The position numbers and the translations under genes were made by a program. 64,000 bases of DNA. Origin: Powellomyces hirtus (lineage: Eukaryota; Chytridiomycota; Chytridiomycetes; Spizellomycetales; Powellomycetaceae). Location of the stretch: assembly GCA_025526995.1 (NCBI GenBank), contig JAHLKG010000012.1, forward strand, positions 248,001-312,000, written 5' to 3'. Numbering within the stretch: position 1 is the stretch's first letter; every line of letters starts with the position of its first letter. Shown here piece after piece: positions 1 to 64,000 of the stretch. Under the pieces are notes generated by a model. It did not search any database and was not told where the DNA came from. It saw only the letters and a program-made list of their open reading frames with translations.

Positions 1-1720
1 GCACGGACAACCGGAGCGTCCGAAACCTGGCACGCGACGCGTTCTGGGGCGGAGTTTGTACCTAAGCAAACAGAGTTGGCGATCAAAAGGGTTTAGTCAA
101 CTGACACCTATCAAAAGGTCGCACGGTTCCTTTGGGGCGATAACATGAAAAGACTTGAAGTGGCAAAGTGATGTTCTCTATAATTGGGATAAGAGGCACT
201 TTGGTAATATAAGCGGGACTATTTGTATGAAACCCTGCACAGCCAGCCGGCTATCTATAGGCCCTTACTAGTCCCATCCCCTCCTGATGATTTCCAGCGA
301 ATGGGAGGCGGCCATGTGGGCTCCCGTGGACTGACTTGCGGTTTTTTCTTCTTCCCGCCCCCTTCCGCCTTTCTTCTCCTCATACTAATGAATGAGCCGT
401 TTGTGCAGTCCGCACTTTTCGCTTATTTGGGACGAATCCATTATGCAATTATTGTATTTCCCGCCCAAATTACGCACAAGGATGTAAAATGCCGATACAC
501 TGAGGGGATCGTCTTCTGTCAAATTCAACTTTACTCGAATTCCATCTGTCTTCCGTTGAATGACAACTCCTAAAGACACGTCGAAGCGAGTAAATTGAAG
601 CTGACATGAAGACGTCTCTGTAATATCACACGGTTAGGGTGCAGAACAACGACATGACGATGGCAGGGTCCGGACATCTTGGGCTTCTTAGTTCAATGAT
701 GGCCAAGTGTCAGGTTGGCAGGGTCCGGACATCTTGGGCTTCTTAGTTCAATGATGGCCAAGTGTACCTGACACTCGCTGTATGTTGGGTGTCGCTGCTC
801 GTTCCTATGGTCTTCCGATCCAGATCTCATTGTCCAAGGCGGCGACATGTCCAGCTTCAATTGAACCGGTGTGGACAGAGGAGCCATGGCAAGACTGGCA
901 AGGGGTGGTGGGTGGGTATATTGTCATGCCAAACCGGCATGCTCTATGATTCCCGCCATGCAATCCTCGTTGCGGGGTGCCACCGCGGGTCCTTCGTCTT
1001 GGAGGCTGCAGGCCTGGCCGCCGTCGTCCAGCAACGGACAGTCCACCCGTTGGTGTGGGGAACGGTCTCCCCATTGGGGTAATGGCTGCCACATACCCTC
1101 CATACTCAACGTTTTCGTTCTGTAAAACCGTCAGAGTTGCATGTGGTGCCAGTCCGAATCGGAAGTGGGGCACCTGATATCAGTTTGGACAGATCAAACT
1201 CAAACGCATTGGTGAGGTCCGGAATCAGAGATTGAACTTTGTTCTACGTTACCTGCAGATACCTGTCACTTCAGCTCTGCCTATTGCGGTAGAACGAGGT
1301 CGTGGTAGAACGCGTAAGCGTCGGAGATTTGTTTTATTGACATTGTCCTCCAACTTAGTGCCAGCACTGTAACTGTATTTGGCCGGGCATTGAGAGCTTG
1401 CTTCACCATTAAAATAGTAGCTTCATCCCCAGGAACTTTCGCTCCGACATGACAAGGTCAGTGACACAAACGTGCATTGAGCTCCAAGAGGGTCCCCACC
1501 GGTCATCCACCAGCATAAGAATGCATGCAAATTTTTTCTTTTCAGACATCCTCGCCAAACGCATTTTAGATGCATCTGGCCTATTGGTGCATACATTTCG
1601 AGACCCGTGGTATATTCATCGCCCATCCGGCTAAACCCCGACTGAAAGGGGAGTGCCAGCAACATCAGGATTCGGGAACGGGTGTCGGCGCCCAGGATTG
1701 TGTCTCTCTCTTTTGGTATT
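1..1720. other. No supported gene (left edge of window)
   Basis: I see no open frame with recognisable protein content and no convincing exon chain in this stretch. The longest frames (up to about 120 codons) overlap each other on both strands and have no family features. The only clear structure is the 50-bp direct duplication at 661-765. A gene running in from the left of the window cannot be excluded. Confidence 0.5.
661..765. repeat. 50-bp direct tandem duplication
   Basis: Bases 661-710 recur exactly at 716-765, separated by the 5-bp spacer caggt. The two copies read as identical, so the duplication is recent or the locus is under conversion. No coding frame or known element is associated with it. 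Confidence 0.9.
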
Positions 1721-1727
1721 TATAAAA
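1721..1727 (+). promoter_or_regulatory. TATA box of the HMG-box gene
   Basis: TATAAAA lies 43 bp before the ATG at 1764 and 88 bp before the in-frame ATG at 1809. With a usual TATA-to-start distance of about 30 bp, the leader before 1764 would be only about 10-15 nt, so translation from 1809 is a real alternative. Confidence 0.5.
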
Positions 1728-1763
1728 TCGGTCGCCGTGCGCCCCTGCCCGAGCTTGTTCGAG

Positions 1764-3760
1764 ATGGGGTACAAGTACAAGAAACAAAAGTACAACCCGA
1801 CGTACACGATGAGCGATCCGGTGCAGCCGCAACAAGTGCAGACCGCCCACCTTGCCGGGCAATGGGGACCGGGGGGCAGTCAGCCGAGCTCGGCTAGCAT
1901 TGACGGAACGCATTCGCCGCTTGATACGACCATTGTGGAGTCGGAGATTGCGGAAGAGGATGCGTTTCAGTCGAATCCGCAGTTGGCGATGGGGCCAGGC
2001 TACTCTGTCGATCCAGCAACATTGCATCGGCAGCTTACGAACCTGTCGTATCACGATGTCAGCAGCATGTCCGACCTGTATAACCAATCAGGAGCGTTTG
2101 GACCTGCGGTGGGGCAAGGATGGGCCGCATCGGTTCCGTCTCTCGCAATGGGCGGCGGATATCAGCAAGGAAATCCGACGTCAATGGATTCACCTATCGG
2201 CCCTCCTCTGAACTCCATCCTCTCCCGATCACTGAGCGATTCCAACATGTCAACAAGCACCTCTCGACGTGGTTCCATCTCGGTGACGACCGAGCTGCTC
2301 GGGACGCTGTCCATGACCGGTCGGGACAACGTCGCGCTGCTTCAACCGACTGGTCGCTCATCCCGACGAGGGTCGCTCATTCCTCCTCCGGCGCCGTTAC
2401 GGAATGCCGGTACGGCTATGACGTCGTATGACCCGTCGAATTCCACATTGAATAACTCGACCATCGTAGGACGTGCGGAAAAGCTGGCAGAGGATGTCAA
2501 TGGGGGATGGAGCTTTGTTCCCCATGGATTCATTCCGGTGTTGTTTCCGTCGCATGTGGCCGCCAATGCCGAAGTCATACAAACGATTCAGAAATATGGG
2601 GGAGTGTTTCCGACCATTTCGCGTATGAAAGCATCAGAAGAGGACATTTCCGCCGGTCAGGCGAAGGTTGGTGAAATTCGTTGATCTTTCCCCATTCATC
2701 TCGGAGAATGCTCATCAAAATTTTACTCATATTGCAAGTCTACGTCCCAGTCCAAAGAATCATCTTCGGTACCGACCGAGCCGACTGAAGTATATAATCT
2801 GCAAAAGCCCCGCAAGCCGCCTCGACCAGCCAATTCCTTCATTTTGTACCGCCGCGCGAAGCAGGACGAAGTCATGAAATCGAACGAGGGCATGACCAAC
2901 AACGAGGTATGGGGACAACGTGCTCACTTCACACATGACCCTACCAACGTTTGTTCCTTGGATGGCAGGTTTCTCGTCTAATTGGACAAATGTGGGCCAA
3001 CGAGGACGCTGAAGTGAAGGAACTGTACAAAGCCAAAGCCGAGGACGCCAAGCGTCTCCACAACTTGACTTTTCCTGACTATAAATATGCTCCTCGCAAA
3101 CCAGCAGTCCGATCAAAGAAGGGGAACGAAGCTAAAAAACGCAGCATCTCCGAAGACACGCCCGACTACCGCATTCCCGAATCCGGTCGCCAGAGTTATA
3201 GTTATGCTTCAGGGCACACCTCTCGCAACGATCTCACAGAAGACATTCGGTCCCCGTCCCCCCTTTCACCAGGGACCGGACGCGGTGGCCGCGGTGGGCC
3301 AGCAGCACAGCATCACAAATGGTCGGGAAGCGAGACAGCACTGTACTCGCCTCCCTACGCAGGCTACTTCCAGCAAGGTCCCGTTACGTATCAATATCCC
3401 ACGTATCAGCACTTACCGTATCAGCCGCAGCAGTATCAGGACATGGAGCTGTCCACCGATCCCAATTACCGAGGTCGACGGTCATTTCAGTATCCGATGC
3501 CAGCAGCCACGCCGCATGCGTATGGGTACTCCGGCTATGTCCCCGGCCATCCATCCCACGACGCGAATAACATGGCGGTGAGATCGCACTCGGCTCCACC
3601 CCAGCGTCCCGGCCATCTTGGAACGTATCCACCACCGCCTGCGGGATCGTACGGGATGCCTCCACAGCAACAGCATCAGCACACGCAACCGCCTCCGAGG
3701 CCTTATACCTACCAGTATCATCCTTCCTCTGTGCCGGGGCAGTGGGACCATGGCCAATAA
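1764..3760 (+). CDS. MATA-type HMG-box transcription factor
   Basis: Sequence-specific DNA-binding regulator, presumably nuclear. Three exons join in phase: 1764-2666, 2739-2906, 2969-3760 (introns of 72 and 62 bp), giving about 620 aa. The HMG box spans the second and third exons (about residues 325-400) and has the fungal MATA_HMG pattern: KPPRPANSFILYRR, then EVSRLIGQMW, then KELYKAKAEDAKR and a PDYKYAPRKP basic tail. The N-terminal 300 residues are Ser/Gln/Gly-rich and the C-terminal 200 are Pro/Tyr/Gln-rich, as in activation regions. The family includes mating-type factors (MAT1-2-1, sexM/P) and regulators such as Ste11 and Rox1; nothing nearby proves a mating-type role. The start could also be 1809. 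The open frame extends up to 1653, but that part lies upstream of the TATA box and is probably not coding. Confidence 0.88.
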
Positions 3761-3846
3761 TTAGAACTCTGTGCTTTTTGGATTGGAATGGGATTGAAGC
3801 TTTGGCTGGGATGCCTTGACTATAACTTATGGATTTTTTGGAGAAG

Positions 3847-3852
3847 AATAAA
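3847..3852 (+). terminator. Poly(A) signal AATAAA of the HMG-box gene
   Basis: A canonical AATAAA occurs 87 bp after the stop codon of the HMG-box gene. It is the only clear cleavage signal in the 600-bp gap before the next gene (3761-4357), in which I see nothing else. Confidence 0.55.
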
Positions 3853-4357
3853 TACCGCCGCAATATGGAGCACTTTGGGAAGAGAGGCAACTGGATGGAA
3901 GGACCCAAAAAAAAAATCTTTGATGCTGTTTTATTAGTCTTAGTCGTGCAAGCAACGGGTTGAAATATCCATCTTCCCTATTCATCGTGAGACTAACATG
4001 CGGTCGTCTGACGCTGGGGTCGCGCAAACCCCGCTCGGCTTACATACGCGATCTCATGGGCTTGTCCCACGGCGACGCTTGAGAGGTCTTTCCTCGTCGT
4101 AGATATCATTTTTTACCTGTTACCTCAAACCCTGAAATCTCACATTTCTCACTCGAAAAAATTTGCTCTTTCCGGTATCCCCCAACCGGGACAGATCTGT
4201 CCTACTTCCGAACGCCACCCAACCTCTCTCCAAAGGTTCTAGTCTACTTTGCTATCTACAACACAAAAACACGGCGTAGCAGCCTCCCGACATCCCCAAC
4301 CGCGAACCCGCCCTGTCACTGGACCGCCACTGCAAAACAACCGCATCCCACTCCCAA

Positions 4358-6971
4358 ATGCCGAAATCAAAACCGCTGGGTGCGCCATTCTGCCCGCTGT
4401 GTCTGTACGTGTGTCCTACGCGTGAGGCGTTGAAGCGCCACGTTCAGGACGCGTGTGCATGTCCGATTCGGGAGAGATCGTGTCGGGATTGTCTGAGGGT
4501 GTTCAAGAGCAGGACCGAGGTGATGCAGTGTGAGCATGAGGTCTCGGAAGGTAAATTGACGATTTTTTTATGGGGAATGGCGTTGGGAACGGGTGGACTA
4601 GGAGGGGCCTGCGCGTGAGATACGACGGAGATTGGCAGATCCTATCCGTACGATGAAGAACCCAATCTTCGATGTTTTTATGAAAGACTCAGATTCCGGG
4701 CAATTAAAGCAGAGGTCTACTTTGAAACCACTTTGCGGAGCTTATACCCAATGTTCATTGGATTGGGGATGAACGCTGGTGCGATTTGAGAAGGAGACTG
4801 GAGGTTTTTCACGGAGAGGAGTGCCGCTGAAATATTGATAAACTAGAAGCATGTCCAAGTTAATGACACAGCCTGTTCGGATGCCTGTGCATGAGACATC
4901 CATCTGTACTAGATTGTGGGCTGCCGATGCTTTGGGATTTCAGGGGAGCGTGCCCGCTGCGGCGTTTCAGCACCAAGATGCTAAAGGGGCTGCAGGCTGG
5001 GAGGAGATAGCTGCGGAATATCTCAAAACCCGAATGACCAAGCTAACTCTACTTGACACCTAGATCTTGCCGGCATAATACCCTGTTGCGTAATGAACTG
5101 TAATACCGACGCCAGCACCCCCACCGAATTCGCATTCCACTACAAACGCAAACACGGACGAACCGCTCCCGGCGAAGAAGAGCCACCCACCGTGCCCATC
5201 TTCCCACCCCGCCGTACGCTGCGATCCGGCGAACCTCCATTGAATTTTGAAGAGAATGAGCGTGCTTCGTCGGGGTCCACGAATGGCGACGGTATGGATC
5301 AGCGGGACCGCAGCCCGTCGGTTACGAGCTCCATACCCTCGTTGCCGCCACCATCGGCGGCGGCGGCGACCGTTGCCCCGTTCACGTTTCCGCAGAATAG
5401 GCTGGTGACGGTGGGACAGGTGGTTGTGTCGGTCGCGTTGCAGTTGGATAGGTGAGTTCTGCATAGTTGCGTTTGGCTGGAGAAGCGGATGTTGGGGCTG
5501 ATTCGCTGTTCCAGTGATGTCCCAGGACTCCGGGCGCTTGCGAATCGCATTCAGAATGATCGTCAGAAGAATGCATGCTTGCAGGTATACCAAGCACGTC
5601 AAATGAATTACTCCCAAACGTCCGGTGGACGGCTAAAAATCTGTTTCATATTTTCCCATAACAGTACTCCATCCTAGAGATTTTGCGTCGAGGCGTCACC
5701 TCTGGCACCTTCATCCGCGACCAGGATGGGTACCGCCTGAAATATGGTCAGTAGAACACAATACCTCCCAATCACGCGTCTGCGTTTCAACGGTCAGCTG
5801 TGGGCCCCCTTTTGTTTTTATCTGACCACCTAGCATCCTTTGTATGTGCGCAGAACGATCTCCGTGGCCAAATAAGGACAAGTATATCTATCTGAAGAAT
5901 GGCAGCCGACTCGCGTGCGGTGACCGTGTTATGTTCACGTTGATGTTTCCGCCCGCGACCCCGGTGGTGGACTTGTCGTCGTCGATAAGTCAAGCGGCGG
6001 AGATGGATCAAGTTGATGGGTAAAGTCATCGAAAAACGGGCAAAAGAAGACGCGGAGACACCCACCAAAAACGGCCTTCTAGCCTCTTCTCACTGTGTTA
6101 ATCAATTTTTTTTTGTTTCCTCCGATTCATAGCATCATCGCAGACCTCTCCCCACCACCCCTCCCTCCAATGAGCCGATTTCTCGCCATGAACCTCCCGC
6201 GGCGCCCTCCATCATCCTCCCCGCTCCGATCCCGCCCCTACCCCCATCACCGCCTCGTCTCCAGCCCAACACCCGCGGCACCAGCAGGACCCTCTTCTTC
6301 CTCCTCCACTCCTCATCAACAGCAACAACAACAACAACAACCACAACCGATCCCATACCACCTCGATACCCTCGACGACCCCATCACGAACATGCGGCCC
6401 ACCCCACCCCCATTACCAGCACTCAACACCCCACACCACCAAACGGCCCAACCACCACCGCAGATTTCCACGAAACGACCCCACTCGAACCACCTCACCA
6501 TCACACTTCCGACCCAACACTCGTCAGCGTCCCCACATAAGCGCCCGCGCATCAACAACAACACCAACTCACCCATAACGGCGTCTACCACCACCACCAC
6601 CACCACCGCAGGACCCTTCTCCTCCTCCTCAAAAGAACTGTCGGCCGACGACCGCGAAACCATCCTCGAGGCGTTTCGCCAAATCTCGTCCCCGGCAAGA
6701 GGCCGCGGAGCAGGTAGCAATGACCCAGCCACCCCCGGGTTCGCCGGCCCGCTGTCCTCGCCACTGGATGGGATCACGCCAAAAAAGATTACGATTAATC
6801 GCACAATTGTGGTTCAGCAGAGTTTGTTGAGGTAAAGAGTCCATACACTCACGAAGAAAAACAAAAAAAAACAACGTAATCTCACATCAATTTCGGATTT
6901 GTAGCACGATCATGACACCCATCAAAAACGCCCTTTTTGGCTCACCAAATCCGCCCTCGGAACGAGGGTAG
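4358..6971 (+). CDS. Unrecognised zinc-finger-like protein, 7 exons
   Basis: I do not recognise the family. Seven exons join in phase: 4358-4550, 5064-5451, 5515-5584, 5665-5746, 5854-6019, 6133-6831, 6905-6971, for about 554 aa. Each intron has GT-AG ends; the long first intron (513 bp) has a CTAAC branch site just before its acceptor. The N-terminus carries two Cys pairs followed by His/Cys (CPLCLYVC then KRHVQDAC; CRDC then MQCEHE) and the second exon a CxxxC then HYKRKHG, suggesting C2H2-like fingers, possibly three. The middle is compact (RIQNDRQKNACLQYSILEIL) and looks folded. The last long exon is very Pro/Ser/Gln/Thr-rich and probably disordered. A transcription or chromatin factor is the likeliest guess, but only the finger-like Cys/His pattern supports it. 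Confidence 0.7.
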
Positions 6972-7463
6972 AACCGAACACAAACCCACGTGCGCTTTTC
7001 TGACACCCTTATACCTGGTTCCTGTGTTTTTTCTGGCCCTCTGTATTTTGGCCTCTGATTTCTCCCTTCCGCCCCCGCAAATATGTCGCGGGTACGATTG
7101 TGCTTGTACCAATCTGTTTTTTTTTTTTTTTCAAAACATTTTGATCCTCCTGGGTTGGTTTTTTGACCTGGACGTGCTGCGGACACGCGTTTATGCATGA
7201 CGCATCCAACACGGGTCGGTCACATGGATATGGATATGATGGGGTTTTGCATGTATGACTTATTATCGAAAATAATAAAAAGTAGGAGAAAATGGGAAAC
7301 TGCGTCAAGGGAAGGCGGGCGGAGAGGGGCGGGGAGGAAGGGGCGGGCAGAAGATCAATGAATAAAATAAGGAGGAGGTGATGTGCAGCCTGCGCTGCAG
7401 GGGAGTCGCTGAGTAGTCCTATGGTTAACATGGAGTGAAGGGGTGATGGCATTAGCGCACACT
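6972..7463. other. Convergent 3' intergenic region
   Basis: This lies between the stop of the zinc-finger gene and the stop of the minus-strand carrier gene. It is AT-rich with a T tract near 7117-7132. I see no gene or repeat. Confidence 0.6.
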
Positions 7464-8893
7464 TTAAGCCTCGGTGGTGCTGCTGGATTCGCTGTAGTCT
7501 TCGACGCGGATAGACTCGCTGACGCTGACCATCCACTTGTACACGCGCTCGTAGACCTAAGAAGAGGTAAAGTTGAGGGGTAAGTCAACAAGAACGGCGC
7601 GAATATGGCGGATCTACGCAAACGTACCATGAAGGTGATGGCCTGACCGGGGGCCACGCGCAAGACACGCGGTGTGAGTCCCTTGTAAAAGGCGGCATAC
7701 CCTTCGTTGGTAATGATGCCCCTTGTCACATTCAGGAAGCGCTGGAAGCCCTTTTCGGTCGAGGCGGATTTCTGGATACGCGTCTTGATGGTGTCGATGG
7801 GGGCGTTGAACAGGGGTCCGCAAGCACCCGAGACGAAACCCATGAGAAGGTGCTGGTAGGCGGGGAGGGTGTCGCCGTGCTGTGGTTGGGCATCGTGGAG
7901 GGCTTTGCGGAGGTATTGGTAGACTGTAAAGTTGGCAGCTTGGTTGGTAGCTTGTCGGAGAGCGGTGAGGCCAACACCCTTGTAGAGGGACGCGGCTCCT
8001 TCTTCTTTCACCATCACGTACACGCAGTGCGCAGCATTGCGGTACTTGGGTACGTCGAGCGGGTCGGTCATCGAATGTCTTTGCGCTTGGAGACGGATCT
8101 TGATCACATCCATGGGAGTCACGACCAGCACGGCTTCCGTTGTTCCGGCCGCCAGACCAGCCATGAAGTTGCCACCGGCGCTGACCTGACCCGTCTTCTT
8201 GTCGGCCATAAGACCCTTGAAGTACTCGAACGACGAGAATCGGATGGCCATCTTGGGCACGATTCCCGTGACGACGGCTCCCAGACCCTTGTACAGGGAC
8301 AGGACTCCCTCCTTGCGCGCAATCTGCACTCCGACGCTGATAAAGTTCTGGCTGGGAGGCTAAGGAATGACAAATCAATGACGCGCCCTGCAAGAGTCAA
8401 GAGGAGAACATGCACCACTCTTTCCCCCATCACAGCGTAGATGCAGCCTGCGTGTATTTGGGACTTGGTCCTCATCCCTACTCGCCCGAGAAAGACCCAT
8501 TCCCTTCTCCCAGTCACACCTGCTGGACCAATCAACGGGGATCTCGCTCGTCGCTTCACAAAGCAGACTGCCTTCCTAAGCCTCCAACGCCGCACTCTTC
8601 CGTCTTTCATTTGCATCCATTTCCCCCGCGTGCAACTTTTTTTCCCAGGGCGTAAACGCGTGTGTGCGGGGTGACATGACAATTACCTTTTTGACGGCAG
8701 CAGCAGCAGCGTCCATGGCTTGACCGGCGACGGTGGTCAGTGGCCGCTTTGCTTGCCGCTCACCGCGCAGTTGCAGCCGGACCTTGATTGTGTCGAGGGG
8801 ATGGCAAGTCAATGCCTCGCAGCACCCGGCGATGCCTCCGGCAAACAGGTGGATGCCGAGGTTCTTCTTTGCTGGTTTCGCGTCTTTTGACAT
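7464..8893 (-). CDS. SFC1: Mitochondrial succinate/fumarate carrier (Sfc1/Acr1 type)
   Basis: Inner-membrane antiporter of the SLC25 family; Sfc1 exchanges cytosolic succinate for mitochondrial fumarate, linking the glyoxylate cycle to gluconeogenesis. Exons 8687-8893, 7628-8359 and 7464-7556 join in phase 0 (introns 327 and 71 bp) for 343 aa. Three carrier repeats are visible, each with its PxD/ExxK/R signature: CHPLDTIKVRLQ, VTPMDVIKIRLQ and NAPIDTIKTRIQ. The N-terminal HLFAGGIAGCCEALTCHPLD and the NQAANF segment are the Sfc1 hallmarks. At 343 residues it is about 20 longer than the yeast protein because of the N-terminal linker and an acidic/Ser C-terminus. It is transcribed divergently from the TM9SF gene. 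Confidence 0.9.
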
Positions 8894-9665
8894 TGTGTAT
8901 GTGGAGGGGGGTGGGGGTTGAGAGAAGGCGTGGGAACACCGGGGGGCGAGAGTTGGGCGAATATCAGGTCAAAGCAAAAAAGGGGGGTGTCGGCCGGGGG
9001 GGGGGGGGTCTTTATGTGGATGATGGAAAGAATGAGGCGCACGGAATGGGCGATCAAATGAATGATGAATGCTGCGTACGTAAGCACACGATGAGGCAGT
9101 TCAAGTCAAGAAAGTCAAAGAAAGTCATCATCATCATCAACGTTTGCCATGTGAAGTCCATCATCAATCATCGGCTGTTTTACAAGTCACGCGTGCAGAC
9201 AAAAGTCTCTCTTTTCTCACTCTCTTCATCTCTCCCGTTGACGTCTTCGGAGCAAACCGGGCAAGCGTAATGCGATTGATCGGGATGGCCTATTCTTATT
9301 CGATGTGACTCGGTGTAACAATGTTCTCTCGCGTGACAATGACACAAAGATCCAGAAAGACGGGTCGCAACATGTGGACTCACATGAGGCGCACGTGGAA
9401 GCATGTGCTGATTATAGCCAGCCTACATATGGCCTGTGAGTGGGCCGTGACTTTCTTCCTTGGTTGCTCTTCTGTTGATTGAGTTCGCGAACGCGTACCG
9501 TAAAAACCTTCTTTGGCGCCCTGCCCCTGTCACTCCCTCACTTTCCCTCTGCGTTGCCGCTACGCTATTTCAACAGAAACCCCCACTTCCTCCTACCTGA
9601 ACTCGTCGCTTTGCCTAGTACAAGCATACCATCCGTATCCGCTGCTCAAACTACAAACGCTGACC
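8894..9665. other. Divergent promoter region (SFC1 / TM9SF)
   Basis: About 770 bp between two divergent start codons. It holds a 12-G run at 8996-9007 and pyrimidine-rich tracts before the TM9SF ATG. I see no gene and no TATA box that I would defend. Confidence 0.55.
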
Positions 9666-12256
9666 ATGGCGCCTGTCTTTACGTCCCTGTGCAGGAAGGG
9701 ATCTCTGGCTCTTCTCGCCTTGGCATCCGTCGCCAATGCTTTCTATCTCCCCGGAGTCGCTCCACGCGATTATGCAAAAGATGCTCAAGTCGACCTCAAC
9801 GTCAATGTCCTCACCTCGGATGAAACTCTGCTGCCATTTGATTACTACTATGAAAGGTTTCACCACGTCAAACCCAAACACGAGGAGAATAAACGCGAAA
9901 GTCTGGGAAGCATCTTGTTTGGTGACAGACTCCACAACTCGGCTTTCCAGGTATGCATGGACCGGTGGCTGATTATTCACTGGGATGGGAAGGCAGAGGG
10001 TCTGCTGGGCAGATAGCGCACGAGTCGGCGCAGCCATTCATAGCGCAGTCAGTCGGGTACTCTGCAATCTCATGCAGCGCAGGCGCAGCACTCGTCTCCT
10101 TCGCCTTCATCTTTTCACTTGCACCTTCACCCGAGAGAATGACAAACTCGGGAGTCCCTAACTCATGGCCTTTTTTGATTCTCCGTGATTCCGCTTCGTT
10201 CCAGCTTAAAATGCTCCATAACGTGACAGACTGTCAGCGGCTTGGGGAGTCGGTGATCACCATCAACTCAGATGACTCGCTATTCATTAACGATAGGTTG
10301 ATGTCTTGCTACAATCATGTTCTCTAGCGAGTGCTAATGCATGTCTCCACAGGATAAAAGAACACTATCAACAGAACTGGTTTGTGGACGGACTGCCAGT
10401 TGCGCAGCTCATGGAGAACGCGCAGACCGCAGAAAAGTTCTACAGTATCGGGTTTCAACTCGGCCAATATGAGACAGAGGACACAAATGTACGTATGCCC
10501 TTTCATCAACCGTTGCACTTGTCCTAACACAGACGTTGACCATCCAATGATGCAACAGAGCCAACCAACTCCGTATTTGAACAATCACTATGATTTCCAC
10601 ATCAGCTATCATACCAATGCTAATGCTGCCGAGCCGCTCTATCGTGTTGTTGGGGTAATCGTGTGGCCATACAGTGTCTCCAAACAGGATCAGGACAACA
10701 AGCGGTGTGGACCGGACAGCAAGCCTCAAGGATTGCACTTGAAGGAAGACACCACCAACGAAATCCAATACACTTACAATGTGTACTGGATTCCTTCTGA
10801 TGTCTCGTGGGGAACTCGATGGGATCACTACCTGTACACCCAGGATCCGCAGATTCACTGGTTCAGCATCATCAACTCGATCGTGATTGTACTCATGCTG
10901 TCGGGAATGATTGGAATGATTCTCCTCCGTGCCCTGCACAAGGACATTGCCCGTTACAACACGTTTGGAGATGAAGATGGCAGCCAGGAAGACTTTGGAT
11001 GGAAGCTAGTCCATGCGGATGTATTCAGGCCTCCCACCCACCGCATGTTGCTCTCTGTCCTCCTCGGAAACGGCGCGCAGCTTTTCTGCATGACTGGGAT
11101 CACTTTGGGTAATATTGCGTTTGTTCTTACGTGTTTGGCGTATTGCAATTGTCTCATGCTGCCATGCCTCTAGTCTTTGCTGTCCTTGGATTCCTGTCCC
11201 CGTCATCTCGAGGTTCCCTGACCACCGTCGCCCTCATCTTCTACGTGTGCTTTGCCTCGATTGCCGGACACGTTTCTGCCCGTACCTACAAAATGCTGCA
11301 GGGAGAGTTCTGGAGGCGAAATGTTCTCATGACAGCTACACTCGTGCCAGGGTACGGTGGCAGGTGTTTATATGTTTGCGCCAACGACACAAGATGACTC
11401 AACCATTTGCACCACCTACAGAATTGTGTTCCTGATCTTCACGTTCCTCAACTTTTTCCTCATCGGCGCTCACTCATCGGCCGCCGTCCCGTTCTCCACC
11501 ATGCTTGCCCTCATCGCACTATGGTTCCTCGTTTCCCTACCTGCTTGCATGTTTGGTGCCTACTTTGGCTTCAGGGCCCCAGCCATCTCCAATCCGGTCA
11601 AGACCAACCAGATTCCGCGCCAGATCCCGCCTCAACCACTGTACCTGAACAAGTGGATTGCCTCGCTGATTGGCGGTATCCTGCCGTTCGGTGCCATCTT
11701 CATTGAGCTGTGGCTCATCATGAACAGCATCTGGTTTGGCCGCGTGTACTATGTGTTTGGGTTCTTGTTCTTGGTCTTTGCCATCCTGGTCGTGACCTGC
11801 TCAGAAGTGGCTGTCCTTATGTGCTACTTCCATCTGTGTTCGGAGGTGAGGGTTTCATTTTGCAGTGTGACGAAAAATGTCGCTACCACCAAGAAGTCTC
11901 GCTGATCCGTTTGCCGTCATTGTAGGATTACTACTGGGCGTGGAGATCTTTCCTCACGGCCGGAGCCAGCGGATTCTATGTCTTCCTCTACAGCATCATC
12001 TACTACACGCGCAACCTGGGTAAGTGGCCCGCCCTCCCCTTCACATGGCGCAAAAATCATCCCCCCGCTCATGCCGTCCCCCCCTCTGCTCCCTATTCGC
12101 AAACATTCAGCGCTGGACAATTTCCCATCGACGGTGCTGTACTTTGGCTGGTCGCTTGTCATGTCCATCCTCTTCTCGATCCTCACTGGCGCGGTCGGAT
12201 ACCTCTCCACGCTCTATTTTGTCCGCAAGATCTTTGCGTCCATCAAGGTGGATTAG
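9666..12256 (+). CDS. Nonaspanin, TM9SF/EMP70 family
   Basis: Multispanning endosomal/Golgi membrane protein (Emp70/TM9SF). Eight exons join in phase: 9666-9950, 10205-10296, 10353-10488, 10559-11108, 11174-11351, 11422-11845, 11926-12019, 12111-12256; 634 aa, normal for the family. The first 27 residues form a signal peptide ending in VANAFYLPGV. The lumenal domain follows (QNWFVDGLPVA, then PYLNNHYDFHISYH). The first membrane helix is near INSIVIVLMLSGMIGMILLR, then KLVHADVFRPP and about eight more helices, including SSAAVPF, GAYFGFRAPAI, NQIPRQIPPQP and GGILPFGAIFIELW. The C-terminus is RKIFASIKVD, the conserved Golgi-retention/COPI-binding KxD tail. These proteins act in endosomal sorting and in membrane insertion of glycine-rich transmembrane segments. 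Confidence 0.95.
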
Positions 12257-12503
12257 AAAAAAAAAAAAAAGCACACACACACACACACACAAGAAGCGAG
12301 AGGATGAAAAACAAAGCGCCTCTCTGTCGCTTGTGACGTGTGCGCGCGCGGGAAAACATGGCGGCCGCGCGTGCGTGGTGAAAAAAGTACACACCGCCCC
12401 TCCGAAGCTAGCTAAAGCAAAAAACTTGTCTTCCTCCCCCCCCCCCCGCGGAGCGATCCGAATGCTCTTTTGCTACGTTATATTTATGTGAAATGGTGCT
12501 ACC

Positions 12504-12543
<40 letters not shown>

Positions 12544-13009
12544 AGTTTTGTACGTGTTTGTCCATTATTCATCATTACCACCATTTGCCTGCGCCTGCTG
12601 AAGGGGGGGAATGAACAGCATGCTCCCTGTTGTGAATCTGCAGTGGTACGGACACATCCCAAGTTAGGAAAAGAGAGAGGTTCGTTGCTCACCCTAAGCT
12701 TAGCTATGCAAGGTACCCCTCTTTTCTCCCTCCCTGTACGCTTTCTGCCATTTGGGGAGAATTATGAAGGATATGGTTTTCAACAGCTTTTTTTTTTTTG
12801 CTGGCTAGGGGTATGCGTTAGATAGATATATATATTTTTGTTATTTTTAGTTCCCATTTTGTGTGCTGCAGCGGGGATGAAAACACACCCCGCTCGCGAC
12901 AACCTCCCGCGCGGCGCCCCAGCACATTTTCCTCTCGTCTTCTCACCGCGCGGCACTGCACAGCCTGATTCCCATTTCTCTGTGAAGTGTCTCGCGGGGG
13001 CGGGCGGGC
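12257..13009. repeat. Low-complexity intergenic tract with A37 and CA runs
   Basis: The gap between two convergent genes contains a CA run near 12272-12292, a C run near 12437-12447 and an uninterrupted run of 37 A at 12506-12542, followed by a T run near 12788-12800. No gene is visible. The length of such homopolymers should be treated as approximate in any assembly. Confidence 0.75.
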
Positions 13010-14366
13010 TCACCCGCCGCCACGGGTCCTGGTCGGCGTCCAATCCGCAAACGCGCGGGTATATTCGGTTTGGTACATGCGCGGATCGCGGGCCGAGCGG
13101 GCGGCGGCCATGTAGGTTCGGAGGGCGGCGGTTGTGGGGTCGCTGCCGGCGGGCGCGGGGTAGGTGTTGTAGGTTGCGTTGGTGGGTTGTTGGTGTGGGT
13201 AGGGGTGGGGAGGGGTGGTTGTTGGGGGGACGGGGTGGGTGTTGATGTAGTGAGTTGTTGTTGTTGGAGGTGGTGGAGGTGGTGGTGCGGATGTGGGGTG
13301 GATGTAATCCGCGGGATCCCTATACTCGTATCCGACGTGGTATGTGGGCGGGGTTGGTATCGTCGCTGCGGGTGGGGGCACGGGGTGCGGCGGCGGTAGG
13401 GGTGCTGCTGTCGAGGGTGCGACGACGACCGGGTCGCGGAAGGACACTGTTGGGCGCAGCGGGGAGGTTGGCCTACTCATTGCAGCAGCAGCAGCAGTAG
13501 CAGTAGTAGTAGTAGTAGTAGTAACCGCCGGGGCCAGTGTGGCAGCGGGACCCCACCCCTGAGCCGTGGTGCCCACATCATTCCGTGCGGCCTCATATCC
13601 GTTCCTCGAGAACCAGTCGCTGCGTTGCGGGGACGTCCAGGGTTGTAGTGGTGGTGGTGATGGTGGCGGTGCGGCGGCGTGTCTCAATGGTGAGGTTCGA
13701 TAGTCCGCCGCACCACCCGCACCGGGATCCGCCCTCGCACCCGTTGGGAAATACAGCGGATCCATGCGCGCGCCGCGCGTCGCCCACTGCCCGCCCCGGC
13801 TCGGCATCCCCGCCGCGCGACATTCCGGGTGGCTGAACCCGCTGGGGATATACGACGGGGGATCGTACGCGTAGCCTGCCGAGGGGTAGAGTCGTGTTGG
13901 CGGTGTTGTTGGTGTTATCGTGGTTGGTGGTGGTGGTGGGTCAGACGCCGCCCCGCAATCCACGGGCGGGACTTGGACCGCATTGGAATGCGTCGCAGGT
14001 CCTCTGCTGGTCGGGGTGTAGTGCGGATGGGGCGGGGTGTGGTACGCCGCCGGCACGCCATCCCCGCCGAGGTCCGGGACTTGGATGGCATCTGAATGCG
14101 TGGATGGGATGCACCGCGGCGGGATCTTCCACGTGAATTGTGACTGGGGAGGGGGGTGCGGGAAACACCCAACATCAGCCAAACTGTGCGCATCCCCTTT
14201 TATTTATGTCGTTTGTTGTCTTCCTCACCTTGTATTCGCTCCGATACACCCAGGGGTTGTGGACGGCACTCGCGATCCGCAGCGGGTTGTTGGGGGATTC
14301 GAGCGTGCTGGTGCTGATGCGGCGGCGATCCCCGTCGAATGGCGGGAGGGAGGATGCAGGGACCAT
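13010..14366 (-). CDS. Proline/threonine-rich protein, family unknown
   Basis: Two exons, 14229-14366 and 13010-14143, join in phase across an 85-bp intron and give 423 aa. The reading frame stays open upstream of the ATG at 14366 to a good acceptor (CTAAC branch then attacag, near 14457), so a further 5' exon may exist. Most of the chain is Pro/Thr/Ala/Tyr-rich and probably disordered. The conserved-looking parts are the two ends: HNPWVYRSEYK near residue 40 and MYQTEYTRAFADWTPTRTR at the C-terminus. Such aromatic-acidic-Tyr motifs resemble those of microtubule inner/axonemal proteins, which would fit a zoosporic fungus, but this is only an impression. It is divergent from the EEP gene, with 300 bp between starts. 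Confidence 0.6.
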
Positions 14367-14665
14367 TGTAGAAGCGATGAGGAAGGATGTGGGGGGGTGC
14401 GAAATGACGGGTGTAGTGGGAGGTGTGAGAACTCCATGCGCGTCCCTGTAATGGTTAGGGGGTGAGCGAACGACGTCAGGGTGAGTGACGCGCGCGGGGG
14501 TTCGTCGCTGGGGCCACTCTTTTTTGTTTCAGTTATCCTGCCTCTGTTAGAATTTCACACCTCCATACGCAATTCATCTCCCCTCATCTCACAGTAGCCT
14601 TGGTGCAACACACACGCACCATCGTTTTTCTCACAGCTCTGTCGCCTTCTCCTGCCCACGCACAC
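14367..14665. promoter_or_regulatory. Divergent promoter region
   Basis: About 300 bp separates the start of the Pro-rich gene from that of the EEP gene. It is partly occupied by the possible extra 5' exon of the minus-strand gene (up to about 14456). No TATA box is obvious. Confidence 0.4.
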
Positions 14666-15844
14666 ATGCCACGCGTGCGGTTACTCACCCTCAACTTTTT
14701 CCTGCGCCCGCCGGGGATTTCCGAGCGGGGTTCGCAAGGCGACTGGAAGAATGAGCGTCTGGCGCTGTTTGCCGCGACGCAGTTTGCGCAGTACGACGTG
14801 ATTGCGCTGCAGGAGACGTTTGCGTCGCTGTCGGGCCGGCGCGCGACGCTCATTGCTCTGGCGCGCCAACATGGTTTTGCGTATGTCGCCGAGGGGAAGC
14901 CGCATCGCATTTGGGCATTGAGGGTCGATGCGGGGTTGATTGTGCTGAGCCGGTTCCCTGTGGTCGCGCGTGATGAGTGGACGTTTGGACGAGGCACCGA
15001 GATTGGGGACTGGTTGGCGGCGAAAGCCGTGTTGTATGCGTGTATCGAGTTGCCAAACAATAGCATAGAGTCGACGACGACCACGACGACGACGACCACG
15101 ACCCGGCCGCGCCGGCTGCATTTGTTCTCGACGCATTTTCAGTCGACGGATACGCCGCGCGCGCTGGTGCTCCGGCACAAACAGTACATTGAAGCCAAAC
15201 GGTTTATCGACCGCACGCTGGGGTGTCGCGCGCAGGACTACCCGTGTTGCAACGCCGGTCGCAGCGCGCACGATCCGGTTCTGTTTGTCGGCGACATGAA
15301 TGTCGATGCGCGTCACGCGGACGATCCCGACGGCGTGCAGCATGCAGACGAGTATCTCCGGATGCTGGACATCTATTCTGGCCGCGCGAATGATCCGGGC
15401 GCGGCGCCGGGAGAAGGGGGCGGCGATCTGGCGCTCAAGTGGCATGTGACGGATGTGTGCCATGAGCGGTTGGGACATCATCCCATCACGACGAGTAGAC
15501 TGAGATTGGGCCCTGGACAACCCGACCCGGATCGAAAGTGTATTGATTTTGTGCTATCGTTTACCCACCCCAGCAAGCAGCCACAACGCCGCGACAACGG
15601 CGGCGGCAGCGACGAGGATGATGGCGATAGTGAAGCAAAGGACAAGGTGGGGCCAGAGCCTGAGGAGCCACCTGTACCCAAGCAGCAGCAGCACTTGCAC
15701 GAGCTTCAACCCCCGAGTGCAGACGAAGCGGCGCTGCCGCCCATTGCCTACGAGAATGTTCGTATCGAAAAGTTTCTCGTGCAAGGTCAGCCCTTTAGCG
15801 CCCTCAGCGACCACTTTGGTGTCGCCCTCGATATGGTATGGTAA
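14666..15844 (+). CDS. Endonuclease/exonuclease/phosphatase protein, neutral sphingomyelinase-like
   Basis: Mg2+-dependent phosphodiesterase of the EEP superfamily, close in layout to neutral sphingomyelinases that cleave sphingomyelin or inositol phosphoceramide. A single exon; from the ATG at 14666 it is 392 aa. I chose this start because family members begin directly with the first strand, here VRLLTLNFFLRP; the frame opens 22 codons earlier at 14600. Catalytic motifs are in order: Asn in LLTLNFF, Glu in IALQETF, STHFQS, GDMNVDARH with the catalytic Asp/Asn pair, and the terminal SDHFGV with Asp-His. A low-complexity insert (DDGDSEAKDK and Gln/Pro-rich) precedes the last motif. No membrane helix is visible. 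The GC content and third-position bias are strong. Confidence 0.85.
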   Translation: MPRVRLLTLNFFLRPPGISERGSQGDWKNERLALFAATQFAQYDVIALQETFASLSGRRATLIALARQHGFAYVAEGKPHRIWALRVDAGLIVLSRFPVVARDEWTFGRGTEIGDWLAAKAVLYACIELPNNSIESTTTTTTTTTTRPRRLHLFSTHFQSTDTPRALVLRHKQYIEAKRFIDRTLGCRAQDYPCCNAGRSAHDPVLFVGDMNVDARHADDPDGVQHADEYLRMLDIYSGRANDPGAAPGEGGGDLALKWHVTDVCHERLGHHPITTSRLRLGPGQPDPDRKCIDFVLSFTHPSKQPQRRDNGGGSDEDDGDSEAKDKVGPEPEEPPVPKQQQHLHELQPPSADEAALPPIAYENVRIEKFLVQGQPFSALSDHFGVALDMVW

Positions 15845-16128
15845 AAACCTTGACCAACCCAGTCGCTTCGCCTGCCTGGCCCCATCAGTTCTCATGACGT
15901 GTATTGGATATACCGCCAATTCACATTGTTTGTCAAAAGTAAATAGTCTATAGCCCATACATGCACAAATGCGGGGAGGGAAAAGGGAGAGAGAGGAGGA
16001 TGGGAAGGAATGAACGAAACGCACAAACGTGCGTCGTCAATTTCGCTCCCTGTTGTGATGATTTCCCTTGATGAAGATACTCTTGATATAAATTACAGTT
16101 TTATCGCATCGTGCTCTTTTTAAGTTGT

Positions 16129-17289
16129 CTAGTCCTTTCGGGTCCTGCGGCGGACATTGTTGGAGGGTTCCCGGCGGACGGATTCGGCAAGGTCGTCCTC
16201 ACCAATCTTGTCGTGCATGTCCAGAGCGACCTTGCCAGCAACGGCCTTGGCGGCCTTGCCTTTTCCGGCCTTGTGGTTCTTGTACGTCTTGAAGAAGAAT
16301 TGAACAAAGAGGAGCAGGTAGCTGGACAGGATGAAGCAGCCAATGCCGGCAGCCATGGGCTTGCCCGAGCACTTGCCAAGGCCAAAATTGGGGAGGACGC
16401 CCTTGTATGGGTCCGAGGACAGGTAGATGTAGGAAGCGAGGTAGACGGCAAACAGGTCAATCACGAATTGAACAATCTGCAGGCTGTAAAGTCACGGAAA
16501 AAGGCGAAAAAAAAGGAGGGGGGGGGGGGGGCGCAGATTGAGAAAATGTGAGCAGTTGAGAGGGCATGGGGTGGCGTGAATACATACGTGGTGAGGTGCT
16601 TCTTCCACCAGACGGGCTTGGAGGAGACCGCGGTGCGAGCATAGTAGTAGTACATGATGACATGGACAAACAGGTTCAGGGTGACGGGGACCCAAGAGAC
16701 GGAGGTTCTGCCTTCGAGTTCAAAGTAGCAGAGGGCCATGGTCATCGAGTGGTGGTAAACGTGGAGGAACTCGAGTTTTTTTTTTTTGAGGACGAGGAAG
16801 ATTGTGTCGGTGAACTCGTAGTACTTGATCAGGTAGTTGATGTAGTAGAGGAGTTCGATGCGGGGGCTGTAGGCGGCCTGGTCGCAGATGGCCCAGAGCG
16901 GGCCCTTGTTCCAGAGAATGGGGACGAGGATCTCGAGGAACAGCACGAGAAGGACGAGGGAGGCGGCCGAGAGGAAGGCATTGTGGAGGAAAAAGAGCGG
17001 TTTGATGCTGATTGGGTTTTTCACGAATCGGCGCATAAAGGCCTGGCCTCCGAGGACGGTTGCCAGGTAGACGAGGAACCATTTGACTGGCGGGGGGTGG
17101 CGAGATCAGTTACATTGGCAATGGAAGGGGCCAAGAGCGAGAGCAGATTGTGAAAGACTTACAGACTTCAGGCCTGGTGGAGAGGGGCACCTTTTCAAAG
17201 TGGAACTCATCGGGGTGGAGGCCGAGGATGTCGAGTGAGGCGTTGGTGAAGAGGGGGTGGAACAGCGAGAGGGAGAGTGGTTTTGACAT
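16129..17289 (-). CDS. ELO-family very-long-chain fatty acid elongase
   Basis: ER membrane 3-ketoacyl-CoA synthase that condenses malonyl-CoA with acyl-CoA in chain elongation. Exons 17163-17289, 16588-17086 and 16129-16483 join in phase (introns 76 and 104 bp) for 326 aa, normal for ELO. The family motifs are present in order: KxxExxDT-type YYEFTDTIFLVLKKKK, the histidine box LEFLHVYHHSMTM, then NLFVHVIMYYYY and a C-terminal helix before a Lys-rich tail. Six or seven hydrophobic segments are visible. The C-terminus is basic (VRRRTRKD) rather than a clean KKxx. Substrate (saturated or polyunsaturated) cannot be read from the sequence. Confidence 0.92.
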
Positions 17290-18221
17290 ATCGCTAACGA
17301 CGACGACGAGGAGGACCGAGGACGAGCGAGGACGAGCGAGGACGACCAAGGGGGGGGGGGGGGGGGGGCAAGTCAGACGGAGGGAGAAGCGGGGGGGGGG
17401 AGTCTGTTTTTCAATCAGAGAGTAGTGAGTGGTGTTGTGGATCGAGCGAGTGTCGACCCACACGGCCCGCACGCGCGCAGAAGAAGAAGAAGAAGAAGAA
17501 GACAGAAAACGCGTGTGACGATGGACTAGCGAGAGAGAGAGAGCGATACTCGCAAAGTCTCACAACGCTCTCTCTCTCACACACACACACTCACAGCCTC
17601 TCTCTCCCTTGGCCTTCCTCGTCTCTGTCATACTACATTTAAGCAGGAGTACAGGTGTATTCCATCAGTCAGTCAGTCAGTCAGTCAGTCAATGAGTTTA
17701 TGAGGCCATCATCGTTCGACACGCAATGCATCCAATCAACGCTCAGTCCTAATCCTATCACTCCACGCACGCGTCTCACAGAAAGAGAGAGGGCGACATG
17801 CTTATCCTAGTCACTCACGCCTCCCCATAACTAGTATCCCTCCTCCAACGAGAGAGAGAGAGAGACAGAGAGAGAGAGACCACGGGCCATGTATCAACAG
17901 CGTATCCTCTTATAAACTTCCCAGAAGGGGGGTCCTCTTGTGAAGGTGCACATCTATCACCGCTCCCTATATCCCTCTATCGATATATTCCACCTCCCTG
18001 TGTGGAATTGACTCACTCATCACAGGCTTATGCAACAAACGCGGCGCGGGGAGCTTTCATTGTGCCGAAGCCCCACACCAACATACATCCCTTTCCCATG
18101 ACACATCCAGTTCAGCCGGAAACCACCATAAAGCATTGCCCTCAGTCCCCGCTCCCTCAGCCCATAGTACATAGCACATTTCACACACACACACACACAC
18201 ACACACACCACAGCTGCAGCA
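17290..18221. repeat. Microsatellite-rich intergenic region
   Basis: About 930 bp between two divergent genes is filled with simple repeats: gacgagcgag tandem units near 17317-17340, a G run of about 19 at 17350-17368, AAG units near 17480-17500, GA/CT runs near 17530-17600 and 17850-17880, a CAGT tetramer array near 17667-17691 and a CA run near 18183-18207. No gene is visible. Confidence 0.8.
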
Positions 18222-19662
18222 ATGGCTTCCACGTTCTTCCAAATATCACCGCGCGTCGAGGGTCTCAAGAAGACTCTGACCGCCTTTGTAGAGGTGAGTT
18301 TCTGCATTCACTCTCTCCAGCCAGGTTGCTTCGTTTCACTGACCCGTCCATCTTTTCTTGCCCTTGTCGTGCAGCTGGAATGCATTCCCGCCGAAGCCCT
18401 CCACCACAAGCAGATGGGCGCACAAGGATCCGCCGACCGTTGGAAGGTATACCACGGCATGTTCCGCGGAGGCATATCACCCGTGCAAGCTTAAGCTTAC
18501 ACGATACTCTGTCTTCCCCCAGGTCGTACCCTCCGTGATCGAACACCTAAAGACCCGCGCAAAGTCCCTCGGACTCTGGAACCTCTTCCTCCCCAGCTAC
18601 TACAAAGAGTCTCCGGGACTCACCAATCTCGAGTACGGCATTCTCTGTGAAATCATGGGTCGGTCGCACGTTGCCGCCGAAGCCTGCAACTGCGCTGCCC
18701 CCGACACTGGCAACATGGAGGTGTTTGCCAAGTACGGCAACGACGCACAAAAGGCCCAATGGCTGAAACCCCTCATGGACGGCACCATCCGCTCCGCATT
18801 CGCAATGACCGAGCCCCAGGTCGCATCCTCGGACGCTACCAACATTGAGACGCGCATCGTCAAGGACGGCGACAGCTACGTTGTCACCGGCCGCAAAGTG
18901 TGGATCTCGGGCGCCGGCGACCCGCGTTGTGCAGTGTACCTCGTCATGGGCAAGACCGACCCGTCCAACCCCAACAAGCACAAGCAACAATCCGTCGTCA
19001 TTGTCCCCGCCGACACACCCGGCATTACCGTCGTGCGCCCCATGACCGTCTTTGGCTACGACGACGCCCCGCACGGGCACATGGAACTTGCCTTTGACAA
19101 TGTCCGCATCCCAGCCTCCAACATGGTCCTCGGGGAAGGCCGCGGGTTTGAAATCATCCAGGGCCGCCTGGGTCCCGGCCGCATCCACCACTGCATGCGG
19201 GCCATCGGACTCGCCGAACGCGCCCTGGAAATCCACCTCTTGAGAATAACCGACCCGTCCCGAACCGCGTTTGGCAAAACCCTCTCGCAACACGGCAAAC
19301 AGTCGTTTGACATTGCCGCCTCCCGCATGGAAATCGACCAGGCCCGCCTGCTGGTCCTCCGCGCCGCAGCAACCATGGACGCCAAGGGCCCCAAAGCGGC
19401 AATGAACGAAATCGCAATGGCCAAAGTCGTTGTGCCCAACATGGCCCTCGCCGTCATTGACCGCGCCATCCAGGCTCACGGCGCCGCCGGCGTCGGCCAG
19501 GATTTCCCCCTGGCGTACATGTACGCTTCCGTCCGCACCCTCCGCATCGCCGATGGGCCTGATGAAGTCCACACGATCCAAATCGCCAAACAGGAGCTCC
19601 GCCGCGCCCCCGCCCTCCGCGCCCACCAGGGTAAGCAGCTGCAAGCCATCGCCAAGCTGTAG
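18222..19662 (+). CDS. Acyl-CoA dehydrogenase, ACAD10/11-like
   Basis: FAD-dependent dehydrogenase making trans-2-enoyl-CoA in beta-oxidation, mitochondrial or peroxisomal. Exons 18222-18293, 18375-18446 and 18523-19662 join in phase 0 for 427 aa, the usual size of a stand-alone ACAD. Motifs: [32 protein letters not shown] (FAD/acyl binding), [42 protein letters not shown] and the C-terminal [20 protein letters not shown] with [13 protein letters not shown]. The [13 protein letters not shown] and [11 protein letters not shown] forms match the ACAD10/11 (CaiA-like) branch. No aminoglycoside-phosphotransferase domain is fused here, unlike animal ACAD10/11. No obvious transit peptide; the N-terminus reads [17 protein letters not shown]. 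Confidence 0.93.
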
Positions 19663-20030
19663 AGAATCATAGCTTGTAGAAATACAGACGCCATACGTCT
19701 CCCCCAACAATCGCTCGTCTAGCTCTAGTTCCTGGCCGCCCCAGGTGTAGCGCAGTCACCTCCCCCCCTTCCCCACCCTCTTACATGTACATTATAGCGC
19801 AAACAAACGAAACACAATAACACACACGCGACGGGCAAAAAGGGACATCCATGACTTGATATGTACGTTTCACAAGGTGTTTCCGCCACAAGGGCGGCGC
19901 GAGGGGCGAGAAGGGGTTACCGTTCTATTCCGGAAGGAGGGGTCGCACTCTGCTATATACGTGTCTGCGGGTTCTCCGCGACGGGGAGCGCGGGGGCGGA
20001 GCATTCACCGACAGATATGTTTCCCACCAG
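19663..20030. other. Intergenic, no gene seen
   Basis: Between the acyl-CoA dehydrogenase stop and the hairpin repeat cluster. I see no coding frame with recognisable content. Confidence 0.5.
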
Positions 20031-20180
20031 GATGCCCTGCATCACCCTTCTCACTCTGTGAGATACGCTGCCCTGCAGCTCTTTCGGTAGATGCCCTGCA
20101 TCACCCTTCTCACCCTGTGAGGTGCGTGCCATGCGACGGCTCTCGGTCGATGCCCAGCATCACCCTTCTCACCCTGTGAG
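20031..20180. repeat. 59-bp repeat cluster of seven mini-hairpins
   Basis: Three repeats of period 59 bp start at 20031, 20090 and 20149 with GATGCCC(T/A)GCATC followed by CTCACyCTGTGAG. Each is a perfect 5-bp stem with a 3-nt loop; a further hairpin GCTGC-CCT-GCAGC lies at 20067-20079. The same unit (GATGC-CCA-GCATC then CTCAC-CCA-GTGAG) recurs inside the gypsy element at 56411-56442, so this is a dispersed family and not a local accident. The cluster lies in the 3' gap between two convergent genes. Confidence 0.85.
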
Positions 20181-20456
20181 GTCCGATTGTCTCGGTTAAA
20201 TATATCTCTCCTTAATTACCGTACAATGCGAATGCCCGAGTTCTTTTGCGCCGCCTGGGTTCGTCAGCCTGTTGCCGCGGTGCTTCCCGGGGTGGTGCTC
20301 CCCGCGTCATTCTTTTCAACGCGGGGTCGTGCCCTTCCCATGTTGGATTCCCCCCATGGTTTCCTGCGGTTGTAGTATTCGGTTCGGCCCTCCCCGGCGC
20401 TCTCGTTTTGTTCTCGAGTGCGGGCGCGCGTGGGGGTGGGGTCTCAGCACAGCAGT

Positions 20457-22427
20457 CTAGACGAAAAACAAGCTCCACGCGTCCTCCTCCTCGCGTGTGG
20501 CGAACCGCGGCACAAAGGGGATGTGGATAATGGCGACGTAGCCTTCTTGCATCGTCGGGGGTTCCAGGCGGGATGTGAACGATCGGAAGGCCATGGTCGG
20601 GAGACGCGGGATGGGGGGTGATGGGGCTGTCGAGGAGGAGTCGGAAGGTGGTGGGGGTGCCGTTTTGGTTTTGCTGTTACGTTTGGTGGTTGATGATGTT
20701 GATTTTGCTGTTGGTGCGGTAGGGTGCGGGTGATCCTCCCACCGCCCCTCTTGGTCTCTCGCCGACATGTAGGCTCGGTAGACATTGTTGTGTTGGCAGA
20801 GATTTTGGTCGGCTGTAAAATAGAGGCATGTGACGGGGATGGGGTCGACGGTGTTGTTGTTGCTGTTGCTGTTGCTGCTGCTGCTGCTGTTGTTATTACT
20901 TGCTCGTTTTGCCGCCGCTCTCGCCGCCGCTGCAAAGTACAGTCTCCGCGTAGCCGCATCCGGGTTCGTATTATCGACAACGACCGATTTCCCGTCCGCG
21001 AGGGCGTCTTCCGTGGCGCGGAGACACTTGTCGCGCGACTTGAGCGTGTCTTGGTTGACGTGGACGTACGTGTGCATGGCGGGGTTGTTGACGTAGTGGC
21101 GTTTGCAGTACGTGGTTTTGCCCGAGGCCGGTGAGCCCACTGCTAGAATCAGTTCCGGTGTTGCTGCGGGTGCGGGTGGTGCGGGTGGTGGGTTGTCGCG
21201 GTATTGGCGGAGGTATTCGCGCGGATCAAAGAGCGGTGTGGGTGCGAGGTGAGAGTGGTGGGTGACATGGGGCGGTAGCGGGTCCGCAGCGCGTAAAGCG
21301 TCCATGGACGGGTATTTGAAAAACTGCTCGGGGGTATAAAACGCACACCCGACATTCCTCGCAAACTTGTAGTCCGTGTCCGCAAAGTCCTTTTTCGCGC
21401 CCGCTCGATGCCCCGCGAGACGGCCCGCCGCGTCACCGACATAGAAGCTGGCGGCGCGGTCGACGGGGACAGTGCCGTTGTGGTCGCGTTCGAATGTTTC
21501 CCACATGCCCGGTCGGGGTTTGCGGTTCCAGTCGTCGGCGACGGCGGCAAAGACGAGGACGGGCGGCGGGTGGATGTCGGGATTGCCTGTGGTGGCTGTC
21601 GCTTTTTTCTTGGCGTGGGTGTGCATCGCGTTCATGACATTCTCAATGCGGCCCATGAATCCAATTTTGCGTTTGTTCTGGTTGGCCTTGCAAATATCCT
21701 TCTGGTTGGAGAAAAACACGACGCGGTAGCCTTCTTCGTAATGCAGCGTTGCTAAACGTTCGGGGATGGACGCGTCAAAAAATCTCCAATCGTCTGCGTG
21801 CTTTGCGTGCGTGTGGGTTCCTTTGACAGTCGAGATGGTGCCGTCAAAGTCAAATGCGGCGATTTTGGCGCGTGGGTTCTGTGCGCCAAATGTTGCGATC
21901 AGGATGCTGGAGGATTGAGTCCATTTGACAGAACCGAGCGAGTTGAAGAGGAGGGGGATGGTGGAGGGGGATTTAAGGTTTTGGGTAAAGAAGGGGTGGA
22001 CTGGTGGTTTGGAGGTTGTGGTGGAGGATGTGGTGGAGGATGTGGTGGTTGTGGACGTTGTGGTGACGGTCGTGCTTGCAGTTGTGAGTTTCGTATCCCC
22101 ATTAGCGACTTTGTCTGTTGCTTGTTTATCGACGACCGAGACTTGAACAACGGTTTCGCTCACGGTGGTGTTGCATTTGCTGTCGGTTCCGTCCATGGAG
22201 GCGGTTCCATTCCGCGGTCGCTTGGGAGCGGACGGTTCGATTATAATTGCATCGCTGTCGCGTTCGACGAGGATCATCGTTTCGCAGGAATGCGGTTCTT
22301 GCTCAGACTGGTTTTCTTCGTCCCGCCCTTTGCGTTTGGTTGTCATTGGGGGCTGCTGCTGGTGAACTCTTATCTTCAAATGCTGCTCCATAACTCCTCC
22401 TTCCTCGAGCAACGCGTTCAACTCCAT
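20457..22427 (-). CDS. Bifunctional polynucleotide 3'-phosphatase / 5'-kinase (PNKP/Pnk1-like)
   Basis: DNA end-processing enzyme that removes 3'-phosphate and adds 5'-phosphate before ligation in single-strand-break repair. Single exon. The frame opens at 22613, but I place the start at 22427 (656 aa) because 22613 would leave only 71 bp to the divergent ubiquitin start; 22391 and 22346 are also possible. Order: Ser/Thr-rich N-terminus with KRPRN basic stretch (likely nuclear), HAD phosphatase with AAFDFDGTIS and VVFFSNQ, FYVGDAAGR, then P-loop kinase with ILAVGSPASGKTTYCKRH and VVVDNTNPDAATRR. There is no FHA domain, as in fission yeast Pnk1. A low-complexity Asn/Ser run and a Thr/Lys/Pro-rich insert break the kinase half, which is longer than usual. 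The C-terminus reads GYVAIIHIPFVPRF, a conserved closing strand. Confidence 0.92.
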   Translation of the reverse strand: MELNALLEEGGVMEQHLKIRVHQQQPPMTTKRKGRDEENQSEQEPHSCETMILVERDSDAIIIEPSAPKRPRNGTASMDGTDSKCNTTVSETVVQVSVVDKQATDKVANGDTKLTTASTTVTTTSTTTTSSTTSSTTTSKPPVHPFFTQNLKSPSTIPLLFNSLGSVKWTQSSSILIATFGAQNPRAKIAAFDFDGTISTVKGTHTHAKHADDWRFFDASIPERLATLHYEEGYRVVFFSNQKDICKANQNKRKIGFMGRIENVMNAMHTHAKKKATATTGNPDIHPPPVLVFAAVADDWNRKPRPGMWETFERDHNGTVPVDRAASFYVGDAAGRLAGHRAGAKKDFADTDYKFARNVGCAFYTPEQFFKYPSMDALRAADPLPPHVTHHSHLAPTPLFDPREYLRQYRDNPPPAPPAPAATPELILAVGSPASGKTTYCKRHYVNNPAMHTYVHVNQDTLKSRDKCLRATEDALADGKSVVVDNTNPDAATRRLYFAAAARAAAKRASNNNSSSSSNSNSNNNTVDPIPVTCLYFTADQNLCQHNNVYRAYMSARDQEGRWEDHPHPTAPTAKSTSSTTKRNSKTKTAPPPPSDSSSTAPSPPIPRLPTMAFRSFTSRLEPPTMQEGYVAIIHIPFVPRFATREEEDAWSLFFV

Positions 22428-22630
22428 TCGATCCGGCTGGGGATGCACGTGACACACATTTTTCTTTCCGCTGCTGGCCCCTATATCGCCCCGTCGAGAC
22501 GTTTTTCCAGTTCCTGTTTTTTCTCTACACACTTCTCTCAGAGCAGGTGATGACGCTTCTTTCCAGCAAATAAGCCAATCTATTCTGAAAGACAGCACAG
22601 TCGGTACGTACATGCACCATTCGGGTTTGA

Positions 22631-23158
<528 letters not shown>

Positions 23159-23762
23159 ATTGTAAATTGTGTCATGAAGAATAACAATTACTATCGAGGG
23201 GCTGCCTGTAATTATTTCTCCTGGTTCAGTCTCCATCTGCCTCATGCCTGAAACAAGGTGGGATTGGCCGTTCTCGGTGGGTTGATGTGTTGGTCTAGTT
23301 GACGAACTTGGCCAACGATTAGGCTCTTGAATGGACTGTGGCTACAGAGAGTTGATGCATTAGCAAGGCTGTGATGCAAAGAATGTCCAGATCGTCCCCA
23401 CTCGTTCAACTGGCGAGACATGAAAAACCAGTGAAAGGACAGCCATGTTGAGCTATGGGAAATTGAGCAGAATTCTCTGCAGGATCTCGTCACCGTTGTT
23501 GACGCCAGGGACGAAAAGTTCACCCTCCTATCTCCAGGCGCTCTCTCAACTCTCCTCACCACAGTAGCCCAGTTCCGTGCCAAGAAGCGCTCGCATCGCA
23601 TGGTTTTTTAACAGTGACTGCTTTATCCGGACATTGCAGCCAAGTCACCCGTGCCAACCGTCATTGGGGTTCTGTATTTCGATATTGTCACGCCATGCGT
23701 TTATTAGATGATTTGAAAAACATTTACACATGGATCTAAAAATATTCGCGGATGTCCCATAT
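23159..23762. other. Convergent intergenic region, no supported gene
   Basis: About 600 bp between two stops. A minus-strand frame (23242-23601, 119 codons) covers much of it but has no family features, no good start context and no partner exon that I can find, so I do not call it a gene. Confidence 0.5.
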
Positions 23763-25394
23763 CTAAAGTTGTTCCCGCACAAAGACCTGGACGGGGGTTC
23801 CATCCGCAAGCTTTGTCTGCGTGGGCACGACTCGGTAGTGTCCAAGTTTCGGCAGGACCACATACCAAGTGGCCCAATATATGGCACCCGCTGCAAAGAA
23901 GGCGACCGACACCGCGGGGGCAATGCCGTACCACAAAGACACATAGACGGCGTCAGCGTCTTTCTTTGGTGGGATCCAGGGGGCAATGACGAGGAACAGG
24001 GAGATGAGGGAGAAGAAGAGCACGACGGGGAATGTGGCGCGGATGGGGGGAGCCCAGCTCTTTGCCCAATCCGGGCGGAATTTGTAAGGCAGGTACGCGG
24101 CCAGCAGACCGAGGGCGACGGCCGCGTTGACGACATTGAGCGGGTAAGATGAGAGGTTGAGGACAAAGTTGTAGGCGTCTCCCGCGGGTGGAGCGAGGAG
24201 GATGACAAGTGTGACGATAACGTGCCACGAGATGCCCGCGAGTGGGGACTTGAAGGGAGCGTTTGAGGCGAGGATTTTGGAGAAGGGGACGATGCCGTCG
24301 CGCCCGAGCGCTTGGTTGACACGGCCCTGGGAGAAGATGACGGAAAAGACGTTGGCGGTTGCCGAGAGGGCGACAAAGACGGACAGAACGCGGGCGGATG
24401 ATTCGCCAAACATGTTTTTGAAAAAGAGGGCAGCAACGATTTGCGAGCTGGTGAGGACTTCGGCTTTGGGGACTGCGGCAAAGTACGCGACTTGTACGAG
24501 CATGTAGAGGACGGTGATGACGCCGAGAGCAAGCGGACCGGCGATTTTGATGGTGCGGACGGGGGTGCGGATTTCACCAAGGGCGTAGAAGATGTTGGAG
24601 TAGCCGACGTAGGACCAGACCGCGTTGTAGATGCAGTTGACGATCCCGTAGAGGTCGCTACGGGTTCCCTCAAACGCGTTGGTGAAGTTATCTGGGGCCG
24701 GCACGTCTTTGGTCTTGCCGGCGAGGGCAAAGAACCCCGTAATGGCGATCAGGACGAGGATGGCGAGTTTGACGAGTCCGACAACGTTTTGGAATCGGAG
24801 ACCCCATTTCAGGAGCGTGCCATGGACGATAAGGGCGGCGATGAGAACGCCGACACCGATGGAACGCGCGCCCCATTCGCTTTCACCCCCGCCGGCGCGA
24901 ATCAGGTATCGGCCAGCCGTGTACGCATTCCCCGCGGCTTGTCCGAGAAGCAGGGCTTGCGCGCCGTACATGGCCGCAACGAGGAACTTGGGTTTCCGGT
25001 AAATATGCTGCAAGTAATTCAATTCCCCTCCATTCCGCGGGATCGCCGACGCAAACTCGGCGTAGACGAGGTATCCCGTAACCGCAATCGCCGCACCAAT
25101 AGCCCAGTAAATCAGCGACATGCCGACCGACCCGGATTGGGCGAGGATGGTGGACGTTGTGGCAAAGACACCGGTGCCGATGATGCGGTTGACGATGAGG
25201 AAGGTGGCGGAGACGACGCCCAGTTGACGACCCTGTGGCAGTTCGGAGAGTTCGTCGTCGGTGGGGGCGACTTGGTTCTCGAGGCGTTGTTCTTTCGTGT
25301 AAGAGGAGCGTTGCTCGTTGTGGATGGTGGTGCTGGAGTGGGAGGTGTCGAAGGCACCGTAGGTGGGTGATGTGGTGGTAGTATTGCTAGCCAT
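23763..25394 (-). CDS. LAT-family amino acid permease, Mup1-like
   Basis: Plasma-membrane amino acid transporter of the APC superfamily; closest in layout to high-affinity methionine permeases of fungi. Single exon, 543 aa from the ATG at 25394 (MASNTTTTSPTYGAF); the frame opens 40 codons earlier at 25514, but that segment is unlike the family. Twelve hydrophobic segments are visible. The first carries the LAT signature IVNRIIGTGVFATTS; later landmarks are GGELNYLQHIYRKP, NCIYNAVWSYVGYSNIFYALGE and IFSQGRVNQALGRDGIVPFS. The hydrophilic N-terminus has Ser/Thr/Lys and acidic residues suited to ubiquitin-dependent endocytosis. It is convergent with the ubiquitin gene. Confidence 0.9.
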   Translation of the reverse strand: MASNTTTTSPTYGAFDTSHSSTTIHNEQRSSYTKEQRLENQVAPTDDELSELPQGRQLGVVSATFLIVNRIIGTGVFATTSTILAQSGSVGMSLIYWAIGAAIAVTGYLVYAEFASAIPRNGGELNYLQHIYRKPKFLVAAMYGAQALLLGQAAGNAYTAGRYLIRAGGGESEWGARSIGVGVLIAALIVHGTLLKWGLRFQNVVGLVKLAILVLIAITGFFALAGKTKDVPAPDNFTNAFEGTRSDLYGIVNCIYNAVWSYVGYSNIFYALGEIRTPVRTIKIAGPLALGVITVLYMLVQVAYFAAVPKAEVLTSSQIVAALFFKNMFGESSARVLSVFVALSATANVFSVIFSQGRVNQALGRDGIVPFSKILASNAPFKSPLAGISWHVIVTLVILLAPPAGDAYNFVLNLSSYPLNVVNAAVALGLLAAYLPYKFRPDWAKSWAPPIRATFPVVLFFSLISLFLVIAPWIPPKKDADAVYVSLWYGIAPAVSVAFFAAGAIYWATWYVVLPKLGHYRVVPTQTKLADGTPVQVFVREQL

Positions 25395-26549
25395 TGTGGT
25401 AAGGAACACTGCAGATGCTGACGAATGGGTATGCGAAGGCAGCCAGGCGGTAAACAACTTGGGGGTGCCCAAAGGAGAGCTACGGGATCGAGAAAGAAGA
25501 AGCGAAACACTCAAGCGCCAGGCTCGAATAGTGTGCGTGGGGTGGTGGTGGTGATGAGGGGGCTAAACCAACACGTCGCCCGAGTTTTGTATTCGCGGAG
25601 AAGGAGGTGGGAAGCATTGTTGAGGGCGTGCGCCATACAACGCAGAAAGCTCGTAGCAATGGAAAAAAGAAAGAAATAGACTCAACGGTGAGCCTATGCG
25701 CCATAGGCATGTGTCATCCGTGACCGGCGCAATTCGTTTGCAAATGGCGTGCTCGCGGTTTCCTTAGTCATGAAGGCGGGTGGTAATCCTAAAGCCGTTT
25801 CTATCCTTTCCAAGCACGTAACTTTTTTTTTTTGGCGTAGGTGTGAAAGCGGGGGGCGAGCGCATTATTGCTTATCAATGACGCAAAAAGAAGGAGGCTC
25901 CGCACGCGACGCGTCTCGACGCGTTTTTGCCAGTGAGACTCAAGAGTGAGCCGTCGGTCTTAGCGTCTGTCAGTCACACACGGCGTCGATTTTGTCACGG
26001 ACGGACTGACGGATCGGCGAACAACCAATTGTGAGAGCGCATTCCCATACAAATTTCAATAAATTTCGCCAGGGCAAAATCGTCGGAATGCGACATAAAA
26101 AGCTGCCGCCAAAATGCATCAGACCGTGACAGACCTAGTTCTAGGACGTACTAGCGCAAGGATGTGGGGCCGGTCTGATTGATAAGCCATGACTGACCTG
26201 TCAATTTCCCAACTGACAGTCACATGGCTTAGCAGATGATTGTTGATATCGAGAACGTGTTCGAATGAGTGATGACGCTCTTGGCTTCCCCTCTCTCCAT
26301 TTCCAAACCCAAATTCTGTTTCCCCATCGTAAATTCACTCCCGCCACTATCGACCTACTCGGCAAACCTAGTTTTTATCTCTTCTTCGTCTACTGTCTCT
26401 CTGCACTCTGCTTTCCACTTGCCAATTACACGAAAACCCGCTAGAACATTCACCGTATACCCACCCACCCCCGTGCAACCCCCAAATAGTCTCAACTGAT
26501 CAGCGCAAATACATTTAGCACTTTACTCCCACCCCCCGCCCCGCGCCTC
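25395..26549. other. Divergent intergenic region
   Basis: About 1.15 kb between the permease and Atg15 starts. Short frames on both strands have no recognisable content. A pyrimidine-rich stretch (26270-26540) precedes the Atg15 start, as is common in fungal promoters. Confidence 0.5.
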
Positions 26550-28302
26550 ATGCGTCTGAACCACACCAGCGCCCTTCTCTCCATCGTCACCTTCACATCA
26601 CTCTATGCCATCGTAACGGTCGCCCTCTTTGCTGGGGTGGCCGTCACCATGCCCCCGGTCGCGGGCGGCCATAACCACTTTTCTCAGGGACCGACGGGCT
26701 ACAGAAACAGCGGCCGCGTGGTCCCGCAGACGTCAATAGTGGACGCAGCTACTGCTCCGAGTCGGCTTCGATTGGCGCATGTCTTTCACCGCGGACCTGA
26801 AGGCGTGTTTCGTCGAATGGATGTGCAGAATGCGGAATTGAGCGCTGCGCAGCTTGCTGACCCGGAATTGACAACCGAGCATGTCGTCAAGAAGAAAACT
26901 GTTCGTGCGCCCCGAGGACAGGCGGCTTTAACGCCAAAGGATGCTTTCTTGAATGTGCAGAATGGCGACACTGGGGAGTCTAGCACAATGTACACGACCG
27001 ACGAAGTGCAAGACACTATTGTCGTCCCGGACTACACCGACCCGCAGACAGTTCTGAGCTTTGCAAAAATGACGTCAAACTCGTATCTGCCCCCCAACAG
27101 CACACGTTGGCTGGACGTTGATAAATGGAATTTGGTAAGTCACAAGCTAAGCGGACCCAATGCAACCGACCTGTTCGCCAGTAAACGCAGAAGCTTATAC
27201 TCTTTGTTCTGGATTCCAGACCATTGGATTCGGGTGGGATCAGGACGGCGTTCGCGGCTATGTTTTCCATGATGAACAAGGTCACCTTGTCCTTGCCTAC
27301 AAGGGGACCTCAACCGCATTGTTTGGCATCGGTGGAGGTGGGACTAGCAAGCGAGACAAATTTAACGTATGTTTTGGCGGATCGCAATCCACATCGAAAA
27401 ATCCTCAGAATCCTCAGACTTAACGGCACTATTCATTTCCTAGGACAACATGATGTTTTCCTGCTGCTGCGGCAAAGCCGGCGTGACCTGGCGGTCCCTA
27501 TGCGACTGCTGCGGAGACGAAGCAAAGACCTGCAACAAAACTTGTCTTGCCGAAGCAGCGCGCTACAACGAGTCCTACTACGACTTGGCCCAGGACATCT
27601 ACCTCGCCACGCGCGAGCTCAACCCAGACGCCACCATCTGGGTCGCCGGCCACTCGCTCGGAGGCGCCCTTGCATCCCTCGTCGCCGTTACCAACAAGGT
27701 CCCCTGTTTCGCCTTTGAAGCTCCCGGCGAACTCTCCTTTGCCCGCCGCCTCGGCCTCATCAACCCCGATCATTCAGCCCCCCTCCCCAAGGATCTGCCC
27801 ATCTACCATTTCGGAAATTTGGGCGACCCGGTCTTTATGGGGCAGTGTCATGGCCCATTCAGCAGCTGCTGGTTCGGTGGTTATGCACTCGAAACGGGCT
27901 GTCATATTGGCAACACTTGCATCTACGATCCGGATGACGTCCGCGTCAAAAAAAATCTGAGCCCGCAACAGTATGAAGACTGGGTCAATGCCGTCGATGA
28001 CGCGAACGGTGGGACCCAGATCTTCCCATATGCCCGCGACGGAGGTGTGCGCTTCTATTATGATGCGGCTGACACGGAAACGGCCAATAAGACCGCCACT
28101 ATGAATATCAGATACCATCAGGTAAAATGCAACATGCCTTTCCGCTCTCCCATACCGATTATCCGCGTGCTTACCTGCCCCGCGGCGTTCTCTCATCTAG
28201 ATCAACAACGTCATCAAACTCTTCCTCGAAGATGCGGAAGATGTGCCGCCCTGTGCCCCCGAATTCAACTGCACCGATTGCGACACGTGGGAATTCGGCT
28301 AA
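26550..28302 (+). CDS. ATG15: Autophagy-related lipase Atg15
   Basis: Vacuolar class-3 lipase that lyses autophagic bodies and membrane vesicles; it travels by the multivesicular-body route. Exons 26550-27134, 27220-27366, 27444-28121 and 28201-28302 join in phase 0 for 503 aa. An N-terminal signal anchor lies at about residues 10-33, then LAHVFHRGPEGVFRRMDV, DPQTVLSFAKMTSNSYL, FGWDQDGVRGYVFHDE, AYKGTSTALFG and the Cys-rich FSCCCGK and CDCCGDEAKTCNKTC. The nucleophile is Ser315 in VAGHSLGGAL; the likely triad partners are Asp in FGNLGDPVFMGQCHG and His in RYHQINNVIK. The C-terminus ends CAPEFNCTDCDTWEFG as in other Atg15 proteins. All landmarks are intact, so it should be active. Confidence 0.96.
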
Positions 28303-30483
28303 GAACTGGCAGAAAAGCGAAACGGAAACATCTCCGGAACATAGCGAAACGAGAGAGAATGAGGGGAAAACAAGCATACCTTTTTCTTTTTTTCTTTCCT
28401 CCCACAAGTTTGGTGCGGCTTCTGAACAACCGTTGCTCACCACCGCCGGTTTCCCCCCTCGCCAATGTCTATGTATTCCCTGGCTTCATTGCCACTGACA
28501 GCATATCTGCAAATCAGTTCTCCCTGTACGATGAAAGATTGATCAACTATGCACAACATCCCGAACTCGTGCGATGCCCCATGCGGCCCGTTGCAGCACA
28601 GAGATGCTGCAGATGTAATCATGGGCGCGTCTTTTTGATTTTTGTATTCGTAGTCACAAGAATGAAAGGGTGGCGTTACCATCCGTGCACCGTTAACTTT
28701 GCATCTGCCTGCTATTCGCCTTTCTTCGCCCGCCATTACGCTCCACAACACATACTGATAAGCTTTATACACTACATTTTGCCGCGGGAGCACATCCTAG
28801 GTTGCTTTGCACCAGTCAGAGCCACCTACGTTGTTGATTGTCTTCTGAGCCTGAGCTACAGTCAATCAGCACCGAAATGGCTCAACCCACCTCAAACCGT
28901 CGAAACCGTAGTCGGAAGCGAGACTTTGTCCCATCCGATTTGGACCGCACTTGAGCCTGCCGCATCCCAGGCCACAGCAAGTTTTGCGACATGAACATGG
29001 AGAACTATTCCAAGAATATTCGAATCTACAGTATCAAACGTGCGTGGAACCGCCCAATTTCATTGAACTTGTCACGCGTAGACAACTACATTGCCTGCAA
29101 TGAACCAGCCCCCATGTTTCCGAGCTGGCTATCATTGTCCCAGTCCCCACGCGGCAGTGAGCCACAAGGCTGGGACCGAGAAGCTTGTTTTGGGGCACCT
29201 AAATCGGAAATGTAACAGCCGGGGACCGGAAAAAAGAGAAAGAGTGGAGACGATGAAAAATTTAATCGATTGCGACAAATGTGCCGCATCGGAAGCGATT
29301 GATGTAATACATTTGGGTGCGCACAATGGCATCTTCGTTGAGACGCGACCATGAAGTAAAGGGCAACAGGAACGTAGACCTTGGTGGGAAGGTTCAGCTG
29401 GAAATAGTTGGGGAATCATACAGCACTAGCTGTTGTTAAACCTGCACAGCAAATGGATGAACCGTTAGATGTCTGCTCTGGACGCTTTTGTTTTCCAGTT
29501 GTGGAGGGGACGAATCTCCGCATTTTTGACCAATTTGCAATGAACCAGCAGCAGCCCCAGTGAATCCCCGATCTGCTCCCAAACAAGTTGCCACATATGA
29601 AGATTCTGCGGAACCGGCGACCCCCTAAAAAACAGGCCCGGGTTCTCCGCTTCAAGTCTCTCACTACCCCGGAAACCAATCGCCGAGCAACCCGGCAGGT
29701 GCAATCCAACACGGAACGTGAGCGGCGCAAAAGACACAAACGAGATCGACGATGAAGACTTTTGAGCGATTCAAATTGGCGGTTCGACAAGATGTCCGAA
29801 GAATTGAGATCGGCGGTGTGAATATTACCCGTCTTCTGAGAGCCATGCACGACAGAGTACTTTCAAAGAAGAACAAAACGTGTGCAAAAAGACAAGATGA
29901 TTAGAAGCAGATACGTGTTACAGATTGTCTGGAACATAGAGTGCAGTGACAAAAGGCAGCGAGATGCACACTAAAGCATTATTCTATCGAGAAGCGAATT
30001 ACATGTACGTGTCAAGGTAACTTCCTGGACGATACAAAAGGCGCCCCATCTCATATTCATCATGTGCGTCTCATTCCGTCGCGCACCATCCCAAAACGCT
30101 GTTCGCTTAGTGTGAGGGTGCTCATGCACATCTTACGAGTGGCTGCAGTAGTTGAACAAAATACCAGTACGCTTGTGTCAACTTCGGATTCATGCGGGGT
30201 CTGGTACGCATACTCTTGGGCTGCTATAAAGTGTTGAACCCTGATCGCAAAGTACGTGCGGTGACTGCGCCGCTATTGTTCATTGACCTAAATAAGTACA
30301 ACGTAGGCAAACTCAACTTACATAGCCACTCAGAAAGTTCTCAAGTGTTTTCATCTACCCTAGTGCTTCAAGAGACACTTTCACTTTCCCAAGCGTCATT
30401 CCGGAGCAGTAGCCACATATTTCAGCCTCTCCGGCTCGATAACCGCCAGCCACACATACAGAAGCAGCTCAACAGGGTTGTAA
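28303..30483. other. 2.2-kb region without a supported gene
   Basis: I could not assemble an exon chain here. Short plus-strand frames are present, including a very basic 52-codon one from an ATG at 29597 (KILRNRRPPKK ... RERRKRHKRDRR) and a 50-codon one from 29752, but neither has a recognised family. These could be pieces of a gene with several short exons, a decayed gene, or chance. No tRNA-like B box was noticed. Confidence 0.4.
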
Positions 30484-32171
30484 ATGGCAAGTCTGTCTTT
30501 GCGAGGCCACACGGGGAATGTCCTCTGTCTTGCGCTTTCGCCAGGGTCCAACCCGACGCAGGCCCGTGTTGCGTCGGGTGGTGAAGACGGGGTTGCTAGA
30601 ATTTGGTGCGGTTATTTCGAAGACAAGAAGAATACAACCTTTCAGGCGTGCTGTACTTATTGTCAAGACGCAATTAGGGATGTCGGTACTGGGAAATGTG
30701 TTCGCGGCCTCCGGAACGACACCCAGGGCCAGGATTGTGCAAGTCTGTGCTGGCAGGGAGAGGATCTGGTTTATGCGTCTTTCGGACCGGAGGTACAACT
30801 CAAAAGAATTCATTATTGACTGTCCCGCCGGCACGAAGACTGTTCTAGACGGAACGAAATACTGATGCTTTTTTTTCATGTCATCCCCAAGATTAAGCTA
30901 TTTGATTTGAGAACAAACACATCTCCCGTCCTGATGAATGCGAAAAGCATATGCGCGCGGCCGGCCGAGGACGATATCAACAATGTTCGTATATGTGGTG
31001 TATTCATTGCCAGATGCGCTAGAATACCTCTGACTGAACCCGCGCGGGAACTCAAATTCAACCCATAACCAGATAGCAGTGAACGAGCGCGGCACCTTCC
31101 TGACGACTGCAGACGACAGCGGGGCGATAGTCGTCACCGACTTACGGACTAACCGACCCTTCAAGCGGTTCCGGAGTGGCCACAACAATGTATGAGTCCC
31201 AAAAAGGCCGGGTGGAATGAGGCGACAACCAACATGTCAACTGACTTTTGTTGTTTCAAGCTGGCAACCAGTGTACGGTTTCATCCAACACGACCGTGGG
31301 AGGTGTGGAGCAGCTCGATGGACTGCACAGTACGCCGGTGGGATTTCTCGCGGGGAAGCGTCACGCAGGCCTTCAACTTGGGTAAGTCATGAGAATTGTA
31401 GTCCCATTTGGCCTTCAAAGACGATGTGCAGCTCTATGCCCGCTTTTACTTTTGTGTACCAACCTCTCTTCATCCTCCTACAGCAGAAACAGAGATACCC
31501 CAACCATCACCAACATCTCAAACAATCAACCCACCCTTTGTCCACGCACTCGAATTTCACCCACCGACCGGCATCGCCGCCGCTGGGCTCGGCGACGGCT
31601 CCATCGCCTTGTTCTCCCCTCCATCACCGCAACCGCAATCTAAACGCCGAAAAAACAACAACAGCAATAACACGGGCGATTCGACGTCTTACTCGCTTGG
31701 CGCGCGCCTCGAAGGCGGACATACGTGGGCGGTTACTGCGTTGTATGTTTGATTTTTGTATTGGCTCTTTCTCGATGATGGTAGCGATCTGATGTTCTTT
31801 CTCTCTTGTTTGTTTGTGTGGTTCTTTTCTCCAGAACCTTTCCCCGCCTCGCTCCAGCAACCGGCATGCCACGCCTCATTTCCGGCTCGCTCGATGGATC
31901 CCTCCTTACATGGGCCATTAACCACTCATCATCATCATCATCATCAACCTCTACCATCCCCACCCTCCCAACCACGATCCCGAAACACCGGGTCACGACC
32001 ACCCGCAAGATTGACTGCATGGCTGCGCTGCCTCCGATGAATGACGAGTCGGTGGTCTTGCTTGTTGGTGGGCCGCTCAATCCAAGCAGCAATATCAACG
32101 GTACCCCCGCTCCCGGTGGACTAGCGCCGCCTCGTGACGGCGACATTGAGGCGTATATTGTGCAGCTGTGA
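30484..32171 (+). CDS. WD40-repeat protein, WDR53-like
   Basis: Beta-propeller scaffold; animal WDR53 is a DCAF-type substrate receptor for DDB1-CUL4 ligases. Seven exons join in phase: 30484-30605, 30678-30792, 30892-30984, 31073-31189, 31261-31381, 31484-31742, 31835-32171; 387 aa. Blades are visible as GHTGNVLCLALS ... RVASGGEDGVARIWDV, IKLFDLRTN, AVNERGTFLTTADDSGAIVV, SVRFHPTRPWEVWSSSMDCT with VRRWDF, HALEFHP ... GDGSIALFSP and ISGSLDGSLLTWAI. The ADDSGAI and GLGDGSIALF forms recall WDR53. The exons are short, and Ser-rich and Asn-rich inserts sit between late blades. The family is absent from budding yeasts, which argues for an early-diverging fungus. Confidence 0.88.
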
Positions 32172-32648
32172 ACACAGAGCTCAGTTAATACTGCTTCATG
32201 TTGTCTATAGATAGAAGGAGCTTCGTCCTGTTACATAGGAACCTTTTCGTATGCAGCGCATTGTAGAAATCGAGATTTTATATTAAGTGCCTTTATCAAA
32301 TACTGTGAAGGTATTTTGAAATGAGCTCCCGGCGAATGACACAATGTTCCACTCTTTGTAGTCGTCGCCCGTCCAGTATTTTGCAATTTGTAATTGCCCC
32401 ACAGAATCTTCAGAATCTGTGTTTTGGCCCTACTCTTTTCAGTGCCTTTAGAAGACGTTGCCTTGGACATTGTGTCGGTTGGCGGGCCCGAGGGAGAGGG
32501 GGAGGGAAAGCGGGCTCTGCGCGCGTTGTCCGAAAGTGCATGACGCACCGCGCGGTGGCGCGGTGTGGCGAGGTTGGCCATAACATTTGACTCGGGAAGA
32601 TTGACCGTTCGCAATATTTTCCATTCCCATGACACAGCAACAAAAACC

Positions 32649-33149
32649 ATGGATATGACACCTATCCTATCGCGGCTAGCGCGCATGTCCATTGGGTCGT
32701 CTTCTCGCTCGCCTCCGTCTCCGCCGAAATGCAGGGCCACTAGGTTTGTACCATGTGTGGTCATGACTGACAGGTGCTCGAGCTTTTTCATAGCTGACGC
32801 ACACGAGTAGCACGCTTCTCGCCGGAGGGTCCTTTCCAACGCAGCAAAGCAGCATTTTGATGCGACCAAGGTACTGATCTTGCAGCGCGGGGCCATACGC
32901 TTTCCCAACCACACTGACTCGCTCACTCCCTCTTCCGCTAGCCCTCAACCCAACAAGTTCAAGCTGGTCTCGCTGTCCCCATTATTCAACAATCTTCGAG
33001 TACGCTGCAGCACCTACGGGAATGAATATCGGCCAAGTAACATGAAGCGAAAGCGGCGGCACGGTTTTCTGAAACGGCTACGGACACTCAATGGACGTAA
33101 AATGCTCAAGCGGAGGATGTTGAAGGGCAGGATATGGTTGTCGCATTGA
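32649..33149 (+). CDS. Mitochondrial large-subunit ribosomal protein bL34m
   Basis: Tiny basic protein of the mitochondrial 54S subunit, homologous to bacterial L34. Three exons, 32649-32743, 32811-32870 and 32942-33149, join in phase (introns 67 and 71 bp) for 120 aa. The C-terminal 45 residues carry the family block: [39 protein letters not shown] and the terminal RIWLSH. The N-terminal 75 residues are rich in Ser/Arg/Leu with few acids ([20 protein letters not shown]), as expected of a mitochondrial presequence. The ATG at 32655 may be the true start. The first two exons are short, so the upstream joins are less certain than the last exon. Confidence 0.82.
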
Positions 33150-33375
33150 GGATGAGGTACTAGACAGAAGAAGGACTGCTGAAGAAGTGAACTGTACGAC
33201 AGTGTAGATAGATGAATAGATAGGGTAGTTGTGCCCAGCAATTGACATATACAGTTTTTATTTGACATGACTATTTCTGCCTTTGTTTCCATCCTCGCCT
33301 TTGCTATCTATGCTGCTTCTATATACTTTTGATACTAACTCAAAAGACTGGTATGCAGGGTATGGAGCGGGCACT

Positions 33376-33888
33376 CTAGAACACCGCAGCAAAGACAGGC
33401 AGCGCAAAGGCTAACAATGCAACATAGCTGGCAGCAGGCCTGACCGCCGCATTCTCAATCGCCGGCTGGCCAGCAGGCACGCCAGTGGGCCGTGTCTCCA
33501 TAGTAGATTCAGACAAAGATGACCTCGGAGTCGGCGGTGTGGCAGCAGGGCTGGCTGTTGATTGCGCAGGGCTGTTGGGACGGCCGGTAGTGGCTATGGG
33601 CGCAACAGTCGGGCGAACAGTCAGCGTCGGAGTCTGTTTCGTGGTAGACTCAGCGTCCGGAGTCCGTGTCGGCTGCGGCTGGGTCGGCGCAGTCGGTCTG
33701 GGGATGTTGTTCCTAGGCAGACTGGGATCCAGGGGGTCCACGGGTTGCAATTCCGGGGGTGCGCAGGCGTCGCATGGAGGAGGCAGTTCAGCAGGTTTCT
33801 TCCCGAGAACTACTTCCTGGGCATGAACGGGCCGCGACATGCAGAGAAGTACCAGCAGGCTGAAGAGCAGGAGTAGGGAGCAGTGCAT
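33376..33888 (-). CDS. Small secreted, probably GPI-anchored Thr/Pro-rich protein
   Basis: Single exon, 170 aa, family not recognised. The first 23 residues form a signal peptide (MHCSLLLLFSLLVLLCMSRP then VHA, cleavage before QEVV). The mature chain is Thr/Pro/Ser-rich and likely O-glycosylated, with one CDAC pair near residue 40. The last 18 residues are hydrophobic (SYVALLAFALPVFAAVF) after a small-residue stretch, the layout of a GPI-attachment signal. A cell-wall or surface protein is the natural reading. There is no sequence evidence for enzymatic activity. Confidence 0.75.
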   Translation of the reverse strand: MHCSLLLLFSLLVLLCMSRPVHAQEVVLGKKPAELPPPCDACAPPELQPVDPLDPSLPRNNIPRPTAPTQPQPTRTPDAESTTKQTPTLTVRPTVAPIATTGRPNSPAQSTASPAATPPTPRSSLSESTMETRPTGVPAGQPAIENAAVRPAASYVALLAFALPVFAAVF

Positions 33889-34129
33889 TGTTGTTGTTGA
33901 GGGTGGGTATGGGGGAATGAAAACGGAGATTTCGCGGCGTGGTTGTTGTCAGGAAGTATTAAAGCTACTCAGATGAGTGGAGAAGCAGCGGCCATGTGGC
34001 AAATTTTTAGCGCTAATCTAAATTTTAAGGGCGTCCGACCACCAGCCACAAACGTCGGCTCCGCTGCTGTACGTGAGGCTGTTACGCGTTGTGTTGAAAG
34101 TCACTCAGTTGGGATTTGGCTTAGCATTC

Positions 34130-34454
34130 TCAGTCACAGCTCCCGCTAGCGCAACTCGGACGCCAGAGAAAGGCACAGAACATTGCTAAAACGGGAGAGC
34201 AAACAGAACGGGCCATATCCCTTGTCTTCCACCTATCTTTCGGATGTGAAGTAGCAGGGATGAGATGCAGTTCTGGAGTCACGCGGGAGTTGTAAAGTGA
34301 GAACCAGACGATATACGAGCAGAACAGCAAGAAAAGTATGCCATAGCCAGATGGAATTATCAGCAACGGGAGTTGGACCATGATGTGCACACTGAAATGG
34401 TATGAAGAAACAAAAGCCAACAAGAAAGTTGTACATCAACAGAAGAACATACAA
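34130..34454 (-). CDS. Possible small two-helix membrane protein (uncertain)
   Basis: Two overlapping minus-strand frames encode hydrophobic stretches (YVLLLMYNFLVGFCFFIPF in one, LLIIPSGYGILFLLFCSYIV in the other) that could be joined by a short intron near 34395. The second stretch is followed by WFSLYNSRVTPELHLIPATS, which faintly recalls small ER subunits such as PIG-P or Dpm2. I could not fix exon borders or a start codon. It may equally be a chance hydrophobic frame. Confidence 0.25.
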
Positions 34455-34623
34455 GCTAGGAAGGGATGTGGTCAGCTGCCGATCCAGCTAAACAAAAACA
34501 CAGTGGGCTACAAAAATGCCCGGTATCCGTCATGGCGAAAGATAGAGTTACCGCAGTGACGGAATGCAAAAGAATGGGGAGATGACAAAAGAGCGGAACA
34601 AAAACTCTCCCCGCAGGCATCTC

Positions 34624-36382
34624 TTACTCCTCCTTGGCTATCTTGCCGTGAGGCGCAAATACGCTTAAGAAGTCGGACAGCGTGACAACGCCGACGGGCT
34701 TGTCGCCATCGTCTGCGATCCAAACTCTGTGAATGCGGGAGTCGCGCATCTACAAGACGAAGACAGTCTTAGAACCGCGTGGGGTAGGAAAGTGTCAGTA
34801 CGGAGGGTTGCTTCTTTACCATGGCCGCTGCTTTATGCATAGGCGCATCGGGCTCAACAAACTTCAGCTGATCCGCCTTGACTTGATCCGCGCGCCGGTG
34901 GGTGTCAATTTCCAGGAATGTGTAGACCTGCCAGGTAGCAAGTAACGATAAGTAGAAGTAACATGAAATCAAGAAGATCAAGTGGATCACTTCACACGCA
35001 ATGAAAGGTTCCGCATGGATCGGACATTCTTACGTTGTCGAATAGGCAAGCTAAATTTGACGAACTCAGACCTCTCAGATCCGATGCACTGAGATTGGCA
35101 GCCAGGCCGCCTTCTTTATCAATGACGGCCACGGCGCTCACTCGGTTCACGTACATATCACTAGAAATCAGACAAAGGCCCACCGCGAAAGCGTCGAAGA
35201 AGATCTTGTAAGCAGCGCGGTCTTCCAGCAGGTGGGAAGCGATTCAAAGCATGTCCGGCTGCGAACGCCTACCGGAATGCTTGAAGCGCATTGGACGAGT
35301 CTGGGACAGTCACGACGCGGCTTTTTTTGAGTGCAGTCTGATTATTTGCGGCGCTTGAACCTCCTTCTTGATTTCTGCGAGCGGCAAGTGAGTCCACTTC
35401 GCTTGAGGGCACGCTTAGAATTCGCGTCATGGCCTCAGCCGGAATGTCCTTGCAGTCGGCCAAAAAGTTCAACAGGTCTGACTGCGAACCCATACTCGAA
35501 TTAGCTTCTTCCCAATGGAGCAATAGAGGCTGAGGAATTCCTTACCTGCGTGAGCATTGTAGTAAATGACCCCTCCGGCGGACAAGTGGGCGCCGGCCCA
35601 TCGTCCTGACTTCCTGTCTCTGCACGCAACGCTTCGTCATCAATGATAAGAGCACGGTGGTAGAGACCCGACGTGAATAGCTGTAGCAGATTGGATAAAG
35701 GCATGCTGGAATCCAAAGACCATGACTCCTGGCTCTCGTAGCTCTTGCCGACCAGTTCTTTGATCTTGAGTGTACACTTTGATGAGGCACGCCAGCAATT
35801 TTGTTCTAGTTTCGAAGTAATCATGCGTACCGGTGTGCCAAAGTACTGTTCTTGATCTTCCAGCATGGCCTCAACCACGCCTTTAAGTTTTTCGACATCG
35901 GCGGAGCTTCCCTCCCTATCCAGAAAAGAAAGAATCACTTTGCTTCATAAAGAGGTCCTAAAATCTCACATACGGAAAACAGAAAGTGACATACGCGGAA
36001 TCAAAGAGCTTCTGGAACACCGTGAAAGCCAGGATATCGTATATGCTGACAATACCCTATGCCCGGATCGAACATGAGGATCATGCACCGATACATTGGA
36101 TGAAGACCAACTCTGTCAATCACTCACTGTATACTGCCTCCCAACATCTTGTCCCTCTATGTTTCTGTAGACTGGCAACGCAAGAATGCCCTCATTCTTC
36201 AACAGCAACATGATCTCGCCAACCCTAGCATCTTCGGGCACGGAGATTAGCGAGGGTACATAGCTTGCACCACCTCTGCGTTCTCTACGGTGCTTCAGCA
36301 CGGCGGAAATGGGGATGGTGGTGAGTTTCTCGTAGACTTGTGCGATGGCATTCTGGACGAGTGGGTCTGACAAGGAAGACAT
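34624..36382 (-). CDS. Four-CBS-domain protein, Snf4/AMPK-gamma or Sds23-like
   Basis: Adenylate-sensing regulatory protein built of two Bateman modules. Seven exons join in phase: 36128-36382, 35995-36056, 35546-35915, 35273-35481, 35034-35160, 34820-34927, 34624-34749; 418 aa. CBS units: (1) VPSLISVPEDARVGEIMLLL ... GIVSIYDILAF; (2) SMPLSNLLQLFTSGLYHRAL ... TMLTQSDLLNFLAD; (3) SRVVTVPDSSNALQAFRDMY ... NLSASDLRGL; (4) LKFVEPDAPMHKAAAMMRDS ... GVVTLSDFLSVFAPHG. It is longer than Snf4 (about 320 aa) because of linkers, which also fits Sds23. The start at 36382 is the first that directly precedes conserved-looking sequence; the frame is open to 36457, and an upstream exon is possible. Confidence 0.85.
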
Positions 36383-37537
36383 TTGGCAATATTGTTCGAT
36401 AATTGGCAGGAAATCTTTCCGATGCAAAGGAGAAAAAAGAACAGGGAAGGTCAACAAAGCGAGGCTGAGGAAGAGCAGCGGGCGCGTGACAACTGCAGTG
36501 AGTCATCAACTTTGAGAGAACAAACGCGTTTGACGCGACAGCCGCTTTTATTTCACAGTGATCCGTGCTCTCCGGCACTGCAACCATGCAAGAGTGATGC
36601 AGCTCTCTGGTATGCACCCATGTGTTGACAATGGATACATATCATCTGGCATTGACAGAGACAAACTCGTGAATGCATCCCTCACTCTTCCATCGAAATG
36701 GACGGACACTTCCGGGTCCCATATCTGACCTTGCCCGATCACCATTGAAAAAAACGTAAAAGGTGCTCATAAGTTTGCATGAGCAAAGAAGAGACTCTAG
36801 CACTCTATCCGTTTTGATACAGTGTTAGCGAAGAAAGCCTATGAGCGCCGAGTCACAGCTTAGAAATAGATGCTCCGCTGCGGACATTAAAAGCAACTTT
36901 TCTGGGCCGATGACGATTTTATGCATTGTTTCAGATAACAGACCTCCAAAGAGCTCATTCTCCACACTTCAGGAATCTGCGGACGGGCTTCTTCTCGCCA
37001 TGTCAGATGCGTATCGCTCACGCAACTCCTATGGGCGCTGCTGTGACGTTTGTTTCTCATACGGAAAGCGCAAGAGGACGTCAGATTGCCATTTCAACTC
37101 AAAGGGGCTCTGACCAGCCAGTCCGCGTTCCCAGGGCCACTATCCGCAAGTTCCCTTGCAATTCTGCTATGCGAGCTTTTCGACAATTTGACCATCGGAT
37201 TTTTGCGTAAAGCCTCTGTCGAGAGTGGGGTAGTTGTTGGGGGTAAACAGGAAGAAAGCATGGAGATGCACACGACACGAGCGACAAACGCGACGGGAAC
37301 ATGAACGGGTCACGCGGGCATCCCAACTTTTTGGCACTTCCTTCCCTAGTGTCATCATTATTGTTGCAATGTCCGCAAACTGACTATTCCTATCCGTTCA
37401 CCGTTCCCATTTGCACTTCAATACGTTTCCTTGGGCCCCATGGTCAACAGTCTCCACATATAGACGACTGTCACCGCTTTGCTGAGGGCTTTTGCTGTGC
37501 ACCCTCTCGTTTTGTATGTTATTAGGCGACCGGCGCC
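36383..37537. other. Divergent intergenic region, no gene seen
   Basis: About 1.15 kb between the divergent CBS and Leu5-like genes. Only short overlapping frames without family features are present. Confidence 0.5.
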
Positions 37538-38918
37538 ATGAATACCGCCACAGTACAGCATGCTACAACACAAGCGCTTCCGCCTTCTGAGCCTATTCAG
37601 AGACCCAACTCCATCGCATCGTCCACCTCACAATCTCACAGTGCCTCCCTCTCCTCCCTCTCCTCGTCATCCACTTCTTCGCTTAACTCCCAACCGATAC
37701 GCAATGGACCGGCACCACTCGACAAGCAGAGCTTCGACTACATATGGCGGAGCTTGGTGGCAGGAGGAGTCGCCGGTTGTGCTGCTAAAACCGCGGTAGC
37801 TCCATTGGACAGAGTGAAGATTTTGTTTCAGACGAACAACCCTCATTTTCAAAAATACACAGGTGAAGCAGTCAAAATCATTGAGCTGCTATTCTCTCGA
37901 GCCAAACAACTGACGTCACTGTGCTTTATGGTTTGTTCTTATGAACAGGGTCATTTTTTGGAGTTTTTCGGGCTGCCTCGGACATAAGACGAGCGGATGG
38001 AGTGCGGGGGCTATTCCAGGGACACTCAGCGACACTGCTACGAATATTTCCATATGCCGCCATCAAGTTCATGGCGTATGAGCAGCTGAAGCACCGTATC
38101 ATGCCAACGCAGGAGAGTCATACCGCATTCAGAAACATGCTCGCAGGATCGTTAGCTGGTAAGGGAGGGATCTTTGTGATTTCTCATACCAATATCGGGA
38201 GCTTTCATTGATGAAAACGTTCCTGGCAATTGCAGGTTGCGTGTCGGTATTCTTCTCTTATCCGTTAGATCTGCTCAGAGTGCGATTGGCATTCGAAGTT
38301 CGAACGAACGGTCGCGAGGCGGTGAAGTTGGGCGACGTGGCTCGGATGATCTATGCGGAACGGAATCCTTTTGTCCTCAACCCTTCAGCAACGTTGAAAC
38401 CCGTCGCTGGAGCCATGAACTTTTACCGCGGATTCATGCCAACAATCTATGGCATCATTCCATATGCTGGGTAGGCTTTTGGTTTTGTGCTCCTAACACA
38501 TGCACACTGTCTGACGAACTTCATTTTGCGTAGAGTGAGCTTCCTTATCTACGAACGACTAAAAACATTCGCGAAAACCAAACTTGGCACATATACCCTG
38601 AAGCGAGCAGAGGGTGCATCGAATAAACGCGACCTGACATGGTGGGCATACCTCTCATGCGGCGCACTCTCGGGAGTGATTGCGCAAACATGCGCCTACC
38701 CGTTTGAGGTCATCCGACGGAACATGCAGGTTGCTGGCAGGGTTGACGAAGGGCAGCAACGCCGCAGCACATTGCAAACAGCATCTAGAATATGGGCAAA
38801 ACGGGGTTGGAGGGGCTTCTTTGTCGGCCTCAGCATTGGCTACATGAAGGTTATGCCAATGAGCGCTGTGTCATTCTTTACTTATGAATGGATGAAGACA
38901 CAGCTAGACATCGATTAG
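37538..38918 (+). CDS. LEU5: Mitochondrial carrier, Leu5-like (coenzyme A / adenosine 3',5'-diphosphate)
   Basis: SLC25 inner-membrane carrier; yeast Leu5 and human SLC25A42/A16 supply the matrix with coenzyme A. Exons 37538-37862, 37949-38158, 38236-38470 and 38534-38918 join in phase for 384 aa. A Ser-rich N-terminal extension of about 65 residues precedes the first repeat, [20 protein letters not shown] with RVKILFQT. Repeat two has [14 protein letters not shown] and repeat three [13 protein letters not shown]. The [21 protein letters not shown] and [20 protein letters not shown] blocks are typical of the Leu5/SLC25A42 branch. Exon joins fall between the helices. Confidence 0.9.
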
Positions 38919-39440
38919 CAAAATCGGACTAGCTTCCCTTCTATCTACTTGTATCTACATTACACATAGAATTGACACACGATACCAAACGTTGCTTAAT
39001 TTTCTTTACACATCCCGTTGTCCCAGTGGATACCGTTCCTATTGTGACAGACTCTTGCATTTGGCCCCTCCCTTACCCAGTCTGCTCATTAGGCACTGAG
39101 GCAACTCCGACTCCGGCAGGTCACGGCAATTTTCCACCGCTATCAGCGTCGTTTTGTCTGCCCAAATAGTATAAAAGACGTACTTCCCCGGAGTTTGCGT
39201 GCCGAAATGCTAAAAGGCCAACCAACGCAAAAACGTAACGCTAAAATTTGAGTCCGTCCGTTTACCTCCACGTCGCACGCGTCAGATCACTCACTCGATG
39301 TCACTTGAGGCTTTCCGCTTTCCCCGCCTCTGATACTTTCGACGTCTCATTAGCCTGGACTTTGAGCAAAATATACAGATACACGCAGCCCAAATTCATC
39401 GGGCCAATCATCCCTCTGCATATATCGCTGTCGTATTGCA
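38919..39440. other. Intergenic region before HRD1
   Basis: About 520 bp between two genes on the plus strand. No coding content is recognised; it presumably holds the HRD1 promoter. Confidence 0.5.
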
Positions 39441-41964
39441 ATGAGATTTGCCTTGTTCGGGTGCGCGAGCGCAGCTCTGACAGCGGCGGTCGTTGCGAAC
39501 TCTTGGCTTCAACGGGGCCAGTTCTTTACGGCATGCATCCACTTGACTCGGTCCAGCGCAAGCTTGATGGTATAATTATATGCATACAAAGCCTTATGGT
39601 ACAGATTTGACTGACCGCTGCTCTGCCTCAAATTCCAGGTTCTCTTGAACATGGGTCTGTATTTGACGGTGGTACTCGGCAAAGCGCTGCAACGTCTCTT
39701 CTTCGGCCAACTGAGGGCAATGGAAGTCGAGGTATGTGCCCGGTAGAAAGCCCATCTTAGCTAGAGGATGTCCCAGATGTGTTGATGCTTACACCATTCT
39801 TCGTTCGTCAAGCATTTGTACGAACGATCCTGGTTTGCCGTTACCGAAACCTGCCTCGCCATGACGATCTTCCGAGACCAGTTCGACATACGGTTCATCA
39901 TGTTGTTTGCATTCCTGCTGCTTGTGAAGATTTTCCACTGGATTATACAGGATCGAGTTGACTTTGTACGTAAGATCCAGAATCAATGGCAACACTCGAA
40001 CACAAGTGGCTACCAAATGACTGACGTATCTCTTTGCTGAAGATGGAACAATCGGCAAATCCATCCGTTGGTTGGCATGTCCGCATGCAGACTATCATGG
40101 GCATCATGTGTGTTGTGGATCTCGCGATGGTCCTTTACTCTGTGCAGTACACTACCACCAAAGGACCAAGCATGATGATTATATTTGGATTCGAGGTAGG
40201 CATCGTTAATAACACGCTACAGACAGCCTTGAGGCTAGAATCTGATCAAGATATTCTTATTTAAGTATACGATCCTGCTTTCGCTTGTTCTATCCACGTT
40301 CGTCAAATATCTCTTACACTCTTACGACTTGCGCCGTGATCGTCCATGGGAAGAGAAATCCATGTACATTTTCTACGTCGATCTCATGCACGGTGCGTTA
40401 ACGCTTCCTTGACGCATTAGTTATTCCAATTTCCGCCCACATATCCGCCCACATATGAACTAATGTCCACTTCCCCTTCTAGATCTCGAAAAATTGATCA
40501 CCTATTTCTGCTTTTTCGGGATTGTGGTTTACTATTACAGTCTTCCCCTTCACATTGTCCGTGACCTGTATATGACACTCCGGAGCTTTGTGGGCCGATG
40601 TCGTGACCTGGTTCAATATCGACGAGCAACGGCAAATATGAATGAGCGCTACCCGGACGCGACCGCTGACGACCTCGCGGCAACCGATCGCGTTTGCATC
40701 ATTTGCCGAGAAGACATGGAGATTGCTCCAGGAGCACCCAATGTGGAAGGAGCTGGAGCGGATGCCCCGGCCGCTGGCGCCGTGGCAGCCGCTCGCCCTG
40801 CTGGGCACCCAGATACTCCGAAGAAGCTACACTGTGGACACATCTTCCACTTCCACTGTTTGCGAAGCTGGCTTGAACGCCAGCAGAGCTGTCCTACCTG
40901 TCGACGATCTGTTTTGGAACAACGTGAGTACTAAAGTCTATGCGTCTTGTGCCGTTTCTCGGACAAGTTTGACACTGACCCTTACAAAAGCGGCTGCACA
41001 ACCGCCAGCCAACCAGGCTCGGGCCGCTGGTGCTGCACCGGGTGCCGTAAACGATTTCCAAGCCTTTTTGCGACAACATCATCAACAGTTTGCAGGTGGC
41101 ATGTTCCAAGGAGGGGCTGCTGGCCCTGCACCGGCACCAGCCGTACCCCGGGCAGGAGCAGCTGGACCTATTCCCCCAGCGCATGCCGTTCCGCTCCAAA
41201 CTGGCGCAATACCACCAGGTGCAGCAGTCAACAATCAGGTTTGTGCACACTGCAGATACGTCGGAGCAATCGTGAAACATCGGGCCTGACTCAATTCATC
41301 ATAGATGCACGCCGGGTCCATATCCAGTGCCATACCCCTTTCGCCGGTTGGAGGTGGCATGTTGTACCCCATCACTCTTACGCCACTCATACCCCTCAGC
41401 GGAGCCGATCTGACTCAGATACATTCGTCTGGTAGCAGCGTGACTCCTGCATTGGATCATCTCACGGATGATCAACTCCGAACCCTGGAAGGCCGTTCAC
41501 GCGATGCGATAACGAATCGCATAAGGGCACTACAGGACGTGCAAAACCAGATTACGGGATTGATCACCCAATTGGCTCAGATATCGCAGATGGTACCGGA
41601 ACACACAAGTACGATAACGCCAACACAATCGACTGAATCAGGAGGGTCTTCGTCAAGCAACAATGCTACGCATACCACTTCTCAGCAATCGTGTTCAGAG
41701 GTGCAGGGTTCAGCGTCATCGTCCTCGCCTTCGGGACCTATGGCCACTGGCGCCTCCACGCCTGGAAACGGCACAAGAACGGATGGAGGTAGTTCGAACA
41801 CAACGAGCATTGTCCTAGGATTTGAAGACAAAGAACCACTTGCCGGATCCGGAATTGCATCTGGCCCGGATCATACCCAACCAGCAAATGACGCTTCTGG
41901 CGTTGCAACCGCTTCAATCGCCACCGACGAGAAGGGCAAAGGTGCTGCCCACATATCCGAGTAG
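39441..41964 (+). CDS. HRD1: ERAD E3 ubiquitin ligase Hrd1 (synoviolin)
   Basis: Membrane RING ligase that forms the retrotranslocation channel and ubiquitinates misfolded ER proteins. Eight exons join in phase: 39441-39569, 39639-39731, 39813-39965, 40043-40195, 40266-40392, 40483-40923, 40991-41238, 41305-41964; about 667 aa. The N-terminus (MRFALFGCASAALTAAVVAN) opens a six-to-eight-helix membrane domain with the conserved LGKALQRLFFGQLRAMEVEH, LYERSWFAVTETCLAMTIFR and HWIIQDRVDF. The RING-H2 domain reads CIICREDME, then KKLHCGHIFHFHCLRSWLER and QQSCPTCR, complete for all zinc ligands. The C-terminal 330 residues are Ala/Pro/Gly- then Ser/Thr-rich and disordered, as in synoviolins. A short coiled segment (TNRIRALQDVQNQITGLI) precedes the tail. 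Confidence 0.95.
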
Positions 41965-42338
41965 ATAACCTGTACACACTCTAATATCACGTCTGTTCTG
42001 AAGCGCTAATATCGCAGATGCCATCTTATGGCACATGACACAAACCTTGTCTCACACCACATCTTTTTGCGTTTCCTGGATAAAGCGCAAGAGTGCTTTG
42101 TCAACTTTCAACGCATGGGGTACATTTGCTTTGCGGACCGGAGCCCGCTGGTCCGCTTGGAAGATTCGCAAAGTCACACGCAGTACGTAATGCGTGACGT
42201 TGGTTGTTACAGAACACGCCACAAGCGCTTGACTGTTGATCGCCTTTTGCATATCAGCTGGACCTCCCATTGCTTCGCTCACACCGCATTCGCAAGCTTC
42301 ACTCCACACCTCCAATCCTTCACCGAGCAAGACTTCAG

Positions 42339-42905
42339 ATGGGCAGCCACCTCTCACACCACCACCCGGCCTCTGCCGTGCCGTCAGAATCAGCTGATTC
42401 CTACCGTCAAAAGGCGACCCATCAAGCCGAACTCCGCAATGACTGCTATCGGCGTTCCCAACGAGCGTTCCAAACCGGCGACAAAGCACTTGCGAAAGAG
42501 CTTAGCACCGAAGGCAAACTGCATGCCGCTGAAATGGACAAGTACAATGAACTCGCTGCCTCAACCGCATTTGCACAATGCAACCCGCGGAACAAAGGCT
42601 CATCCACGTCACTATCGCAACTCGATCTGCACGGTCTCTTTGTTAAGGAAGCACTGGCGAAACTCGAGATACATGTAAGAGAGTGCCGCAAAGCAGGCGT
42701 AAAGACCACGACAGTGATCACGGGCCGGGGCAGTCATTCCAAAGACGGTATCGCCAAGATAAAACCAGCAGTCGAAGAGTTCCTCAAAAGGGAGCGCATA
42801 AAGGCGATTGAGGATGCGAGGAACCCGGGTTCTGTAACATTGGAGCTCGATGTTCCGGAAGGCGCGGCAGTGGGATGGTTTCACTCTCATTGTCTCATAC
42901 AGTGA
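42339..42905 (+). CDS. DUF1771-Smr domain protein
   Basis: Cytosolic protein with a Smr (small MutS-related) domain; relatives such as yeast Cue2 are RNA endonucleases in no-go decay, while short DUF1771-Smr proteins are less well defined. From the ATG at 42339 it is 188 aa. DUF1771 covers about residues 20-85 (YRQKATHQAELRNDCYRRSQ to AEMDKYNELAA). Smr follows at 92-170 with the key LDLHGLFVKEALAKLE and VITGRGSHSKDGIAKIKPAV; the DLHG and TGRG(S/N)HS motifs are intact. The end (PEGAAVGWFHSHCLIQ) departs from the usual hydrophobic strand and may be read-through of a final intron. The ATG directly follows a cag, so it could begin an internal exon. Confidence 0.83.
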   Translation: MGSHLSHHHPASAVPSESADSYRQKATHQAELRNDCYRRSQRAFQTGDKALAKELSTEGKLHAAEMDKYNELAASTAFAQCNPRNKGSSTSLSQLDLHGLFVKEALAKLEIHVRECRKAGVKTTTVITGRGSHSKDGIAKIKPAVEEFLKRERIKAIEDARNPGSVTLELDVPEGAAVGWFHSHCLIQ

Positions 42906-43195
42906 CCGGAAAAATCACGATTTTTGGGACGATAACGAGCCGACAACACTTCTTATTAAGGCAAGAGATCAACTGATGGAGTTTGTACATATGTTGGCTC
43001 TGTGCTTTTTGGTCAGTAGTGGCAGCGTAAAGAAATGGCCAGTATAGAAAGAAGTAGGAAGAGAATTATGTCGAGCGAGAGATGCATATATGACGAATCC
43101 AACCTAGGGATCCTGCCTGTTCAAAAAGATTATACAAGAATGACTGCAAAAGATATTTCATAGTGGCCCAACTTCCAAACTCTCAACCTCCACGT

Positions 43196-44354
43196 TCATT
43201 CCTCCTTTGTTGTCCTCCTCTTCTTGCGGCTGAAGGAAGCGTCGTACACCTTGAAAAACTCGGTCAGCTCCTGAGGAGCCTGACCTGTGACAGCCTGGAA
43301 GGCTACAGTGCTGACATAGTTGGTCTTGCCCTCGCGTACCAAGGAATAATACTCGAGCAAGACGTCGATTTCGGACGGGTCAACGTCGGTCTCTTTTGTC
43401 AAGAGATTCTTTGCGGTTTTCCTAAAAAATGTCAAAGAGTCAGATCAGAATATGATTCGCACTGATAAACAAACAGCGATACTGGGAATTGAAGACGTAC
43501 TCATCAATGTCCTTGAACTGAAGTTTTACGCCGATGGCATCCTGCACTGCTTGCACAAGCTCTTCGCCGGCGACCATCATAGGGCCAGTTACGGTAATGA
43601 GCTGCCCACGGTGTGCGTCGGCGAAACCATGCTTGCCTTCTCCAGTCAAAATGTGGGCGGCGAGGAGAGCAATGTCACCCAGAGCGACCGGCGCAAATTT
43701 GTGATTGGAACCGATTGGCAGAGGAAGGACCGATTCCGACTGAGTTTGCTTGCTGTATAACAGTAAGTTTTCGGCGTAGAATCCGGCACTAAAATAGAAA
43801 GGGGAAGCGTCAAGCAGGAGATGAGAAAGGATTACCGGTAGGCAAATACCAGAGTCCTTGGCCATCGATACATACCGGATGATACAGGGTGAATGACCAG
43901 TAGACACATCAGGATTGCCCTTCGTCTCCATCACCATCTTTTCGATGTCAATGGCGCTTCTCAAATTAGGTTGAGTGTCGCGCTCGGCAAGGTCGCATCC
44001 GGCCGTCGACAGCAAAAGCACGTTCCGCACGCCAGCCTTCTTCGCAGCCTCGACCATTTCCATCGTGAGCTTCATCTTCTCCTTGCGCGCAGGAGGGATG
44101 AGCATAATGGTGTCAATTTTGCTGGACTTCAGGTTATCAACGAGAGCTTTGGATCGCGCAGTCTTGGTAGCGGCCAAGTCGACGGGGACGACCGTCGCAC
44201 CCAGCTTTTCCAGGTCGCTGGTCTTGGAACTGTCAAAACTGACGCATGCCAAAGCAGAGTACTTGGAGGAGAATGTCTTGTCTGTGAGGAGCAACTCTGA
44301 GACAAGGTGTCCCGTCTGCCCGTCAGCGCTAGTGATGCAGATACTGTGCGGCAT
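43196..44354 (-). CDS. NmrA-like NAD(P)-binding Rossmann protein
   Basis: Atypical short-chain dehydrogenase/NmrA family; members sense NAD(P) redox state or reduce quinones. Exons 43876-44354, 43501-43788 and 43196-43421 join in phase (introns 87 and 79 bp) for 330 aa. The N-terminal nucleotide-binding strand is SICITSADGQTGHLVSELLL, a variant of the GxxGxxG loop with TSADGQTG. Later landmarks: VPVDLAATKT, IDTIMLIPPARKEKM, VRNVLLLSTAGCD, then CIIRAGFYAENLLLYSKQ and VALGDIALLAAHIL, usual for NmrA/QOR2-like proteins. The C-terminal exon encodes a helical substrate cap ending KKRRTTKEE. It converges with the Smr gene. Confidence 0.85.
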
Positions 44355-45015
44355 GATAATGTTTTTGATACACTGATTCAGCTGTGATGCTCGTGTTGCT
44401 GAGAAAGCGAGCAAAGACGGAAGAGCGTCCTTGAAGACCTCCTCCTTATTTATTGAGGAAGGGGGCTGGAACACTGCATTTCCCTCCACGTCATTGGCGC
44501 GACTACCATGCGTGGGACCAATGACGTGCATTGACATCAAGAGACAATAGCTCACCATGCATGCCTCGGTAGCTACGCAGCATTACGGAAAACGATAGTT
44601 TTTCCGGTGCACATGGTGGTATCGTGCCCTATGATTTCAGGACCTTGCAGACCTGCTCCTTCACAATTCAGCATGCTGCGCGAAATGACACCACACCTCA
44701 AATCCACATCAGGAAAGGGGGTGACGCGTCGCCTGCAGTCATCATTTGTACCACCATCTGTCAATCTCCAGGTCCGAGTTAGTGGGAATATAGCGATACC
44801 CGCAGTACAGTCGGTGGGCAAAAATGTGGAGCCCCCCCCACAAAGGACACTACTTCGTATCACCACTGTTTGACGGCGATGCCTTGCTTATGCTTGCTTA
44901 CGTTTGCTTCGGACACCTAGCCAAACAGCATCTGCCCGCAATTCCATTGCATTTCGCAACCTAGACACACCAGACCACCCTCCGCCATGTTCACATTGTA
45001 GAGCGGACCCTGGCC

Positions 45016-46090
45016 AGTTCAGAATTGTCTTCCTTTCTTACAATTGGACAGGTATTGACAGAGTTATTTGATTTCGCGTTTTTTGACAATTTTTTGACCA
45101 TAAGAGACATCTCTGCAGGCATTTCGCTTCCCAGACCCGACACAGACTCAGCGCTGCTATACTCCATCGTAGAACATACCCGCGCAAGTTCAGAACTGTC
45201 GTCCTTTTGTCAATTGGACGGGTGTTGACAGAGGTATTCGATTTCGCGTTTTACGACAATTTTTTGACCATAAGAGACATCTCTGCATGCATGTCGCTTC
45301 CCAAACCTGACACGACCCAGCACTGCTATACCCCATTGTAGACCCAGCGCTGCTATACCCCATCGTAGAACAGATCCGTGCGAGTTCAGAACTGTCTTCC
45401 TTTCGTCAATTGGACAGGTATTGACAAAGTTATTTGATTTCGCATTTTTCAACAGTTTTTCGCACATCTGCTCATACCCCTTCCACCACTGCACAGATAC
45501 CAGCCTCGCAATGTTATCACATTGTACACCAGACCCGCGCGAGTCTAGAACTGTCTTCCTTTCATTATTTGGACCTTCTTTGAGGGAGTGGTGAGTAAAA
45601 ATGCGATTTCTGCGCATTTTCACACATCTGCTCATACCCCTTCTGCCTCCACACAGATACCACCCTCTCAATATCACCACATCGTACACCAGATCTGCGC
45701 GAGCCTAGAACTGTTTTCTTTTCATTATTTGGACTATTTTTGAGAGAGTGGTGAATAGAAATACAATGACAGGTCATATATGTAGACACACGCTGAAAAA
45801 CTACTTTCTACATATACACAGATACAGCCTTCTGTGACATACCAAATCGTACACCTGACCTGCGCGAGTCTAGAACTGTCTTCGTTTCATTATTTGGATC
45901 ATTTTGGAGAGAGTGGTGAATAGAAATGTGATTTCTGCACATTTTCAAACATCTGCTCATGCTCCTTCCACCCCTGGTCAGATACCAGCCTTGCACCCTC
46001 ACCACATTGTAGAACGTAAACAGGGGAGCATGGAACTGTCTTCTTTTTGTTCTTTGGACCATTTTTGAGAGAGCGGTAAGGAAAAATGCG
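45016..46090. repeat. Degenerate ~160-bp subterminal tandem repeats
   Basis: The phrase (a/g)agtt/ctcagaactgtcttcc or a close variant recurs at about 45016, 45187, 45383, 45542, 45701, 45866 and 46026, spacing 159-196 bp, and the sequences between are also related (cacatctgctcatacccctt; attatttggacc). It lies inside the Tc1-like transposon between its left end and the transposase. No protein is encoded. Confidence 0.8.
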
Positions 46091-46216
46091 TTGAACTGTT
46101 GGTGCGCATAAACAAATTGTCTATCCTATTGTCTAATATCTAGTGGATCCCTCCTCTGCATCTATGATAGCCTGCATATGGTAAGGCATGCTCTCTATGA
46201 GCTTGTTTAGAAACTC

Positions 46217-46439
46217 TCACTCAAGGGACAGCCAAGCTAAATCTACATGGAACTTGACCTCGTCGACACTTGTTGGACGTGGACGGATGGCAAAGACCTT
46301 GCGCTTGATGACAGCCCAGATGTTCTCAATGGCGTTGAGATTCATGTTTTTGGCAGGCCACCTGCATTGGCTTGATGCCTCATTGTGCAAGCCAGACCAT
46401 TGTTGCAGCAGAGGAATGGATGGGAGCACCGTTCTGCAT
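46217..46439 (-). pseudogene. Tc1-like transposase, C-terminal piece
   Basis: The minus strand encodes MQNGAPIHSSAATMVWLAQ at the copia junction and, in another frame, WPAKNMNLNAIENIWAVIKR. These match the second and third catalytic blocks of Tc1 transposases (usually QDNAPIH and WPA.SPDLNPIEN.W). The second catalytic Asp is replaced by Asn, and a frameshift separates the two blocks. It is the continuation of the piece at 51823-52590, cut off by the copia insertion. Confidence 0.82.
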
Positions 46440-46444
46440 GAAAA
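46440..46444. repeat. Target-site duplication GAAAA, left copy
   Basis: GAAAA precedes the left LTR and recurs at 51818-51822 directly after the right LTR, a 5-bp target duplication typical of Ty1/copia integration. Confidence 0.92.
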
Positions 46445-46701
46445 TGTTGTGCGTAGGTCCGGTTGAGATGTAGTGCAACAGAGGAAAGCTAGCTCGACAC
46501 TCTCAATGACAATGGGATGATTGTGTTGTTGTTAAGTGTAAACGATGGGTGAAAGAGATCTACACTACAAAGAAGAAAGGTGGCTGTGCAGGCTATCTAA
46601 GCATTCGCGGTCAGATGAAGTACCATTGCGCAGCGGGGGTCACGTGGAGTCTTGGAGCGCTGTCGATTTGACAGGTTTATCTCAAAAGTCCAATCTCAAC
46701 A
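46445..46701 (-). repeat. Copia 3' LTR (left)
   Basis: Identical to the right LTR except for ttgagatgt/ttgaggtgt and aatctcaaca/aatcttaaca. It begins TGTTG and ends CAACA on the plus strand. Its right edge is only 24 bp from the start codon of the antisense RING gene, so it could supply that gene's promoter. Confidence 0.95.
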
Positions 46702-46714
46702 CTCCCCCAACTTT
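46702..46714 (-). other. Copia polypurine tract
   Basis: On the element strand AAAGTTGGGGGAG abuts the 3' LTR, the position and base composition of a plus-strand primer site. Confidence 0.6.
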
Positions 46715-46725
46715 GGAGACCAAAC

Positions 46726-47166
46726 ATGCCACAAAACGGTCGAGCTCCGAAGTGTCCCGTTTGTCTTTTTCAAGATGCCGAATTCTGTGGGGACTGCGGG
46801 CACCTGCTGTGCTTCCGGTGTTTGAAGTACATTTGGGTGACACCTGACGACGCCGCACGCAGATGTGTTATCTGCAGGTGAGGAAGGAGCCCCGTTGTGC
46901 TGGTTTCAGGGTACTGATATCTCGCATTGCACAGAAAAGAGTGGATTAACCTCTTTGAAGGGGAAGTAACGAGAAGGCGGTGTGACAGGTGTTACAAAAG
47001 AAAAGACTGTCGGACGCCGCACGCCTGTGGAGAAAGAAACCCCTGTTTTCTGTGTGAGAGCTGTTCACGGGGTCTGGTGCATCGAAGTGGAGAGATACGT
47101 TGCCCGAAATGCAACAAGTCGGACCGTCGATTGAGATGGTGGTTGCGGCGGGTGTATTTCAACTAG
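46726..47166 (+). CDS. RING-finger gene carried antisense inside the copia element
   Basis: Two exons, 46726-46877 and 46935-47166, join in phase across a 57-bp GT-AG intron (gtgagg ... tgcacag) and encode an intact 127-aa protein. The N-terminal half is a C3HC4 RING: CPVC, then CGDCGHLLCFRCL, then CVIC, which suggests an E3 ubiquitin ligase activity. The second half has a further Cys/His cluster (CDRCYKRKDC, HACGERNPCFLCESC, RCPKCNKSDRR) and a basic Trp-rich tail (WWLRRVYFN). It lies between the end of pol (stop at 47185) and the 3' LTR, opposite to the element. Because it is antisense, its intron is not spliced from the genomic RNA of the element and can be kept through transposition. Its intact frame contrasts with the broken gag-pol. 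I do not recognise a named family beyond the RING. Confidence 0.82.
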
Positions 47167-47184
47167 ACTTATAACGGGTGTATA

Positions 47185-50100
47185 TCAATGAGATTTGGCG
47201 TAATCTGATTTCGTTCGGAGTCCAGTTCGGTGTCGCAGATCATCAAGTAATGGGCGAGGTAGCAGTTTCGTCAGGGCGTCAGCCAGCATGAGCTTGGACT
47301 CAATGTACTGTAGGTGAATGCGCTCGTTACCGACGAGGTCTCGCAGGAAGTGATAACGGACATCAATGTGTTTGGTTCGTTGGTGATGCGTCGGATTGGC
47401 GGCAAGCTTGATAGCAGCCTGATTGTCCTTATGGATGAGAACTGCTGTCTGCTCCGTTGCTGACAGTTCGGATAGGAGACCCTGGATCCAGAGTGCTTCC
47501 TTTGCACATTCCGCGAGTGCAATGTATTCTGCTTCTGCTGTGGATAGCGCCGTTGATTTTTGACGTTGAGATTTCCATGAAATAGCAGCTCCGTTGAGCA
47601 TGAATACATAGCCGGAGGTTGAGCGACGCGTGTCCGTACAGCGTGCGTAGTCGGCATCCGAATATCCGACAATATCTCCCCCATCTTGGAAGACAAGAGA
47701 GAGATCACTGGTTGTGTTTGCGTATGCGCAAACTTTCTTTGCGGCCGTCATGTGTGTGGCCGTCAGTGCTGCCAGAAACTGAGATAAACGGGAAACTGAG
47801 TAGGCCAGGTCAGGGCAAGTCCCTAACATCAGATACATTAGTGTTCCAATGATCGACTGATATTCCTTGATTCCTGATGCGTCGAGGGTGTCGGCTCCAT
47901 CGTGCGCGTTTAGATGTAAGGTCGGGTCCATCGGGATGTGATGCGGCCGCATGCCGTTAAGGTTAAACTTGTCGATCATGTCTTTGATGTACTTCTGTTG
48001 GCCAATGGTAATGCATCGCTTTGGCCGGTCGCGCGTAATCTGAAGACCGAGAAGGAAAGAGATCTCCCCCATGTCCTCCATCTTGAAGCGTTCGGCAAGC
48101 GCGGATTTGAGAGCAAGCAGGTCATCGAGGTTTGATGCGAAAATCGTGAGATCATCCACGTAGACGGCAACAATCAGGATCCTTGTGTTGTCAGTCCGCT
48201 TAAGGTAGAGCACGGTGCCGAGTTCTGATACTGAGAACCCGAGCTGTTAAAGAAAGGAGTCGAGAACCTTGTTCCATAGGCGCGGCGATTGTTTAAGGCC
48301 GTAAAGGGAACGGCGTAGTTTGAAGACGTCGTCAGCGACGCCGGCTGGGAGCCGCATCCAGATTTCTACGTTGAGATCTCCGTTGAGAAATGCGGTGACG
48401 ACATCCATCTGATGGACGTGAAGGTTGAGCTTAGCGGCAAGCGCGAGTAGCGCCCGCAAGGTGTTAAACTTGACGACGGGCGCATATGTTTCGTTGAAGT
48501 CAATGCCTTCACGCTGCGTGAAGCCTCGGGCAACGAGGCGGGCTTTGAACTTCTTGATGGAACCAGCGGCGTTGCGTTTGACTTTGAAGACCCATTTGGA
48601 ATCAACAAGGTGAGTGCCAGACGGTGTTTGCGTGGTGTCCGTGTCCCACGTCTTGTTAGTGCGGTGAGATGAGAGTTCAGCGTCGATCGCTTGTTTCCAC
48701 TCTTTCGCATACGGCGAGTTGATTGCCGCCTGGTAAGTGGCGGGCTTGTCAATGTCAGTGCTGCATGCGGCATGCAGTTCGGCGATTACGGGTGTGCCGT
48801 CATCTTCGATTCCGGTGAATCGCGTCAGGGCCTCTGAATCCTTGACGTTGTCGAGGGGTTCCCATGTTGGTTCGTCGTAGCCAAGCCACTTGACCAGGAA
48901 TTCCTCTCCCCCTTCGCCGTTGCGAGAGAGTAAGATGCGCTCAACCACATATTCAGGAGTGGTGTCGCTCTGAGCGACAGGGCTGACGTAATCAGCCTCG
49001 TTAATTGTGACGTCTCGTGCATCGATGATCGAATCCGTCGATGCATCGTAAAGGCGATAGTTGCCTTGTTTAGTGGGGTGATATCCCACTAGTCGGAACG
49101 GTCCGACAGCGCGAGCTCCGAGCTTGCGGTGTGTGCGACGGCGCACAGGTTGATGCATATAGGGCATGCTCCAGATGGTGCGGAGGTTCGATACATCGGC
49201 AGGGGTCCCAAACCAATGTTGGTATGGGGTCTCTCCGTTGAGAGACGTTGATGGCATCCGTTGACGCAGGTAGTTGACGGCCATAGCGAGTTCTCCCCAA
49301 AGTTTGAAAGGAGCGCGGCTGTCATGAAGAATCGCTCGGACCTGGTCCATGAGCGTACGGTTGAACCGTTCAGCAATGCCATTTTGCTGAGAGGAGTACG
49401 GGTGAGTAGGGTTTAACGTGATCCCATCGGCGAGCAGCTCAGCCTGCAGGGGATAGTACTCGCCACCGTTATCGCAGCGCAGCTCCTTGATCTTGGAGTC
49501 AAGATGACATTCCGCGTGTGCGTGATAGTTTTGCCAATAATTGATGGTTTGATCTTTGGTCTTGAGGAGGTAGATGATGGAATACCGTGTGTATTTGTCA
49601 ATGAACATGAGGATGTAGCGGGCACCGCAGAGAGAGAGAAGGCTGGGGCCCATGTCGAGGATGTCCAAATGTATGCAATCAAGAGGTTTGGTTGCAGGTT
49701 GAGGGTTTTGCCCATCAAAGCGCAGCCTGGTAGATTTATCAAGAGAGCAGCCGGAGCACAACACGTGCTCCAGTTTGACGTTGTTTGGCAGATCAAGAGA
49801 ATAGATCAGATTTGCAGCTTGAAGCGCTTGTTGTCCGATGTGCCCAAAGCGTTGATGCCATAGTTTATAGACATTGCGGTCCTTTGTTTTGCAGCTTCGG
49901 TTGCAAAAGCAGCGGCGGTGGTTTCAACATAACCATCGATAAATGGCAGGTTTCCGTTGTGGCGGAGCGGTAGGATAACGCGGCTGTTCTTTAAGATGGA
50001 GGAACCGTTAGTTGAGAACGTGATTTCGTAACCGTCCCAGTTCAGTGGCGATGTGGAAACCAAGTTGCGGCTCGCTTCAGGTACGTAGAGCACGTCGACG

Positions 50101-51479
50101 CAGACAACGGCTTCGTCCGTGTCGTTATTGCTGATGGTGAGTGTGCCTGCTTTGTGAGCGGTAAGGTTTTCGCCGTTTGCGACGCTGATTTGGACTGCCG
50201 GGATGGGTCGCAGGTCAGTAAGGAGAATAGCGTCCTTGATAATGTGGTGCGTTGCGCAAGAATCAAGGGCAATTGAATGCGAGGACCTGCGGTTAGTTGC
50301 CAAAACAAGGTTTGCTTCGGCAGCAGGTTCTTGCTGATGTTGTTTAAGGAGCTTGCGCGCGTCCTTCATTTTCGGGCAGTCCTTCATCCAATGACCGGTT
50401 TGTTTGCAGAGGAGGCAGGGAGATCCTGGAACTGAGCGGCGGCGTTGTTTTTTCCACGATTTTCGGGGCGCGTGTTCATTGGTGTTGGCGTCCGAATTGC
50501 CATGCATCACATGGGCTTCAATGTGAGACTCGGTTTTGGGCACACGAGCGCCCCGTTCTGAGGTAAGCTGTTCCTGTCGGATTGCAGCTTCCTGCATGGC
50601 GTCCAGATCCAAGAGATCCTTTGAGATGATGGCTGAGTAGATAGGACGCTTGAGTCCCTTGAGATAGCGATGCTCGATTTCTCCTTTGTTCATGTCGGGA
50701 ATCTGCATGACGAGTTTGTTGAACGCATTGTTGTATGCAATAACCGACGTGGTCTGTGAAAGATCATCCAGTTTATCACGGATCATCGAGCTGAACGCTG
50801 GTGGTGTAAACCTCAGGCATAGTGTTGTTTTGAGAAGGTTCCACATTTGAGGAGCGGTCCCTTGGCTTTTCTGGGTCCTCCACCAGATGTGAGCGGTAGA
50901 TGTGAGTTTGCTTACCGCCATTTTTGCTTCGAGAAGTGGCGGAAGGTATGCAACCTCGAAAAAATCGTCCAGTTTTGCAATGAATTCGAGAAGTAATTGC
51001 GGGCTACTCATATCGCCATCGAAGTTGGGAACTTGTTTAAGGAGCTCCTTTGCGACGGAATTCATTGAGGACAACGTGGGAGAAGAATTCTCTGATGATC
51101 GAGAGTGTGGGCGGTCCTCCGGGAAGACATGAGGGTTTACAGCGGCGGCCGTCTGCATTTGCATTTGTGCGAAGGTAGAAATCATCTTTTCCATCATCTC
51201 TCGTTGGGATTCAGCCGCAAGGTGCTGAGACTCCCTTTGTGACTCGGCGGCGAGTCGCTGCGATTCCAGCAGCATGCGTTCCTGCATTTCGGCGATAATG
51301 TGTTGGGATTCCAACAGCGCCTTCTCCAAATACTCCTTGGTGACGATCTTGTCGTCAGGTCAAGCGGCTCGACTCTTGTCGTCCTCACTGTGAGGACCCT
51401 CATCTGCAGAATCCTGCGTCGGCGCAGGGGCAGTGTTTGTTCCGGACCTGGTCCGAATGGGGCTACGGGACAATGGCAT
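47185..51479 (-). pseudogene. Copia gag-pol polyprotein, broken by two stops and a frameshift
   Basis: Reading from the ATG at 51479: coiled Gln/Glu-rich gag (ESQRLAAESQRE repeats), zinc knuckle CLLCKQTGHWMKDC, protease with DSCATHHI, pre-integrase block LWHQRFGHIGQQAL, integrase zinc site, D,D,E residues in HLDILDMGP, RCDNGGEY and NGIAERFNRT, a chromodomain, reverse transcriptase (ALLALAAKLNLHVHQMDVV; YVDDLTIFAS) and RNase H with the copia KHIDVRYHFLRD block. Lesions: TGA at 51360-51362 near the start, a frameshift near 49888 just before the pre-integrase block, and TAA at 48247-48249 within reverse transcriptase. The frameshift could be programmed, but copia elements usually use one frame. 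Confidence 0.92.
48811..48954 (-). other. Chromodomain within copia pol
   Basis: In the same open frame as integrase and reverse transcriptase stands EYVVERILLSRNGEGGEEFL followed by VKWLGYDEPTWEPLDNV. It has the chromodomain core: Y-x-V-E-x-I-L, F/Y-L-V-K-W-x-G-Y and T-W-E-P, with aromatic cage positions Tyr, Trp and Trp kept. It sits about 110 residues after the integrase Glu and before the reverse transcriptase opening (WKQAIDAEL). Confidence 0.9.
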
Positions 51480-51546
51480 GATTGAGTATTGAACAACATG
51501 AAGAAGGATGCAGGATGCTTGTCGTTTTAAGCGTTGAGCGGGCTGA

Positions 51547-51560
51547 CAGGGCTCATAACC
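51547..51560 (-). other. Copia primer-binding site for a half initiator tRNA-Met
   Basis: Directly inside the 5' LTR the element strand reads GGTTATGAGCCCTG. This is the exact complement of CAGGGCTCATAACC, the anticodon stem-loop of eukaryotic initiator tRNA-Met, and not of a tRNA 3' end. Drosophila copia and yeast Ty5 prime from such a cleaved half tRNA. Confidence 0.8.
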
Positions 51561-51817
51561 TGTTGTGCGTAGGTCCGGTTGAGGTGTAGTGCAACAGAGG
51601 AAAGCTAGCTCGACACTCTCAATGACAATGGGATGATTGTGTTGTTGTTAAGTGTAAACGATGGGTGAAAGAGATCTACACTACAAAGAAGAAAGGTGGC
51701 TGTGCAGGCTATCTAAGCATTCGCGGTCAGATGAAGTACCATTGCGCAGCGGGGGTCACGTGGAGTCTTGGAGCGCTGTCGATTTGACAGGTTTATCTCA
51801 AAAGTCCAATCTTAACA
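51561..51817 (-). repeat. Copia 5' LTR (right)
   Basis: 257 bp, two differences from the left LTR, followed by the GAAAA target duplication at 51818-51822. Transcription of the element on the minus strand starts in this copy. Confidence 0.95.
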
Positions 51818-51822
51818 GAAAA

Positions 51823-52590
51823 TGAGCGGGTTTATGGGACTGCAGTGTTTTCCGCATCATAGAAGTTCATGACGTGGCAGTTGAGATGCTCGATATAAGC
51901 AGTGGAGTTGATGCCCTTGGTTTGCTTCTCCTTTGAGCCAGCAGTCTGAATGATTTTTGTGATTTCGTTAAGCGGTCTGGTATTGTTTCCTACAAAACAA
52001 CCCCAGAACATGACTGACCTTCCCTTGTGTAAAATATGATGAATGTTGCACTCATCATACCTTTGCCTTCGTCCCCGCAGCACCCGCTTTGCGTACCGAC
52101 CTCCAATCATAATTGAAGTCTCGTCAGTCCACATAACACATTGCCACTGGTTGAGGGTCCAATTGACGTGAGCTTGAGCATAGGCAAGTCAATTGAGATG
52201 ATGGGTGGCATTGAGAGTGGGCTTGTGAGCAGCCCAGCAACTTGAATAGTTGAGATAGACAAGCAAGTAGCGTCAGAGGGTTTTTTTGTGGAGGTGCTGT
52301 CCTGTGGTCAAAAACCAACAATGCACCATGGTTGTCATATCCAACCAGCGGTTAGTGTTTGCAAAAGCTCTCAGTACCTCTACCTCTCGCGCAGAATTTC
52401 CAAGTTTACGGGGGTGCCCAGTCTGCTTCCTGCTCGCGACGGTTTTCTCTTCCTGCCAACGCTTCCAGGTCTTTTGAATGGCGCTTTGGGAAACCCCTTG
52501 AAGTGCCATTATCTTGGTGATGGTGATGCCAGCCTCCTTGAGAGCAATGATGGCAGCTCGTTTCTTTGAGGTCAGGTTTTTATTGAACAT
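51823..52590 (-). pseudogene. Tc1-like transposase, N-terminal and first catalytic part
   Basis: From an ATG at 52590 the minus strand encodes a helix-turn-helix (LTSKKRAAIIALKEAGITIT then SQSAIQKTWKRW) and later VNWTLNQWQCVMWTDETSIM with the first catalytic Asp, then SVMFWGCFVGN. Two in-frame TGA codons (about 52273 and 52190) and a TAA near the copia junction (about 51836) break it. All are in the same frame, so decay has been mostly by point change. Confidence 0.85.
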
Positions 52591-52727
52591 GCTGCCGAGA
52601 AGATTGCGGGAATGCGGGAATGCAGGAAGGAATGGTCGCAGCGTGTCTGGACAGAAGCCGGCTGGCAAAGGACGCCAACCAACAGTTACACAAGGGAGAG
52701 GCTCCACATTTTTGCCCACTGACTGTA

Positions 52728-54223
52728 CATAGGTTTAATGCCTCCAGTGTCCTGCATTGCCTAGTCTGAAAGTAGGCCTTATGTGATTCCTCTTGGTCTG
52801 TAGAATTCTGTCTTAAGGAGAAATTGACAAGTTTACTGCTGTTTAAGCAACTTGAAAATAATATACTGCTCAAAGCTGCAATCGGTACATTGTCTCCATT
52901 CTTATTGTAGTCACTACTAATCATTTCACACTACATTTTAGAAGCTGCAACAGAAATTGCAAATTTCTCTGACTTACTGTCAATTGCCCATACTATTGGA
53001 GTGAGAGTTGCAAGTGGGTGTGCTGGAGGGTAAATCGCTAGACGGCCAGACGTAAATGTGCAGGTAGCAAAGAGGAAAATGTAGTGTATTGCCAATAGTA
53101 TAACTAGTCTCTCCTAAATCTCTTTCAGAGCAGGAGCGGGAGTAAAAAGCCCTGGGCTTAAGAGCAAAAAGGGAAAAAACAACAGCGGCTCTAGAACAAA
53201 AAGAAATGAAGGAGTTGTGCAAACGAAAGGAACGCAAAGGGCCTAATGTCATAATGCAAGGAGAACAATGGAAGCCTAGTGGAGGCTGTGCCACCAAAGA
53301 TGCGTGATGATAGAGGACTAATTATGGAACTGTGTGTCACTTAAGACGAGTTGGTGGCACAGCACATAGATAGCAGAGTGATGGAAATGGCCATGCGCCA
53401 TTCTAAGTTGCGTGGATGGCACAGTACAATGGTGTCCAAAGCAGAAGAACAAAAGCCAAGGAATAAAGGCTTCTGAGTTACCAGTTGGAGCTTTTTGGTA
53501 TCCTAACACACTCCCTCCAAGGAGCAAAGGTAGGGAAAAAGTAATTGGAACTGCCAAAAGTCAAGATAACCTTTGTTGGCTGGATGGTTGACAGTTAGTG
53601 CACTGAGCTGATGCAGAGATGCAATTACTGAAGCTTTTGATTGAATTTTTGCTAGCTGTAATTGAAGGGCTGGATGAATTTTCCAGAATTCTGAAGGTAG
53701 CAGAGATGTCAGGGACTTGTCCTTTAATTCCACGTCCTGTTGCAAGCAAAACCATAATCCAGTTCTGGGTATCAAGTGGGGTGCGGAACTAGTGGAGGAT
53801 CCAGTTGAAATTGCATCCGGATCCAGAGCTTGTAACAAGAGGAGATCACCTTCACTAAGTCTTTTGCCAAAAGAAAAATTGAACTGTGTGACAAAAACTG
53901 ATAGAAGGTGATGGAAGAATGATCCCCAGACATTCTCGGATATAAAAAGAGGAAGAGGCACTGACACCCCCTCCAAAAAAGTCTTGAGGAAATCGAAAGT
54001 CCATTTTAAGACAAAAATGGAAAATCAGAAAATCAACCAAGTCAACATGACCAAGCCCAACACTTTCAAAAAACAACGGAAACAAGGCAGAGTCAAGAAG
54101 AAGATCAAGACCCTTAGACTACAGAAACAAAACGGATTGAAACGGGACCACAAGTCAAGTTCTGATTAGGAAAATGAATATTGAATTGAAAATTCTGATT
54201 CTGGTGCTGACTGATAACAAAAC
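52728..54223. other. AT-rich gap between transposons, no gene seen
   Basis: About 1.5 kb between the Tc1 right end and the gypsy 3' LTR. Long minus-strand frames (for example 53503-53976) are hydrophobic and low-complexity without family features; the complementary strand is Lys-rich near 53960-54160. I would treat it as decayed repeat DNA. Confidence 0.45.
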
Positions 54224-54498
54224 TGCAATAATACTAGGTCCAATGCCAGAGTCTAGTCTTCTATTCGGGAATTCCCTATCTTTAATTCTACTGTCCGATC
54301 TCTCCTTCCTAAATGCGCCCTCGTCGGAGCATTCCTACTTTTCTTCTAGGCCGCGGAGCGGCCCTGGTCACGTGATGGCCATCCGTGGCCATCCCTGAGG
54401 TCTAGTACCCTTCGGGATGCTGACGCTAGCATCCATCTCACGCGGGACCCTTCCCGACGCGTGTCTAGGCTTAGGCTGGTGAGCCACGCCTCATTACA
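54224..54498 (-). repeat. Gypsy 3' LTR
   Basis: 275 bp. On the element strand it begins TGTAATGAGG and ends in TATTATTGCA. It differs from the LTR at 62621-62895 at only about six positions by eye, but from the 5' LTR of its own element at dozens. Confidence 0.92.
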
Positions 54499-54846
54499 CC
54501 CCCCTTAGATTCACGACTATCTCTTAGGCTTGAATCTCTTCAGCGAGGCGAAGCTTGCCTAAGCCGGGCGGTGGCGGGTTAACGGATGCTGACGTGGTTG
54601 TGGGAAGATGAGGCTGGGGGGGGGGCGGCCCTGGCGCGGGTCGCGTCGTGGTAGTCTCCGACGGGTAGTCTCCGCCCTTCGTGGTGCGCAAAATGGTCGG
54701 AAAGTCTATTTCTCTCTTCGCAGGGGCGCTAGATGAATCACGAGTAGCTTCCTCCATGCGGATTTCGATAAGTGACATCTGCTGCGCTCCGTAGGGGATG
54801 AAACACTAACACCTGAATTTCTGAGCGTTCCCAAGCAGGTCGAGCC

Positions 54847-54854
54847 TTTAAAAG
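54847..54854 (+). promoter_or_regulatory. Possible TATA-like element of the antisense gene
   Basis: TTTAAAAG lies about 107 bp before the ATG at 54961, in a region outside the LTR, so the antisense gene may have its own core promoter. Confidence 0.35.
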
Positions 54855-54960
54855 GTACTGCCCGTTAAATCTCCCCCCCTCTCGCTCTTCTTTCCTTTGT
54901 AGCCCGACACATCCACACATCACACACATGCACATACATACATACATACATACAAACAAC

Positions 54961-55699
54961 ATGGCCGACGTCGCCAACAACTCTCCTCTCCCCTCCGACA
55001 CCACCACTGCAGGCACGCGCCGGCCCACCCAACAACTCGCAAAGGGCGCGACCAAGCGGGCCCAGCCCGCCCGGGTAAGTAGGGGTCGGTGCTCATCCTC
55101 GGCTGTGGCAACTCGTCTCATGTTCCCCGTCTTCCCTTGTTGTCTCCAGGACCCCTCGGTCCATGAAAAGTCCACCCCCGAGAGGTCGGCCGACTTGCCC
55201 GCCTGCTGGGAGTGCCGCCACTTCCGCAAGAGCAAGATGTTTATGTCTGAATGCCACCATCTGGTGTACCGGCCCTGCATTGTGGCGGCGGCCGACAACA
55301 CGGTATGTTCCCCTTTGCTGAGAGGCGGCCTGATGTCTTCCTAACGGTATAGTTCCCCTGTTCCTTTGCTTTCCAGAACGACGGCCCTCAGGGCCAGTTG
55401 ACGTGCGGTGCCCCCCACTGCGACCGGGTCCTCTTCTTTGCGGCCATCCCCGCCGGGTGCCAGTTCGCTGGCTGCAACCATGTCAGAGCGGACCTCTGCA
55501 TGTTTCCATGCAACCATCTCCACTGCATGGGCCACGTCCGCGCGTAAGTAGTACTCTTCGGCCTGCTGCTGTCTTACCTGACTAACTCAGCTCTCTTTGC
55601 AGCGAGATGAACGTGGCAAATTACACCCCACTCCGGTGCGGGTTGGGCGACCGGTGCCACGGCAACCGGTGCCAATTCTCCTTCACCAAGATTGGTTGA
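54961..55699 (+). CDS. Four-exon cysteine-rich gene carried antisense inside the gypsy element
   Basis: Four exons, 54961-55074, 55150-55302, 55377-55543 and 55603-55699, join in phase (introns 75, 74 and 59 bp, all GT-AG; the last has a CTAAC branch site) and encode an intact 176-aa protein. The N-terminus is disordered (MADVANNSPLPSDTTTAG, then QLAKGATKRAQPAR). The rest is a series of Cys/His clusters: CWECRHFRKSKMFMSECHH, CGAPHC, AGCQFAGCNHVRADLC, FPCNHLHCMGHV and CGLGDRCHGNRC. The number and spacing suggest two or three bound zinc ions; no named family is recognised. It sits between pol and the 3' LTR and runs against the element. Its frame and splice sites are intact, unlike gag and pol. 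Confidence 0.8.
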
Positions 55700-55916
55700 T
55701 TAGTTCTCCCCCCCCTCCTTCTTGTACATACTTTCACTTGTTGTCTGTTGCTCCTTCGGGGCCTGGCCTTCGGCCCGTATAATCAAATTCAGTACCACAA
55801 TCTCATCGCTGTACTTGCCTTCTCATCGCTGTGCTCCTTTGAGCCTTGTAGCATTTCGTATGCGTCTGCTGTGTCCAATGTCACTAGGCTTCCTCCCGGC
55901 TATGGTGCTCATGGTA

Positions 55917-56765
55917 GATGCCCTGCATCACACTTCCCCGTTGGGAAGACCGCCCAGCGGTTCCCCGGCCATCGTCCAACGATGCCGGTATCTCACCTAG
56001 TGAGGTCTACTGCCTCGCAGTCTTCAGCTCATCGCGCAGCGATCCCGGCTTCTCGCCCAGCGAGATATGCTGCCCAGCAGCCTTCGGCCATCGTCCAACG
56101 ATGCCGGCATCTCACCTCGTGAGGTCTACTGCCTCGCAGTCTTCGGCCATCGTCCAACGATGCCGGCATCTCACCTCGTGAAGTCTACTGCCTCGCAGTC
56201 TTCGGCTCATCGCCCAGCGATCCCGGCATCTTGCCCAGCGAGGTATGTCGCCCAGCGACCTTCGGCCCATTGTCAAACGATGCCGGTGTCTTGGCCGAAG
56301 CCCTTCTCTTCCCCTTCGCATGGGTATGTACTACGGCCATGGTCCCCGCGGGTCTCGAGGTACACTGCCATGCAAATCTGGTGCCGGTCACCTTGCATTG
56401 GCAGCCGGTTGATGCCCAGCATCACCCTTCTCACCCAGTGAGGTATGCCGCCCAGCGGCCTTCGGCCCATCATCAAACAATGCCGGTATCTTGGCCAAAG
56501 CCCTTCTCTTCCCCTTTGCGTAGGTATGTACCACGGCCATGGTCCCCGCGGGTCTCGAGGTACGCCGCCATGCAAATCTGGTGCCGGTCACCTTGCATTG
56601 GCAAGCCTTCGGCTCATCGCCCAGCGATCCCGGCATCTCACCCAGTGAGGTATGCTGCCCAGCAGCCTTCGGCCATCGTCCAAAGATGCCGGCATCTCGC
56701 CCAGCGAGGTATGCTGCCCAGCAGCCTCCGGCCATCGTCCAACAATGCCGGAATCTCGCACTATA
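55917..56765. repeat. Array of about 29 mini-hairpins with 3-nt loops
   Basis: The sequence is a chain of short perfect inverted repeats with stems of 4-6 bp and loops mostly CCA, CTC or CTA: for example GATGC-CCT-GCATC (55917), CCGC-CCA-GCGG (55950), CATCGT-CCA-ACGATG (55970), TCTCGC-CCA-GCGAGA (56051), GCTGC-CCA-GCAGC (56069), GTCGC-CCA-GCGAC (56247). They tend to follow one another in a three-hairpin unit of 59 bp. Two related spacers (about 56285-56405 and 56461-56603) interrupt the array. It lies between the chromodomain end and the antisense gene. Confidence 0.9.
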
Positions 56766-56820
56766 ATGTCCTCTACCTCAAGTAGCATCTCTCTTGTTAA
56801 TTTACGGTACAGCTCGCTAT

Positions 56821-59800
56821 CTAGGTTCGCTTACGTCGCCTGGCCGCTAGCCTTTGGCCGCGGTCCTCTCCGGGGTGCTCCCGGAGCCATTCTTCCAGTG
56901 CGGTCGTTCCCTTCACGAGTGCATACGGCTCCCACGTGTTCTGGGTGTTGTCGTAACCTGTCCACTTGACTAAGAACTGCTTGGTGTTCCTGTGCCATCT
57001 GGCATTTAGGATCTTGTCCACTTGGTAGGTCTCCTGACCGTCTTTGTCCTTCTCAGGCTCAGGCGGGACGGTGACCTGTCTGTACGGGGTACCGCCCGGG
57101 TCATGGTAACGTCTCAGAATGCTGACATGAAAGACTGGGTGCAACCTGGTGAACTCCTTGGGTAGTTCGAGCTCGTAGGTGTCAGGATGCGGGCCCTTGC
57201 CGCGTATTGTGAATGGCCCAATCCATTGTTCAGCCAGCTTTTTGTTCCTTGTGGTGACGCTGGTAATCGCGATACCCTCACGATGAAGTAAGACCTTGTC
57301 ACCCTCTCGGTATGCTTTGTGTGCTTCTTGCGGTCGTAGTACTTTGCCTGCTGGTCCTGTGCATCTTGGAGCCGTTGCTGCACGATGCGACTCACGTCGG
57401 CGAATTCCTTAATCCGTATCTCCACGGCGGTTCGTGCCGATTGTCTTATCATCTCTCTGGGGTTAGGTGCTACCTATTGGTTCGGTACTCGGGGAACGCG
57501 GCCTAGGTCAATCTCGAAAGGGGATAGTCCCGTCGACGTCTGCGGCATTCGGTTGTAGTTGTACTCGAGGGTGGGGAGTAAACTCTTCCGGTTGGAGCCG
57601 GCATAGTCAAGAAAGGGGCCCATGATTCCCTTGATCGTCTTGATGGCGTTCTCCGCCTTGCTGTCGGTCTGCTGATGTCGTGCCGACGAAAGTTCCTGCT
57701 TGACGTCAAGTGCCCGCATAAGGTACTGCCAGAATTCTGCTAGCCACTTGGGGTCCCGATCGCTCACAATGGTGTGGGGTAACCCCGTGTGGCGGAATGC
57801 CTGTTCTAGAAAGAGTTGAGCCGTCTCCGGAGCTGTAGCGCGTGTCTTAGTAGGTAGAAGTATCACACGGCATGAAAGGTAGTCAACGATGAGGAGTACG
57901 GCGTCCACCGTCTTGGTCAGTCTCTCGCCGGTGTGGTGCGAAGGGTTCTCCGTCACGTCGGGCTCTACCCGAGGTTCCCCCTCCTTAGAGCCTGACGTGG
58001 GGAAGAATATATCCATGCCGATTTGTTGCCAACGAGCGTCGGGGATCGGTAAGCTGCGGAGGAAACCGATCGGCGCGGTTCGCTTGTGACGTTGGCAGGT
58101 AGGGCAGGTGCGGACATATTGGTACACATCGCGCTCCATATGAGGCCAATAGTACGACTCCAAAAGTTTGGCGAGCGTTCGTTGGACACCGGAGTGACCA
58201 CCGTTCGCGAGGGAGTCGTGATGAATCTGAAGGAGTGGCCCCCGCAAGCTGTCGGGGACGTACCGACGGTCATGGTACATCAAGAAGCGGTGCAGAGGGG
58301 AGTCCACTGTCCGGAATCGGCGTGCATGGCCGGATAGGTTCTCCGGTGGACTGTTGATGGTTAGTAAGATGTTTTGGCCGAAAGCATCCGATGCGAGCGC
58401 TTGGGTCCAGTCCGCATCGGTCGGCATGTGCATCGGGACGGGCTTCTCCGTCTGCACAATGGCAGTGACCACGTCGATCTTGGCCTGGCAGGTTGCACAC
58501 TTGAGGGCGTAAGTCGGGTCGCGACTGAGGAAGTCGGCAATCAAATTCCATGTGCCGGGGAGGTATTCCACTGAGAAATCAAACTGTTGGAGAAACTCGA
58601 CCCAGCCTGCTTGGCGACGTGACAGGTGGGGTTGTTCCTGGAGGTAGATCAGGGATTTGTGGTCAACAAACGTGCAGAATGGGCGGCCGATGAGGTAATG
58701 GCGGTTGGCGCGTATGGATTTGACTAATCCCAGTAGTTCTTGTGCATGCATGGGGTATCGAGTCTCGGCGGGTTGCATCTTGCGGGAGTAGTATGTCACC
58801 GGGCAAAGTTGCGGGAGGTTGGCTAAGCCCGATTTGGTGGTTGGTAGTGGGTGAGGGTAAGGGAAATCCCCTTTGGCCGGTTGTGCCAGCCATCCACCGT
58901 AGGCGTAGCCCGATGTGTCCGTGAACAAGTAGGTGTCGAGCGCCGGGTCGAAGTACGCTAGGGTGGGTGCCGAGGAGCATAATTCCTTTAAGCGATTGAA
59001 CGCTCGATCTTCCTCGTCACCCCACTGCCATGGGCGGTTGCCGGATTGCAGATTCGTTAGGGGTAGGGCAATCTGTGCATACTCGGGGATGTATTCCTTG
59101 ACATAGTTGACAAGGCCCATGAAGTTAAGGAGCTCCAGGGATTTGGTCGGGCGAGGTCGTTCCCGGACCGCGGTCACCTTGGAGGGGGCGATACTCAGGC
59201 CATCCTTGCCGACTCGGTGGCCGCAGAACTCGACTTCGTCAACCGCCCATTGACATTTGCTGGGTTTGACGTGGAGGCGATGTTCCGGCAAGGTCTTGAG
59301 GACCTTGTCAACGTGCTGAATGTGCGAACTCATGTCGGTGCTGAATATGAGAATATCGTCAAGGTACGAGATCACGTAGGCGTCGTACTTGTCGCCCAAG
59401 AGCTTGTTGGTTAGTCGCTGGAATGTAGCAGGTGCATTAGTTAAGCCGAAAGGTAGAACATTGTATTCGAAATGTCCAAAACGTGTTCGGAACGCTGTTT
59501 TCTCCCTATCTTCCGGTCGGATCATGATGCAGTGGTACGCGTCGCAGATGTCGATCGCGGTGAACACCCGCATGTTGACAAGCCTGTCGCGCAGCTCCGA
59601 GAGGTTCGGAAGTGGCGTGGCATCCTTGTGAGTCATCTTGTTCAGTGCCCGGTAGTCAATGCAGCAGCGTAGGCCGCCGTTCTTCTTTGGGGCAAATAGG
59701 ACGGGCGCGCCCCACGGACTGCGAGAGTGTGAGATCCAACCCTTGTCCATTAAACGCTGCATCTGCTGGCCGAGCTCGTCCAGTTTGTCAGGGCTCAAAT

Positions 59801-60700
59801 GCCGGAGTGGCTGCATCACGGGCTTCGAGCCGGGTTTGAGCCGAATGGTGAAATTGTCCTCGCCTCGGTCCGGAGGCATGCCTGACTGCTCGGTGAATAG
59901 CGTCGTGACATATTTCTCTAGGGTGAGTCGGAGTGGATGGTCGGCTGCCAGCGCCTCTAGCGGGTCTTCCTGATCTGCCGCCTTGGCTTCAGTGTTGATG
60001 TGGCGTCGTTCCTCCAAGGTTGCCCTTTTCTTGGCGTCGACCGTCCGTACAAATTGAGCCTCTGTGACTGGAATCGCATCTACGATGTGTACCTCGAAGA
60101 CTCCAGTGATCTCGCCCTTCTTCATCAAGCGTTTCCATTGCTTGGCCGTGTAGATTCCCTCTGCATTGAGTGCTGGCTTCGCCGGCTGGAATCTGCGGGG
60201 CCGTACCTTTTGTGGAGAGAGCAGGCGGACGGTGCACGTGAACCGTACTTTCCAATAGTGATTGGTTGGTTTGGCTCAAAGGCTGAGGGTCTGGCCGTCA
60301 TGGTGGAACATCATTGTTGAGAAGCCCTTTTGGTCAAAGAGCCCCCGGATGTCCAATCCCAATATGAATGGCAAGCCCAGTATGACATTGACCCTGATCG
60401 GTGTGACCATGAATGGTACGTTATCCTCCCAGTAGGTGATCTTCTCCTCAGTCAACACCAAGAGGTTCCCACAGGTAATCTTTGTTGCCCCGTAGTTTCC
60501 TGCTCTGTCGCCTCACCGAACCTCCAATGGGGCTGGAGAGGTGTAGGTCCGGAGGCCGTGTTTGGCGGCCCAAGTGTCGCTGATGATCAGGGTGTTACAC
60601 CCGGTATCTATTAGGATTCGGGCAAAGTGCCCTTGTACCTTCCCGTGAACTACAAATGTCCTCCTGTGAATGCGGGGTCCCGGGCTGTCCGTGGGGATCT
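56821..60700 (-). pseudogene. Gypsy pol: protease, RT, RNase H, integrase, chromodomain (broken)
   Basis: Protease with ILIDTGCNTLIISDTW near 60600, reverse transcriptase with YVISYLDDILIFS near 59365, RNase H (YLFTDTSGYAYGGWLA; TFVDHKSLIYL), integrase zinc site (HHDSLANGGHSGVQ; CPTCQRH) and catalytic core (SDRDPKW; SSARHQQTDSKAENAIKTI), then a chromodomain, YQVDKILNARW with TKQFLVKWTGY and TWEPY, ending at 56821. The order with integrase last and a terminal chromodomain is that of a chromovirus. One 884-codon frame (57474-60128) is still open. Lesions: TGA at 60513 and 60276, TAG at 57474, a frameshift near 57320. Confidence 0.93.
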
Positions 60701-61310
60701 TGTCTTGCATCCAGAGTTGGGTTACTGAGATGGTGCAAGCGTTCAACACCCAGGACAAAAATCCGAGCTGTTGACTGAGCCCCCGTGGCTGACCGCATCA
60801 TCTCCGGGCTCTTCGGTGATCTCTACAGGGACAGCAAATGTCCTATGCTCACTAGTCTTACCTTTACCTGCTGGGCACCCACGGGTGTAGTGCCGCTTGC
60901 CTCTGTAATTGAAGCATTTGTTGTGCTCACGGCGTTTGTTGTAAATGGTGTGCTCACGGTGTGAAGTTCCTTGGTAGTTGTCCATGCCACATGTGGGGTT
61001 GCCTGAGCCGTAGGGCGTGTGGCATCCCCGTTCTCATGCTTGATGGGTTCCTTGGTGTACCTGAGCTGGCTGGACTGCACCGTACTGCCGTCTCCTCCTG
61101 TCAGAAGTCACCCATGCGAGATCGTCTGCATAGCCTTGAATCTTGTAGCATAACAGGGCTTCGTTCTGTAGTTCAGTGATTGGAATCTCAATGCTATTGT
61201 TCCTCATGATTGCGGCCAATTGTGCAGCCAACATTGTGACGGGGTTGTCAATCGATGTGTCAACTTTGGGTTCTCCTACTGCCGGGCTTTCTCCTGCCAT
61301 TGGGCTGTTT
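60701..61310 (-). pseudogene. Gypsy gag, internally deleted
   Basis: The frame opens as AVGEPKVDTSIDNPVTMLAA and then jumps from AAQLA directly to AIMRNNS, compared with the neighbouring copy at 62924, where about 640 bp lie between these two points. Downstream are an in-frame TGA (after HQGTHQA) and a zinc-knuckle remnant with a changed Cys (CFNYRGKRHYTRGC in place of a CxxC start), then a frameshift near 60765. Confidence 0.8.
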
Positions 61311-61355
61311 CTGGTGCTACGTGCTATTGGTGTTGTCTATGGGATGGTGCCACCA

Positions 61356-61637
61356 TGTAATAATACTAGGTCCATTGCCAGAGTTTAGTCTTCTATTTGG
61401 GAATTCCCTATGTCTAATTCTACTGTAAAATCTCTAAGTCTCAAATACACCCTTGTCAGAGTATTTCTACGTTTCTTCTGGACTGCAGGGCGGTCCCGGT
61501 CACATGATAGTCATCTGTGGCCATCCCTAAAGTGTAATACCCTTTGTGATGCTGATGCTAGCATCCATCTCGTGCGGAGCCCTTCCCAATGCGTGTCTAG
61601 GCTTAAGTTGGCACGCCACACCTCATTACCCCAGTCC
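61356..61637 (-). repeat. Gypsy 5' LTR, heavily mutated
   Basis: Recognisable along its whole length against the other two LTRs but with dozens of changes, many of them C to T or G to A at former CpG sites (attcggg to atttggg, ctcgtcggag to cttgtcagag, cacgtgatggcc to cacatgatagtc). The terminal dinucleotide at its right edge is lost (cctcattacc). Confidence 0.85.
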
Positions 61638-61874
61638 CGGCATTCAAATACCATCGCAAAAACATGTACATTAAGCACTACGACATCTCCATCATGCCAA
61701 TGACAAAAGCGTCCATGACAGAGTTCCCAAATGAGTAAAATCCCTTCATTGCAGATCGATTGCTCAGACAAAGGATGTAATGGAATGTTGAGCCATGTCT
61801 ACTCAACGTTAGTCCTTAATTTCAATTCTCACATGGATTCTCTGACTAGAATGCGAAACCATGATACCAGTAAA

Positions 61875-62429
61875 GCTAAGAGCTGAATTGAATCATGTGA
61901 GATCACGTGACAGAAGAAAAAGTAGATTAGAACGCTTGGCAAGCAAAACATTACCAATAAGACTTACAATATAAAAATACTTTCACATACATACATTTCC
62001 ATGCATTTGACAATGCTACACCATCATCTGCATCACAGAAAAGCTCTGTAACCCCCTTATGAAGTATACTGAAGAGTGTCCCTTGAATCCGGTCAATCCT
62101 CTGCATTTCCAATAAAGTACTGGAAACGCTGATATCTCCAAGAGTATTGCCTTTGTAAGGGGGTTACAGAGCTCTTTTGTGATGCAGATGACGTCATAGC
62201 ATTGTCATTGGAAACACTGATATCTCCAAGAGTATTGCCTTTGTAAAAGGGTTGCAGAGCTTTTCTGTGATGCAGATGATGGTGTAGCATTGTCAAATGC
62301 GTGGAAATGTATGTATGTGAAAGTATTTTTATGTTGTAAGTCATATTGGTAATATTTTGTTTGTCAAGCATTCTAATCTATTTTTTTTTCCAATTACGTG
62401 ATCACACGTGATCCAATTCAGCTCTTAGC
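61875..62429. repeat. Foldback/MITE-like element with ~190-bp inverted arms
   Basis: The left arm (61875-62060, starting GCTAAGAGCTGAATT) is repeated in inverted, slightly diverged form as the right arm (about 62244-62429, ending AATTCAGCTCTTAGC). The middle holds two tandem copies of a block with ctgatatctccaagagtatt (near 62128 and 62216). No protein is encoded. It lies in the gap between the two gypsy copies. Confidence 0.85.
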
Positions 62430-62620
62430 ATTACCAATATAGCAGTCACAAGCTTTGGTCAGAGTTTTCAGGTTAGAATCTAATATAAGGATTAACGTGG
62501 AGTACGCAGAGCCCAAAATTCCAATTCCAGCTGAGCTGCAACAACTTCCATTGTACCGGCATCAGAACTGCCTACCAACACAGTTTCTTCTGTCTCTTCA
62601 TCCTTGACAATCACCGTTTT

Positions 62621-62895
62621 TGTAATGAGGCGTGGCTCACCAGCCTAAGCCTAGACACGCGTCGGGAAGGGTCCCGCGTGAGATGGATGCTAGCGTCAGC
62701 ATCCCGAAGGGTACTAGACCTCAGGGATGGCCACGGATGGCCATCACGTGACCAGGGCCGCTCCGCGGCCTAGAAGAAAAGTAGGAATGCTCTGACGAGG
62801 GCGCATTTAGGAAGGAGAGATTGGACAGTAGAATTAGAGATAGGGAATTCCCGAATAGAAGACTAGACTCTGGCAACGGACCTAGTATTATTACA
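62621..62895 (+). repeat. Gypsy 5' LTR of the second copy
   Basis: 275 bp, TGTAATGAGG ... TATTATTACA, nearly identical to the LTR at 54224-54498. It keeps its CpG sites. Confidence 0.93.
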
Positions 62896-62923
62896 TGGTA
62901 GCACCACCCCGTAGACGACAACA

Positions 62924-64000
62924 ATGGCACGTAGCACCAGGAACAGTCCAATGGCAGTAGGAGAACCCAAAGTCGACACACCGACCGACAACCCCGTCGC
63001 AATGTTAGCTGCACAATTGGCGGAGACACAACGCCTACTGCAGGAGCAGATCGCAATGGGAGAGGCCCGCTTCGAAGCCCTTCTCTCAAGGATTCCGACT
63101 CCAGCCCAACCAGCGGTTGCAACACCACACGTCGACATCATCCTGGCGGAAGAAAACCGCGCATGAATGCAAGCTGAGAAGGAACGCCGCGAGAACCTTC
63201 GCAAGCAGCTGACACACTTCGACGGAAAAGGGAACAGTGAAGAAATGGTGTCGAAGGTCGATGAGTTCTTGAAGGTCCACACGCGCTACCTTGAGGCAAC
63301 CGACTTCAGGACGGACCACCGGGACGTCGACCACATCTCGGGGTACCTCAAGGAAACCGCCGACAAATGGTGGCAAATGCTCAGAGATGCCGGCGACCAG
63401 CCCACGACATTGGAAGAATTCACGAGGGTCCTCCGCATCCGCTTCTACCCTGCCAACTTACGAAACACCGCAGAAGCAAAGATGAAGCGGTTGGTTTTCA
63501 CCAATAGCATATCGGAGTATATCGCCAAGTTCAATACCCTTCGGGCCCAGATCGCGACACTCAACGACAAGGAGCGGCTTACCCCAAGGCAAGAACGTGA
63601 CTATTTCTTGACGGGATTCTCGACCAACCATGTCGGCCAGCGCATTCGGGACCACTGCTATGCCGCAATCATGAGGAATAATGGCGCCGAGATCCCGATC
63701 ACCGAGCTACAGAACGAAGCTCTACTATGCTACAGGATTCGAGGCTATGCAGACAATGTTGCGCGGGTAACCCCCGACGGGAGGAGACGTCAGTACGCTG
63801 CAGTCCAGCCGGCTCAGGTACATTGAGGGAACTATCAAGCACGAGAAAGGGGACGCCACACCCCCTATGGCTCAGGTCGTCCCACACGCGGTATGGACAA
63901 CTACCAAGGGATCTCACGCCGTGAGCGCACCATCTACGACGAACGCCGTGAGCGCAACGAATGTTTCAACTGCGGGGGCAAAGGGCATTACGCCCGTGGG
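62924..64000 (+). pseudogene. Gypsy gag with two in-frame TGA codons, partial
   Basis: From the ATG at 62924: a leader with AVGEPKVDTPTDNPVAMLAA, a stop TGA at 63164, then in the same frame the capsid-like region (HFDGKGNSEEMVSKVDEFL; GYLKETADKWWQML; LRIRFYPANLRN; ERDYFLTGFS), a second TGA at 63824, and an Arg-rich segment running into a zinc knuckle CFNCGGKGHYARG at the window edge. Both stops fit single CGA-to-TGA changes. The frame is otherwise intact. Confidence 0.88.

What the first reader, a model, noticed from the sequence alone, without database searches (positions are those of the whole stretch)
46726..47166. Intact, intron-containing RING gene carried antisense inside a Ty1/copia element
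Seen directly: a two-exon frame with good splice sites and a complete C3HC4 RING plus a second Cys cluster sits between pol and the 3' LTR of a copia element, on the opposite strand. Sense gag-pol is broken three times while this gene is whole. Inference: selection or recent capture, with the intron kept because the element RNA is its antisense. A RING protein could target host silencing factors, element proteins or stability of the integrase.
Basis: partly seen in the sequence, partly recalled or inferred. Interest (0 to 1): 0.88.

Follow-up and report, generated by a model that had tools for sequence, protein, structure and literature searches.

The report
Antisense tandem-RING gene in copia retrotransposon
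A fungal jumping gene carries, on its opposite strand, a small spliced gene for a probable ubiquitin-ligase protein that has been kept working through many rounds of copying, which suggests that the element uses it to manage its host or itself.

Summary
A two-exon gene (46726-46877, 57-nt intron, 46935-47166) lies antisense between pol and the 3' LTR of a Ty1/copia element. It is not a one-off: of 37 listed genome places with this family's pol, 35 carry it, and the other two lack the pol end. Splice sites and intron are kept in 35 of 35 full-length copies; 18 of 35 are wholly intact. No stop or frameshift is seen in 8 of 8 copies with near-identical LTRs, against 3 of 10 older ones. Against a mutation-relocating null, stops are 4 (26.4 expected) and zinc-ligand codon changes 4 (49.5 expected). 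So the protein is selected, though outside the ligands it changes fast. It is a C3HC4 RING plus a second, probable C4C4 RING. A relative with the same intron position lies beside a dynein light chain gene, but synonymous divergence is saturated: recent capture is not supported. Best reading: an element accessory gene, probably a ubiquitin ligase. Antisense extra genes are a known kind, mostly in Ty3/gypsy elements; a spliced RING gene in Ty1/copia is a new variant. Transcription, activity and target are untested.

The parts
46445..46701 (-). 3' LTR of the element (257 nt); likely place of the antisense promoter (inferred)
   Evidence: 99.2% identical to the other LTR
46702..46725 (+). 24-nt leader between LTR and start codon; its other strand holds the polypurine tract
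   Evidence: sequence; largely conserved among copies
46726..46877 (+). exon 1 of the antisense gene: C3HC4 RING
46878..46934 (+). 57-nt intron, GT..AG, phase 2
   Evidence: GT and AG in 35 of 35 copies
46935..47166 (+). exon 2: second cysteine cluster (probable C4C4 RING) and basic C-terminus, stop at 47164-47166
47185..48213 (-). sense pol, end of reverse transcriptase and RNase H part
   Evidence: RVT_2 3.1e-17; RNase H by position, not by a Pfam match
48247..49764 (-). sense pol: integrase, chromodomain, start of reverse transcriptase
49806..51329 (-). gag, zinc knuckle and Pol_BBD frame
51561..51817 (-). 5' LTR

Best explanation
A resident accessory gene of a chytrid Ty1/copia family. It is transcribed antisense from the 3' LTR or its edge, spliced once, and makes a 15-kDa basic tandem-RING protein. 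Shown: architecture, presence in the listed copies that have the pol end, conserved splice sites, purifying selection on the zinc ligands, integrity in young copies and decay in old ones. Inferred: antisense transcription, ubiquitin ligase activity, and the target. Most likely it acts on a host protein that restrains the element, because the zinc scaffold is frozen while the rest changes 2 to 3.5 times faster, relative to synonymous sites, than the end of pol between subfamilies. The confidence is for a selected, protein-coding element gene of RING type; for a host-directed target alone I would say 0.35 to 0.4.
For: 35 of 37 listed pol places carry the gene and the other two lack the pol end. 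Splice sites 35 of 35; 18 of 35 with start, frame, splice sites and no stop. Zinc-ligand codons change 0.21 and 0.16 times at positions 1 and 2 against 1.52 and 1.17 at other codons, 0 of 10000 label shuffles as low. Ten pairs: 4 stops against 26.4 (null minimum 12), 4 ligand codon changes against 49.5 (minimum 33), 326 nonsynonymous codons against 412.7 (minimum 385). No stop or frameshift in 8 of 8 copies with LTR pairs of 98.4% or more, 3 of 10 below. Frame-changing exon indels about 0.54 per kb (7 events, my count) against 0.45, 0.47, 0.08 and 0.49 in pol C-part, integrase, RT and gag, and 4.87 in the LTR. RING by profile.
Against: pN/pS is high (0.55-0.68) between subfamilies, and 0.44 in the youngest bin. 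The intron core differs as little (0.139) as first and second codon positions (0.154, 0.143), with third positions at 0.183. The - strand frame that shares third positions has the same pN/pS (0.607 against 0.614), though 0 of 36 rows are open in it. 17 of 35 copies are broken. The second RING has only weak profile support (best Pfam E 0.025 in 3 of 10 members; RBBP6 at 0.21) and a model of 73.4 pLDDT. No transcript, no activity and no relative outside this genome were seen.
Confidence: 0.75

Rival explanations
1. Same gene and protein, but it acts on the element itself: it ubiquitinates Gag, integrase or reverse transcriptase and so times or limits transposition.
For: Selected at the level of transposing copies; the review read names regulation of retrotransposition as the likely role of antisense genes (PMC7264820, parts 1 and 2 of 3).
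Against: A partner inside the element should slow the protein as it slows pol, but it changes faster than pol between subfamilies. Relaxed constraint would look alike.
Confidence: 0.3
2. The antisense RNA is what matters (double-stranded RNA, self-silencing), and the reading frame is incidental.
For: The transcript would be complementary to the sense RNA of the element; such a role is discussed in PMC7264820.
Against: Protein-level signals: ligand codons, stops, splice sites; indels in exons are rare and in the LTR common.
Confidence: 0.07
3. Passive cargo: a host gene taken up by chance and carried along.
For: A chromosomal relative with the same intron position and phase exists (L049); 17 of 35 copies are broken.
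Against: Decay follows age of insertion, ligands are frozen, and synonymous sites against L049 are saturated, so it has lasted long.
Confidence: 0.08
4. About origin, independent of function: the chromosomal gene beside the dynein light chain descends from the element (domestication) rather than being the source.
For: No relative was found in the protein collection, so no older host family is visible; L048 and L051 lie among transposon remains.
Against: No LTR or pol match at L049 or L050; L050 is a 93% duplicate of that locus with the start of the dynein gene.
Confidence: 0.35

Closest known systems
Antisense additional ORFs between pol and 3' LTR (aORF-3R): maize Grande gene23, rice RIRE2, Silene Retand, Phaseolus PvRetro13, Botrytis Boty (PMC7264820, parts 1 and 2 of 3 read; PMC11963269, passages; the title of the Boty brtn paper seen only in a reference list)
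   Same: Same place, same orientation, present in most copies of a family, constrained like other element genes.
   Different: Ty1/copia instead of Ty3/gypsy (Retand is called Gypsy in PMC11963269; for the others recalled); an intron; a RING; a chromosomal relative. The review says similar sequences outside elements are lacking and names only an SMC domain and a transposase-28 domain among known similarities.
HTLV antisense gene driven from the 3' LTR (named in PMC7264820; that HBZ is spliced is recalled)
   Same: Antisense gene near the 3' LTR, an accessory role, likely an LTR promoter.
   Different: Unrelated element and protein; works-like comparison only, transcription not shown here.
RING-type ubiquitin ligases, nearest by profile RNF4, COP1, TRIM proteins
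   Same: C3HC4 ligands and spacing; Arg directly after the last ligand in 35 of 35 copies, the linchpin place by recall.
   Different: Only 127 aa in two zinc modules, no substrate-binding domain recognised; L049 has Gln at that place; activity unknown.

Membership tests
Ty1/copia LTR retrotransposon | LTR pair with target duplication | tested here: met
   257-nt LTRs, GAAAA both sides
Ty1/copia LTR retrotransposon | integrase ahead of an RVT_2 reverse transcriptase | tested here: met
Antisense additional gene (aORF-3R) | antisense, between pol and 3' LTR | tested here: met
Antisense additional gene (aORF-3R) | in all or most copies of the family | tested here: met
Antisense additional gene (aORF-3R) | constraint similar to other element genes | tested here: met
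   but pN/pS between subfamilies is higher than in pol
Antisense additional gene (aORF-3R) | antisense transcript | not testable with these tools
   no RNA data at hand
RING-type ubiquitin ligase | C3HC4 zinc ligands in RING spacing | tested here: met
RING-type ubiquitin ligase | second module folds as a RING | tested here: inconclusive
   fold search never ran
RING-type ubiquitin ligase | E2 binding and ubiquitin transfer | not testable with these tools
   needs protein assays
Recently captured host gene | close similarity to a host gene | tested here: not met
   pS about 0.8 against L049; no closer non-element match

The most novel reading that the evidence does not exclude
An LTR retrotransposon that encodes its own ubiquitin ligase: a spliced antisense tandem-RING gene, driven by the 3' LTR, that removes a host silencing or restriction factor and is in an arms race with it, a fungal counterpart of retroviral accessory genes.
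Probability: 0.3. Interest if true: 0.9.

Novelty: new variant of a known kind. Interest (0 to 1): 0.68.

Why it matters
Antisense genes between pol and the 3' LTR recur, but their origin and function are open in the review read (PMC7264820). This one has a recognisable domain with a testable activity, a chromosomal relative with the same intron position, dozens of copies of different ages, and clear protein-level selection. That makes the question of what such genes do directly testable, and it extends the kind to a Ty1/copia family of a chytrid fungus.

Tried and rejected
Recent capture: not supported. Chance frame: rejected. Constraint borrowed from pol: rejected, the coding regions do not overlap. 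A further copia family with the gene (L051): a pol piece lies in convergent orientation about 1 kb away, but no LTR pair was found in the stretches fetched, so inconclusive. A larger copia family (80 rows at about 43% identity): no RING match near those places, and the one copy looked at has about 302-nt repeats after pol instead. L056: a fragment of exon 2 only. Relatives elsewhere: none at E <= 1 for the single sequence (3 candidates) or the 6-sequence profile (1128 candidates), though the same collection holds this family's pol. Viral contigs: none. An Stc1 match near L048 (0.018) taken as chance. Fold comparison of the exon 2 model and a model of exon 1 never ran.

Papers: ten searches (the last found none). 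In the titles and abstract starts listed I saw no RING gene antisense in a copia element; this speaks for those searches in open-licence papers only.

Counting notes: one search lists 41 rows; six partial rows (C39, C23, C34, C4:1412358, two of C33) were left out of the copy alignment. The alignment holds 36 rows because one locus is in twice (L034_870 and L047_3170, identical); I give n = 35 where recounted and 36 rows otherwise. The ten pairs were picked by me across subfamilies, share deep branches, and count stops only in the second member and absent from the first. In one search only 18 of 36 rows had both LTRs; two of the young ones share an LTR, and one old pair covers 170 nt. One search's tally calls L035 and L047_808 intact; one search does not (an exon insertion, a lost start). 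Pol places and gene places were matched by eye.

Full report
What is there. The window copy is a Ty1/copia element on the minus strand, 46445-51817, with 257-nt LTRs that differ at 2 sites and GAAAA on both sides. Its sense frames give gag with a zinc knuckle, Pol_BBD, integrase, a chromodomain and RVT_2 reverse transcriptase; in this copy they lie in three separate frames. Between the end of pol (47185) and the 3' LTR (46701) lies one gene on the other strand: exon 46726-46877, intron 46878-46934, exon 46935-47166. The intron is phase 2 and sits directly behind the last RING cysteine.

Where it occurs. A DNA search of the own genome (29.26 Mb, 60 contigs) lists 41 rows for the gene. A protein search with the end of pol scored 118 of 630 candidates; 38 rows have 70% identity or more, which are 37 places. 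Of these, 35 have the gene just beyond the pol end in antisense, matched by eye. The other two lack the pol end: at C10:578770 the match to pol stops 253 nt short, and at C32:121623 a neighbouring copy's LTR begins where pol is cut. So in the places listed the gene is a fixed part of the family. The nearest named relative of the integrase-RT piece is a Powellomyces hirtus protein (95% identity over 73% of the query; four unnamed proteins score higher), so I infer a chytrid host of or near that genus.

Is it a gene? Thirty-five distinct full-length copies were aligned. GT and AG are present in 35 of 35 and no copy has lost the intron. Eighteen of 35 have start, frame, splice sites and no stop; 23 have no stop; 6 have a frameshift; 33 have a start codon. 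The gene's frame has 0.47 stops per row, the five other frames 1.75 to 5.31, and in each of those 0 of 36 rows are open. Frame-changing indels in exons are about 0.54 per kb (7 events, counted), like pol C-part (0.45), integrase (0.47) and gag (0.49), above RT (0.08) and a ninth of the LTR (4.87). Parsimony counts give zinc-ligand codons 0.21 and 0.16 changes at first and second positions against 1.52 and 1.17 elsewhere; 0 of 10000 label shuffles were as low. In ten pairs, relocating the observed differences to sites of the same base and CpG class gives 26.4 stops where 4 are seen, 49.5 ligand codon changes where 4 are seen, and 412.7 nonsynonymous codons where 326 are seen. Ligands are changed in 4 copies, all of which are also otherwise decayed. 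Age fits: 8 of 8 copies with LTR pairs at least 98.4% identical have no stop or frameshift, 3 of 10 older ones. I conclude that the protein is selected while copies transpose and decays after insertion.

Results that cut the other way. pN/pS of the gene is 0.44 in the youngest bin and 0.32 in the next, near pol C-part at 0.47 and 0.40; between subfamilies it is 0.55, 0.62 and 0.68 while pol C-part falls to 0.28, 0.24 and 0.19. The intron core differs as little (0.139) as first and second codon positions (0.154, 0.143), with third positions at 0.183. The minus-strand frame that shares its third positions with the gene has the same pN/pS (0.607 against 0.614), a mirror effect by my reading. With ligands frozen, the pattern means a conserved scaffold with fast-changing other residues. 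That fits an arms race; relaxed constraint would look alike. Subfamilies are mosaic: L034 and L036 have pol about 94% like the window but gene and LTR only 85-88%.

What protein. The 127-aa product (15 kDa, pI 9.2) has a C3HC4 RING, matched by a 6-sequence profile to RNF4 at 1e-5 and more weakly to COP1 and TRIM RINGs. The second cluster has eight cysteines in RING spacing, shared with the chromosomal relatives. Profile support for it is weak and the AlphaFold model of exon 2 has mean pLDDT 73.4 and pTM 0.57; the fold search stayed unavailable. I call it a probable C4C4 RING. Ligase activity is inferred.

Relatives outside the family. Five further places hold relatives (L048 to L052, 31-67% identity by exon) and C11 a fragment. 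L049 (C1:350899-351599) has an open two-exon gene with the same intron position and phase and AATAAA behind it. It lies head-to-head with a dynein light chain gene (PF01221, 7.5e-38). L050 duplicates that locus at 93% with the start of the dynein gene, and has a stop. No LTR or pol match was found at either. Synonymous sites between L049 and the element gene are saturated. So the two share ancestry, the event is old, and its direction is open.

Mechanism. The gene starts 24 nt from the LTR, so its promoter probably lies in the LTR or its edge; the leader is largely conserved, and the start codon is lost in two decayed copies. The genomic RNA of the element is antisense to the gene, so the intron survives reverse transcription, as seen. 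I infer that the spliced product works as a small RING ligase during the element's cycle, most likely on a host factor, nearly as likely on element proteins. Neither transcription nor activity was tested.

Comparison. Antisense additional genes between pol and the 3' LTR are a known kind, described for plant families and for Boty of Botrytis (PMC7264820, parts 1 and 2 of 3 read; PMC11963269, passages). The review says that most have unknown origin, that no clear similarities to other proteins are described apart from domains such as SMC and transposase 28, and that similar sequences outside elements are lacking. The present case meets the position, orientation, copy-wide presence and constraint of that kind. 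It differs in superfamily, in being spliced, in its RING, and in having a chromosomal relative. I file it as a new variant of a known kind.

Noticed in passing
48817-48951 (-): A chromodomain (PF00385, 6.2e-10) behind the integrase of a Ty1/copia element, a place where it is usual for Ty3/gypsy; several metagenome relatives carry it too. The gag also matches Ty3-type models.
   Followed up: partly
L049 1536-1962 (-) and 2189-3001 (+): An open two-exon tandem-RING gene head-to-head with a dynein light chain gene; a duplicated, broken copy of the locus at L050.
   Followed up: partly
L053 1-1601: The larger copia family (about 43% identical pol) has about 302-nt repeats after pol, where the window's family has the RING gene.
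   Followed up: no
46580-46599: A block of the LTR that is nearly invariant among 12 divergent copies (0.03 differences per site against 0.11-0.30 in the other full blocks).
   Followed up: no
L011 and L012 (C3:1778681-1789169): Two copies in tandem that share one LTR.
   Followed up: no
40494-40934 (+): A frame with a RING-like C-terminus, a probable host gene unrelated to the finding (by eye).
   Followed up: no
45041-46094: Several direct repeats of 100-255 nt next to the element insertion.
   Followed up: no
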